NCBI GenBank assembly: GCA_002067705.1
Contig: MVRL01000181.1
Coordinates: 1-47,149 of the forward strand
DNA length: 47,149 nucleotides
From: Methanosaeta sp. PtaU1.Bin112
GTDB lineage: Archaea; Halobacteriota; Methanosarcinia; Methanotrichales; Methanotrichaceae
Direction: 5' to 3'
Shown: in pieces, positions 1 through 47,149 of the stretch
Position numbering within the stretch: position 1 is the first letter of the stretch
Layout of the letters: every line of letters begins with the position of its first letter
The notes under the pieces: model-generated
Told to the model about the DNA's origin: nothing
The model's database searches: none
Seen by the model: the letters and a program-made list of their open reading frames with translations, nothing else
Program-made: the position numbers and the translations under genes

Positions 1-528
1 CAAAGCTCAGTTCGCATCTTTCCCACAAACGTCTTCGATACCATCCTCATGGGAAGGAGGCCCCACATCGGGTGGCTGGGGAGCGAGGGTGACGAGGAGA
101 AGGTTTGGGATGTTTTACGGCTTCTTAACATCGAGCGGCTCGCAATGAGCAACTTCAATGAGCTGTCCGGGGGCCAGCAGCAGAAGGTGCTGATAGCCCG
201 TGCACTTGTTCAGGAGGCTGAGGTGATGCTCCTTGACGAGCCAACCAGCAACCTGGACATCTGGCATCAGCTGGACGTCATGAATATAATCAGAGACGTA
301 GTAAAAAAAAGAGAGATCACCGCCATCATGGCTTTGCATGATCTTAATCTGGCCTCAACCTACTCGGACCGCATCATCATGATGAAAAGAGGAAGGATAG
401 TTGCCGCAGGTGATCCGACCTCGGTGATCACTGCAGAGAACATAGCCTCCGTCTACAGGGTAGAGGCAGCGGTGCGAAACTTATCTGATCGGCCAATGAT
501 CATGCCTCTGAGGCAGATCAAAGGATGA
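1..528 (+). CDS. ABC transporter ATP-binding protein, iron/cobalamin type (3' part)
   Basis: Cytoplasmic ATPase subunit of an importer of the FecE/FepC/BtuD kind, which takes up iron chelates or cobamides. The frame is open to the left edge, so the N-terminus with Walker A and the Q-loop lies outside the window; the ATG at 49 is an internal methionine (ILMGRRPH is a conserved family segment). Visible are the ABC signature LSGGQQQK, Walker B with D-loop (VMLLDEPTSNLD) and the H-loop histidine in ALHDLN. The ending, with RIIMMKRGRIVAAG followed by about 40 residues, is normal for the family. Substrate cannot be decided because binding protein and permease are not in view. Confidence 0.9.
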   Translation, partial: QSSVRIFPTNVFDTILMGRRPHIGWLGSEGDEEKVWDVLRLLNIERLAMSNFNELSGGQQQKVLIARALVQEAEVMLLDEPTSNLDIWHQLDVMNIIRDVVKKREITAIMALHDLNLASTYSDRIIMMKRGRIVAAGDPTSVITAENIASVYRVEAAVRNLSDRPMIMPLRQIKG

Positions 529-655
529 TCTGTTTGACTTAAGAGTCCATTTCAGCTTGTAGAGTCCATAACGTCGGCACAAGGGGACCGTCTCTACTTG
601 GTAACTTGACTTCGGCTCAAAAAGCTTATGGACATGGAAACGAATAGGAGCTATC

Positions 656-1219
656 ATGAGATCGAAGAGCATAATTTACATTTCATTCATATGCGCGATG
701 CTCGCATCTTCCATTATCTGTCTGGCTGAGGATATTTCGGGCACCTCGGCTGCGAATCTGACAGTTCCTAAAGAGATGCTGCCAGAGGGCTTCAAGCTGC
801 TTGCAGTCCTTCCAGAGATGGATCCGCATGTGAACATGACCGAATATATCTCAGATTTCTATGGTGCAGACGACATTGGGCCCGCTGCTGTCACTGTGGG
901 AATATATCAGTGGGGCAAGCCAGGAGAGGCCTACGACGCCAAGGTTACCTTGATCCAATTACAGGATGAGGAGCACGCAGATGCTGCGATCTCCAATTAC
1001 AAGTCGAATCCAGAATTTCAAAAGCCGCCCTTTGTTGGAGTGGACAGATTCGCTTCAGCCTTTATCAATGGTCACAATGCAACTGAGATCAGAAAGAGGG
1101 TCAACGGGCAAACCTTGCGCTATCTGTATTTGTGGAGAAATAAGAGCACAGTAGTCCTAGTAGAGGGCAACGGCGATCTGGGCAAGAGCCGGGACCTGGC
1201 AAGCGCAACAGGACTGTGA
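656..1219 (+). CDS. Exported protein of unknown function
   Basis: A 187-aa protein that I do not recognise. The N-terminus (Arg/Lys, then about 18 hydrophobic residues ending near CLAED) is a signal peptide; the Cys could also make it a lipoprotein-like anchor. The rest is soluble, mixed alpha/beta, with several N-x-S/T sites as expected for an archaeal surface protein. The start is supported by AGGAG five bases before ATG. It stands alone between the ABC ATPase and an AT-rich gap, and a T-rich run follows the stop at about 1229-1236. Confidence 0.7.
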   Translation: MRSKSIIYISFICAMLASSIICLAEDISGTSAANLTVPKEMLPEGFKLLAVLPEMDPHVNMTEYISDFYGADDIGPAAVTVGIYQWGKPGEAYDAKVTLIQLQDEEHADAAISNYKSNPEFQKPPFVGVDRFASAFINGHNATEIRKRVNGQTLRYLYLWRNKSTVVLVEGNGDLGKSRDLASATGL

Positions 1220-1587
1220 AGTCCCAAAATTTTTTACTTTGCCATTTGATTTAACGGCAAATGCAAGCCTTGATATGCCCTCATAATATGCCCTCATAGA
1301 TCTTGTCCTTATCGGAGACGGAGAGGTTCAGCCTCATGGTGCTGCTGCCGCCGCCGTCCGCGTAAGAACGCCTGCGCTGGCACAAAGGCCACCTTATCCT
1401 TTATTCCTCTCAGGACTCCACATAATTATTTTCACTAAACTTGACCTTCGCTGCTCAGTTATCTGATTTTAAGGATGCGTTCGGCATAACATTTTATAAA
1501 ATTTCTCAAACCTTTTCAAAAAAATTTAAAGTCAAATTGCAGCGATGCACCCCGCAGCAAGCAACGTAGTGCTTAATACCGGTAAGA
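1220..1587. other. Intergenic region, no gene seen
   Basis: About 400 bases between the exported protein and the integrase operon. It holds a T-run likely to end transcription (about 1229-1236) and an imperfect tandem pair of ATATGCCCTCATA around 1272-1300. AT-rich DNA follows toward the next promoter. No credible coding sequence or structured RNA was recognised. Confidence 0.5.
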
Positions 1588-1596
1588 TTTAAATAC
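1588..1596 (+). promoter_or_regulatory. TATA box of the integrase operon
   Basis: TTTAAATAC, with its centre 37 nt before the ATG at 1629. An expected start of transcription near 1617 leaves a short leader containing AGGTG. It fits archaeal promoter spacing. Confidence 0.55.
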
Positions 1597-1628
1597 TTGG
1601 ACGCCCTATTAGCTAGCAGGTGCTTGTT

Positions 1629-2141
1629 ATGGTTGCTCCTGGGCTAAAGGCTAGATATGTAGATGTTTACCTCCCATCAGGGGCGGCAAAACGCGAATGG
1701 GAAGAAGAAGCAAAGAAGGCAGGAATTCCATTATCGAAGTTTGTTTTTGAGTCAGTAGAAGCATTCCGCGCGGCAAAAGATGAGACACCCAGGTCCGAGA
1801 TGGTGAGGGAGCTTGCTGAAGTCAAAGAAGAAGCCCAGAAGCTTCGCAGCGAATTGAAGCTCAAGACCCTTCTGCTGGAGAAGCTCGAAGCCGATGTCTA
1901 CAAAGCCCGTTATGCTAGTTTCCATGAAGTCGAAATGGGCGAGGGAACCAGGCACCATGACCTTGAGCTCATCAATATTTTGAAGCAAGGTAAACCTCTG
2001 GATGGCTATTCGATATTGCAGGAACTGGCCATCCATCCCAGCGAGACTGAGGCTGTCAAGCTCGTCAACAATCAGCTTGAATCGCTCAGACGCTTTGGCC
2101 TGATCGAAGAGACTGCCAATGGCTGGAGATGGATAAAGTGA
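1629..2141 (+). CDS. DNA-binding partner of the integrase (coiled coil plus winged helix)
   Basis: About 170 aa. The first 45 residues (KARYVDVYLPSGAAKREWEEEAKKAG) look like a ribbon-helix-helix-type or similar small DNA-binding module. A charged coiled coil follows (about 55-95), then a C-terminal winged-helix-like segment ending NGWRWIK. The ATG at 1629 is preferred over the in-frame GTG at 1620 because AGGTG lies seven bases before it. Its stop overlaps the recombinase start as TGATG, so the pair is translationally coupled. I infer it is an excisionase/accessory or control protein for the recombinase; the fold assignment is by eye. Confidence 0.65.
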   Translation: MVAPGLKARYVDVYLPSGAAKREWEEEAKKAGIPLSKFVFESVEAFRAAKDETPRSEMVRELAEVKEEAQKLRSELKLKTLLLEKLEADVYKARYASFHEVEMGEGTRHHDLELINILKQGKPLDGYSILQELAIHPSETEAVKLVNNQLESLRRFGLIEETANGWRWIK

Positions 2142-3094
2142 TGGCTGTATCCAAAGCCAGTACCAATGCCTCAGCCGCTAGTACTGTCAGTGATCTTATT
2201 CTGAGGTTCCACGAGGATTGTAGCCTTCGAGGCATGGTCTCTACTATGGATTACATCTATAGAGCCAAGGAGTACTGCGCCTTTCTGGAATCTCGCGGTA
2301 AGGATCCACTAAATGCGGATAGAGACGATCTGCGGGCTTTTTTGGCTCATCTCAAGACCAGAGGTTTGAAGTTCAAGACCATCGACAGAATTTACTCATG
2401 CCTGAGTGCCTTTTATGAATTCTTGATAATAGATGGACTCGTGGAATACAACCCCATCTTGCCGTTCCGAAAATATTACCTCCGAAGATATAAGCATGAC
2501 AATGACTCAGAGATCCGAAAGCTAATCAGTGTCGAAGATGCTTCTAGACTAGTCAACTCCATTCTGGACACCCGCGATCGGTGTATCCTGGTGTTGCTCT
2601 TTAAGACAGGGATGCGCGTAGGCGAATTAACCAGCCTGGATGTGAGCGATGTCGATCTTAATAAGGGAGAGGTTACACTCAAGATCAAGAAGAAACGCTC
2701 CAATCGCATTCTATTCCTGGATAATGAGGCAATTGCAGTTTTGGAGAGATGGCTTATCGCGAGAAAGAAGAGGTCGGGCGCAGAGGATCCAGCACTCTTC
2801 CTATCAAAAATTGGGACGAGGATCACAAAGAGAACCGTAGAGGAGCTGACCCTGAAACATGCAGAACGTGTTGGCCTCCATAATCCTCAGGCCGAAAGGC
2901 TGGAAGATCGGTTTACACCTCATTGCTGCCGGCATTGGTTTGTGACTCACCTGCTCCGAGCAGGCATGCCGAGGGATTTCGTTAAAGAACTCCGGGGAGA
3001 TACGCGAGGCGAGGCCATAGATATCTATAATCATATCGACAAGAAGGAGCTGCACGACAGCTATCTGGCGCATGTCCCGCAATTAGGCATTTGA
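2141..3094 (+). CDS. Tyrosine recombinase / integrase (XerC/D-like)
   Basis: A 317-aa site-specific recombinase. The N-terminal SAM-like core-binding domain spans about 15-105 and the catalytic domain about 125-310. Catalytic residues seen (numbering from this start): Arg159 in TGMRVGEL, Lys near 184 in KIKKKRSNR, His261-x-x-Arg264 in HCCRHWF, and Tyr296 in DIYNHI. The usual LGH segment is LRGDTRG, a variation of motif II seen in some archaeal integrases. ATG at 2141 overlaps the upstream stop; an ATG at 2129 is also possible. It probably drives integration of the element that runs to about 9.4 kb. No attachment duplication could be recognised. Confidence 0.9.
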   Translation: MAVSKASTNASAASTVSDLILRFHEDCSLRGMVSTMDYIYRAKEYCAFLESRGKDPLNADRDDLRAFLAHLKTRGLKFKTIDRIYSCLSAFYEFLIIDGLVEYNPILPFRKYYLRRYKHDNDSEIRKLISVEDASRLVNSILDTRDRCILVLLFKTGMRVGELTSLDVSDVDLNKGEVTLKIKKKRSNRILFLDNEAIAVLERWLIARKKRSGAEDPALFLSKIGTRITKRTVEELTLKHAERVGLHNPQAERLEDRFTPHCCRHWFVTHLLRAGMPRDFVKELRGDTRGEAIDIYNHIDKKELHDSYLAHVPQLGI

Positions 3095-3130
3095 AAGATG
3101 TTCTTGCAAACTGCTAATATAAGCTCACAA

Positions 3131-4165
3131 TCATAATCGATCTCTATCACTAAGAAGGCAGAACTGCGCCTGGGGAATCGGTGGAATGGCTGAGCCATTT
3201 AGCTGTTTGTCCCTGATCCAAATCATCAAGTCATTCATCAGTTTTTTGCGGCACTCGTCTTTAGTCTCTCCTTCAGATGTCATTCCTGAAATGCCCACAA
3301 TCATCTCGGACCAGGAGCCATCTTCGTGTCTAATGCTATGGATACACTTTTTTGCTAATTCAAAATATTCGGTCAGGCAGCTATCTGTTTCCGTTCCTTG
3401 GATGCGAATTAAATCGGATCTATGCGTCGGATTACCACAAGATGGACAGGGGGCTATTCCAGCAGCTTCGAGGCGCTTTCTGTGTTCATCAGTTGCTGGC
3501 ATGACCAGAGCTTTAATGCCTATGCATAGGCGGTTCTCATCGGACGCCAGTTCTCTTTGTCCGGCATCAATGATGCGAATCTGATGTGATGGCAGAGGCC
3601 CAAAACGATGGTCTTTTAGAATATCAACTGATTCAGAATAAGGCTTGCCTTTATCCGCAATCCCCTTCAATAGGCGGTTGGCTTGCTTCTTTCCAATTTT
3701 CTTCTCTCTGAGTAGCAAGATATCTTCGGGCGAGAGCCACTTACTGCCATTGTTCTCGCTTCCCACAAATAATGGCGGTATCTCAAGCTTGCCCCCCTTA
3801 TTTATCAATAGAAAACTTGATGGAGGCTTTTCCTTAACAGGAGTCACTAATTCAAAAATCCTTTCTGCTGCAGCTTCGCTGAGTTTTCCCCTTAAGGCCG
3901 GACGGCCTTTGTCATACCGCCTAATCAATTCGATATCAATGAAGCTATGCCCTTCCAGAACATCCAGTGGGCGAGACAATTCTTTGAAGGCTTTGCGGAT
4001 AGTGGAGTCGGCAAATTTTTTATTCATTAAAGAGATAGCATCATCTTGGGTAAGCCACTTTCCACGTCGTTCTGCGAATATCAGAGCCACTAGCGCGATC
4101 GAACTGGGTCCTTTGCGTTTCTTGCTCGGGAATAAGTGCTCTAACCGCTGCTCCAAGGTGGCCAT
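3131..4165 (-). CDS. Unknown protein with zinc-ribbon half and HicB-like C-terminus
   Basis: A 344-aa protein, not assigned to a family. The N-terminal third looks like a winged-helix region (KWLTQDDAISLMNKKF, STIRKAFKELSRPLDVLE). A second similar segment follows (KWLSPEDILLLREKKIGKKQANRLLKGIADKG), then a CPSCGNPTH zinc-ribbon-like motif near residue 242. The last 70 residues (MIVGISGMTSEGETKDEC, then WIRDKQLNGSAIPPIP) fit the HicB partial RNase-H-like fold of antitoxins. A TATA-like TATATAAGG lies about 35 nt upstream of the ATG. It is divergent from the small RHH gene at 4253. A regulatory or antitoxin-like role in the element is inference. Confidence 0.6.
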   Translation of the reverse strand: MATLEQRLEHLFPSKKRKGPSSIALVALIFAERRGKWLTQDDAISLMNKKFADSTIRKAFKELSRPLDVLEGHSFIDIELIRRYDKGRPALRGKLSEAAAERIFELVTPVKEKPPSSFLLINKGGKLEIPPLFVGSENNGSKWLSPEDILLLREKKIGKKQANRLLKGIADKGKPYSESVDILKDHRFGPLPSHQIRIIDAGQRELASDENRLCIGIKALVMPATDEHRKRLEAAGIAPCPSCGNPTHRSDLIRIQGTETDSCLTEYFELAKKCIHSIRHEDGSWSEMIVGISGMTSEGETKDECRKKLMNDLMIWIRDKQLNGSAIPPIPQAQFCLLSDRDRL

Positions 4166-4252
4166 TCGAATCCGCTGCTATTTTTTCTATTGATCCTTAT
4201 ATACCTTGGGAATTTCAAGCCTTTATATTTTTACACCCAATAATGTTTGGGC

Positions 4253-4417
4253 ATGGCACTGTTGAATGTAGAGATCGAAGATTCGCTCTTAAGAGACTTT
4301 CGCAGGTTCGCTGTCGAGAAACATGGGCGGATCTATAGAGTCATGAAACCTGAGGTTGAAGCTGCCCTTGCTGAGCACATGAAGATGCAAAAGCCATTGT
4401 CGAGGGATCGGCTGTGA
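4253..4417 (+). CDS. Small ribbon-helix-helix protein
   Basis: A 54-aa protein. VEIEDSLLRDFRRFAVEKHGRI followed by KPEVEAALAEHM matches the strand-helix-helix pattern of archaeal RHH DNA-binding proteins. A TATA box (TTTATATTTTT, about 4221-4231) lies 25-30 nt upstream, so the transcript is probably nearly leaderless. Its stop overlaps the next start (GTGA). It may control the replication genes downstream or act as a small copy-control protein. Confidence 0.6.
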   Translation: MALLNVEIEDSLLRDFRRFAVEKHGRIYRVMKPEVEAALAEHMKMQKPLSRDRL

Positions 4418-4638
4418 ATATTTTCGAGGCTTACCGTCTTTCACCCTGGGAGGAGTGTGCCTTTCTGCTTGATACTCTGATCGAAGAAGAAGGCTGTTTG
4501 ATAGCACGTGGCGGCCGAGTCATGCTCCGTTTGCCTTTGACTATGAAATCTGATCTGGATAAAAGTCTGGGGCGGAGGATCTCGATTCTAAGGACGGATA
4601 CCGATTATCGCATGCTAATGCTCAATTGCCAGGGCTAG
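4414..4638 (+). CDS. Small hypothetical protein of the integrated element
   Basis: A 74-aa product starting with GTG inside the stop of the RHH gene (GTGA overlap), so it is translationally coupled to it. No motif recognised; it has mixed charge and one Cys pair far apart. The coupling and the absence of a gap are the main reasons to accept it. About 100 bases without a recognised gene separate it from the replication protein. Confidence 0.45.
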   Translation: MNIFEAYRLSPWEECAFLLDTLIEEEGCLIARGGRVMLRLPLTMKSDLDKSLGRRISILRTDTDYRMLMLNCQG

Positions 4639-4742
4639 TGAGGCGATGTGGCTACTGCGTCAGATCAAGAGGGTACGGTTTGTCCAACAGCACCTAAGAG
4701 GAAACTTATGTCGGTATATTCAGGACAATTGAAGAGGCACTG

Positions 4743-7598
4743 ATGGCTGCTGTCTCCGATGTATTCGATCAGCCCGGTGCCGCCTTCGTGCTCCTTCCGG
4801 CCGGCAGCAAGTTTCCCCCGGTTGAGACGGGATGGCAAAAGCCTGAAAATGCCCGCACATTCACCCAAGCCCTGGCTCACAATGGCAACGTGGGCGTCCT
4901 GGCCGGCAATGGATACATTGGCCTGGATCAAGACGATCCTTCTGCTTTTGAGGGATTGGTGCTGCCTCCCACAACCATCTGGGAGACCAGACCTGGCCGG
5001 TTGGGCTTGTGGTTCAGGATCTCAGATGACGTAGCCGATGCTCTTTCGGCCATCGGGAAAAAGGCAGACCTGGCGCAAGTTTACCTATACCGTGATAGGA
5101 AGAAGTGCGGAGAGATCAAGCTACAGCGGAGCTATCAAGTAATCCCTCCATCATACAAACATATCACAGTGACAGGCGAGGATGCCCTGCCTGGTAAGGG
5201 TGTTAGGGTAGACTACAGACTCTTGGACTCAAGCCCGCCAGCTGAAATCTCCCTGGCGAAGCTACTGGCGGATCTACAGGACATTGGTATTGCTTTTACC
5301 ACTAAGCTGGAGCAGAATGCTTCTCGGCTGGAGAAGCTGGCATCGGAGGCCCGACAGAAACGAGCTGAAAGTGATGACATCAAAGTCCGGAGATATGCCG
5401 AGGCAGCCCTTAGAGATGAGGTCCTGATCCTGGCAAGCACACCAAAAGGCGGCCGGAACGATCAGCTTAACAGATCAGCTTTTGTCTTGGGCCAATTCGT
5501 GTCTGCTGGCGTATTATCGGAGGCTGAGGTCATAAGCGATCTCTCCAGAGCGGCCGATTGCGCCGGCTTGGATCCCGAGGAGATCCGCAGAACTATCCTA
5601 TCGGGGCTGGAAGCTGGCCGACAGCATCCCCGGGAGATCCCGGAGGAGACACCATCTCAGGATGGTGATGGCAGCGGCAGCGGGCCGAAACATAATGCCA
5701 AAAAACCAAAGCGAATCAAGGTCAATGATCGCGGCCTGGATGATATCACAAACGACGCATTGGAAGCTTTGATCGATTCCAACGACCCACCCAAAATATT
5801 CAGCCGAGCAGGTAGCATGGTCAGGTTGCACAAGAACGAAAGGTATGTGATTGAGCCGCTGACCAGAGACAGTCTGAAGCATGCAATGGCAAGATCAGCC
5901 ATGTTTTATACTCTCGGAGAAGGGGAACGAGTCAGAGAGACGGAAGTGTCTCCTCCCAATGAAGTAGCGAATAACATACTTGCGGCTGATGACTGGCCGT
6001 GCATACCGGAGATCAAGGCCATAATCGAGACGCCGGTAATAAGGCCGGATGGTTCGATACTGTTTTCTCCAGGGTATGATGAAGCCACCAAGCTCTATTT
6101 GGACCCAATCGTGGATCTGAGTGGCCTCGCCAAGCCCGAGGTGCTGACCCAGAAGCATGCTGCAGCATCCGCCCAGTTCATTTTGGATGAGATATTCGCA
6201 GACTTCCCATTCGAAAATAATGCATCTCGAACCAACACCCTGGCGACATTGCTTGCGATAATAGTCCGGCCTCTGATCAAGGGCAATGTCCCTATCACAA
6301 TCCTGGATAAGCCCCAGGCAGGAACCGGAGCTTCCCTCATTGCTGACATAATATCCTTCATCACCACCGGCAGACCGGCGAGCATGTGGGGCATGCCTGA
6401 GACCGAAGACGAATGGAGGAAGGCCATAACCAGTGCTCTGATTGATGGCAGCCCGGTGATAGTGATTGATAATGTGGCCGGCCGCCTTCAATCTGCATCG
6501 CTGGCCAGAGCATTGACCGCCAAGACCTGGCTGGACCGCATTCTCGGTAAGAGCCAGATGGTTGCCCTTCCACAGGAGGCCGTCTGGATAGCAACTGGCA
6601 ATAACATCCAGATTGGCGGAGATATTGCCAGGCGCGCGATCTGGGTGAGGCTGGATGCTACCCAAGCTCGACCCTGGACCAGGACGGAATTCCGGCACCC
6701 TGACATCCTGGGATGGATCAGAGAGAACCACGATTCCGTCATTGCCTATCTGCTGATCATGGCCCGGGCCTGGGTACAGGCAGGGAAACCACCTGGGAGT
6801 GCTAAGCTGGGCGGGTTCAATGAGTGGGCTCATGTCATAAGCGGCATACTGGAGTTCGCCGGGGTAAAGGACTTCATGGGCAATGCTGCCCAGCTGTACG
6901 ACCAGATGGACCAGGATGTCCAGCAATGGGACGCGTTCCTCGGAGAGTGGCTAGTCCTTCATGGAGACCAGCCAATCAAAGCCGGAGTGCTCCGGGACGA
7001 GCTTACTTCGCTTGCTCCGATTTATGCCACCTTCCGAGACAGCATGCCCGACGATGTGGCAGATGCCGTCAGCAAAGCCAATGCAGGATCACTCAAGCTA
7101 GGCCATGTCTTGCGAAAGCACCTCAATCAGATCTATCCATCTGGCCGTAAGCTCGCTCAGGAGGTAGATAAACACAGCAAAGTTGCTTTATGGAAGGTTG
7201 CGGGGGTTTCAGAATCAAAGGTTTCGATATCAGAAGGACACTTTGCGGGGGTTGCGGGTGTTCATTCCAATACCCACGCATATGCGGGCGCGCGCGGTAT
7301 TTCCGGTGGGGAGAACCAAACACCCGCAATCCCCGCAGATGAATCAATGGATAGCGATTGCAGAAATATCAAACCCCCGCAAACACCCGCACCAACCATG
7401 TCAAAGATTGACCGTCCAACTCCTGTGCAATCAAAGCACATATGCCGGTCCTGTGGGCAACACTTTGAAATCCCTCTTGTAATTGCCTCGATGGGCGGCT
7501 ATATCTGTGAAGCTTGCCGGAGAAACGGGCCACCAGCCGCACCGCCAGCTCCAGACCCTCAGACGAAGCTAGATGGCAGCGAGGCTAAGGCAGCATGA
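4743..7598 (+). CDS. Primase-polymerase / ATPase replication protein of a mobile element
   Basis: A 951-aa protein. Residues about 10-160 fit the archaeo-eukaryotic primase-polymerase domain of plasmid and viral replicases (KFPPVETGWQK, NVGVLAGNGYIGLDQDD with acidic residues, WETRPGRLGLWF). A linker follows, then an ATPase/helicase module at about 440-660: P-loop-like QAGTGASLI, Walker B VIVIDNV, a sensor ATGNN, and an arginine-finger-like GDIARRAIWVRLD. The C-terminus carries a CxxC...CxxC zinc ribbon (CRSCG / CEACRR). The P-loop lysine is absent (GTGAS instead of GTGKS). It is the replication core of the integrated element and overlaps the next ORF by ATGA. No strong ribosome site precedes the ATG. 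Confidence 0.8.
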   Translation: MAAVSDVFDQPGAAFVLLPAGSKFPPVETGWQKPENARTFTQALAHNGNVGVLAGNGYIGLDQDDPSAFEGLVLPPTTIWETRPGRLGLWFRISDDVADALSAIGKKADLAQVYLYRDRKKCGEIKLQRSYQVIPPSYKHITVTGEDALPGKGVRVDYRLLDSSPPAEISLAKLLADLQDIGIAFTTKLEQNASRLEKLASEARQKRAESDDIKVRRYAEAALRDEVLILASTPKGGRNDQLNRSAFVLGQFVSAGVLSEAEVISDLSRAADCAGLDPEEIRRTILSGLEAGRQHPREIPEETPSQDGDGSGSGPKHNAKKPKRIKVNDRGLDDITNDALEALIDSNDPPKIFSRAGSMVRLHKNERYVIEPLTRDSLKHAMARSAMFYTLGEGERVRETEVSPPNEVANNILAADDWPCIPEIKAIIETPVIRPDGSILFSPGYDEATKLYLDPIVDLSGLAKPEVLTQKHAAASAQFILDEIFADFPFENNASRTNTLATLLAIIVRPLIKGNVPITILDKPQAGTGASLIADIISFITTGRPASMWGMPETEDEWRKAITSALIDGSPVIVIDNVAGRLQSASLARALTAKTWLDRILGKSQMVALPQEAVWIATGNNIQIGGDIARRAIWVRLDATQARPWTRTEFRHPDILGWIRENHDSVIAYLLIMARAWVQAGKPPGSAKLGGFNEWAHVISGILEFAGVKDFMGNAAQLYDQMDQDVQQWDAFLGEWLVLHGDQPIKAGVLRDELTSLAPIYATFRDSMPDDVADAVSKANAGSLKLGHVLRKHLNQIYPSGRKLAQEVDKHSKVALWKVAGVSESKVSISEGHFAGVAGVHSNTHAYAGARGISGGENQTPAIPADESMDSDCRNIKPPQTPAPTMSKIDRPTPVQSKHICRSCGQHFEIPLVIASMGGYICEACRRNGPPAAPPAPDPQTKLDGSEAKAA

Positions 7599-7819
7599 GC
7601 AGAAGCAAGAGCAGAAACCGCACCGCGCGGGGCGGCTACATTAGAAGCACCCAAGGTCAGCGGCCAGGAAGGCATGCTAGGAGATGCATCGGGCGTCTGG
7701 GAATTAAGACCAGAAAAAATTTCGACGAATCCGAAGGAGCCGGGGGTTTTGATCAATTTCAATTACAGAAGGTACATAAATGTCTGAGAATAGTAATCCT
7801 AAACAAACACGGGGGGTAA
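7595..7819 (+). CDS. Small basic ORF after the replication protein
   Basis: 74 aa, very rich in Arg/Lys at the N-terminus (SRSKSRNRTARGG, RPGRHARRC). It starts in the stop of the replication gene (ATGA) and overlaps the next ORF by 40 bases. It could be a real nucleic-acid-binding mini-protein or an accidental frame; only the coupling supports it. Confidence 0.3.
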   Translation: MSRSKSRNRTARGGYIRSTQGQRPGRHARRCIGRLGIKTRKNFDESEGAGGFDQFQLQKVHKCLRIVILNKHGG

Positions 7820-8040
7820 CTCTTCGTGAGCCAAAAGACGTTCGCAGAGTTTGCCAGCGTATAGTCTCCAAGGCTTTCCAGCAGAAAGAGGAGCTGCAGT
7901 ACTCAGGGCGGATAGCTCAGCTCATGGCCTGCTGGATGAAAGCATGGGAACTGGACAAACTCGCTGACATCGAGACCAGGCTGACTGCATTGGAGGCCAA
8001 GGAAGCCAGCAGCCGGGCTCAGGGGGGGCGGCGGTCATAA
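7780..8040 (+). CDS. Small hypothetical protein of the element
   Basis: 86 aa, mostly helical, with a region predicted as coiled coil (WELDKLADIETRLTALEAKEA). No known motif. It belongs to a tight series of small same-strand genes (7.6-8.9 kb) typical of plasmid or viral modules. Confidence 0.5.
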   Translation: MSENSNPKQTRGVTLREPKDVRRVCQRIVSKAFQQKEELQYSGRIAQLMACWMKAWELDKLADIETRLTALEAKEASSRAQGGRRS

Positions 8041-8057
8041 AAGTAGCGACTCTTGAC

Positions 8058-8279
8058 ATGCGGCTGCAGGAACTTGAAGGTCGGCGAATCTATAGGATCG
8101 CCAGTCTTGCGGATCTGGTCATTCTCGCAGCATGGCGACAGTTTGGCGATCCGCGGTTGCCATTCGAGGATGATATCGAGTGGGATCCCGCCTTTGAGGA
8201 CATATGCAATGCGGCTATAACTAAAAGGAGCGAAATATGCCCGGTCAATACGGCCGGGGGCAAGGAGGCCAGGAAATGA
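8058..8279 (+). CDS. Small hypothetical protein of the element
   Basis: 73 aa starting at ATG 8058 with no clear ribosome site; no in-frame standard start was found just upstream. Acidic centre (FEDDIEWDPAFED). Its stop overlaps the next start (ATGA at 8276), which supports translation of both. Confidence 0.45.
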   Translation: MRLQELEGRRIYRIASLADLVILAAWRQFGDPRLPFEDDIEWDPAFEDICNAAITKRSEICPVNTAGGKEARK

Positions 8280-8545
8280 AGTTCGAGACTATCGATAAAC
8301 GAATATCATCTCTGGAAGAAGCGGATTGCGGCGGCTGCCCTCGCTGTCAAGCACTTGCCGCCATGTCTCTGCAAGAGATTGATTTGCATCTTGCAGATCT
8401 CACGGCAGGACAATACTGCGAGGATCTACCGGAATCCAGTCCGTCATGCAAAAAGTGCCACAAATATGATGGCCTGACCGAAGCCGAACTCGATGCAGAA
8501 TTAGCTAGATTGCGTGCGATCTTGGAGAAGGCCGATTCTTATTGA
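8276..8545 (+). CDS. Small protein with two CxxC pairs
   Basis: 89 aa with CGGCPRC near the N-terminus and CKKC about 45 residues later, a layout suited to one zinc site. GGAGG lies six to seven bases before ATG 8276, which also overlaps the previous stop. An alternative ATG at 8237 has AAGGAG six bases before it, so a 102-aa form is possible. Function unknown; the C-terminus is a helical segment rich in Glu, Leu and Ala. Confidence 0.5.
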   Translation: MKFETIDKRISSLEEADCGGCPRCQALAAMSLQEIDLHLADLTAGQYCEDLPESSPSCKKCHKYDGLTEAELDAELARLRAILEKADSY

Positions 8546-8873
8546 TCTTGAATGGGCGGATCCATTTTATCCAAATCACGTCCCAAAGCTGCGGCAGGGC
8601 GTAGCAGTTACGAGAGAGAATCGTGGGCGCAGGATTGCCATGCGGGAAGCAAAAGCAAGGCCACGAATGATATCGACCTGGATTGATTTTGTTCTGTGGG
8701 TCGATGAGCACGGAGACGATGACGGGAAACTTGAGGTCGCGCTAGCCCAGGGCTGCAGGAGCTTGTCGAAATGGCTTCTCCCAATAGCGGGCCTGCATGG
8801 AGACGTGAATGATAGGTTCAGGCCAAACACTTGGATGGCTCGGCAGGCGCAATCTGGATCCTATGCAGTTTAA
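8514..8873 (+). CDS. Hypothetical ORF at the end of the element
   Basis: 119 aa if begun at GTG 8514 (32-base overlap with the previous gene) or 77 aa from ATG 8640. The later part looks protein-like (WIDFVLWVDEHGDDDGKLEVALAQ). No family recognised; neither start has a convincing ribosome site. Confidence 0.35.
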   Translation: MRSWRRPILIDLEWADPFYPNHVPKLRQGVAVTRENRGRRIAMREAKARPRMISTWIDFVLWVDEHGDDDGKLEVALAQGCRSLSKWLLPIAGLHGDVNDRFRPNTWMARQAQSGSYAV

Positions 8874-9258
8874 GTTGCCCGTAGGCTGGGAGTAGGAGCT
8901 AAAAAAGCAGATCCATGGCGGAAATGGGCGGTCGGAAGGGATTACAGAATCAAGTGGTCAAAGTGACCACTTGAAAAGGAAGAGGTTGTAGTCAAAGAAT
9001 ATGATATCTCCCGTCGAACAGTTCGCCTCTCTGCCGATCTCCATAAAAAACGTCTAAGACATCAAGGAGGCAGCTCCTGAAGCAGTCGAGAATATCGAAT
9101 CAACCTGCGGAACGTGCAATCTGTCTTGCAGTCACTCCTTTCTGTTTTTCGCAGATAATCCAATGGATCTTGCGCTGGCCCAATTTTATAGCCCGTGTTA
9201 CGGATTCAGGGGCAAATGTTCGAAATACTCTCGAGACTACCCATTCTCGCAAGAAGAG
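8874..9258. other. Gap with a perfect hairpin and possible transposase debris
   Basis: No intact gene. On the minus strand a frame up to about 9230 reads RKIHWIICEKQKGVTARQIA, which looks like the N-terminal helix-turn-helix of an integrase-type transposase. It stops soon after, so it would be a fragment. On the plus strand a frame from about 8999 reads on through an in-frame TAA to a Cys-rich segment (CGTCNLSC) ending inside the inverted repeat at 9259. Both look like decayed coding DNA, and I cannot say which strand was real. Confidence 0.35.
8950..8974. repeat. Perfect inverted repeat (11-bp arms, 3-nt loop)
   Basis: TCAAGTGGTCA, AAG, TGACCACTTGA. It lies 75 bases after the last small gene of the element. 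No T-run follows (AAAAGG), so a dimer-binding operator or a replication/recombination site is as likely as a terminator. Confidence 0.6.
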
Positions 9259-9300
9259 TTCTATGTCATTTTTACAATTATTGAATAAAATGTCATAGAA
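9259..9300 (+). promoter_or_regulatory. Inverted-repeat promoter element, copy 1
   Basis: Left arm TTCTATGTCATTTT (9259-9272), right arm AAAATGTCATAGAA (9287-9300), 13 of 14 positions complementary, with a TATA-like TTGAATAAA between. The ATG of the decayed gene follows 10 bases later at 9311. The same element, perfect, stands before the intact gene at 15781. Confidence 0.7.
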
Positions 9301-9310
9301 CCATTCTGGC

Positions 9311-9455
9311 ATGCACAAAACCACATTCGCCGAGAAGAGAAAAGCCCTGCAGAAAGATGCCCTGGAGCTGGCATGCAGGCAAGGGCGACCCTCAAGGCGG
9401 CCGGCGTCCTTCCCAGGCCGGCTACAATGCTCGTGAGCTGCAGGACCTGGAGTCG
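9311..9455 (+). pseudogene. Decayed copy of the gene at 15781
   Basis: From ATG 9311 the frame begins MHKTTFAEKRKALQKDALELA, close to the intact paralogue's MHKTASGERRKALRKEALELA. One base is missing at about 9371 (GAGCTGGC-ATGCAG against GAGCTGGCCATGCAG), which shifts the frame. DNA similarity continues (GCGGCCGGCGTCCTTCCCAGGCC) to about 9450 and then ends, so the C-terminal part is gone. The SWIM gene ends on the other strand 20 bases later, which suggests the copy was cut at a junction. Confidence 0.75.
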
Positions 9456-9476
9456 CATCATATATTTAAAATGCTA

Positions 9477-10364
9477 CTATGTTTTTATCTCCGCTTCGCC
9501 CAATGCCTTTCTTCGTGCCTCTCGGCCTGCTATCAGATATGCCTTTGAGAGCAACGTAGCCATATTTTCATCCCCAACAAAGAATGGTGCATTCCCCAAC
9601 CTTTTCAATACCGCATTCTGGATCTCAGGTGCAGTTGGGTTAATCTCCAGCTGATCAATCTCGCTTCCTTTCTGCCAGTAGCTATCCAAGCATTCTTCCA
9701 GAGGTTTAACTGGATCAGTGGGACTGGAAGCCAGACTATGCATTTCCTCCGGCTCCAGCTGGGCTCCAGCCGCCCGCATATTACGTAGGGCCTCGATGAT
9801 CTGCTCTTTAGTCCTGCCCCGGAGCTTGAATATCAGGAAGGGATCGCAGTCGAACTGCTCCGCCAGCAGATAATATACCGCTGCAATGTGCTTGCAGGGA
9901 TTAGACCAGTCGGGGCACGAGCAGTCCGTCACCAGATCATCACCTTTCCTGGGAAATAGGGATATGCCTGAACTGGAAAAAGCCTCCTCGATGTTCTGTG
10001 GCATCTCCCGGGATAGCAACCGAGCCGCAAAAACAGCCTTGGAAGCCATGGCTAAAGTAGCCTTCTCCCACTCGAGCTCGGACAAGGGTTTCAATTTTAT
10101 CTTCACATCATAGGGCTGGGACCAGGTGCCCTGTACTTTAGCCCGGACTATGCCGGGATTGATGTCGATGGATATGACCTGACCCTTTCTGGCATAATTC
10201 TTTCCCCGGGTGAGCCTGGCGCCCAAGTCGAAAGACTCCAGGGTCCTGACCCACCGCTGGGACCACCAGGTCTCGCCAATGCAGCCACGCTTGCTCTTGG
10301 CTTTCAGGCCGTTCTCGACCTTCTTGGGCTTGGCCGGCTCGTAGTAGCTCCAATAGGGGCTCAT
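9477..10364 (-). CDS. SWIM zinc-finger protein, partner of the SNF2 ATPase
   Basis: 295 aa. The SWIM motif CxC...CxH is at about 143-156 (DCSCPDWSNPCKHIAAVYY), which binds zinc and mediates DNA or protein contacts. The N-terminal part (WWSQRWVRTLESFDLGARLTRGKNYARKG) is the conserved head of SWIM proteins that accompany SNF2 helicases. ATG overlaps the SNF2 stop by four bases (10361-10364), so the two are one operon and very probably one complex. The role in archaea (DNA repair or chromatin-like remodelling) is unproven. Confidence 0.9.
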   Translation of the reverse strand: MSPYWSYYEPAKPKKVENGLKAKSKRGCIGETWWSQRWVRTLESFDLGARLTRGKNYARKGQVISIDINPGIVRAKVQGTWSQPYDVKIKLKPLSELEWEKATLAMASKAVFAARLLSREMPQNIEEAFSSSGISLFPRKGDDLVTDCSCPDWSNPCKHIAAVYYLLAEQFDCDPFLIFKLRGRTKEQIIEALRNMRAAGAQLEPEEMHSLASSPTDPVKPLEECLDSYWQKGSEIDQLEINPTAPEIQNAVLKRLGNAPFFVGDENMATLLSKAYLIAGREARRKALGEAEIKT

Positions 10365-13300
10365 TGTCTGTCCCCTCCGTTGCTCACAGAATCCCGTCTC
10401 AGGGACATCAGCTCTTTGAGGGCTTCGTTGGACAGCTCGGTGAGCCAGGTTTCGCCAGTGCCTATCACCGATTCCGCCAGAGCCTTCTTCTGCTCAATCA
10501 TCTGGTCTATGCGCTCCTCTAAAGTGCCCAGACAGACGAACTTGTGCACGAAGACGTTCTTCTTCTGGCCTATACGAAAAGCCCGGTCGGTGGCCTGGTT
10601 CTCAACCGCAGGATTCCACCATCGATCAAAGTGGAAGACATGGTTGGCGGCAGTGAGATTGAGCCCGAAGCCACCCGCCTTTAGAGACAATATGAATATG
10701 GGCGACCTTCCTGCCTGGAACCTCTGGATCATCTCCTCCCTCTGGCTCCTGGTGGTCTTGCCATGCAGGAAGAGAGCTTCGACACCCAGCTTCTCCTGGA
10801 GCTGATGCCGCAGCATAGCCCCCATGCCAGCGAACTGGGTGAACACCAGGGCCCGGTCGCCCGAAGCTACGACTTCTTCGAGCATCTCCTCGAGCCGTGA
10901 GAGCTTTCCTGATCGCCCCTCCAGGGAGCCTCCGTCCTGTAATAACAGCGCCGGGTGGTTGCAGACCTGCTTTAGTTTGGTCAACGTGGCCAGGATCAGG
11001 CCCCTCCGTTCCATGCCTGTTTTTGACTCGATCCTAGCCAGCATCTCATCAACCACAGCAGCATAAAGAGTCGCCTGCTCTGCTGTCAGGTTATAGTTGA
11101 CCTTCATCTCCAGCTTATCCGGGAGATCCTTTATGACTGTGGCATCGGTCTTGAGCCGGCGCAGGACAAAAGGCTGGATCAGGGACCGCAGCACCTGAGA
11201 TCGGCTCTTGCTGTTATACTTTTCGATGGGCAGCACAAAATCCCTGCGAAAAGAGTCGAACGACCCCAGATAGCCGGGATTGAGAAAATCCATGATGGAC
11301 CATAGCTCCGAGAGTCTGTTCTCTACAGGCGTCCCGGTCAGGGCGATCTTCTGTCTGGCCTTGAGGCGTTTTATCGACTGAGTCTGGCGGGCAGACTGGT
11401 TCTTGATGCTCTGGGCTTCGTCCAGGACGATGTGACTCCAGCAGACGGCTGAGAGGTCTTCTTCGTCCCTCTGGGCCAGAGAATAGGTGGTAACCACCAC
11501 ATCGGCCTTTTCTGCTGCCTCTCTGAAGCTAAGGCCGGAGAGGCGGCCGAGGCCATGGTGCATCAGGACTCGGAGATCTGGAGCAAACCTTTCCATCTCC
11601 CTTTGCCAGTTGCCAGCGACGGACATGGGGCAGACGAGAAGCACGGGACTCGGTCTTGTCAAGTCTGAGCTTTTGTCGCCCAATTCGTTTCTCTCGCTCA
11701 AGAGAAAGGCTATCAACTCGATGGTCTTACCCAGGCCCATGTCATCTGCCAGACAGGCTCCCAGGCCGAGATGGTTCAGGTACATCAGCCAGGAGACACC
11801 GCGAAGCTGGTAAGGCCGAAGTGTGCCACAGAAATCCCCGGGAGTCTGGACAGCCTCTAAATGCCCTCCGGGATCGGATAGAGCTTCGAGAATCTCTTTA
11901 ATCCTGCCTTCTGCCTGGAATCCCAGGACAGGTAGCTTGGACTTGGCTTCAGTTGTGCTTCCGAGAAGATCAATCCCTGAGCCCGATCCAAGCCCCTGGC
12001 CCAGACCCAGCCGGAGAGCCTCGGCCAGGGTCATCTTTCGATCCCTTTTCTTCCGGAAGAAGTCGATTGCGGCCTCGATATCCTGAGGTCGCAGCTCCAT
12101 CCATTGCCCTCTTACCTGGATAAGCGGGATCTTAAGCCGAGACAGCTCGGCAAACTCTGCCTCTGTGAGCTCATTTTCGCCCAAAGAAAGCTGCCAGTCA
12201 TATTCCACTATGGAGTCCAGACGGAAGAATCCCGGTCCTACTTTGCTAGATTTCTGGGGGAAATCCCTCAGACGCAGCCTTATGCCCAGGCCCGTCTCTG
12301 GACGATGCCACCAGGAAGGCAGCAGTACCCCAAAGCCCTTCTGCTCCAGCAGAGGTGCTGATTGGCGCAGGAATGAATAAGCTTCATCGGTTTCCATCTC
12401 CAGGCTGGTAGGCCGGGCTCTATCCAGGCTCTTCTCCAGATCAGGAAAGACTCTGGATGCTCGGCCCAGGTCTGCGAGAAGCTGCTCCTGAGGGTTCTTC
12501 AGCCTCTTTTTCAGCAAGGTAAGAGCGCCGGATTTTGTCTGCCATACATCCGATGCAGAGACGAGCAGGCTGCGGTCTTCTTTTGATTGGAGGAAGAAGC
12601 TCAGCCTCCAGGATTCATCTGATTCAGCTGGTGCCTCAAGTCTTAAGCAGGTGCGAAATGGCGCATCAACTGATTGGGGCTGAAGCTCAGAGGTCCAGCT
12701 GTCCAGCTTTTTAGCGAAGATCTCAATTTCTTCTTCGGAAGCGTTGAGAGTGGGGTCGTCTGAGGTCAAGCCTATCAGGAGCTGCTGCTGCAGTGGAACG
12801 AGCCGGGGCTTGCGGCCGCGTCGAGGTTGCAGGAGGGTGGTTTGCTTCAAGCTTTTCCGGACCAGACAATCCACAGCCCTGTCCAGGAAGCTTTTAACCA
12901 GGATGCTGGGAGTGACCCTGGCAGCCTGGAGAGATCTTGAGGACAGGCAGCTGGGAGGTATGGATGAAAAGAAGATGCTCAATCTTTCTTGGTCGGCTTC
13001 GTCAAAAAACGGCTTCCAGAGTGACCTTCCTTCCCTGATCGCAGGGATAAACTGCTCTCTGGCCACCAGCTCCAGGGAGAAGAGGGCAAGTTTTGACCAG
13101 AACAGCATGGAATCGGCAAGAATTAAGCCATCGGGTAGCGGGAGGGGCATGTCCAGAAGTAGATCCAATGCCAGGGCAGGCTTAAGAGCCAGGGTGGTTA
13201 TGGTGCAATCGATCAGACCCACGGTTTTCTGAGGGACATAGCTATCACGGAGGAGCCAAGGAGACGGAAGTGGACCGAATCCACCTTTGCCAGAGGGTAG

Positions 13301-13507
13301 CTGGAGAGTCAGTGCGCCTATATCACTACCGTCCAGCTGGAAAGATCCAGAAAGATGCCGCTTGACCTCCGTGCCAGTGAGTGCGAAAGGATGAGGCAAA
13401 GGCTTTTTAGGTCGCTGGTTTGGCGCAGCGGGGACCAGAGGCAAAGCTGATGATTCTGACCAGATGTGAAATGTCTCAGTATCCCAGATGGAGTGCAAAA
13501 CCTGCAT
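10361..13507 (-). CDS. SNF2/Rad54-family DNA-dependent ATPase
   Basis: 1048 aa, the usual length of bacterial and archaeal SNF2 proteins with a long N-terminal region (about 1-560) before the motor. Motifs seen: Walker A DDMGLGKTIE at about 586, DEAQ in VLDEAQSIKN near 694, TGTPVENRL, and motif VI ATDRAFRIGQ near 970. These enzymes move along duplex DNA and remodel protein-DNA complexes. The gene is first in a two-gene operon with the SWIM protein. Start at ATG 13507, with the next in-frame region upstream showing no better choice. Confidence 0.93.
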   Translation of the reverse strand: MQVLHSIWDTETFHIWSESSALPLVPAAPNQRPKKPLPHPFALTGTEVKRHLSGSFQLDGSDIGALTLQLPSGKGGFGPLPSPWLLRDSYVPQKTVGLIDCTITTLALKPALALDLLLDMPLPLPDGLILADSMLFWSKLALFSLELVAREQFIPAIREGRSLWKPFFDEADQERLSIFFSSIPPSCLSSRSLQAARVTPSILVKSFLDRAVDCLVRKSLKQTTLLQPRRGRKPRLVPLQQQLLIGLTSDDPTLNASEEEIEIFAKKLDSWTSELQPQSVDAPFRTCLRLEAPAESDESWRLSFFLQSKEDRSLLVSASDVWQTKSGALTLLKKRLKNPQEQLLADLGRASRVFPDLEKSLDRARPTSLEMETDEAYSFLRQSAPLLEQKGFGVLLPSWWHRPETGLGIRLRLRDFPQKSSKVGPGFFRLDSIVEYDWQLSLGENELTEAEFAELSRLKIPLIQVRGQWMELRPQDIEAAIDFFRKKRDRKMTLAEALRLGLGQGLGSGSGIDLLGSTTEAKSKLPVLGFQAEGRIKEILEALSDPGGHLEAVQTPGDFCGTLRPYQLRGVSWLMYLNHLGLGACLADDMGLGKTIELIAFLLSERNELGDKSSDLTRPSPVLLVCPMSVAGNWQREMERFAPDLRVLMHHGLGRLSGLSFREAAEKADVVVTTYSLAQRDEEDLSAVCWSHIVLDEAQSIKNQSARQTQSIKRLKARQKIALTGTPVENRLSELWSIMDFLNPGYLGSFDSFRRDFVLPIEKYNSKSRSQVLRSLIQPFVLRRLKTDATVIKDLPDKLEMKVNYNLTAEQATLYAAVVDEMLARIESKTGMERRGLILATLTKLKQVCNHPALLLQDGGSLEGRSGKLSRLEEMLEEVVASGDRALVFTQFAGMGAMLRHQLQEKLGVEALFLHGKTTRSQREEMIQRFQAGRSPIFILSLKAGGFGLNLTAANHVFHFDRWWNPAVENQATDRAFRIGQKKNVFVHKFVCLGTLEERIDQMIEQKKALAESVIGTGETWLTELSNEALKELMSLRRDSVSNGGDRQ

Positions 13508-13894
13508 GCATTCGGATCCTTGCGATCTGATTTCTTCAAAGCTGTTTCATTATCTGAACCAGTATGATGATAGGCAATGAATTTGAGTCTTTCCAATATA
13601 CGCAGTTTTATTCTCTAGATATCGATATTGTATCTGGATGTCTCTTTTCTGAATAGGATGGACTTCATTCCAGGATCTCGATAATCTACCAAGGAGTGTT
13701 TGGCATTTGGAGATAGCTAGCGCGTCAGGATATGAGGTGAGGAAAAACAAATGCTTAGAATGCGGTTAGAGCCGTTGATCTTTTTATTGAGGACGTTTTA
13801 ATGCTAACTATTTGCAGGTACTCGTGAGAGAGTAATCAGTTCTCAAATTCAATTATTAAAATTATAATTTAACAAAGAATGAATGGGATCGGGA
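13508..13894. other. Intergenic region, nothing recognised
   Basis: 387 AT-rich bases between the SNF2 start and the end of the secreted protein gene. It must hold the SNF2 promoter (minus strand), but no distinct TATA box or structure stood out. Confidence 0.5.
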
Positions 13895-14338
13895 CTAAAT
13901 CCCGCCCAAATATTCTACTCCGCCTTGCTGCCAGGGGTTCGTTGCTTTCAACTTTGTAGGATCGACGGTTTTCGGCAGCAAATTGACATCGTTGGTCGTA
14001 TAGCTTCCCTGGTCCATCTCATTCATGCCATCGATCTTGTGAACTATCCCGCCGCCAGTGGTGTTGTTTGCCAGGATGTAGGGCTTCTGGAGATCAACAG
14101 GGGCCGTCATTTTCTGCATGAGCAGATTTGCGTCCTCCCCATAGTACAGCCGGACCCAGGCATTCCATTGATCTGCAAGGGCATTGAATGTCGGGATGTC
14201 CTGGGCGGCATAGGCGGTAGCCATCTTCCAGGATAGCGTTGTTCCGTTGATCATGGCTTGCTGGGTGGCATCATACCCAGAGACAGGGGAAAGGGCAATA
14301 AAAGCCAATGCCATTAGTGCGACTAGTATCGATTTCAT
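13895..14338 (-). CDS. Small exported protein of unknown function
   Basis: 147 aa with a clear signal peptide (MKSILVALMALAFIALSPVSG, cleavage likely after SG). The mature part is acidic and aromatic (WKMATAYAAQDI, WNAWVRLYYGED) with N-x-T sites, fitting a surface protein. ATG 14338 gives a standard signal peptide; a GTG three codons upstream (14347) is possible. TATA-like CTATAAAATG lies upstream near 14465. Single-gene unit. Confidence 0.7.
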   Translation of the reverse strand: MKSILVALMALAFIALSPVSGYDATQQAMINGTTLSWKMATAYAAQDIPTFNALADQWNAWVRLYYGEDANLLMQKMTAPVDLQKPYILANNTTGGGIVHKIDGMNEMDQGSYTTNDVNLLPKTVDPTKLKATNPWQQGGVEYLGGI

Positions 14339-14347
14339 TTTTTCCAC

Positions 14348-15730
14348 TCTCTTCTTTTCCTATAATATTCCTTCGCAAAACATTTTCGATTGACTTCGTT
14401 GGAGATCTTCATTTTTTCAGGTTTTTCTTTTCGGGCCAGAGCGCCGTGTTTAAAAATATTCTATGGCATTTTATAGAGCATTTAAGAAAATGACCTAGAA
14501 CTAAATCCAAGGGCTCGGCCAGTCGTCCAGCCCTGTAGCTCTGATAAATTTACCTCTCCTCCTTCATAACTGGATTTCAAGGCAGTAGCTCAAGGATATG
14601 TCAGGTATAAGTCTTTCTTCGGCTCTCAGGGAGAGATGGATAAGAAGGAGGGAGGCAAAAGCCTGTATGTAGGAGGGAAAACAATGGACTTCGACTTTTG
14701 CCAAGTACTATGTACGGCAATTGACGAGATAAATATCTTTCGGTTACGTCAAGAGGATATCCATTCTCTCTAATCAAGAATAATCGGAAAACAGCACAAT
14801 CGAAGTTCCAGGCAGGCCAGCACCGAAATCCGCAACGCCCTTTCAGGAGGAGCCAATCACTTTGATGATGGCCAGACCTGCCCGATGCTCGACTATTATT
14901 AAGCCGCGTTTTAAGGCAGCAGTTGCGCTGGAATCTTACACAGCGTCCGGTTTACGGGCAATCCGATCTATCTGGGCATCGTGCTGGCCTCTCGCCTTCG
15001 GCTTGTGCCGCATCATGCGCCCGACCGTATATTGACGTGAGATCTCCAGGCATAATTACTGCGCTTGTTACAGCGCGCAACTCTCTCAGCCCGAAGTTTC
15101 CCATGGGAAACTGAATTTTAGCTTCGATAGATCTCGTTTCCCATCCGTCGCGTGTGAGCCTCCGCGGGGCGCATGAGCGTTTCAATCTCGCAGACTCTTC
15201 AATCCGAATGCAATGCCACGACGGCCTGCATCTCCTGTACCAAGGGATCAAGACCTGCCAGCCTTGAGAGCTGATAGCATGTCGCCCCACGGAGGAGCGG
15301 ACAGTATCTCCCCTATTATAAAAGCGGCTCTTCGCTATTTAGTGTGGGTAACCTCAGGATATCGATTCTCAATCCTTGAGACAAAGCCTCGCAATGAGTC
15401 TAGCATGATGGGCGATTGATATTGATCCTGTCATTGCGGTGGTATCCTTGGAATTTCTGGTCAGACCCCAAGATTCAAGCCCACCCACACAAAACAGCGA
15501 GGAACCATAAAAGCATAATTGGACAGGTTAAGCCCACGGCACGCCCACCAAACGTGGCCTATGGATGCGATAGAAAGTCTGATAAATTTAAAGAAAATCA
15601 GTTCCGTCAAAATGGCGGAGTTGATTAACTACAATCGTGCGTCATCCTACCGGCGGACGCAATGCAGGCCCTGTACCATTGCTATTTCCTTACATAACAC
15701 ATTTGAGTTTCTGCCGGTCAAAAATTTGAT
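14348..15730. other. Long gene-poor stretch
   Basis: 1.38 kb with no gene I can support. The first 150 bases hold the promoter of the secreted protein. From about 14920 to 15300 composition is richer in G+C and frames open on both strands (112 aa on minus, 63 and 68 aa on plus), but none has a ribosome site or recognisable motif. Inside is a perfect 16-bp palindrome at 15096-15111 (GTTTCCCATGGGAAAC) with a half-site GTTTCCCAT 40 bases on (15136-15144). It may be an unrecognised RNA or a decayed mobile sequence. Confidence 0.4.
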
Positions 15731-15772
15731 TCTATGTCATTTTGATAAGCTTTAAATAAAATGACATAGAAC
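15731..15772 (+). promoter_or_regulatory. Inverted-repeat promoter element, copy 2 (perfect)
   Basis: TTCTATGTCATTTT (15731-15744) and its exact complement AAAATGACATAGAA (15759-15772), 14 bp each, 14 bp apart. TATA sequence TTTAAATA (15752-15759) lies between the arms. The ATG at 15781 is about 26 nt from the TATA centre, so the transcript should be leaderless. The arms bracket the TATA box, as for a repressor site. Confidence 0.75.
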
Positions 15773-15780
15773 TAATCTTT

Positions 15781-16173
15781 ATGCACAAGACTGCCTCCGG
15801 CGAGAGGAGAAAGGCCCTGCGAAAGGAGGCCCTGGAGCTGGCCATGCAGTCCAGAGCGGCCATGAAGGCAGCTGGCGTCCTGCCCCAGGCCGTCCCCAAG
15901 GCAAGGGCGCTGCAGCAAGAGGCGGACCGGCTCCGGGCGGAGGCTGAGGCTCTCAAGGACCGGGCCCGGCTAGAGGACCTCTCCATCTGGACCATGGAGA
16001 AGGTCAAGAGCAGCAAAAAGGACAGCAGGACCTATTATTATTGGATGGCCACCTGGCGGGAGGGGAGCCATACCAGAAATGTGCACCTGGGAAGCTGCGC
16101 CAAGATGGATGCGGATGCAGCTCTACAGAAGGCCAAAGCCAAGAAAGCCGAGGCCCTGGGGGTCAAGTTCTAA
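15781..16173 (+). CDS. Coiled-coil protein with YYYW-type C-terminal domain
   Basis: 130 aa. Residues about 1-80 are helical and rich in Ala, Glu and Arg, with a likely coiled coil (EADRLRAEAEALKDRARLEDL). The C-terminal 45 residues (TYYYWMATWREG, TRNVHLGSC) resemble a short domain common in methanogen small proteins (DUF6788-like, from memory). Expression is probably leaderless behind the inverted-repeat promoter. A frame-shifted copy with the same promoter is at 9311. The 3' end overlaps the convergent GrpB gene by 4 bases. A mobile or self-regulated gene is likely, but its function is unknown. Confidence 0.65.
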   Translation: MHKTASGERRKALRKEALELAMQSRAAMKAAGVLPQAVPKARALQQEADRLRAEAEALKDRARLEDLSIWTMEKVKSSKKDSRTYYYWMATWREGSHTRNVHLGSCAKMDADAALQKAKAKKAEALGVKF

Positions 16174-16718
16174 TTGTGTCCTTTCAGCCTTGCCTTTGCC
16201 TCTTTCGTGGCCCTTTCGATGTATTCCGATTTTGCCTCGGTGTAGGCCTCCCTGTCGTTGCTGTGTCTTGAGGCAAGCTTCCTTTTCAAGTCCTCATATC
16301 TCAGGGCCTCTTTCCTGTCGTTCCTCAAAAGGTCCCTGAAGAACACTCTGTCCCAGAGCCATTCCTGGTCCAAAGGTCCTATGTGTATGTGATAGGACTC
16401 ACTTTCGAGCCCATTCTTTCCGTAGCCCTTGACGAACATGAGATGACGGGTCTGCTCTTTCATGTGAAGGTACTCGTTCTCTTCCATCCGCTCGATGATC
16501 ACCTCATCCCTCATATCCAAGGGCTTCTCCATCAATATGTCTATCGTCGGCTTGGCAGAAAGTCCAGGAACTGCAGTGCTCCCTATATGCTCTATCCTGA
16601 TTTGGCCGTACCATATCCGTTCGAGGATGCTCTTTTCTTTCAGGAAAAGCTCAGGCCATTTTAGATCGTATCTGACTAGCTTAATGGGGTACAGAATCCC
16701 GAGTTCTTCCCTGTTCAT
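16170..16718 (-). CDS. GrpB family (UPF0157) nucleotidyltransferase-like protein
   Basis: 182 aa, the normal family length. Conserved features: YDLKWPELFLKEK near the start, IEHIGSTAVPGLSAKPTIDILM (the GSTAV-GL-AKP-IDI signature of the nucleotidyltransferase fold), and HIHIGP plus WLWDRVFFRDLLR later. Some relatives are fused to CoaE; the reaction is not established. Single gene, convergent with the one at 15781. Confidence 0.85.
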   Translation of the reverse strand: MNREELGILYPIKLVRYDLKWPELFLKEKSILERIWYGQIRIEHIGSTAVPGLSAKPTIDILMEKPLDMRDEVIIERMEENEYLHMKEQTRHLMFVKGYGKNGLESESYHIHIGPLDQEWLWDRVFFRDLLRNDRKEALRYEDLKRKLASRHSNDREAYTEAKSEYIERATKEAKARLKGHN

Positions 16719-17095
16719 TTCAGTCTACTTCCCTGCTTCCGAATGTTCTCCAATCAAGCTAATGCACTCTGGGGTTATAGGTGTGAGCAGCGCAGGGAGC
16801 CTTTGCGGTTTTGAAAGATCCCCTCACCCCGGACCATGCTTGACAGAGAATCCTAAAGAGCTTTTGTCTTGACTGCTAAGGATCAACCCTAAAGCAGTTT
16901 CTGGGCATCTTCATGCATGCTGGCGAGCTTCTTGGTGATGGGGTGCTGCGGCCCGCTCTCCTGCTCTGTCAACATACGGGACGAACTTGATAAGTAAGAA
17001 GAAGATACTAATCTCGGTAGTTAAGAATTATTGCCTCAATCCACAGGTATTAGTGCTTTCATGTGACCACAGTGGTTTTGTAGGACAAAAGGCTT
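16719..17095. other. Leader region of tRNA-Cys/cysS
   Basis: About 375 bases. On the minus strand a 28-codon frame (16889-16975, starting MLTEQESGPQHPITKKLAS) looks protein-like but is too short to accept. AT-rich DNA around 16985-17040 should contain the promoter of the tRNA-cysS unit. The sulfur-island palindrome is not present here. Confidence 0.4.
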
Positions 17096-17166
17096 GCCGG
17101 GGTGACTGACCGGTTAAGTGCGCGGCTGCAGACCGCGAGAATTGGGTTCGACTCCCAACCCCGGCC
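17096..17166 (+). tRNA. tRNA-Cys (GCA), with C73
   Basis: Cloverleaf by eye: acceptor GCCGGGG/CCCCGGC, D stem ACT/AGT, anticodon stem CGCGG/CCGCG around loop CTGCAGA (anticodon GCA), variable AGAA, T stem TTGGG/CCCAA with TTCGACT. All stems are perfectly paired. The base after the acceptor stem (discriminator 73) is C at 17166, whereas tRNA-Cys normally has U73, a main identity base for CysRS. The cysS ATG begins at 17169, two bases later, so the two are almost certainly in one transcript. No CCA is encoded. Confidence 0.93.
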
Positions 17167-17168
17167 TC

Positions 17169-18617
17169 ATGAAGATATACAGCACCATTTCCCGAGAGAA
17201 AGAGAGATTAGAAACCATTCACAGCGGACGTATTAATCTATTCGTCTGCGGTCCCACGGTATATGACGATTCTCACATCGGCCATGCCAGGACCTATGTT
17301 GCTTTTGATGTGGTGGCCCGTTATCTTAAATACAGAGGCTACAGCGTCTTTTATCTACAGAATATCACCGATGTTGACGACAAGATCATCAACCGTGCCG
17401 CTGAGAGTGGCGTTTCGCCCCGCTATTTAGCAAGGAAATTTGAACAGAGGTATCTGGAAGATATGCAGGCTCTGGGCGTCACCAATGTAAACTACTACGC
17501 AAGGGCTACAGAGCACATTCCGGAGATCATCTCCCAGATAGAGAGGCTGATGGAAAAGGGATTTGCCTATGAAACCGATACAGGCGTCTACTTCGATGAA
17601 TCACTATTCCCTGATTTTGGAAAGCTGTCTCATCAAAGCGCAGAGAAACTGAAAAAGCACAGAATCGAGCCGGATCCGACCAAAAGGAACAGCGGGGACT
17701 TTGCTCTGTGGAAGAAGAGGCAGGAAGGAGAAGGCAGCAGCGGCCACGGCAATCAAGATGACCAGTTTGATGAAGAGGTAGTCTGGGACTCGCCTTGGGG
17801 AAAGGGGAGGCCTGGCTGGCATATCGAAGATACAGCTATTACTGAAACCTATTTCGGGCCGCAGTACGATATCCATGGCGGAGCCATGGATCTCATATTC
17901 CCCCATCATGAGGCTGAAATTGCTCAAATGGAGGCGGCATCCGGGAAAAAGCCATTGGTCAAGTACTGGATGCATACTGGCTTTCTTAATGTCGGGGGAG
18001 AGAAGATGTCCAAGTCCCTGGGCAACTTCACCACCATCCGGGATATGCTAAAGGAATATGATCCACAGGCCTTCCGGCTCTTTGTTCTGCTCTCTCATTA
18101 TAGCAGTGCCATAGACTTCTCACCTGATGCCCTAAAGCAGGCACATAGAAGCCTTGAGAGGCTGCAGAAGGCTGCTCGAATCATCACCGAGAGCATTGAA
18201 AATGAAGACGATGAAGACCGCGATCTTGGGACAATAGAGGATGCCGATCCGTTTGTGGCCGCTGCCAGAGCGCAGTTCCTGGAGCATATGGACAATGACT
18301 TCAATACTCCCTATGCCCTGCGCACCCTATTTGATTTGATAAGGGATATCAACCGGCGCATAAATGACGGGAAGATATCGCAAAAGGGCTTGAAAGAAGC
18401 AAGAGAGCTTCTCCTTCAGGCCGGAGAGGTTCTGGGATTGAGTTTCTTTTCTCCTGTAGTGATGGCTGGGGAGAAGGCAGAGGTCGATATTGCGACGAAG
18501 CTCGCAGAGACGCTGATCTGGACCAGACAGAGGCTGCGAGAGAAGAAGGACTGGCAGATCGCCGATGAGATCCGAAATCGGATGAAGGAGTTGGGTATTG
18601 CAGTTGAGGATTCCTAA
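17169..18617 (+). CDS. cysS: Cysteinyl-tRNA synthetase
   Basis: 482 aa class I synthetase charging tRNA-Cys with cysteine. CGPTVYD then HIGH (SHIGHARTY, about residues 36-39), zinc-ligand region with HH (FPHHEAEIAQ), and KMSKS (GEKMSKSLGN, about 278-282). The start at 17169 gives the family-typical MKIYSTISREKE; the frame also runs back through the tRNA, but that part cannot be protein. No ribosome site is possible other than within the tRNA: release of the tRNA 3' end would leave a leaderless mRNA starting TC-AUG. The window also holds pscS, so both routes to Cys-tRNA exist. Confidence 0.97.
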   Translation: MKIYSTISREKERLETIHSGRINLFVCGPTVYDDSHIGHARTYVAFDVVARYLKYRGYSVFYLQNITDVDDKIINRAAESGVSPRYLARKFEQRYLEDMQALGVTNVNYYARATEHIPEIISQIERLMEKGFAYETDTGVYFDESLFPDFGKLSHQSAEKLKKHRIEPDPTKRNSGDFALWKKRQEGEGSSGHGNQDDQFDEEVVWDSPWGKGRPGWHIEDTAITETYFGPQYDIHGGAMDLIFPHHEAEIAQMEAASGKKPLVKYWMHTGFLNVGGEKMSKSLGNFTTIRDMLKEYDPQAFRLFVLLSHYSSAIDFSPDALKQAHRSLERLQKAARIITESIENEDDEDRDLGTIEDADPFVAAARAQFLEHMDNDFNTPYALRTLFDLIRDINRRINDGKISQKGLKEARELLLQAGEVLGLSFFSPVVMAGEKAEVDIATKLAETLIWTRQRLREKKDWQIADEIRNRMKELGIAVEDS

Positions 18618-18726
18618 ATCCGAATTGCGGTCCGGGATATGGGCGTTCAAGATCACCCATAGATTTTCTTTGTTTTATCGTCATCCTTGCCTTGCTGTCA
18701 TCGAAAAGCTTTTAATATCACCTCAG

Positions 18727-18740
18727 TTAACAATTGTGAT
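18727..18740. promoter_or_regulatory. Sulfur-island operator A
   Basis: TTAACAATTGTGAT, core ACAATTGT at 18730-18737, about 20 bp after a TATA-like TTTTAATAT (18710-18718). Precedes winged-helix gene 1. One of eight copies. Confidence 0.8.
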
Positions 18741-18759
18741 CGGTGAAACAAATAAATGA

Positions 18760-19023
18760 GGGATCGTCTTTGCCGGCGCCAATCTTTCGCCGCATAACCT
18801 GAACCGCCTGCCTGCCTCAGCCAGGCGCGTCGCTGAATTGCTGAAATCGGAGAGCCTTCTCACACAAAAGGAGATCATAACCAAAACCTATCTTCCTGCC
18901 CGGACGGTCAGATACGCACTGAATCGGCTCAAGGAAGAAAACCTTCTCCAGGAGAGGTTCTCATTTAGGGACGCGCGGCAGAGCCTGTACAGCCTGAATT
19001 TGAGGGCTCAATATCGGAGGTGA
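18760..19023 (+). CDS. Winged-helix protein 1 (start codon unclear)
   Basis: About 87 aa. The winged-helix DNA-binding domain covers LTQKEIITKTYLPARTVRYALNRLKEENLLQERF, then a C-terminal DARQSLYSL shared with two paralogues (20832, 35468). GGTGA at about 18741 is followed nine bases later by ATGAGGGAT at 18756, but that ATG is +1 out of frame and runs into a stop after 13 codons (Met-Arg-Asp-Arg-Leu-Cys...). The winged-helix frame itself opens at GGG-ATC (18760) with no ATG, GTG or TTG before residue 27. Paralogue 3 shows exactly the same arrangement. Under operator A; likely a small transcription factor of the sulfur regulon. Confidence 0.65.
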   Translation, partial: GIVFAGANLSPHNLNRLPASARRVAELLKSESLLTQKEIITKTYLPARTVRYALNRLKEENLLQERFSFRDARQSLYSLNLRAQYRR

Positions 19024-19131
19024 TCTCGTCCTAAGTTCAATTTTTTGACCTGCTTTTTGCATGGCGGAATATGAAATTGCACAATGGCTGATTGATGCCG
19101 ATTTGATTTAGCGTATATATATAGAAATTGT

Positions 19132-20124
19132 TTATAAGTCTCTAAAGGGCGTAATATCACATCCTGTGCATGGCAAGCACATTGTCTCGGCTAAGTCCGG
19201 CCTCAGATCATGCTCGGCTAGAATCTTTTTTGTGGCCCTTGCCAATGAAAGTAGTCTCTCGGGAGACGGCCGCTTTACATCGATATCTCCTTTTCTTAAG
19301 GGGTGCGGCGAAATAGGCCTCAAGATGGGTATTACACCCATATCAGCGAGCTTGGCAACCCCCGCTAGAACGCATTCATCGCTCTCTCCCAGCCCCAGAA
19401 TAAAGTTAGAGGAAACCCTATTTTCTCCGAAGATGAGCACTGCTTTCTCCAGGGACTTAAGAATATGCTCGAGAGATAGGCTAGGGCAGACTCTGGAGAA
19501 GATTTCGCTGTCCATAGTCTCTACATTGTATTTAATCTCAGTTGCACCGGCATGCTTCAGCTCCTCTGAGGAGGTTTCTGTAGGGTAGACGGAAACACCG
19601 ATGGGCACGTCATATCTGGCTCTAAGGGCCAATACAACCGATACTGCCCTTTTTACCTCTTCTTCTGCTGAGCTCTCTACCCCGCTGGTGAGGGATATGG
19701 CTCTAAGTAGCCCTGTCCTCCAGGCTTCTTGCACAAGCTCCAGTATCTCCTCTCGATCTTTTATCTCTCCTTCGAGTCTGGGAACCGGGCAGAACTTGCA
19801 GTCATAAACGCACCTACCACTAATGGTAAGATATGCCTGCTCAGGACAATGGCTGAGGGCAGGCTCAAGGCGTCCGGAGACTATTGGTTTTCCGTCCTTG
19901 ATCAGGATGACATCGCTGCAGCATTTGATCACCTTGAGAGGAGAATTCTTATTTGCCGCCAGCCTCACCCTATGGCCACCAGATTTGAAAAAGAATGATT
20001 CAATACCGGCTCCAGGACCCGCGCTGGGCCTGGTGGTTCTGAGGGCATCCTTTAAGAGCTCCTCGTTGATATCAGCACTGCCGATGCTCACCAGCAGGGC
20101 TTTGATCTCGGCATTCATCACCAT
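19132..20124 (-). CDS. Radical SAM protein (biotin-synthase-like fold), function unknown
   Basis: About 330 aa. The radical SAM cluster motif CxxxCxxC (GRCVYDCKFCP) is at about 105-115. The TIM-barrel features that follow include SLTSGVESS, YNVETMD and FILGLGES, as in BioB/PylB/HydE-type enzymes. A second Cys group near the end (MCLPCTGCD) could bind an additional cluster. The start is uncertain: ATG 20124 or 20118 follow GAAGG, while the frame extends to ATG 20211 without a conserved look. It could serve cofactor or sulfur metabolism given its neighbours, but I cannot name the reaction. Confidence 0.85.
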   Translation of the reverse strand: MVMNAEIKALLVSIGSADINEELLKDALRTTRPSAGPGAGIESFFFKSGGHRVRLAANKNSPLKVIKCCSDVILIKDGKPIVSGRLEPALSHCPEQAYLTISGRCVYDCKFCPVPRLEGEIKDREEILELVQEAWRTGLLRAISLTSGVESSAEEEVKRAVSVVLALRARYDVPIGVSVYPTETSSEELKHAGATEIKYNVETMDSEIFSRVCPSLSLEHILKSLEKAVLIFGENRVSSNFILGLGESDECVLAGVAKLADMGVIPILRPISPHPLRKGDIDVKRPSPERLLSLARATKKILAEHDLRPDLAETMCLPCTGCDITPFRDL

Positions 20125-20273
20125 AGATACGCCTTCAATTGATCTCGCAAATGTTATAGAATCACTTGAGGAAATGGCCGTCAGGCCATATGAATAATAG
20201 CAATGCGGCAAAATGCGTCAGGGAAAAAAGTTAGTAAATCAAGCCCATTGGCAGATCTCAGTTGCCTGCTGCA

Positions 20274-20519
20274 CTAGCAGCAAGAGGGAATCGCGCAGCC
20301 CTCGCCCTGTGGCTTTGATACGCAATTGCCGATGGGGCAGCTAGCAGCGCAGGAGGATGCACCGCTCTCTCCCTGTGAGCAGGTCCCGGCGCAGCCTTGC
20401 AGGCATTCAGAGGGCCCGCAGGATATGCCGCCCGGGCAGATGCATGATCCGGTTTGTCCAAGTACCGATGCCATTCCTGCAAACAGCAGGAGAAGGGATA
20501 TAACAGCTATTTTCTTCAT
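20274..20519 (-). CDS. Small Cys-rich exported protein
   Basis: 81 aa. Signal peptide MKKIAVISLLLLFAGMASVLG, then a mature chain with over a dozen cysteines in short spacings (CICPGG, CGPSEC, CAGTC, CPIGNC, and CC at the end). Such a protein could bind metal or store thiols outside the membrane, or be disulfide cross-linked. The ATG at 20519 is chosen because it gives a perfect signal peptide; the upstream part of the frame is not protein-like. Stands alone beside the radical SAM gene. Confidence 0.75.
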   Translation of the reverse strand: MKKIAVISLLLLFAGMASVLGQTGSCICPGGISCGPSECLQGCAGTCSQGESGASSCAASCPIGNCVSKPQGEGCAIPSCC

Positions 20520-20797
20520 ATTGATACCACTCTCTTCATCTCTTTGAACGCCGCGCGTTCGCAACATGAGCTTATCTTTATGGCATATGACGATTTGGAT
20601 TCTGGCAATATGCATTGGAGTTTTTATGGCAGATTCAAACTAAATTACAATATAAAATAATATTATTTTATCAAATTAAGTCTAATTTTTGAGAAATCCT
20701 CTCTATGGTCATTGGATCAATCCTCTTGCCCTAATTGATCTCTCTCAAATTGGGCTCTGCTCCTCCAATTAATCGACGAATGCCTTATATAGATGTG

Positions 20798-20811
20798 TTC
20801 ACAATTGTTAT
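20798..20811. promoter_or_regulatory. Sulfur-island operator B
   Basis: TTCACAATTGTTAT, core at 20801-20808, about 17 bp after TATA-like CTTATATAG. Lies 20 bp before the start of the Cys-rich winged-helix gene. Confidence 0.8.
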
Positions 20812-20831
20812 TCGATCAAATAGGAGAGCCT

Positions 20832-21446
20832 ATGAATCTCATGAGCGTTTTCAGAGCAATTGCAGTTTTAAGCCTCATTGTAGTCCCGGCTATATCTCAA
20901 CCCGGCATGAATGGCTGTGAATGCACGCAGAGGGACTGCCACGCTAAGGCTGCAATGGATTGTTGCAGCAAATCCCAGGATGGGTACATCTCCCAAATCT
21001 GCACCTGCTCCGGGCTGGTTTCATCATATTTCTGGACGGATTACTTTGATCCGTCCTATTTCAGCGTGGGCAAGAGCGGATCACGCTCCTCTGGCTTTCC
21101 CGGCTCAAGAGCCTCAGAGAGCTCTGACAAATCCGCTGCATTATCCCAGGGCTATCCTGCGGCAACGGCAATAGCCTCAGCATCAAAGAATGTTGGTCCA
21201 CCAGACCCGGATGTCCTGGAATATCTTCCGCCTTCCGCCAGGCACGTCTTCCGAGTGCTGGCGTCCGACGGCCCTCTCACCCAGAAGGATCTAATCAGCC
21301 GAACCGATCTTCCACCCAGGACTGTGAGATATGCTCTGGACAGGCTCAAAGGAGAAGAGATGGTTGAGGAACGCTTTTGCTTTCGAGACGCAAGGCAAAG
21401 CCTCTATAGCTTGCAGGGAATGCCGGCATACCAAATGAGGAGCTAA
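20832..21446 (+). CDS. Winged-helix protein 2 with signal-like, Cys-rich N-terminus
   Basis: About 204 aa in one uninterrupted frame. Residues 1-25 form a hydrophobic signal/anchor segment (FRAIAVLSLIVVPAIS). Residues about 28-60 are Cys-rich (CECTQRDC, CC, CTC), then comes a Ser/Gly/Ala linker. The last 85 residues are the same winged helix as proteins 1 and 3 (LTQKDLISRTDLPPRTVRYALDRLK, DARQSLYSL). AGGAG five bases before ATG 20832 fixes the start; an upstream in-frame ATG at 20793 lies before the operator. A DNA-binding domain behind an export-type segment is unusual: either membrane-tethered or a cytoplasmic thiol/metal sensor. Its 3' end overlaps the opposite gene by 101 bases. Confidence 0.75.
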   Translation: MNLMSVFRAIAVLSLIVVPAISQPGMNGCECTQRDCHAKAAMDCCSKSQDGYISQICTCSGLVSSYFWTDYFDPSYFSVGKSGSRSSGFPGSRASESSDKSAALSQGYPAATAIASASKNVGPPDPDVLEYLPPSARHVFRVLASDGPLTQKDLISRTDLPPRTVRYALDRLKGEEMVEERFCFRDARQSLYSLQGMPAYQMRS

Positions 21447-21927
21447 TTAAGGTTTTTATTACTATGAATTTAATTTTTACATCCCGGTCAGGTTTTTCAC
21501 ATATGTATTCATTTTCCTTGACCTCTGTTATCATCTCCTTCACTCCCCACTTCAGCTCCTTTAAATCCTCCTTAATAGATTTAATGTCATCTTTCATCTC
21601 AAGGAAGACGGGGACCGCCTTACCTAACTGGAAGGTGACGAATAGATGAGCATAACTTTCTGCTCTCATAACCTCTCCCTCGTAGTTCTCTGTGACCATC
21701 TTTGATACGATTGCCTTTGCAGGGCGCTTGGCCTCAGCTAGCTTTCTAAAATAATCAATTTCTTTCTCGCCGCCCTCAACCAAGACCATCACCTGTTGTT
21801 CCTTCTCTGCTTCTATGCTATAGGCCTCGAACATTTTAATTCCTGATGACAATGCCAAGTTCATTAAGAGGAGCTTGTAGTCTACATTATGGACCCTTGG
21901 GCCGATGACTGTGATTTTGAGCTTCAT
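21346..21927 (-). CDS. Acylphosphatase-like protein with coiled-coil tail
   Basis: 193 aa. The first 85 residues (KITVIGPRVHNVDYKLLLMNLALSSGIKMFEAY...VMVLVEGGEKEIDYF) resemble the acylphosphatase ferredoxin-like fold found as stand-alone proteins in methanosarcinal genomes. The usual catalytic VxGRVQGV loop is changed (VIGPRVHNV), so activity is doubtful. Then come a helical region (FLEMKDDIKSIKEDLKELKWGVKEM) and about 35 residues encoded antisense to the winged-helix gene, possibly acquired by loss of an earlier stop. Function unknown. Confidence 0.6.
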   Translation of the reverse strand: MKLKITVIGPRVHNVDYKLLLMNLALSSGIKMFEAYSIEAEKEQQVMVLVEGGEKEIDYFRKLAEAKRPAKAIVSKMVTENYEGEVMRAESYAHLFVTFQLGKAVPVFLEMKDDIKSIKEDLKELKWGVKEMITEVKENEYICEKPDRDVKIKFIVIKTLISSSFGMPAFPASYRGFALRLESKSVPQPSLLL

Positions 21928-22087
21928 ATCTCTCGATTATGGTTCTGGGCAATAATTGTTTTGGACTTTAGAATTAGAACAGAGTCTTGGGTGTGGGGAC
22001 AACACAAACTGCATCCAGATTTGTAGGCCAAACACATATCACTATCACATCAAGCAAATTCTGCCTCTATGCTAATCATTAAGGTGT

Positions 22088-22801
22088 TTGCCCTTAGTAG
22101 TATCATCCGGTGATCTACAATGGGTGATCTACTTTGTTGAGAGAGAAACGGACTTTCGTAACACTGAGAGGACAGGATGTGGCCCAGGCAAAATCAATTT
22201 CCCAACTGCTTGGAATGCAATCAGCCTAGGACCATTTTACGAGATCAGTGGAAACCTGACCCTTGCCAGGGTGCACTATGGAGAGGATCTAAAGATAGAA
22301 GAAGCGGAACATGGGCAATGGCATCCTCATGTGGCCATATCCTTAGACCATCTGGGGAGGGCGCTCAAGTCCCAGGGAAACATAAAAGATGCCTACCTCT
22401 ATTTCCAGCGGGCACTGGAGGTTGCTGAAGCCTCTTTCGGGCCTCTCCATCCGGAAGTGGCATTGCGGGCTTGCATTCTGGGAGACCTGCTCTATGATCT
22501 AGGAGGGTTTAGCGAAGCCCGATCACAATATCGGCGGGCACTTGCAATCATGGAAGCGTTATCCGGAGAGGATCATTTGGATGTGGCGATAATACTGAAA
22601 TCTCTAGGAAATACGGCCAAGGCACAGGGCGAGGATGCAGAGGCACGTGCCTTCTTTGTGAGGTCCTTGGAGATACTTCGCAACAAATTGGGGGATGATC
22701 ATCCTTACACTGTCATCACTGAAGAGTATTTGAATAAATTACCACAGACTCAATCGCCTCAGATGGATATGGATGACGAGCAAGATCTTTTATATCTCTA
22801 A
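22088..22801 (+). CDS. TPR-repeat protein (possibly N-terminally truncated)
   Basis: 237 aa at most. At least three tetratricopeptide repeats of the 42-residue kinesin-light-chain type are visible at about 75-205 (HPHVAISLDHLGRALKSQG, HPEVALRACILGDLLYDLGG, HLDVAIILKSLGNTAKAQG, HPYTVITEE). TPRs mediate protein contacts. The first 60 residues are not repeat-like and no good start was found (TTG 22088 lies too close to AAGGTG), so the gene may be the remains of a longer TPR protein. Stops in a T-rich run facing the moaD-like gene. Confidence 0.65.
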   Translation: MPLVVSSGDLQWVIYFVERETDFRNTERTGCGPGKINFPTAWNAISLGPFYEISGNLTLARVHYGEDLKIEEAEHGQWHPHVAISLDHLGRALKSQGNIKDAYLYFQRALEVAEASFGPLHPEVALRACILGDLLYDLGGFSEARSQYRRALAIMEALSGEDHLDVAIILKSLGNTAKAQGEDAEARAFFVRSLEILRNKLGDDHPYTVITEEYLNKLPQTQSPQMDMDDEQDLLYL

Positions 22802-22844
22802 TTTTTTTATTAATAAAATATTACTCATTGATGCTCTCGCAAAA

Positions 22845-23123
22845 TCATCCTCCTGCTATAGGTGGAAGTATGGCCACTTCATCTCCATCGGAAAGCGTTG
22901 TATTCAGACCTTCAAGAAAATCCACATTTTTCCTATTCTTCATTAGGATGACATACTCTCGAATCCTGCCCGACTCATCAAAGATGGCTGATTTCATGTT
23001 TTTATGGGATGCGCAAAGGATATCAAGAAGCTCCTTTACAGTAGATCCATCCCGCAACTCTACCTGCAAATCCTTCCCCAGGATATCTCGGAAGTTCGCG
23101 AACGCTCTGATATGTATGATCAT
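22845..23123 (-). CDS. MoaD/ThiS-type sulfur carrier protein ending in Gly-Gly
   Basis: 92-aa beta-grasp protein with C-terminus PPIAGG, ready for adenylation by a ThiF/MoeB-type E1 and thiocarboxylation. The family pattern is clear: IIHIRAFANFRDILG, TVKELLDIL, LSDGDEVAILPPIAGG. GAGGATCA before ATG 23123 supports the start. It is the third gene after metY and metX (40 bases from metX), which suggests it supplies sulfide to O-acetylhomoserine, as HcyS does in the thiocarboxylate-dependent methionine route of Wolinella. MoaD or a general SAMP role is the alternative. The E1 candidate is at 31863. Confidence 0.85.
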   Translation of the reverse strand: MIIHIRAFANFRDILGKDLQVELRDGSTVKELLDILCASHKNMKSAIFDESGRIREYVILMKNRKNVDFLEGLNTTLSDGDEVAILPPIAGG

Positions 23124-23163
23124 TGATCCTCAAGAGCAATGCAGGAAGGCAATAGAATGATCA

Positions 23164-25989
<2,826 letters not shown>

Positions 25990-26157
25990 CATATTTAAAT
26001 TTATCTCGGATAGGTTCTGTCAAGTCTGCGGTAGTTCTCCATCCTAGAATAACCTGTTAAAACTTGGTATCTATTAAGAGTTGAGATTGAGGCAAAAATG
26101 GCCATGAACAAGCCACGTTTAATTTCTTGTTCATGGCGCTCTTACGGCTTGCCTGCA

Positions 26158-27128
26158 TCAGAATACTCTATCGTAGAAGCTAGTGTCGAATAGGTCCTCC
26201 GCAGTCAATTTTTTTGTGATATATTTTAGCTTGTAGTTCTCAGTCGCGTATTCCAGGGTGGACGAGATCTCTTCATGAGGATCAGAGATCCACTTGCCAT
26301 CCCAGGTTTGGAGGGATCTTTTTACCTGATCAATGTCCTGGTTGGTCCTGGCGGCAAAGATCTTTGCAGCCTCGTCTGGATGCTCGTTGATGTATAGAGT
26401 TGCATTGTTATGAATTCTGAGTATCTGCAATACCAGGTCAGGATTATCCCGGATTAGCTCTCCGCTGACTACCAGACTGCAGCAGGCATGATTTGGCCAC
26501 ATCTCTCCTGATGGGACCACCGATTCACCTTTGCCATTCAGCTCAATAATGGCAGGAGACGGATGGGGCAGGAAGACGCCATCTATCTTACCAGCGGAAA
26601 GAGCTGTTATGGCTGGACCAGGATCCATGGCTTTAATATCAACTTTAGCTATATCGACTCCGTTGTCGATCAGCCATTTCTTCAATACAATACAATATCC
26701 TGAATCGATCCTGGCGGAAAGGTGCCAATGCTCAACCCAGACAGAGAATTCGGTCCGTCGTAGGTTGCGTTGGGCTTAAGAACCAGGTTTGAGCCATTGA
26801 TGTTCACCGCTGCGACTATCTTGGCATCAAGGCCCTGAGATATCGCCGAGATCGGCGGCGCAGTGCCCACATAGGCAATGTCCAGCTCACCTGCAACCAT
26901 CGCCTGCATCTCAGGAACTCCTGTGGGAAACTGGAACTCTTTGACTTCAGTTATCCCAAATGGCTTCAGTTCATCCTGCCACCAGCCTTTCTCAAAGGCA
27001 ACCGTTTCTGCTATTTGATGAGTGCTGGGCTGATATCCGATATTCAGAACGGAGCCTGCGGCAAAAGCCGGGTAGCTGAGGTACAGCATCAGCAACATAA
27101 ATACGGCTGTTGTTATTGCTTTTTTCAC
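26158..27128 (-). pseudogene. NitT/TauT-type solute-binding protein broken by a 5-bp duplication
   Basis: Periplasmic-type binding protein of the nitrate/sulfonate/taurine family (LNIGYQPSTHQIAETVAFEKGWW, MVAGELDIAYVGTAPP, GSIQDIVL). Signal peptide MKKAITTAVFMLLMLYLSYPAFA. Start GTG 27128 has AAGGTGA five bases before it. At 26684-26693 AATAC occurs twice in tandem (plus strand). Removing one unit joins the frames as GSIQDIVL-KKWLIDNG with no other change, giving about 320 aa. Both halves otherwise look intact, so the event is recent or reversible. Operator D precedes it; no permease or ATPase gene is adjacent. Confidence 0.88.
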
Positions 27129-27165
27129 GACCATCACCTTCAATTGAGATAGCTTCATGTGCTCA

Positions 27166-27179
27166 ATAACAATTGTTAT
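27166..27179. promoter_or_regulatory. Sulfur-island operator D
   Basis: ATAACAATTGTTAT, a perfect 14-bp palindrome, core 27169-27176, 24 bp downstream of TATA-like ACATATACT (minus strand, about 27192-27200), before the broken binding-protein gene. Confidence 0.85.
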
Positions 27180-27311
27180 CATGAGCTGGAGAGTATATGT
27201 AGTTTTCCCATTTAATCATCAAATTCTCCTATTTGGGAAAATATCATAGAAAATCTTCCGAGCTCCTTCGATAGTGCATGATCCATATGCCTTTCCGCAA
27301 GCTTTATATTG

Positions 27312-27325
27312 ATAACAATTGTTAA
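27312..27325. promoter_or_regulatory. Sulfur-island operator E
   Basis: ATAACAATTGTTAA, core 27315-27322, 12 bp (centres) after TATA TTTATATT (27303-27310), before the antiporter-tusA-iscS-iscU operon. The GGGAGG ribosome site follows at 27330. Confidence 0.85.
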
Positions 27326-27342
27326 CATAGGGAGGAAGGTCC

Positions 27343-28614
27343 ATGAATTGGCTGCCGTCGTTTTTAATTCATATCTTGGTGATGCTGTCTCTAGCTCGCA
27401 TCTTGGGCAGCTTTGCCAGACAGCTTCATCAGCCAGCAGTCTTGGGTGAGATTATTGGAGGGATAATTCTTGGCCCAACTGTATTCGGTGCTCTGGCTCC
27501 GGCTTTGCAGCCCGCGGTCTTCCCGCCATCAGGAGATGCATTTCATCTTCTCAATGCCCTTGCTCAACTAGGTCTTATAGCATTCGTCTTCATCGCTGGC
27601 ATGGAAGTGGATCTGGATTGCATAAGAGGCCGGGAAAAAGGTGCAATTTCTACAAGCATCTGTGGCATAGTTCTTCCATTTGCCCTTGGATATGCCGTGG
27701 TTATCCTGATCCCAGATTTATGGAGAATTTCCATTGAAGATCGCCAATTATTTGCCCTTTTCATGGGAACAGCTCTCTCCATTTCCGCTTTGCCAGTGAT
27801 CGCCAGGATTCTCATGGATCTCGATCTCATGAGGAGCGAATTGGGTGGGATAATTATGATTGCAGCCACGATAAATGATATCTTTGGCTGGTGCGCCTTT
27901 GCCCTGATTCTGACCAGTTTGAAGGCGAGCATCAGCCCCAGCCTGGATCTTATTCTCACCGTCGGAATGCTTGCCTTGGCCTTTAGCGTTCTCTATTTCA
28001 TAAAAAGGAAGGGAATCAATCCCGTTGAGCCGCTTTGGGGTGGCATCATTGACCTCATTGCTCTGGCCATGCTTACGGCATCTCTGGCTTCACAGTTAAT
28101 GGGCGGGCACGGCATAGTAGCCGCATTTCTCGCCGGACTGATTCTCTCGGAGAGACGGAGCCGAAAGGAGAGCATCCTGAAAAGGATTTACCTTCCGGTT
28201 ATGACCATACTGACTCCGATATACTTCGTATCCGTGGGGCTTAAAACAGACTTTGCAGCTGACTTTGATGCGACTATAGTCCTTCTGATATTTGCCGTTG
28301 CCTGTGCGGGCAAGATCGTCGGCGCTAGCCTGGGTGCCACGGCCGCAGGCATAGAGAATCGAAAGGCATTGGCAGTCGGCTTCGGGCTGAATGCCAGAGG
28401 GGCAATGGAAATTGCCCTGGCCTCGGCTGCCCTGCACTACGGATTGATCGAAGCGCATATTTTCGTTGGCCTGGTGATCATGGCCCTGGCCACGACGGTT
28501 ATATGCAGCATTGGCCTCCCGTGGCTGATGAAGACTCGTCCGGTCTCGCCAAAAGCATGGGATCCTCTGCCTTTGCATGAGCAGGCGGGCAGTTACAATT
28601 ATCTGGAAAGTTAG
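27343..28614 (+). CDS. CPA2-family cation:proton antiporter
   Basis: 423 aa, about 12 membrane helices, Kef/NapA type (QPAVLGEIIGGIILGP, GLIAFVFIAGMEVDL, TALSISALPVIARIL with the conserved NDI region ATINDIFGWCAFAL, GLNARGAMEIALA). No C-terminal TrkA-N domain, so it is a plain Na+/H+ or K+/H+ exchanger rather than KefB/C. GGGAGG eight bases before ATG. First gene of an operon with tusA, iscS and iscU under operator E; its part in sulfur assimilation (ion balance during sulfide or Cys uptake, or export of an anion) is an open question. Confidence 0.88.
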   Translation: MNWLPSFLIHILVMLSLARILGSFARQLHQPAVLGEIIGGIILGPTVFGALAPALQPAVFPPSGDAFHLLNALAQLGLIAFVFIAGMEVDLDCIRGREKGAISTSICGIVLPFALGYAVVILIPDLWRISIEDRQLFALFMGTALSISALPVIARILMDLDLMRSELGGIIMIAATINDIFGWCAFALILTSLKASISPSLDLILTVGMLALAFSVLYFIKRKGINPVEPLWGGIIDLIALAMLTASLASQLMGGHGIVAAFLAGLILSERRSRKESILKRIYLPVMTILTPIYFVSVGLKTDFAADFDATIVLLIFAVACAGKIVGASLGATAAGIENRKALAVGFGLNARGAMEIALASAALHYGLIEAHIFVGLVIMALATTVICSIGLPWLMKTRPVSPKAWDPLPLHEQAGSYNYLES

Positions 28615-28647
28615 GAGTGATTCTAATGAGACTCAAGGTGAATGCAA

Positions 28648-28887
28648 ATGTCGGATATTAAGCCATATGTTCAACTTGACTGCGTGGGCTTGTTCTGTCC
28701 CATCCCCCTCGCCAGAACCAAAGAGGAGATTGAAAATATCGATATAGGACAGATACTTAAGGTGGAGGCTGATGATCCGACTGCTGAACTGGATATTCCT
28801 GGATGGGCCAAAAGGGCTGGACATAAGGTCCTGAGGTTCGAGAGATCAGGCCAGATAGTGATCTTCTGGATAGAGAAAATGAGGTAA
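28648..28887 (+). CDS. TusA/SirA-family sulfur-transfer protein 1
   Basis: 79 aa with the defining CPxPL (LFCPIPLART, Cys17) that carries a persulfide, plus an additional Cys12. AAGGTGA six bases before ATG 28648 makes this the start, not the ATG two codons earlier. Lies between the antiporter and the iscS homologue; it probably moves sulfur between the desulfurase pair and an acceptor. Confidence 0.9.
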   Translation: MSDIKPYVQLDCVGLFCPIPLARTKEEIENIDIGQILKVEADDPTAELDIPGWAKRAGHKVLRFERSGQIVIFWIEKMR

Positions 28888-28901
28888 GGGGCGTTAGTTA
28901 T

Positions 28902-30056
28902 ATGCAAGGAATTTATCTGGACAATCAATCGGCCATGCTCTTGGATTCGAGAGTACTGGATTTTGCCAAGAAATATCTTATTGATGAGCCTGGAAATCCA
29001 TCGGCTTTGCATTCGGTTGGCCTGGCAGCCAAATCCGCAGTGGAAGAGGCTAGAGCAAAAGTGGCTGAGCTGATTAACGCTGAAGACGCGCGAAATATTG
29101 TCTTCACCGGCAGCGCCACTGAAGCCAATAACCTGGCCATCAGAGGCGTTGCTATGAGAAATGCTGCAAGAGGAAAGAGCCTCCTGGCCAGCAGAATAGA
29201 GCACATCTCCGTCCTCAATGCAATGAAGGACCTGCAGAAAAATGGCTTCCAACTCCAACTCATTCCCGTGGACACCCAAGGCACCGTGGATCTGCAGGCT
29301 TTGGAGAGCATGATCAGCAGAGAGACGGCAGTTACATCAGTAATGTATGCCAATGGAGAGATAGGTACTATCGAGCCTATAAAGGAGATCAGCCGGATAG
29401 TTCACGAAAAAGGCATGCTCCTGCACGTTGATGCCGTGGCTGCTGCAGGCAGGATACCAATTGATGTGCAGAACGATGGAATAGACCTTCTGACCCTATC
29501 TAGCAACGATCTATGCGGCCCTCAGGGTGCAGGCGCTTTATATCTCGGTCCCAATGTAAAGATTCAGCCGGTCATTGTGGGTGGCGGCCAGGAACGAGGA
29601 CTGCGACCGGGCACGGAGAACCTGTTCGCCATAGCTGGAATGGGCGAGGCTGCCCGGCTGGCAAGACTGGAGATGAAAGATGAGAGCCTCCGTCTGAAGG
29701 CTATTAGGGATGGTCTGATCAGAGAGATTCTCAAAATCGATGAGACTCATCTGACCGGCCATGCCATAGAACGGCTTCCCCACCATGCCAGCTTCAGGTT
29801 CAGCAGGATCGAAGGGGAGAGCATTCTGCTGACCCTGGATGCCATGTTCAATATTCAGGTATCCACCGGCTCGGCCTGCTCCTCAAGGACTCTGGAGCCA
29901 AGCCATGTTCTTTTAGCCATTGGGCTTAAGCATGAGCAGGCACATGGCTCCATGGTCATAACTCTGGGAAAGTCGAACCATCCCGATCAGATACCAGTGA
30001 TTGCAGATGCAGTGAAGAAGACTGTGGAGAGGCTGAGGGCGCTTTCTCCACTTTAA
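28902..30056 (+). CDS. IscS/NifS homologue without the PLP lysine
   Basis: 384 aa, fold type I, otherwise a complete cysteine desulfurase: TGSATEANNLA, HISVL, DAVAAAGRIPID, GGGQERGLRPGTEN, and the mobile-loop Cys326 in STGSACSSRT. In the place of S-x-H-K-LYGPKG it has SSNDLCGPQG: the PLP-anchoring His-Lys is Asn202-Asp203. The Archaeoglobus fulgidus IscS shows the same Lys-to-Asp change and works with IscU as a cluster scaffold (recalled literature). Directly upstream of iscU. It probably does not desulfurate Cys by itself; the canonical enzyme at 40846 could supply that. Confidence 0.93.
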   Translation: MQGIYLDNQSAMLLDSRVLDFAKKYLIDEPGNPSALHSVGLAAKSAVEEARAKVAELINAEDARNIVFTGSATEANNLAIRGVAMRNAARGKSLLASRIEHISVLNAMKDLQKNGFQLQLIPVDTQGTVDLQALESMISRETAVTSVMYANGEIGTIEPIKEISRIVHEKGMLLHVDAVAAAGRIPIDVQNDGIDLLTLSSNDLCGPQGAGALYLGPNVKIQPVIVGGGQERGLRPGTENLFAIAGMGEAARLARLEMKDESLRLKAIRDGLIREILKIDETHLTGHAIERLPHHASFRFSRIEGESILLTLDAMFNIQVSTGSACSSRTLEPSHVLLAIGLKHEQAHGSMVITLGKSNHPDQIPVIADAVKKTVERLRALSPL

Positions 30057-30071
30057 AGAGGTGAAGACATT

Positions 30072-30512
30072 ATGGCACAGATTGGCTACTCCAAGAAGGT
30101 TATGGAGCACTTTATGAACCCCAGGAATGTTGGCGTGATAGATGACGCAGACGGCTACGGCAAGGTCGGCAATCCGGTTTGCGGGGATCTCATGGAGATA
30201 TTCATAAAGGTCAAGGATGAGAGAATAGATGATATAAAGTTCAGAACCTTTGGCTGCGGATCGGCCATTGCCGTCTCTAGCATGGTAACGGAGATGGCCA
30301 AAGGGAGGCCCCTGGACGAGGCTATGAAGATCACTCGCAAGGACGTGGCAGACGAGCTGGATGGCCTTCCGCCTCAGAAGATGCATTGCTCTAATCTTGG
30401 AGCTGATGCTCTGCATGCTGCCATTCAGGACTACTGGGTCAAGACGGGAAAGATAAAGCCTGACGAGATTAAAAAAGAGGATGACGGAGAAGGCGAGGCC
30501 TGCCCTGCCTAA
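30072..30512 (+). CDS. iscU: IscU-type Fe-S cluster scaffold
   Basis: 146 aa. Three cluster ligands are visible: GNPVCGD (Cys about 37), GCGSAIA (about 61) and KMHCSNLG (about 104), with Asp in CGD. Start MAQIGYSKKVMEHFMNPRN is typical. Fourth gene of the operon under operator E, 15 bases after the iscS homologue. The acidic tail ends in CPA. Confidence 0.95.
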   Translation: MAQIGYSKKVMEHFMNPRNVGVIDDADGYGKVGNPVCGDLMEIFIKVKDERIDDIKFRTFGCGSAIAVSSMVTEMAKGRPLDEAMKITRKDVADELDGLPPQKMHCSNLGADALHAAIQDYWVKTGKIKPDEIKKEDDGEGEACPA

Positions 30513-30524
30513 TGATAAGGGCTA

Positions 30525-30851
30525 CTATACCTCGTATCCGGTGGATGATTTGTAAAGCTCTCGAATCCGCTCCCCTGCCCCACCAGGAGCCTTCTTCTCC
30601 AGGAGATCGATAAATATCCGAGCAGATTCTGGAGAGATGCAAAGCAGACACTCCGATCCATCCAATATCTTTCCTGCTAGGTAATCGAATTCCTCCGCGG
30701 AGAGCCTCTCCAGACGTTCCTGGAAATCTTCTTCATCGGCAGCGTGATGCATTGACACCGGGGGAAGAATAGAGCGGTAATGAACGGGCTCGCTGACCTC
30801 TGGCGCGAGTTTTCTCAGTATCTCCAGGCTCCTGGCATCTAGTTTCCTCAT
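30525..30851 (-). CDS. Conserved-looking hypothetical protein
   Basis: About 108 aa from ATG 30851 (MRKLDARSLEILRKLAPEV), 140 aa if an upstream start were used; an A/T-rich TTTAATTATCC about 30 nt upstream favours 30851. Helical, acidic, with one CLLC pair (SECLLCISPE). It sits antisense between two plus-strand sulfur operons and ends 13 bases from the iscU stop. Not recognised; small adaptor or regulator possible. Confidence 0.6.
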   Translation of the reverse strand: MRKLDARSLEILRKLAPEVSEPVHYRSILPPVSMHHAADEEDFQERLERLSAEEFDYLAGKILDGSECLLCISPESARIFIDLLEKKAPGGAGERIRELYKSSTGYEV

Positions 30852-30985
30852 GCGTCTATCCAAGTATGTACGAGGATAATTAAATCTTTCTTGCCAGGCT
30901 TTTGGTCTCCTTTTGCGCGGGGATATTGCCGCAATGCAAACCTTCATTCAACTCTTCCGACCGTCATTTCCAAAGAGGGCACAAA

Positions 30986-31861
30986 ATGATTGCTACTGAT
31001 CCTGCAACACGCATTGACTTCGCCTCGCTGAAATCCGGCGGCATAATCATGCAAAGGGAGGACGACTTCTTCGCCATCAGGCTCAGGATGCCTGGAGGCG
31101 TTATCCCGGCCGACAAGCTTCCCATGATAGCCGATGTTGCCCTTAGATACGGCCGGGGGGAGGTTCGACTCACCGCCAGGCAGGGCATCGAGATTCCCTG
31201 GATTCGATTTAAGGATATCGAGGCAGCCAGAAAAAGATTAGCTGAGGCTGGACTCTCATTAGGCCCATGCGGCCCGCGCTTTCGCACTGTAACCGCCTGC
31301 CCCGGCCTGCCCATTTGCAGGAAGGCTCTGGCGGACAGCCAGAGATTTGCCCGGATGATCGATAGCAGGTTCTCCGGCCAAGTGCTTCCTCACAAGTTCA
31401 AAGCCACAGTCTCCGCCTGCCCTAATGCCTGCTCGCGCCCTTTTGAGAGCGATATTGGATTTTGCGCTGCGACCGAGCCGCGGCTGGAGAGAGACAACTG
31501 CAATGGATGCAACCTGTGCCTGGATATCTGCAAGGAAAAAGCCCTGACTATTGAAGGTGGACTGCCAATGCTGGAAGAGGGCAGGTGCACCTCTTGTGCG
31601 GACTGCATCGATTGCTGTCCTACTAGTGCCAGGAGGGCAGAAAGATCAGGATACTCAGTCTATGCTGGGGGGAGGATGGGACGATACCCTATGCTAGGAA
31701 AAAAGATAGCCGACTTTGTGGATGAGGAGCAGGGGATGAAGATAATCCAGCGTTGCCTGGATTTCTATCAGAGCCACGGCAATAAAAGAGAGCGATTGGG
31801 AGATGTGATCATTCGGACCGGGATGGATGAATTCGTGGCTTTTGTCCTGAAGGAGGGATAA
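30986..31861 (+). CDS. Small sulfite-reductase-like protein (Dsr-LP) with ferredoxin domain
   Basis: 291 aa. The nitrite/sulfite reductase fold with the coupled siroheme-[4Fe-4S] motif C-x5-C...C-x3-C (ACPGLPIC, SACPNACSRP) is complete. An inserted ferredoxin has two [4Fe-4S] sets (CNGCNLCLDIC, CTSCADCIDCC). GAGG seven bases before ATG 30986 sets the start. Such methanogen Dsr-like proteins are related to the C-terminal half of F420-dependent sulfite reductase; the physiological substrate (sulfite or an oxidised sulfur carrier) is not settled. Followed immediately by the E1-like gene, so linked to sulfur activation. Confidence 0.9.
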   Translation: MIATDPATRIDFASLKSGGIIMQREDDFFAIRLRMPGGVIPADKLPMIADVALRYGRGEVRLTARQGIEIPWIRFKDIEAARKRLAEAGLSLGPCGPRFRTVTACPGLPICRKALADSQRFARMIDSRFSGQVLPHKFKATVSACPNACSRPFESDIGFCAATEPRLERDNCNGCNLCLDICKEKALTIEGGLPMLEEGRCTSCADCIDCCPTSARRAERSGYSVYAGGRMGRYPMLGKKIADFVDEEQGMKIIQRCLDFYQSHGNKRERLGDVIIRTGMDEFVAFVLKEG

Positions 31862-31862
31862 G

Positions 31863-32693
31863 GTGTCCGGATCATTTACAGATGAGCAGATAAGGCGCTA
31901 CTCGCGCCAGATCATTCTTCCCGAAGTAGGCGGCAAGGGACAAAAGAAGCTTCTGGCATCCAGGGTGCTGGTAATAGGAGCAGGAGGCCTCGGCTCTTCA
32001 GCTATCGCCTATCTGGCTGCAGCGGGAGTAGGGACGCTTGGGATTATCGATAGCGATATGGTGGAATTGAGCAACCTGCAGAGGCAGATCATCCACGGCG
32101 GCAATATTGGACTGGCCAAGGCAAAGTCAGCCGAAAACTTTGTGCGGAGCCTGAATAGCGATGTCGAAGTCATTGCCTACCAAGAACGCTTTTCACCCGA
32201 AAATGCGAGGGCGATGGTCCGAAGGTATGATTTCGTGATCGACGGAAGCGACAATTTTCCCACTCATTACCTGATCAACGACGCCTGTGTCCTGGAGAAA
32301 AAGCCCTGCTCCCACGGAAGCATCCTTCGCTATGAGGGATACACCACCACATCACTCCCCCAAAAAGGACCATGCTATCGGTGCATCTTTAAAAAATCTC
32401 CACCTCCCGGACTGATTCCAAGCTGCCAGGAAGCAGGCGTCTTCGGAGTGTTGCCCGGGATCATTGGAACCATCCAGGCCGCGGAAGCCCTTAAATTCAT
32501 TCTGGAAACTGGTCAGACTTTATCTGGCCGGCTTCTCTGCTTCAATGCCCTCGACATGACCTTTTTTGAGGCTTCGGCCGGAAAGAGGTCAGACTGCAGC
32601 ATTTGCGGTGAGCAACCAGAGATAGTCAGCATCGAACCTGAGAATTATTTGGAAAAATCCTGGGAGGTGTGCGGCATTGACCGAGGAGCTTGA
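31863..32693 (+). CDS. ThiF/MoeB/HesA-family E1-like adenylyltransferase
   Basis: 276 aa. Nucleotide-binding GAGGLGSS (39-46), acceptor Asp in IIDSDMVELSNLQRQ, zinc Cys pairs CYRC (171/174) and CSIC (245/248), likely catalytic Cys188 in SCQEAGVFGVLPG. It adenylates the C-terminal Gly of a ubiquitin-like sulfur carrier. Start is GTG in AAGGTG directly after the Dsr-LP stop. The only carrier with GG in view is the one in the metY operon (22845). TusA2 overlaps its end by 17 bases, which suggests sulfur passes from TusA2 to the acyl-adenylate. Confidence 0.93.
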   Translation: MSGSFTDEQIRRYSRQIILPEVGGKGQKKLLASRVLVIGAGGLGSSAIAYLAAAGVGTLGIIDSDMVELSNLQRQIIHGGNIGLAKAKSAENFVRSLNSDVEVIAYQERFSPENARAMVRRYDFVIDGSDNFPTHYLINDACVLEKKPCSHGSILRYEGYTTTSLPQKGPCYRCIFKKSPPPGLIPSCQEAGVFGVLPGIIGTIQAAEALKFILETGQTLSGRLLCFNALDMTFFEASAGKRSDCSICGEQPEIVSIEPENYLEKSWEVCGIDRGA

Positions 32694-32901
32694 CTTGAGT
32701 GGTGAGGTCTGCCCCTATACATTTGTCAAGACCAAGCTGAAAATGGAGGAGATGGCGGCTGGAGAAGAGTTGACCATCCTATTGGATGACCCGGCAGCAA
32801 CGGCCAATGTCTCTCGGAGCCTGAAGAGCGAGGGACATGAAATTCTGGATCTGAAATCCATATCCTGCGGAGTCTGGCAGATCGTGGTAAAGAAGGCCTG
32901 A
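32677..32901 (+). CDS. TusA/SirA-family sulfur-transfer protein 2
   Basis: 74 aa; GEVCPYTFVKTK holds the persulfide Cys in a CPY variant of CPxP, as in YeeD/TusA-like proteins of archaea. TTG start at 32677 is well supported by GGAGGTG seven bases upstream. Overlap with the E1 gene implies coupled expression. Confidence 0.88.
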   Translation: MTEELDLSGEVCPYTFVKTKLKMEEMAAGEELTILLDDPAATANVSRSLKSEGHEILDLKSISCGVWQIVVKKA

Positions 32902-32929
32902 TTTCAGGTTTAGAGCGTGGAGAAGAAGT

Positions 32930-33169
32930 ATGAGATACAAGTATATATCAATATCATTGGGGCTATTAATCTTTATGTCAGCAAGCTTCAGCCTTTGCCT
33001 GATCTCAGGAATGGCTGCGCCAATGCTGATGGAATGCTCACATCCAGGTACCTCGGTTTGCTCTATGAATGGGGAGGACTGCTGCCTGACTGAACCCGGC
33101 AAAGCTAGGGTAAAAACTTCAAGAGAGAGCTACTCTGACCGTATTTCATTGCAGAGGTCTGATTCATAA
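32930..33169 (+). CDS. Small exported Cys-containing protein
   Basis: 79 aa. N-terminal hydrophobic segment (YISISLGLLIFMSASFSLCLISG) acts as signal or anchor. The short mature part has MECSHPGTSVC and EDCCL, then a charged tail. GGAGAAGAAGT precedes ATG. Its stop overlaps the next ATG (TAATG). Resembles in design the Cys-rich proteins at 20274 and 20832. Confidence 0.6.
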   Translation: MRYKYISISLGLLIFMSASFSLCLISGMAAPMLMECSHPGTSVCSMNGEDCCLTEPGKARVKTSRESYSDRISLQRSDS

Positions 33170-34188
33170 TGAAAGCCGTAATTCTCCTATCCGGAGGGCT
33201 GGACAGCACTCTGGCCGCAGAGATCATGAGCCGAGAAGGGTTGGAGCTTCTGGCCGTTAACTTCAAGACACCTTTTTGCCTGTGTGACCGGCACTCTTCC
33301 AATCTGGGATGTGGCAGCAACGCCCGCCGAGTGGCTGATTCATTGGGAATTGATCTGAAGATCATCAACGCAACTGAGGATTTCCTGGAGGTGCTGCAAA
33401 AGCCTGCACATGGCTACGGAGCCAACATGAATCCGTGCATCGATTGCAGGATACTGTTCTTCAAGAAGAGCCGGGAGCTGATGCAAGAAGCCGGAGCATC
33501 ATTTATCATCACCGGAGAGGTGCTGGGCCAAAGGCCCATGAGCCAGTTCAGACGCCAGATGAGCATAATCGAGAAGGAATCGGGCCTCGAGGGCCTGGTG
33601 GTCCGGCCGCTCTCTGCAAAGCTGCTGGATCCGACCATCCCTGAGAGGAACGAATGGATCAGCCGTGAGAGGATGTGCGACATTTCCGGACGTTCCAGGA
33701 GGCCACAGATGGCCCTGGCCAGGGATCTTGGCATCAACGACTATCCCTGCGCCGCCGGGGGATGCCTTCTCACCGATCCCAAGTTCGCCGGCAGGATCAG
33801 AGACCTGATCGATCACGGCGAGCTGGACATGCAGAATATCAATCTATTGAAGTCGGGGAGATACTTCCGGCTTTCGCAAAATGCGAAGCTGATTGTAGGC
33901 AGAAATGAAGACGAGAATAAGATGCTCGCCATGCTGGCGAAAGACGGCGATTTCATCTTTGAGCCACAAGACATCAACGGCCCGGTTGCCGTAGGAAAGG
34001 GCGCGTTTGCTCCTGATCTGCTCCATATCTCTTGCCGCATAGTAGCCCGCTACTGCGATCGGGATGGTGAGACCTATGCGGATATCTCCTGCCGCAGGCT
34101 TCCCGACGACGATGGGATGGCGATTAGGTCCACTCATCTTGACGATGAAGAGCTGGCCAAGCTGCGAACCTTGACCGCTGCTACTTGA
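33169..34188 (+). CDS. PP-loop ATPase, tRNA thiolation-like (MnmA/ThiI relatives)
   Basis: 339 aa. PP-loop SGGLDST at 8-14 forms the ATP site for adenylating a substrate. A Cys pair NPCIDC near 90 and GEVLGQRPMSQ are hallmarks of archaeal ThiI/MnmA-like proteins; a further Cys pair is CAAGGC near 196. No THUMP or rhodanese domain. The C-terminal 120 residues form a separate beta-rich module. Probably a sulfurtransferase using persulfide from neighbours, for tRNA or another acceptor; exact target open. Confidence 0.8.
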   Translation: MKAVILLSGGLDSTLAAEIMSREGLELLAVNFKTPFCLCDRHSSNLGCGSNARRVADSLGIDLKIINATEDFLEVLQKPAHGYGANMNPCIDCRILFFKKSRELMQEAGASFIITGEVLGQRPMSQFRRQMSIIEKESGLEGLVVRPLSAKLLDPTIPERNEWISRERMCDISGRSRRPQMALARDLGINDYPCAAGGCLLTDPKFAGRIRDLIDHGELDMQNINLLKSGRYFRLSQNAKLIVGRNEDENKMLAMLAKDGDFIFEPQDINGPVAVGKGAFAPDLLHISCRIVARYCDRDGETYADISCRRLPDDDGMAIRSTHLDDEELAKLRTLTAAT

Positions 34189-34303
34189 CGGCAAGATAGG
34201 TGCATATTCTGCGGTATAAAACAAATTTGCCTCGATGCGCAGCTATTAATCCAGTAAATAATTTCCAAGCCATAAACAGGGCAAGAAAAGCCAGAGGTAA
34301 TTC

Positions 34304-35173
34304 ATGGTACTGGAACTTGAGAATCTGAGATTTGGAACGGAGCTGCTCAAACGCGGCTTTGCCAAGATGCAGAAAGGCGGTGTGATCATGGATGTCACCA
34401 CACCGGAGCAGGCGGTCATTGCCGAGCAGGCCGGAGCTGTGGCGGTCATGGCTCTGGAACGGGTCCCCAGAATGGCAGATCCTGCCATAATAGAGGAGAT
34501 CATAAACGCAGTAAGCATACCGGTCATGGCCAAAGCCAGAATCGGTCATTTTGTGGAGGCTCAGATTCTGGAGGCCCTAGGGGTAGACATGGTGGATGAA
34601 TCGGAGGTTCTCACCCCAGCGGACCAATTCCACATCGAGAAGACAAAATTCACCATCCCCTTCGTCTGCGGTGCTCGAAACTTGGGCGAAGCTCTGCGCC
34701 GCATCAAGGAAGGCGCAGCCATGATCAGGACTAAAGGTGAGGCAGGAACTGGAGATGTGAGCCAAGCCGTCTTGCACATGGGGATGATCCAGGGCCAGAT
34801 CAGAAGCCTGAAGGGCATGGACGACCTGCAATTGTTAAAGGTGGCTCGCGAAATAGAGGCCGATTACGATCTAGTTGTGGAATGTGCCCGATTGCAGCGA
34901 CTGCCTGTGGTCAACTTCGCTGCTGGTGGTGTCGCCACTCCTGCAGATGCATCTCTGATGATGCAGCTAGGCGCAGACGGAGTCTTCGTGGGCTCGGGAA
35001 TCTTCAAGTCCGAGCAGCCCCAGGCTATGGCTACGGCAATCGTCCAGGCGGTACATAACTTCGATAATCCGCAGCTCTTAGCGCAGGTCTCCAAGGGGCT
35101 TGGAGCAGCCATGAAGGGACTGGATGCTTCTATGATTCCAGAGGAGGAGGCACTGCAAGCCAGGGGCTGGTAA
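34304..35173 (+). CDS. pdxS: Pyridoxal 5'-phosphate synthase, PdxS subunit, with internal deletion
   Basis: 289 aa. Makes PLP from ribose 5-phosphate, glyceraldehyde 3-phosphate and ammonia; PLP is needed by cysK, metY, pscS and iscS here. Catalytic Asp (VIMDV, 30) and Lys ([21 protein letters not shown]) are present. Against the usual ERVPADIRAAGGVARMADP this protein reads ERVPRMADP, so ten residues are missing after Pro55, a segment that orders over the active site in Bacillus. GAGGT precedes ATG. No pdxT is in the window. A long T-run follows the stop. Confidence 0.93.
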
Positions 35174-35177
35174 TTTA

Positions 35178-35188
35178 TTTTTTTTTTT
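35178..35188 (+). terminator. Poly-T terminator after pdxS
   Basis: Eleven T starting four bases after the TAA; archaeal RNA polymerase ends at such runs. Confidence 0.75.
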
Positions 35189-35467
35189 CTAGGTTTGTAT
35201 GAAGCAAATGACCTATCATAAGTTACAAAACAGTATCAATAGCTTAAACTGCATGAAATCTGCTCTTAGAATTATCTGCAAGAAAAGTGAAGATTTAGCT
35301 CATGGTACTCATATGGACGATCTAAACAAACATCTCCTTCCATCTAATTGGTTGAGGAGGCTAAAGACCGGGCTATTTTTTCCGCCCGATCTTAAGATGT
35401 ATGGCTATTCTTGCCTTCTAGATGAACGTGCTATAGATAGATCTCCATCTAGAGGGTGTATCGACAT
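35189..35467. other. Gap between pdxS and winged-helix gene 3
   Basis: A plus-strand frame (35199-35510, 103 aa) crosses this gap but ends antisense to the winged-helix gene and has no ribosome site or motif; not accepted. Nothing else seen. Confidence 0.45.
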
Positions 35468-35743
35468 TTACTCTGCAATCACCTCCAGGATTTCCGGATT
35501 CAATCCATAGAGGCTTTGGCGTGCATCCTGGAAATATAGGCGCTCTTGAAGGACGTGCTGCTCCTTCAATCTGCTCAGGGCGTACCTCACAGTCCTCGGC
35601 GGAAGATATGTCCTAGCTACGATATCTTTCTGCGTCAGAAGGCTCCCTGATTCCAGCACTTTAAAGACGAGCTTTGCTGATGGTGGCAAGTGCTCTATCT
35701 TGGTGCTGGTCGGTTCATTTTTGGTTTCAGCAAAGTAAATCCC
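35468..35743 (-). CDS. Winged-helix protein 3 (start codon unclear)
   Basis: About 91 aa; winged helix LTQKDIVARTYLPPRTVRYALSRLKEQHVLQERLYF plus DARQSLYGL, close to proteins 1 and 2. On the minus strand GGTGA, six bases, then ATGAGGGAT (ATG at 35747) lies +1 out of frame and stops after six codons (Met-Arg-Asp-Leu-Leu-Cys). The winged-helix frame opens right after TGA with GGG-ATT and contains no standard start before the TTG at 35689, a position not shared by gene 1. This copies the arrangement of gene 1. The perfect palindrome at 35791 lies just upstream of its TATA-like TTTAATTATAG. Confidence 0.65.
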   Translation of the reverse strand, partial: GIYFAETKNEPTSTKIEHLPPSAKLVFKVLESGSLLTQKDIVARTYLPPRTVRYALSRLKEQHVLQERLYFQDARQSLYGLNPEILEVIAE

Positions 35744-35790
35744 TCATTACAGTTCACCTGTCCCCCCTACTCTGCAATCTATAATTAAAC

Positions 35791-35811
35791 CTATTATTGC
35801 GGCAATAATAG
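35791..35811. promoter_or_regulatory. Perfect 21-bp palindrome upstream of winged-helix gene 3
   Basis: CTATTATTGC-G-GCAATAATAG. For the minus-strand gene it abuts the TATA box on the upstream (BRE) side, the place for an activator or a competitor of TFB. Unlike the ACAATTGT sites. Confidence 0.65.
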
Positions 35812-36077
35812 TACCTATAGGCCGGTGTTATCCAGAAGATATTATAGATTCAGCAACCCCTTTGAAAATTTGATCATTGAAGCTGAATCTATTGAATAAT
35901 AACAAAATTAAAATTAACTCACAATTGCCGCTATAAGGACATTTATCTCTGCAAAAGAGGATTGCAGTACATCCCACAGAAGGGCAAGGTATCCTTGATT
36001 GGGCAATCGCATTCATGTTTGTGGGGCCGCTCAAATGCAATGAGCCGGCTTATTCGATCTAAAAATGAGGTTGGTTT
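35812..36077 (+). promoter_or_regulatory. cysK upstream region
   Basis: 266 bases. AT-rich DNA at 35870-35925, and a degenerate half of the sulfur palindrome (TCACAATTGCCG at about 35929-35940). A short TATA-like CTTATTCG is near 36050, and GAGGT lies before the ATG. A Cys-containing minus-strand frame (35828-36040) is noted but not accepted. Confidence 0.4.
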
Positions 36078-37007
36078 ATGGGAAGAATATATGAAGATCT
36101 AACAAAGACCGTTGGCAATACGCCTTTGGTAAAATTAAACAGAGTAACAAAGGGGCTGGAGGCCACCGTTCTCGCAAAGCTGGAGTCTTTCAATCCCCTG
36201 AGCAGCGTCAAGGACAGAATCGGTGTATCCATGATCGAGGCCGCTGAAAAGGCCGGCCATATCAAGGAAGATACCATCATTCTGGAGCCGACTAGCGGCA
36301 ATACCGGCATAGCTCTTGCTTTTGTCAGCGCGGCTAAGGGCTACAGGCTGACATTGGTCATGCCTGAGACAATGTCAATAGAACGCCGCAAGCTGCTCAA
36401 AGCCCTGGGAGCGGACATAGTCTTGACTCCAGGAAGCCAAGGGATGAAGGGAGCAGTAAGCACAGCAGAGGAGATGCTGGCCAAAGATCCTCGTTACTAT
36501 TACATTCCCCAGCAGTTTCGCAATCCGTCAAACCCTGAGATCCACCGCAAGACAACGGCAGAGGAGATCTGGAGGGATACAGATGGAAATGTGGACTTTT
36601 TGGTGGCTGGAGTAGGCACCGGTGGAACCATAACCGGAATTGCCGAAGTTATAAAGTCCCGCAAGCCCGGCTTTAAGGCTATTGCAGTAGAGCCTTCCGG
36701 CTCGCCCGTTCTTTCAGGCGGCAATCCTGGACCGCATAAAATTCAGGGCATCGGAGCCGGCTTCGTGCCCGATGTTCTCAGGCGCGACCTTGTAGATGAG
36801 ATCATCAAGGTGGAATATGATGATGCCATCCAGACCGCCCGCCGACTGGCCCGAGAAGAGGGCATCCTTGTTGGGATATCATCAGGAGCAGCTGCCTGGG
36901 CGGCCCTGCAGGTGGCGGCCAGGCCGGAGAACCGGGGCAAGCAGATCGTAGTCATACTGCCAGACACGGGTGAACGCTACCTGAGCACAGAGCTTTTTGA
37001 GTTTTAG
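36078..37007 (+). CDS. cysK: Cysteine synthase (O-acetylserine sulfhydrylase)
   Basis: 309 aa, fold type II PLP enzyme joining O-acetylserine and sulfide. PLP lysine in SSVKDRIG (about 44), phosphate loop VGTGGTITG, substrate loop TSGNTG, GISSGAA. Normal length. Leads the operon cysK-cysE-FeS protein; GAGGT lies nine bases before ATG. Confidence 0.96.
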
Positions 37008-37020
37008 GGATGGAAAGAAG

Positions 37021-37977
37021 ATGGGCTTCAGAGAGGACATCCGGACAGTCTTTGCCAAAGACCCTGCCGCCAGATCTGTTCTAGAGGTCATAACCTGCTA
37101 TCCGGGACTGCATGCCATCTGGCTGCATCGGATTTCCCACTTCCTCTGGAGGCACAGATTGATCTTCCTGGCCAGATTCACCTCGCACATATCCCGTTTT
37201 CTCACTGGTGTGGAGATTCACCCGGGAGCTAAGATCGGCAAGCGTTTCTTTATAGACCATGGCATGGGAGTGGTCATAGGCGAGACAGCCGAGGTGGGGG
37301 ATGATGTCCTGATGTACATGGGCACTGTTCTCGGCGGCACCAGCCTGGACAAGGTCAAGCGCCATCCCACCATTGAAGACAATGTGGTCATCGGCGCCGG
37401 GTCCATCATCCTCGGGCCCATAACCGTGGGACGGGGAGCTAAGATCGGCGCGGGCTCAGTGGTGGTCCGTCCCGTGCCGGCAGGAGCGACAGTGGTAGGT
37501 GTGCCTGGAAGAATCGCTGAGCCGCAGTGCCCGGCCATGGCAACTGACCTCAATTATGCCGATCTGCCCGATCCCATGCTGCGCGTGGTCAGCCGGCTGC
37601 TGGACAGACAAAACAGGCTGGAGGATCGGCTGCGGGATTTGCAGAAAGCCTTGCCCGGTCCGGAAGGAGAGCGGCTCTCCGCCCAGATAGAGAGAGAAGA
37701 GGAGATCCTGGAGGCTCTGCGGGATGTGCTCGATCCTGAGGTGGGAATAGATATCGTGGATCTGGGCCTGATTAAAGACATAACCATCTCCGATGATGGT
37801 AAGGTGGCAGTGAACATGGTCCTGACCTCACGGGTCTGCCCTATGGTCAGCCACCTCACCGAACAGATCTGCCGTCGGGTGGAAGGATTGCCCGGCGTTC
37901 GCCAGGTCGAGGTCAAAGTTCTTGACGAGCCCTGGAATTGGGATCAGTTCGTCCGTCGGCAGAAGGCGAGGGCCTAG
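37021..37977 (+). CDS. cysE: Serine O-acetyltransferase fused to DUF59 (MIP18/SufT-like) domain
   Basis: 318 aa. Residues about 1-170: short-type CysE with left-handed beta-helix hexapeptides ([49 protein letters not shown]) and the GETAEVG active region, making O-acetylserine for cysK. A charged helical linker of about 50 residues follows. Then, at about 225-305, DUF59 ([28 protein letters not shown] with the conserved Cys), a domain of Fe-S assembly factors. The fusion physically links cysteine supply to Fe-S assembly. ATG 37021 chosen; the frame overlaps cysK if extended. Confidence 0.93.
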
Positions 37978-37979
37978 AT

Positions 37980-38651
37980 ATGACCAAGATATCCGGAATG
38001 CTGCCGGGCTATAATTGCGGCGAATGCGGTCATCGACAGTGCAAGGACTACGCAGAAGAGATATCCATAAAGGGTGACTTCGGCAAATGCCCTCACCTTG
38101 AGCTGGAGAGATTCGTCGATATCAGGGCCGAGATCAAGGAGTTCCTATCAACTCACATTATCGAGGACAGAGTCGAAGATCTCCCGCCCGCATGCCAAGG
38201 TTGTGGAGAAGGGATCGCGGGATTGAAAGGTGATCGAAAGGCCGAATTCTCTCTGGGCCCAATTCCCGGAGAGCCATCATGCCGCGAGGATCTGTATCCC
38301 TTCTCCAGGCCTGAGGACATTGAGCCTGGAGACGTTCTGAGGTACAGGGCACTGGGCTGCCCCGTAATACATTTTGCCAGAGTAAGAGAGTACAGCAAAG
38401 GCATAGCATCAGTCCATCTGGCAGGTCCTCACCAACTCCTGAGCGATGATTTCCAGTATAAAGATGTGGGCACCTGCATGGTCACGGGCTTCGAAGGATC
38501 CGTCAACATTGGCCGGATACCTGACGTAGGCGAAACAGTCAAGTTCCTGCCCAGCCACTGCCGCATGCAGCAGGTACATTCAGGAGTTATTGTCCATTCA
38601 GAAGGAAACCGATTGAGAATTGAGGGAATTGACCTGAAAATATGGCGCTAA
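37980..38651 (+). CDS. Fe-S domain protein of the cysK-cysE operon
   Basis: 223 aa. The N-terminal Fe-S domain (YNCGECGHRQCKDYAEEI, then GKCP) has four Cys for a [4Fe-4S] cluster, as in the acetyl-CoA synthase/Rnf-type Fe-S module. CQGCGEG follows at about 80. The C-terminal half has no recognised domain (VIHFARVREYSKGIASVHLAGP). Starts two bases after the cysE-DUF59 stop. May accept a cluster from, or regulate, that protein; unproven. Confidence 0.85.
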   Translation: MTKISGMLPGYNCGECGHRQCKDYAEEISIKGDFGKCPHLELERFVDIRAEIKEFLSTHIIEDRVEDLPPACQGCGEGIAGLKGDRKAEFSLGPIPGEPSCREDLYPFSRPEDIEPGDVLRYRALGCPVIHFARVREYSKGIASVHLAGPHQLLSDDFQYKDVGTCMVTGFEGSVNIGRIPDVGETVKFLPSHCRMQQVHSGVIVHSEGNRLRIEGIDLKIWR

Positions 38652-38984
38652 GACTCGCATTCATAGGGAGAAAAGCCGATGCTGCCCAGCTTTCCGACCA
38701 TCTGCAGAGCTGCCGATGGCTAAATGCCGCTGTCAACTTGGTCGTGGCTCAATGAGAGGCCATGTCTCGTGCAAATCTTGCCTGTATCCTAACATTTATT
38801 GAACTGCGGAGTATATGCAAGTCTGGAGAAGTTGGAATGAGGAATCTAAAGCAACGGTCAGACAGGATTCTTCAGCTGGAGGTGACGGCTGAGTAGGACC
38901 AGACAATGCTCCTTTCCTTTGTATCTATTTTTTTCGGCAAATTCCTTCCAGCCTGCCCGGAGGCCTCCGAAGCAATTATCAGAT
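38642..38984 (+). other. Possible gene stump and spacer before the IS element
   Basis: An ATG at 38642 inside the end of the Fe-S gene opens a 37-codon frame (LRLAFIGRKADAAQLSDHL, stop at 38755) that looks like the beginning of a truncated protein. The rest up to the IS end shows no gene; a T-run (38928-38934) could be a terminator and GGAGGCCTCC is a short palindrome at about 38960-38969. Confidence 0.3.
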
Positions 38985-39874
38985 GATCGAAGTCATCTCA
39001 AAATTCTAAATCCTCCTCCAGATCATGAGAAACGCTGCCAACTGTAAGAACCCCTGGAAGCACGCGTCAATTCTCTCATGTCGTGTCGCGATCCTCCTGA
39101 ATCCGAGCTTGAGCCACCCGAAGAATCTCTCGACGACGCCCCGGTTCTTGTAAGTGGCCTCATCAAATCTCGTGGGTCTGCCCCGCGAAGGCTTCTTCTG
39201 ATTGCGTTTATTGGCCGGTATGTTGCTCTTGATGCCTCTCCTCCTGAGATAAGCCCGAATTGAATCAGAGTCGTAACCCGCGTCGGCTACTACTTCTACA
39301 GGCCTGGTCCTTGGCCTACCTCTACCGATATTGATCCTGATATCAGCCATGACAGGCTCAAACTGCTGGCTGTCATGCTCATTACCTGGACCAGTTACAA
39401 TGCTCAGAGGCAGACCTTCTGACGAGACAGCCACATGAACCTTCACGCCTTTGCGTCTCTTGTGGCCGTTGTACCTGGAGGAGGCACCCCCTTTTTCGAG
39501 TCGACGAGAGTGCTATCGACAGCTACTACATCCAGATCAAGCTTGCCTTGTGCGTATGCGCGCTCCTGCAGGGCCGATAGGATCCTCTTCCAGACTCCTT
39601 CTTCGGACCATCTCTTATGTCTTCGCCAGGCCGTCTGATGCGCACCGTAGCAGTCTGGCATATCGTGCCATCTGCAGCCTGTTGCCAGGACGTACCGTAT
39701 GCCATTAATGGTCTTGCGGTCGTCCGCTCTCTTCCGACCCACTATGGGCTGCGGCGGAAGAAGCGGCTTGATAAACGACCACTGATCATCGGTCAGATCC
39801 TCAAACTCCATTGCTACTACCCAGGTAGCAGTACTTCACGAAGAGGTATTTATAGTTTCGAGATGACTTCGATC
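38985..39874 (-). mobile_element. IS5-family insertion sequence (about 890 bp)
   Basis: Ends are the inverted repeats GATCGAAGTCATCTC (38985-38999) and GAGATGACTTCGATC (39860-39874), 15 of 15 complementary, with similarity running three bases further inward. One transposase in two overlapping frames lies between. Size and two-frame layout fit the IS427-like subgroup. Only three bases separate the right end from the ATG at 39878. No clear target duplication was recognised. Confidence 0.88.
39006..39811 (-). CDS. IS5-family transposase, two frames joined by a likely -1 frameshift
   Basis: Frame A 39811-39443 (122 aa) starts MEFEDLTDDQW and has the first DDE Asp in VVAVDSTLVD. Frame B (to 39006) carries EVVADAGYDSDSIR (second Asp) and VVERFFGWLK (Glu). 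AAAAAGGGGG on the coding strand (39487-39496) lies where a -1 slip would give DSKKGGASSRYNGHKRRKGVKVHVAV, the usual family sequence, instead of the frame A ending DAKA. So a fused product of about 268 aa is expected and the gene is probably functional. Confidence 0.88.
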
Positions 39875-39877
39875 TAT

Positions 39878-40804
39878 ATGGCTATCCCCTTAAAGATCGG
39901 TTATCTACCTACGCTGTATCACACAAGCTTTGTTCTTCGCTCCTCAGGGCGGATGGATGACCTGGGCATCAATGCCACCTGGAAGCTATTTCCTAATGGA
40001 CCGGAGATGGTGGAGGCATTTAGCCGAGAGGAAATTGATTTGGGCTACCTCGGGCTTCCTCCAGCAATGATTGGAATTAGCAGAGGCCTTAAGATCAAAT
40101 GCGTGGCCGGTGGACATGTGGAAGGAACAGTTTTAATAGGGGATAGAAGCTGCCAAGTCAAGGAGAAGGCATCTGATGCCCTGGCTCAGTTCAAAGACAG
40201 GATCATAGGCACCCCCAGGAGGGGCTCAATCCATGATGTCATCCTGCGCGAGTTCGCAAGAGATTGGGAGCTTGCAGATTCGATAGAGATCAAAAACTTC
40301 GACTGGGCAGATTTTATTCTGGACGCCTTGATGGATGGAGAGATCGATGGAGCCTGCGGAACACCAGCACTGGCAGTCCTGGCCAGGCGGCAAGGAGCCA
40401 AGATAATCCTCCCGCCTGATAAGATCTGGCCGTTTAATCCCAGCTATGGCATTATCGCCAGGGAGAGTTTTATACTGCAATCGCCTCTCGCCCTGGAGGA
40501 TTTTCTTGTACTGCATGAAGACGCATGCAACCTATTGCGTGTTCACCCGCAAATAGCAGCGAGCAGGGTGCATAATGACATAAAGATCATCAATGAGGAT
40601 TTCGCCAGCGAGGTTTTGGCAGTCTCGCCTAAATACTGTGCCAGCCTTCCTGATGAATATATTGATTCGTCGCTAGCTTTCGTGCCAGTGCTGAAAGATA
40701 TGGGCTACATTGACAGGGATCTGGAAAAAGAGGATGTTTTCTGGACCGATGCCATAAAGAGAGTTCATCCCCATAAGCATCATTATTCTCTTGTCTGCCA
40801 GTAA
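39878..40804 (+). CDS. NitT/TauT-type solute-binding protein without signal peptide
   Basis: 308 aa from ATG 39878 (MAIPLKIGYLPTLYHTSF). Binding-protein fold of the nitrate/sulfonate/thiamine-precursor group: FSREEIDLGYLGLPPAMIG, TPRRGSIHDVILREFA, GACGTPALAVLARRQ. It lacks a signal peptide, so either it is a cytoplasmic sensor/binding protein or the export signal was cut off by the IS, whose inverted repeat ends three bases before the ATG. The native promoter and ribosome site are gone. No permease nearby. Confidence 0.8.
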   Translation: MAIPLKIGYLPTLYHTSFVLRSSGRMDDLGINATWKLFPNGPEMVEAFSREEIDLGYLGLPPAMIGISRGLKIKCVAGGHVEGTVLIGDRSCQVKEKASDALAQFKDRIIGTPRRGSIHDVILREFARDWELADSIEIKNFDWADFILDALMDGEIDGACGTPALAVLARRQGAKIILPPDKIWPFNPSYGIIARESFILQSPLALEDFLVLHEDACNLLRVHPQIAASRVHNDIKIINEDFASEVLAVSPKYCASLPDEYIDSSLAFVPVLKDMGYIDRDLEKEDVFWTDAIKRVHPHKHHYSLVCQ

Positions 40805-40845
40805 TCCTCAATTGCATATAGAGATCGTCAGCCAAAAATTTAATC

Positions 40846-42006
40846 TCACTTCGGTCCCAGAGCCGACATCTCCCTGAGGCGGGATACGGACTCTTCAATT
40901 GCCTGGCTGGCAAAATCGATATCTTTCAGAGTATTGCTCCTTCCCAGAGTTATACGCAGAGAGCCATGGCACTCTACTGGCCCGAGTCCAATTGCGGTGA
41001 GGACATGGCTGGCGGCAAGCTTTTTGGATGAGCATGCCGATCCGGTGGAGGCTGCTATGCCTCTGGCGTCCAGAAGTAGGATGAGCGACTCGCCTTCAAT
41101 ATACCTGAATCCGAAGTTGAGATTGGAAGGCAATCTCTGGCTTGGATGCCCATTGAGCCAGGACTCGCCTATCCTGCCGAGCACAGCCTCTTTAAGACGA
41201 TCTCTTAGAGCCGTTTGCCTCTTTTCTTCATCAGTCATGGTTTTTTTTGCCAGGTCGGCGGCTCTTCCCAGTCCCACTATGCCGGGAACATTCTCCGTTC
41301 CGGATCTCATCCCTCCCTCATGGCCTCCACCCTGCTGTATGCTCTCTATCTTGACTCCTTTGCGGACAAAGAGAGCTCCAATGCCCTTTGGGCCGTAGAG
41401 CTTATGCCCGGATATAGAGAGCGCATCCAGGCCCAGAGCCTTCGCATCCACTGGTATCTTGCCCGCGGTCTGGACGCCATCGGTATGAAAATAGATCCCT
41501 TTCTCTCTGGCGATCTGCCCGATCTCATGCAGCGGCTGGATGGTGCCTATCTCGTTGTTGGCATGCATGATTGAGATGAGGATAGTATCAGGGCGAATTG
41601 CCGCTCTCACTGCATCGGGCTCCACCAGGCCCTCTCTTGTGACGGGAAGATAAGTCACATCATAGTCCAATCTGGTCAGAGCCCTGCACACCTCCAATAC
41701 AGCCGGATGCTCGAAGGAGGATGTTATTATGTGACGACCCTTCTTTCTGTTCTTCAAGGCAATGCCTTTCAAGGCGAGGTTGTCCGATTCTGTGCCGCCG
41801 CTGGTAAAATAGATCTCGGATGGCTCGGCGTTGATGAGGGCTGCTACTTTGGACCTCGCCTCTTCAATGGCTGCTCTTGCCTCAAGGCCGAAGCTGTGAA
41901 GGCTAGAGGCATTTCCATACAGATCGGAAAAATAGGGAAGCATTGCCTGCAGCACCTCCGGGGCTACAGGGGTGGTTGCAGCATGATCCATATAGACTCT
42001 ATTCAT
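40846..42006 (-). CDS. iscS: Cysteine desulfurase (canonical IscS/NifS)
   Basis: 386 aa. PLP lysine present (SGHKLYGPKG, Lys202); active-site loop Cys325 in STGSACSSKK; MDHAATTP start. Releases sulfur from cysteine as persulfide for Fe-S clusters, TusA and thiolation. Stands alone under operator F. Together with the lysine-less homologue at 28902 it suggests division of labour between sulfur mobilisation and scaffold roles. Confidence 0.95.
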   Translation of the reverse strand: MNRVYMDHAATTPVAPEVLQAMLPYFSDLYGNASSLHSFGLEARAAIEEARSKVAALINAEPSEIYFTSGGTESDNLALKGIALKNRKKGRHIITSSFEHPAVLEVCRALTRLDYDVTYLPVTREGLVEPDAVRAAIRPDTILISIMHANNEIGTIQPLHEIGQIAREKGIYFHTDGVQTAGKIPVDAKALGLDALSISGHKLYGPKGIGALFVRKGVKIESIQQGGGHEGGMRSGTENVPGIVGLGRAADLAKKTMTDEEKRQTALRDRLKEAVLGRIGESWLNGHPSQRLPSNLNFGFRYIEGESLILLLDARGIAASTGSACSSKKLAASHVLTAIGLGPVECHGSLRITLGRSNTLKDIDFASQAIEESVSRLREMSALGPK

Positions 42007-42105
42007 GACTATTTTCCTCCAGATAGATTGATGCTTTCTCCATTTGCTGCGCTCATGGCAAAGCCGAAATTGAAATTATCTCGGGAATGACCAACTAGAG
42101 TATCA

Positions 42106-42119
42106 ATAACAATTGTTAT
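42106..42119. promoter_or_regulatory. Sulfur-island operator F (iscS promoter)
   Basis: ATAACAATTGTTAT, perfect, core 42109-42116; TATA CTTTATAT at 42121-42128 on the minus strand, 12 bp centre to centre, identical geometry to operator E. Confidence 0.85.
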
Positions 42120-42242
42120 CATATAAAGGCATTGGCCAAGCATCTCTGCGAGGACATCTCTGCACAACTATAGAACTAAGCAATTTTTGCCTCTATGCTC
42201 GGCTTTATTCAATATCTGCTCCATCGAACTCTACGATAAAAT

Positions 42243-43052
42243 ATGTTCATCGAAGTTGATCCAGATGTCAGATTGTTCGTGCAGGACTGGGGCAGCGGTA
42301 GACCGTTTGTGTTCATTCACGGCTGGCCTTTGAGTCATAAGGTATTCGAGTATCAGATGGTGCCGCTCTCGAGAGCAGGCTATAGAGCTATAGGCATAGA
42401 CCTGAGGGGCTTTGGACAATCAGATAAGCCCTGGCAGGGAAACGATTACGATACATGGGCTCAGGACATCAGAAAGGTCATCGAAAAGCTGGATTTGCAA
42501 GATGTACTTCTCGCTGGCTTTTCCATGGGCGGAGCGATCGCCATGCATTACGCAGCCCTGCAAAAAGATACAAGAGTAACCAGGCTGGCACTCATGGGGG
42601 CGGCGGGACCGCTTTTCTCAAAAAGAGCAGATAATCCTCATGGCACACCACTCGAAGAAATAGAAGAGAAACTTGCAGCAGCTTATAGAGATCGATCCAA
42701 GCTTGCAAGAGATCTGGGAATGGTAAATTTTCACACAACAGCCAGTCCGCAGTTCTACGGTTGGCTTGAAGGCATTCGAATGGAAGCATCGCCGCATGCG
42801 ACTGTGCGCGGACTTGAGGAGCTGGGGGATCGAGACCTTCGAGGCGAGCTGAAAGATATTGAAATTCCCACAAAAATCTTCCATGGCGTTCATGATCAGG
42901 TGGTGCCTTTCCAGCTAGCTGAGGAGCTGCATAGACTTATAAAGGACTCAGTGATTGTACCATTTCGCAATAGCGGCCATGGCCTATTTTACGATGAGCG
43001 GGATAAACTAAACAATGAGTTAGCACAGTTCATCAATCAATTGCGTCTCTGA
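42243..43052 (+). CDS. Alpha/beta-hydrolase (haloperoxidase/esterase-like)
   Basis: 269 aa. FIHGWPLSHKVFEYQ oxyanion region, nucleophile Ser in GFSMGG (about 98), Asp in GVHDQVVP (about 217), His in NSGHGLF (about 246). Family members are called non-heme chloroperoxidases or arylesterases, but true activity is usually esterase. No operator precedes it. Single gene. Confidence 0.9.
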   Translation: MFIEVDPDVRLFVQDWGSGRPFVFIHGWPLSHKVFEYQMVPLSRAGYRAIGIDLRGFGQSDKPWQGNDYDTWAQDIRKVIEKLDLQDVLLAGFSMGGAIAMHYAALQKDTRVTRLALMGAAGPLFSKRADNPHGTPLEEIEEKLAAAYRDRSKLARDLGMVNFHTTASPQFYGWLEGIRMEASPHATVRGLEELGDRDLRGELKDIEIPTKIFHGVHDQVVPFQLAEELHRLIKDSVIVPFRNSGHGLFYDERDKLNNELAQFINQLRL

Positions 43053-43113
43053 ATGATTTCGAAAACCTAAACCAGGCTGCTGGCCTGCTTTAGCAGCCTG
43101 TCTTCTGGTAGAG

Positions 43114-44490
43114 TTAATTAATGCGCAATTTATACTTGCTCGCTATATCCAGGAACGACGCTGCCGTATACTTTATCTGCTCCCAGCTTTGGCCGTAGGT
43201 GTTCAGCTTCCATGTGCGAGTAGCTCCGGCAAATTCGCCAATAATCCCCCTATCTTTAAGCTCGTCACTAAAGAAAAAGCCTCTTCTCTTATGCGTCTTC
43301 GCAACCACATCAAAGCTCCCTGTTGTATCTACTTTGGAAAGAGTATGCCTACGAGGCCATTCGCTCAAGACCTTCGATCCCTGAATCCGCAAGAACTGAT
43401 TCAGGAAGTAGTTGGATTTCTTAACCTCTTCCTCCCAGTTAGCAGTCCGCTCTTTTATCCGCGGAAAAGATGCGATCATCGAAAGCAATGTGGCACCCAT
43501 AAGGGTGCAGCCCATGTTTTCGACCTCTTTCACTCCGAACTTCCTTCCAGTCAGGTCGCCAACCATCTGAGTTGTTCTGAAGAGTTTTGGTGCCCATTCA
43601 TCGGTTGTGGCAAGAACGCCAGAGGGGGCAACTGATGCCATGCTCTTGTGGCCTGATCCAACAATGAAATCCGCACCGATCTTTCCACCATCTACAGGCA
43701 TCACGCCCACCGTGTAAGCTCCGTTGTAAAGGAATGGAATTCCATAGTCTTTTGCCACTTTTCCAATTCCGTATACATCATGTTCGTTGGCGAACTGGTA
43801 ATCGAAGTGATCAATCATGATGAGCTTAGGAAGCCTACCAGTCTCGCTCTTCACATCTTCGATCTTCTGGGCCGTGGCATCTGCGGTGACGACATTTCTT
43901 TCATTTAATGGAACCTCTCTCACCACCCCTCCGGCAACCTCCACTGCCAGGAACTCTGTATAGTGGGCTAGAGACGAGACAATCACACTGTCGCCTTTCT
44001 CCACTAAGGATTGGGTCACTGCCTGAAAGCCCCGACGAGCTCCAGGAACTACGCGCGCTTGGTCCATATTCAGGAACTTTGCCAGGTCCTGGTGGAACTC
44101 TTCGATTGGCGGTCTGGTGATCTTATCTAGCCGGAAGGGCTTTCGGCAATAATCGCATGTAGAGTAGCCATCCCCATAGGATATGATTGCCTTGCGGGCC
44201 TCTGGAGTGAGCCTGCCTGCAGCCTGGATAGGATGGATGTTGATGAACTCTTCTTCCCTGGTCCTGGGATCGAGCTTTCCTACTCTGTTGCAGGCGGGTT
44301 TGCCTTCACCATTCTCTAAGTCGGAGATGATGCCTTTAATCCTAGCAATGGTGCTCGAAAACTGTTCCTTCTGTTTCTCATCGAAACCTACAGGTAGAGA
44401 TTGCCGAAAGATCTCTCGGATATCCTCCAGCGCAAAAAGTGCCTCATATGTTTTCTGAATCTGTAGTGTTTTTTTAGATTTGTTCACCAT
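43114..44490 (-). CDS. pscS: O-phosphoseryl-tRNA:Cys-tRNA synthase (SepCysS) with N-terminal extension
   Basis: 458 aa; PLP enzyme turning Sep-tRNA-Cys into Cys-tRNA-Cys with a sulfur donor. PLP lysine in GSGHKSMASVAPSG (Lys282). The conserved Cys pair CDYC (112/115) forms the persulfide/Fe-S site of the family. INIHPIQAAGRLTPEAR is the usual start of the catalytic part, so the first 80 or so residues are extra, helical and charged. SepRS is not in the window. With cysS both Cys-tRNA routes are present. A palindrome TTGCATGCAA lies upstream near 44535-44544. Confidence 0.95.
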   Translation of the reverse strand: MVNKSKKTLQIQKTYEALFALEDIREIFRQSLPVGFDEKQKEQFSSTIARIKGIISDLENGEGKPACNRVGKLDPRTREEEFINIHPIQAAGRLTPEARKAIISYGDGYSTCDYCRKPFRLDKITRPPIEEFHQDLAKFLNMDQARVVPGARRGFQAVTQSLVEKGDSVIVSSLAHYTEFLAVEVAGGVVREVPLNERNVVTADATAQKIEDVKSETGRLPKLIMIDHFDYQFANEHDVYGIGKVAKDYGIPFLYNGAYTVGVMPVDGGKIGADFIVGSGHKSMASVAPSGVLATTDEWAPKLFRTTQMVGDLTGRKFGVKEVENMGCTLMGATLLSMIASFPRIKERTANWEEEVKKSNYFLNQFLRIQGSKVLSEWPRRHTLSKVDTTGSFDVVAKTHKRRGFFFSDELKDRGIIGEFAGATRTWKLNTYGQSWEQIKYTAASFLDIASKYKLRIN

Positions 44491-44620
44491 TTCCGGCCTC
44501 CAACATCCAAATTACGGACTTGCAGCAAATATATATTGCATGCAAGGTGCCCAATGCCATTTTAGGGGGGTACTCCTTTTTGGGGGAATATTGAAAGTGT
44601 GAGCTTTCGAAGCTAATCGT

Positions 44621-45562
44621 TTAGATCTTGACATCCAGCATTCTCTCAATCGCTTTTTTCGCCCGAAGAGCGATATCCTCTGGTACTGTCACCCGCGGCT
44701 GAAGGATCTGCAGCGCCCGTAAGACCTTCGTAAGGTCGGTCTTCTTCATATTCTTGCAGATAGCATTCTTACTAAGCGGATAGAATTGCTTCTCTGGATT
44801 CTCTTTCTTCAGCCGGTAGACCATGCCTGCCTCAGTTCCAATGATAAATTCCCTGGCAGCACTGGCCTTTGCATGCCGGCTCATGCCAGATGTGCTGCAG
44901 ACGAAATCGGCCAGATCGATGACATCAGGACGACACTCGGGATGTACCAGCACTTCTGCACTGGGATGCTCGGCTCGGGCAGCCAGTACCTCCTGAGCAG
45001 TGAAACGATCATGCACGTAGCAGTAGCCGTCCCAGGGGATTATCGTTTTATCAGTATGGCGAGCTATATAGGCTGCCAAATTTCGATCAGGGACGAAGAT
45101 AATCTGTTTCTCGGACAGAGAGTTTGCCACCTGCAATCCATTGGCAGAGGTGCAACAGATATCGCTCTCCGCTTTTATCTCTGCAGTTGAATTGACATAG
45201 CAAACCACTGCTGCCTCGGGATACAGTCTCTTAAGATCGCGAAGCTGATCGGCAGTGATCATGTGAGCCATCGGGCACCAGGCACTCTTCTCCGGAAGTA
45301 TCACTTTTTTTTGGGGAGAGAGAATGGCAGCAGTCTCCGCCATAAAGTCCACACCACAAAAAATAATAACCTCCGTATCAAGGCGGGATGCCACTCGAGA
45401 GAGCTCAAGGGAGTCACCCACGAAGTCTGCTATATCCTGTACTTCAGGGATCTGGTAATTATGAGCCAGAATAGTCGCGTGGTGCTTATTTTTTAAAGCT
45501 AGAATCTCTCTTGAGATCTCAGTTAGGTTGTCTTTCTGCGAAGTCTTCTCGGATTCGGTCAT
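44621..45562 (-). CDS. nadA: Quinolinate synthase
   Basis: 313 aa; condenses iminoaspartate with DHAP to quinolinate for NAD, using an oxygen-sensitive [4Fe-4S] cluster. Expected Cys positions: VVCYVNS, VHPECRPDV, NAICKNMKK. ILAHNYQIPEVQDIADFVGDSLELS is the family signature. ATG 45562 with GGAGAT upstream is the start; the frame runs back through tRNA-Cys, which is not protein. It follows the tRNA by 17 bases, so it shares the operator G promoter. nadB is absent here. Confidence 0.95.
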   Translation of the reverse strand: MTESEKTSQKDNLTEISREILALKNKHHATILAHNYQIPEVQDIADFVGDSLELSRVASRLDTEVIIFCGVDFMAETAAILSPQKKVILPEKSAWCPMAHMITADQLRDLKRLYPEAAVVCYVNSTAEIKAESDICCTSANGLQVANSLSEKQIIFVPDRNLAAYIARHTDKTIIPWDGYCYVHDRFTAQEVLAARAEHPSAEVLVHPECRPDVIDLADFVCSTSGMSRHAKASAAREFIIGTEAGMVYRLKKENPEKQFYPLSKNAICKNMKKTDLTKVLRALQILQPRVTVPEDIALRAKKAIERMLDVKI

Positions 45563-45579
45563 TTTCTTGAGATCTCCAA

Positions 45580-45651
45580 AGCCAAGGTCCGGATTCGAAC
45601 CGGAGTGGTAATGCTCTGCAGGCATTTGCGTAGCCGCTCCGCCACCTTGGC
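45580..45651 (-). tRNA. tRNA-Cys (GCA), with U73
   Basis: Acceptor GCCAAGG/CCTTGGC, D stem GCG/CGC, anticodon stem AATGC/GCATT with loop CTGCAGA (GCA), T stem TCCGG/CCGGA with TTCGAAT. Discriminator T at 45580, as normal for tRNA-Cys. Leads the nadA transcript under operator G. Differs widely from the tRNA-Cys at 17096. Confidence 0.95.
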
Positions 45652-45701
45652 ACCGCATAGTATGGCTGGCTGCAGGCCATAGTAACATGCTCCGGGGCGC
45701 T

Positions 45702-45715
45702 TTAACAATTGTTAT
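45702..45715. promoter_or_regulatory. Sulfur-island operator G (tRNA-Cys/nadA promoter)
   Basis: TTAACAATTGTTAT, core 45705-45712; TATA CTATATATAC on the minus strand (45717-45726), 13 bp between centres. Controls a tRNA gene. Confidence 0.85.
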
Positions 45716-45762
45716 TGTATATATAGATATTGCACAAAGATTTATATACTAAAATCATTCAA

Positions 45763-45776
45763 TTAACAATTGTGAT
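45763..45776. promoter_or_regulatory. Sulfur-island operator H (regulator promoter)
   Basis: TTAACAATTGTGAT, core 45766-45773, 25 bp after TATA TTTATATA (45741-45748) of the XRE gene. An 11-codon frame (ATG 45775 to TAA 45810) starts at its edge and abuts the regulator ATG. Confidence 0.85.
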
Positions 45777-45810
45777 GAATGCCGAGAGAGCAGGTTTAGG
45801 ATTCGAATAA

Positions 45811-46125
45811 ATGAAGTCACCATGTGAACAAGTTGTTTGGGATGTATTGCCAAGCATAAGAGCGGCAATTGCAGAAGAGTTGGTCAAACGCGGAATGGCT
45901 CAAAAGGACATTTCTAAATTGCTTGGAATTACACCTCCTGCTGTTTCTCAATATGTCTCCAAGAAGAGAGGATACAATATTGAATTCGGTGAAGAAATTA
46001 AAGAATCTATATCCAGGCTTGCCGATGATCTCTTGGAAAAGAAGGTAGATAATCCGGTGGAGATGATATGCGAAATTTGCAGGATGATGCGGGATAGTGA
46101 AGATTCATGCAGTTCAGCTCGATGA
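45811..46125 (+). CDS. XRE-family regulator with C-terminal CxxC, candidate repressor of the sulfur regulon
   Basis: 104 aa. The helix-turn-helix is at about 29-54 (MAQKDISKLLGITPPAVSQYVSKKRG), preceded by VWDVLPSIRAAIAEELVKRG. The C-terminal helix carries CEIC (Cys87/Cys90), with further Cys5 and Cys100. This is the architecture of an archaeal COG2522-like group. The cysteines could bind an Fe-S cluster or metal, or sense thiol state. The gene lies next to operators G and H and is likely autoregulated. No ribosome site is obvious, but an 11-codon upstream frame ends exactly at the ATG (TAA-ATG), so re-initiation is possible. Confidence 0.88.
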   Translation: MKSPCEQVVWDVLPSIRAAIAEELVKRGMAQKDISKLLGITPPAVSQYVSKKRGYNIEFGEEIKESISRLADDLLEKKVDNPVEMICEICRMMRDSEDSCSSAR

Positions 46126-46397
46126 AAAGTAAGACTTGCGACTGAACATTTGAAGAAAAACACTCATGACGCAAAGTCACCCATGTAGATGAAAATGGGC
46201 AAAACCTATCTTTTCTCAACCATAGTCTTGATTGTGAGACGAGTGACACAGGTCGTTCTTATTTGGCGGTTGATATCAGCCCCGAAAGAAAAACTGATCC
46301 TGGCAACCTTAAGCACCTATGATTGTTGCCCCAAGAGGGCACGTGTACCAAATTTTCAATTCTTGCAGTTGCTTCACTCGCCTCAAGAAGGGATACT
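46126..46397 (+). ncRNA. Non-coding left end of an IS110-family element (possible bridge RNA)
   Basis: About 270 bases without a credible gene before the transposase. In IS110-group elements the non-coding end 5' of the transposase encodes a structured bridge RNA that pairs with target and donor. Here 46200-46390 has several local complementarities (for example CTCGCCTC/GAGGGC-type and GGTTGATATCAGCC), but I cannot fold it reliably. Element boundary not determined. Confidence 0.4.
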
Positions 46398-47149
46398 ATG
46401 CAGCCGATACTAAAAAGTTGCTGTGGAATCGATGTGCATAAGAATATGATCAAAGTCAGCATCGCTAAAGGTCCTTTGGATAGCCCTCCAAAGTTCTATA
46501 CCAGAACATTCTCCACGATGACCAGAGATCTTTTAAAATTGAAGGACTGGCTAACTGAGAATGATGTCGAAGCAGTTGCCATGGAAAGCACTGGAGTCTA
46601 CTGGAAACCGATATTTAACATCCTTGAAAACGATTTTCAGGTGATTCTCGCGAACCCTCAATACCTCAAGAAGGTTCCGGGAAAAAAGAGCGATGTTAAA
46701 GACTGCGAATGGATCGCATCATTACTGCGTTGTGGTTTAATACCGGCAAGCTTCATTCCCAAAAGACCGATTAGAGAGCTTAGGGAACTTAATAGGACTC
46801 GGAGAAAGCTAGTGGGGATGATGTCTTCTGAGAAGAATCGGATTCAGAAGGTCTTAGAAGACGCCAATATCAAGCTTGCCTCTGTAGTTTCAAAGATAGA
46901 CGGCGTCTCATCGATGACCATGATTCAGGCATTGCTGGATAAAGATAGGCTCTCGAAGGAAGAGATAACCGATATGGCACGAGGCAAGCTCAAGAGCAAG
47001 GTAGATCAGCTTGTAGAAGCTTTGAACGGAAAAGTAACCGATCATCATCGGTTTCTTCTTAAGCTGCACCTGAACAACATTGCTTTTCTGGCAGATCAAG
47101 TTCAGGAGATAGATGAGCAGATTCAAAAGCTCATGATCCCTTTTCAGAA
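46398..47149 (+). CDS. IS110-family DEDD transposase (5' part, runs off the edge)
   Basis: Starts ATG 46398 (MQPILKSCCGIDVHK), 250 residues in view. The RuvC-like DEDD domain is seen as GIDVHKNMIKVSIA (first Asp), MESTGVYWKPIF (Glu) and VPGKKSDVKDCEWIA (two Asp), followed by a coiled-coil linker (ELRELNRTRRKLVGMMSSEKNRIQ). The C-terminal domain with the catalytic Ser lies outside. Frame intact so far. Confidence 0.93.
   Translation, partial: MQPILKSCCGIDVHKNMIKVSIAKGPLDSPPKFYTRTFSTMTRDLLKLKDWLTENDVEAVAMESTGVYWKPIFNILENDFQVILANPQYLKKVPGKKSDVKDCEWIASLLRCGLIPASFIPKRPIRELRELNRTRRKLVGMMSSEKNRIQKVLEDANIKLASVVSKIDGVSSMTMIQALLDKDRLSKEEITDMARGKLKSKVDQLVEALNGKVTDHHRFLLKLHLNNIAFLADQVQEIDEQIQKLMIPFQ

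Follow-up and report, generated by a model that had tools for sequence, protein, structure and literature searches.

The close packing of tRNA-Cys and cysS in Methanosaeta sp. PtaU1.Bin112 raises the question of how the cysS start codon becomes available for translation. We analyzed a window of 47,149 nucleotides (contig MVRL01000181.1) that carries this locus. That tRNA-Cys ends 2 nt before the cysS start codon, as the original prediction had it (tRNA at 17096-17166, ATG at 17169), is confirmed by ARAGORN, Rfam and the sequence. The 71-nt tRNA (17096..17166, + strand), with a GCA anticodon and an intact cloverleaf in the fold, matched RF00005 with 53.4 bits against a cut-off of 29. Its acceptor stem GCCGGGG/CCCCGGC pairs 17096-17102 with 17159-17165, so that 17166 (+) is position 73; this discriminator is C instead of the usual U, as in all linked relatives of the clade. 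A 2-nt spacer, TC (17167..17168, +), follows, with a predicted RNase Z cleavage site between 17166 and 17167, and the cysS ATG occupies 17169-17171. The intact cysS gene (17169..18617, +), encoding a cysteinyl-tRNA synthetase (CysRS) of 482 aa, scored 490.7 bits with TIGR00435 in a full-length match (cut-off, 340). The claim that a family-typical CysRS N terminus begins at this ATG also holds, as the alignment with relatives begins at residue 1; the in-frame upstream alternative start falls within tRNA-Cys. Among the 44 tRNAs of the genome, tRNA-Cys is the sole case in which an open reading frame of at least 60 codons starts 0 to 7 nt downstream. The Rfam scan of the window returned only two tRNA matches and no T-box or other aminoacyl-tRNA synthetase leader family, and a T-box or known leader RNA for cysS was rejected on this basis.

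The locus has the anatomy of tRNA punctuation, i.e., a tRNA 3′ end only 2 nt from a start codon without a Shine-Dalgarno (SD) sequence. In agreement with the earlier claim that no ribosome site could exist for cysS except inside the tRNA, the SD duplex of cysS was calculated at just -1.7 kcal/mol, compared to about -5 to -12.5 kcal/mol for many other genes of the window. Upstream of the tRNA, a conserved promoter-like block, TTGCCTCAATCCACAGGTATTAGTG (17031..17055, +), ends in a weak TATA-like sequence, TATTAGTG, which stands some 40 nt ahead of the tRNA. The block is unique in the window, with 0 occurrences expected in shuffles, and its 25 nt (TTGCCKCWAYCCNCARGTATTWGTG) are kept in Methanothrix relatives, upstream of the tRNA at a start-to-start distance of 52 to 65 nt; clear TATA-like sequences lie at the equivalent position in L083, L179 and L084. 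The block combines strong conservation with a poor TATA box and may include an activator site. With a promoter profile trained on the 44 upstream regions of the genome's own tRNAs, the best score inside tRNA-Cys was 0.2, the 95th percentile of background, compared to a median of 7.4 for the own tRNA promoters; by this profile, an internal promoter is unsupported. The upstream region of tRNA-Cys in the window also scores weakly against the same profile. The lack of a promoter-like site inside the tRNA, together with the conserved upstream block and TATA-like sequences, suggests that transcription most likely reaches cysS by way of the tRNA.

RNase Z is encoded in the genome (358 bits). CCA inhibits RNase Z; every intact junction has T at position 74, and therefore positions 74 to 76 never read CCA, with T after a tRNA being normal in this genome. 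That RNase Z can generate the 5′ terminus of an RNA lying downstream has been reported in Nanoarchaeum (PMC3491384) and suggested in Thermococcus (PMC4247193). Since the mRNAs of methanogens are generally described as carrying 5′ untranslated regions and not as leaderless (PMC3600222), a leaderless cysS mRNA would be unusual. The simplest way to free the cysS ATG would be cleavage of the transcript where the tRNA ends.

The original prediction offered conservation of the 2-nt spacing in related genomes as a check, and the spacing is indeed conserved. A close cysS is found in 15 of the 50 family genomes, and 13 of these 15 cysS genomes have a spacer of exactly 2 nt, either TC or TT. The same exact junction is present in a Methanophagales metagenome-assembled genome (MAG; L083/L178), whose CysRS is about 61% identical, and in a fen MAG (L075/G080), giving a total of 15 genomes across Methanothrix/Methanotrichaceae and these two MAGs. 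CysRS and junction of one Methanothrix sp. MAG (L074) are identical to those of the window. G001 has one truncated copy with 5 nt, while its other copy (L008), with Ns in the tRNA and a spacing of 1 nt, was left out of the junction count because that spacing lies at the N-run. A separate lineage, G074 (L179), has 3 nt, TTT. When phylum genomes were searched for the pattern of tRNA-Cys plus 2 nt plus ATG, 3 of 393 matched, compared to 0 for the reversed control pattern; a cysS match was found in 79 of 138 sampled phylum genomes of at least 90% completeness. In the CysRS tree, the 2-nt rows form one clade (100/94) that adjoins Methanobacteriaceae, with G074 outside both. The tRNA itself shows a double change, G7-C66 to A7-U66, in L006/L009 that preserves pairing. 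Over its roughly 55 sites, the leader upstream of the tRNA has changed in length only a handful of times, and conservation of the spacing is not significant against this indel level; since a 2-nt spacer has few indel sites, the spacing is weak statistics and was rejected as proof by itself. The sequences compared are mostly from MAGs. The Methanothrix-like tRNA-cysS module of the fen MAG, which is assigned to another family, may reflect transfer or bin contamination. The same junction was also seen in front of broken cysS copies (L167/L087 and L169); cysS copies that are frameshifted or N-terminally deleted with the junction intact were noted as well, as were tRNA pseudogenes (L013/L087, L010/L162, L157, L171 and L172).

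A tRNA-Cys just upstream of cysS is common in other archaea, where the two are 11 to 103 nt apart, mostly with an SD sequence. Genomes of the same class have A73 and 21 to 52 nt, mostly with SD motifs, and L182 has G73 and 22 nt; Thermoplasmata have A73 and 12 to 13 nt with GGTGAT, Bathyarchaeota have U73 and 15 nt with GAGGTG, Methanobacteriaceae have C73 and 58 and 103 nt, and a further two genomes from the Methanophagales family have U73 and 11 nt without an SD motif (position 73 of L182 and L187-193 was reread with U8 required). Leaders of at least 12 nt in these other archaea mostly carry SD motifs. The short-spaced C73 form is special because linked tRNA-Cys elsewhere has longer leaders. 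The window holds an internal control, a second tRNA-Cys(GCA) with the canonical U73 (45580..45651, - strand; ARAGORN and Rfam), which lies 17 nt before nadA with GGAGAT in between.

The changed discriminator is accompanied by changes in the enzyme; neither C73 nor this co-variation was part of the original prediction. In an alignment scan for columns fixed in the C73 group, E144 (codon at 17598..17600, +) and G176 (codon at 17694..17696, +) were present in 16 of 16 C73-linked CysRS proteins and in 0 of the 41 others examined. The co-variation of C73 with E144 amounts to only three independent contrasts, all concordant (sign test, p 0.25). In the family, the C73 tRNA is present in the same genomes as cysS, with one exception, G047. 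The two other tRNA-Cys genes of the genome carry U73, and the genome encodes SepRS (747.5 bits) and SepCysS (43114..44490, -; TIGR02539, 401.5 bits; NF006810, 620 bits), its partner in the indirect cysteine pathway. Both CysRS and SepRS use U73 as an identity element, and SepCysS recognizes it as well (PMC8762117). Because E144 and G176 track C73 strictly, tRNA-Cys(C73) and CysRS appear to form a private pair that coexists with the resident SepRS/SepCysS/U73 system. We propose E144 and G176 as candidates for discriminator recognition, reading C73; a plausible contact is acceptance of the N4 amino group of C73 by the glutamate.

The exception, Methanosaeta UBA114 (G047; L014/L084), bears on what the junction may be kept for. 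Its leader before cysS (L084, 4919-5003) aligns as a decayed tRNA-Cys in which the acceptor stem and T arm are kept: 29 of 32 letters remain in these parts, compared to 23 of 39 in the D, anticodon and variable parts, which also carry 10 inserted bases (Fisher p 0.003), whereas intact relatives keep 30 to 32 of 32 and 37 to 39 of 39. Pairing persists at six positions of the acceptor stem and at five of the T stem, although the z-score of the whole fold is only -0.5 and the six acceptor pairs could partly be due to chance. The junction TC-ATG is retained. The UBA114 CysRS has V144/A176 in place of E144/G176, and the three other tRNA-Cys genes of that genome have U73. The acceptor-T helix is the part recognized by RNase Z. 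In this one MAG, tRNA function appears to have been lost while the acceptor-T helix remains, as RNase Z-dependent mRNA maturation predicts. Misassembly or a single replacement was considered; it is less likely because the promoter block, both acceptor strands, the T arm and the junction are in order and the interior can be aligned as that of a tRNA that has decayed and gained 10 bases by insertion, in what is a single MAG.

From the observed anatomy, conservation, co-occurrence and gene presence, we infer a model of cotranscription, cleavage, leaderless translation and orthogonality. A promoter upstream of the tRNA would drive one transcription unit of tRNA-Cys(C73) and cysS; RNase P would free the 5′ end of the folded tRNA, and RNase Z would cut after C73, leaving a 5′-monophosphate UC-AUG end on a leaderless cysS mRNA that would be translated from its 5′ end. 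A cut transcript would thus yield a mature tRNA and a translatable mRNA for its own synthetase, while in an uncut one the cysS start codon would lie against the folded tRNA and be poorly accessible. With C73, the tRNA is expected to be used poorly by SepRS and SepCysS, and the pair would be private. Release of a UC-AUG cysS mRNA by RNase Z had been part of the original prediction; it stands as the most economical account of the spacing, the lack of an SD sequence, the upstream promoter-like block and the RNase Z gene, with the cut and leaderless translation themselves predicted from sequence. Taken as a whole, this model is the best one available, and we consider it reasonably probable. A stronger version, which we put forward tentatively, would make the tRNA 3′-processing site an obligatory mRNA maturation signal that links CysRS output to maturation of the private tRNA, with the UBA114 tRNA now a minihelix kept solely as that signal.

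Other explanations of the junction deserve consideration. Neutral compaction would make the 2-nt spacing a result of tight packing without function, cysS being translated inefficiently from unprocessed RNA. The few indel sites, which make conservation of the spacing weak evidence, fit with this, as do the broken cysS copies that share the junction; but the junction persists in about 15 genomes with no ribosome site arising, most relatives in which the gap is longer possess SD sites, and L084 selectively retains the acceptor and T arm, so we find this explanation unlikely. It is a little less probable still that cysS has its own promoter within the tRNA gene, with RNA polymerase initiating at the ATG or immediately ahead of it and tRNA processing uninvolved. 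Directly initiated leaderless mRNAs do occur in archaea, with a share of about 14% in Thermococcus kodakarensis (PMC4247193); yet tRNA function dictates the sequence 25 to 30 nt ahead of the ATG, and the profile gave the low internal score described above (0.2 versus a median of 7.4).

An equally improbable alternative is that the attached tRNA acts as the regulator, CysRS binding the uncut leader and blocking processing or ribosome access in a feedback like that of the thrS tRNA-mimic operator. The leader is the cognate tRNA of the encoded enzyme, and the start codon adjoins the acceptor end, where CysRS acts; moreover, repression of selB by a folded tRNA-Sec has been proposed (PMC8124441). 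However, mimic-specific features are missing, the RNA being a genuine tRNA in all relatives but one, and that one, L084, has kept the junction but lost both the anticodon arm and the enzyme residues specific for C73. CysRS feedback on attached tRNA would be compatible with the RNase Z model and is possible as an extra layer of it.

Parts of the RNase Z model have counterparts in known systems. In tRNA punctuation of animal mitochondria (Ojala et al. 1981, as cited in PMC8280776), a tRNA likewise abuts an open reading frame, and here, too, tRNA excision would free a nearly leaderless mRNA without an SD sequence; the present case differs in concerning one gene of a free-living archaeon, the open reading frame encoding the synthetase that charges that tRNA, with processing predicted from sequence. 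As suggested for sR44 of T. kodakarensis (PMC4247193), the RNA that follows the tRNA would owe its 5′ end to RNase Z cleavage at the tRNA 3′ end; it is a small RNA there and a protein-coding mRNA here. tRNA-Sec nested in selB (Mukai 2021, PMC8124441) also has its gene joined to that of the partner protein; remnant tRNAs were found there, and an effect of tRNA processing on expression was proposed. However, tRNA-Sec lies inside the selB open reading frame, where processing would destroy the mRNA, whereas tRNA-Cys precedes cysS and processing would create a 5′ end. Methanogen tRNA-Cys/CysRS pairs without U73, as relayed from Perona 2018 in PMC8762117, include C73 in Methanobacterium, G73 in Methanospirillum/Methanoregula and A73 in Methanolobus/Methanocella. 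The Methanobacterium case, with changes in the acceptor region of CysRS, means that the principle of a C73 tRNA with an altered CysRS is already known, and it shares with ours the suspected orthogonality to SepRS. What goes beyond these accounts is C73 in Methanothrix/Methanophagales, E144/G176 and the 2-nt junction, although Perona 2018 may already note the linkage.

If the RNase Z model is true, mitochondria-like tRNA punctuation would occur in a free-living archaeon of a group described as mostly leadered, and the messenger made by the tRNA cut would encode the synthetase of that same tRNA. The locus also offers a naturally occurring tRNA/synthetase pair in which the discriminator base is altered and two residues of the enzyme co-vary strictly with it. 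This C73 pair would be useful for studying the coexistence of two cysteine-charging systems and for building orthogonal pairs. In pylT-pylS, private tRNA and synthetase genes also lie side by side, with a longer spacing and their own leader, unlike tRNA-Cys/cysS.

Elsewhere in the window, 44621-45651 (-) holds the linkage of tRNA-Cys(U73) and nadA. As a general pattern, this adjacency was rejected, since it is conserved only in the near-identical G037 and the tRNA alone matches in other genomes. The region 22845-45651 forms a sulfur/cysteine gene island with MetX carrying C-terminal CBS domains, MetY, two NifS-like desulfurases, CysK, a CysE-like protein, SepCysS and tRNA-Cys.
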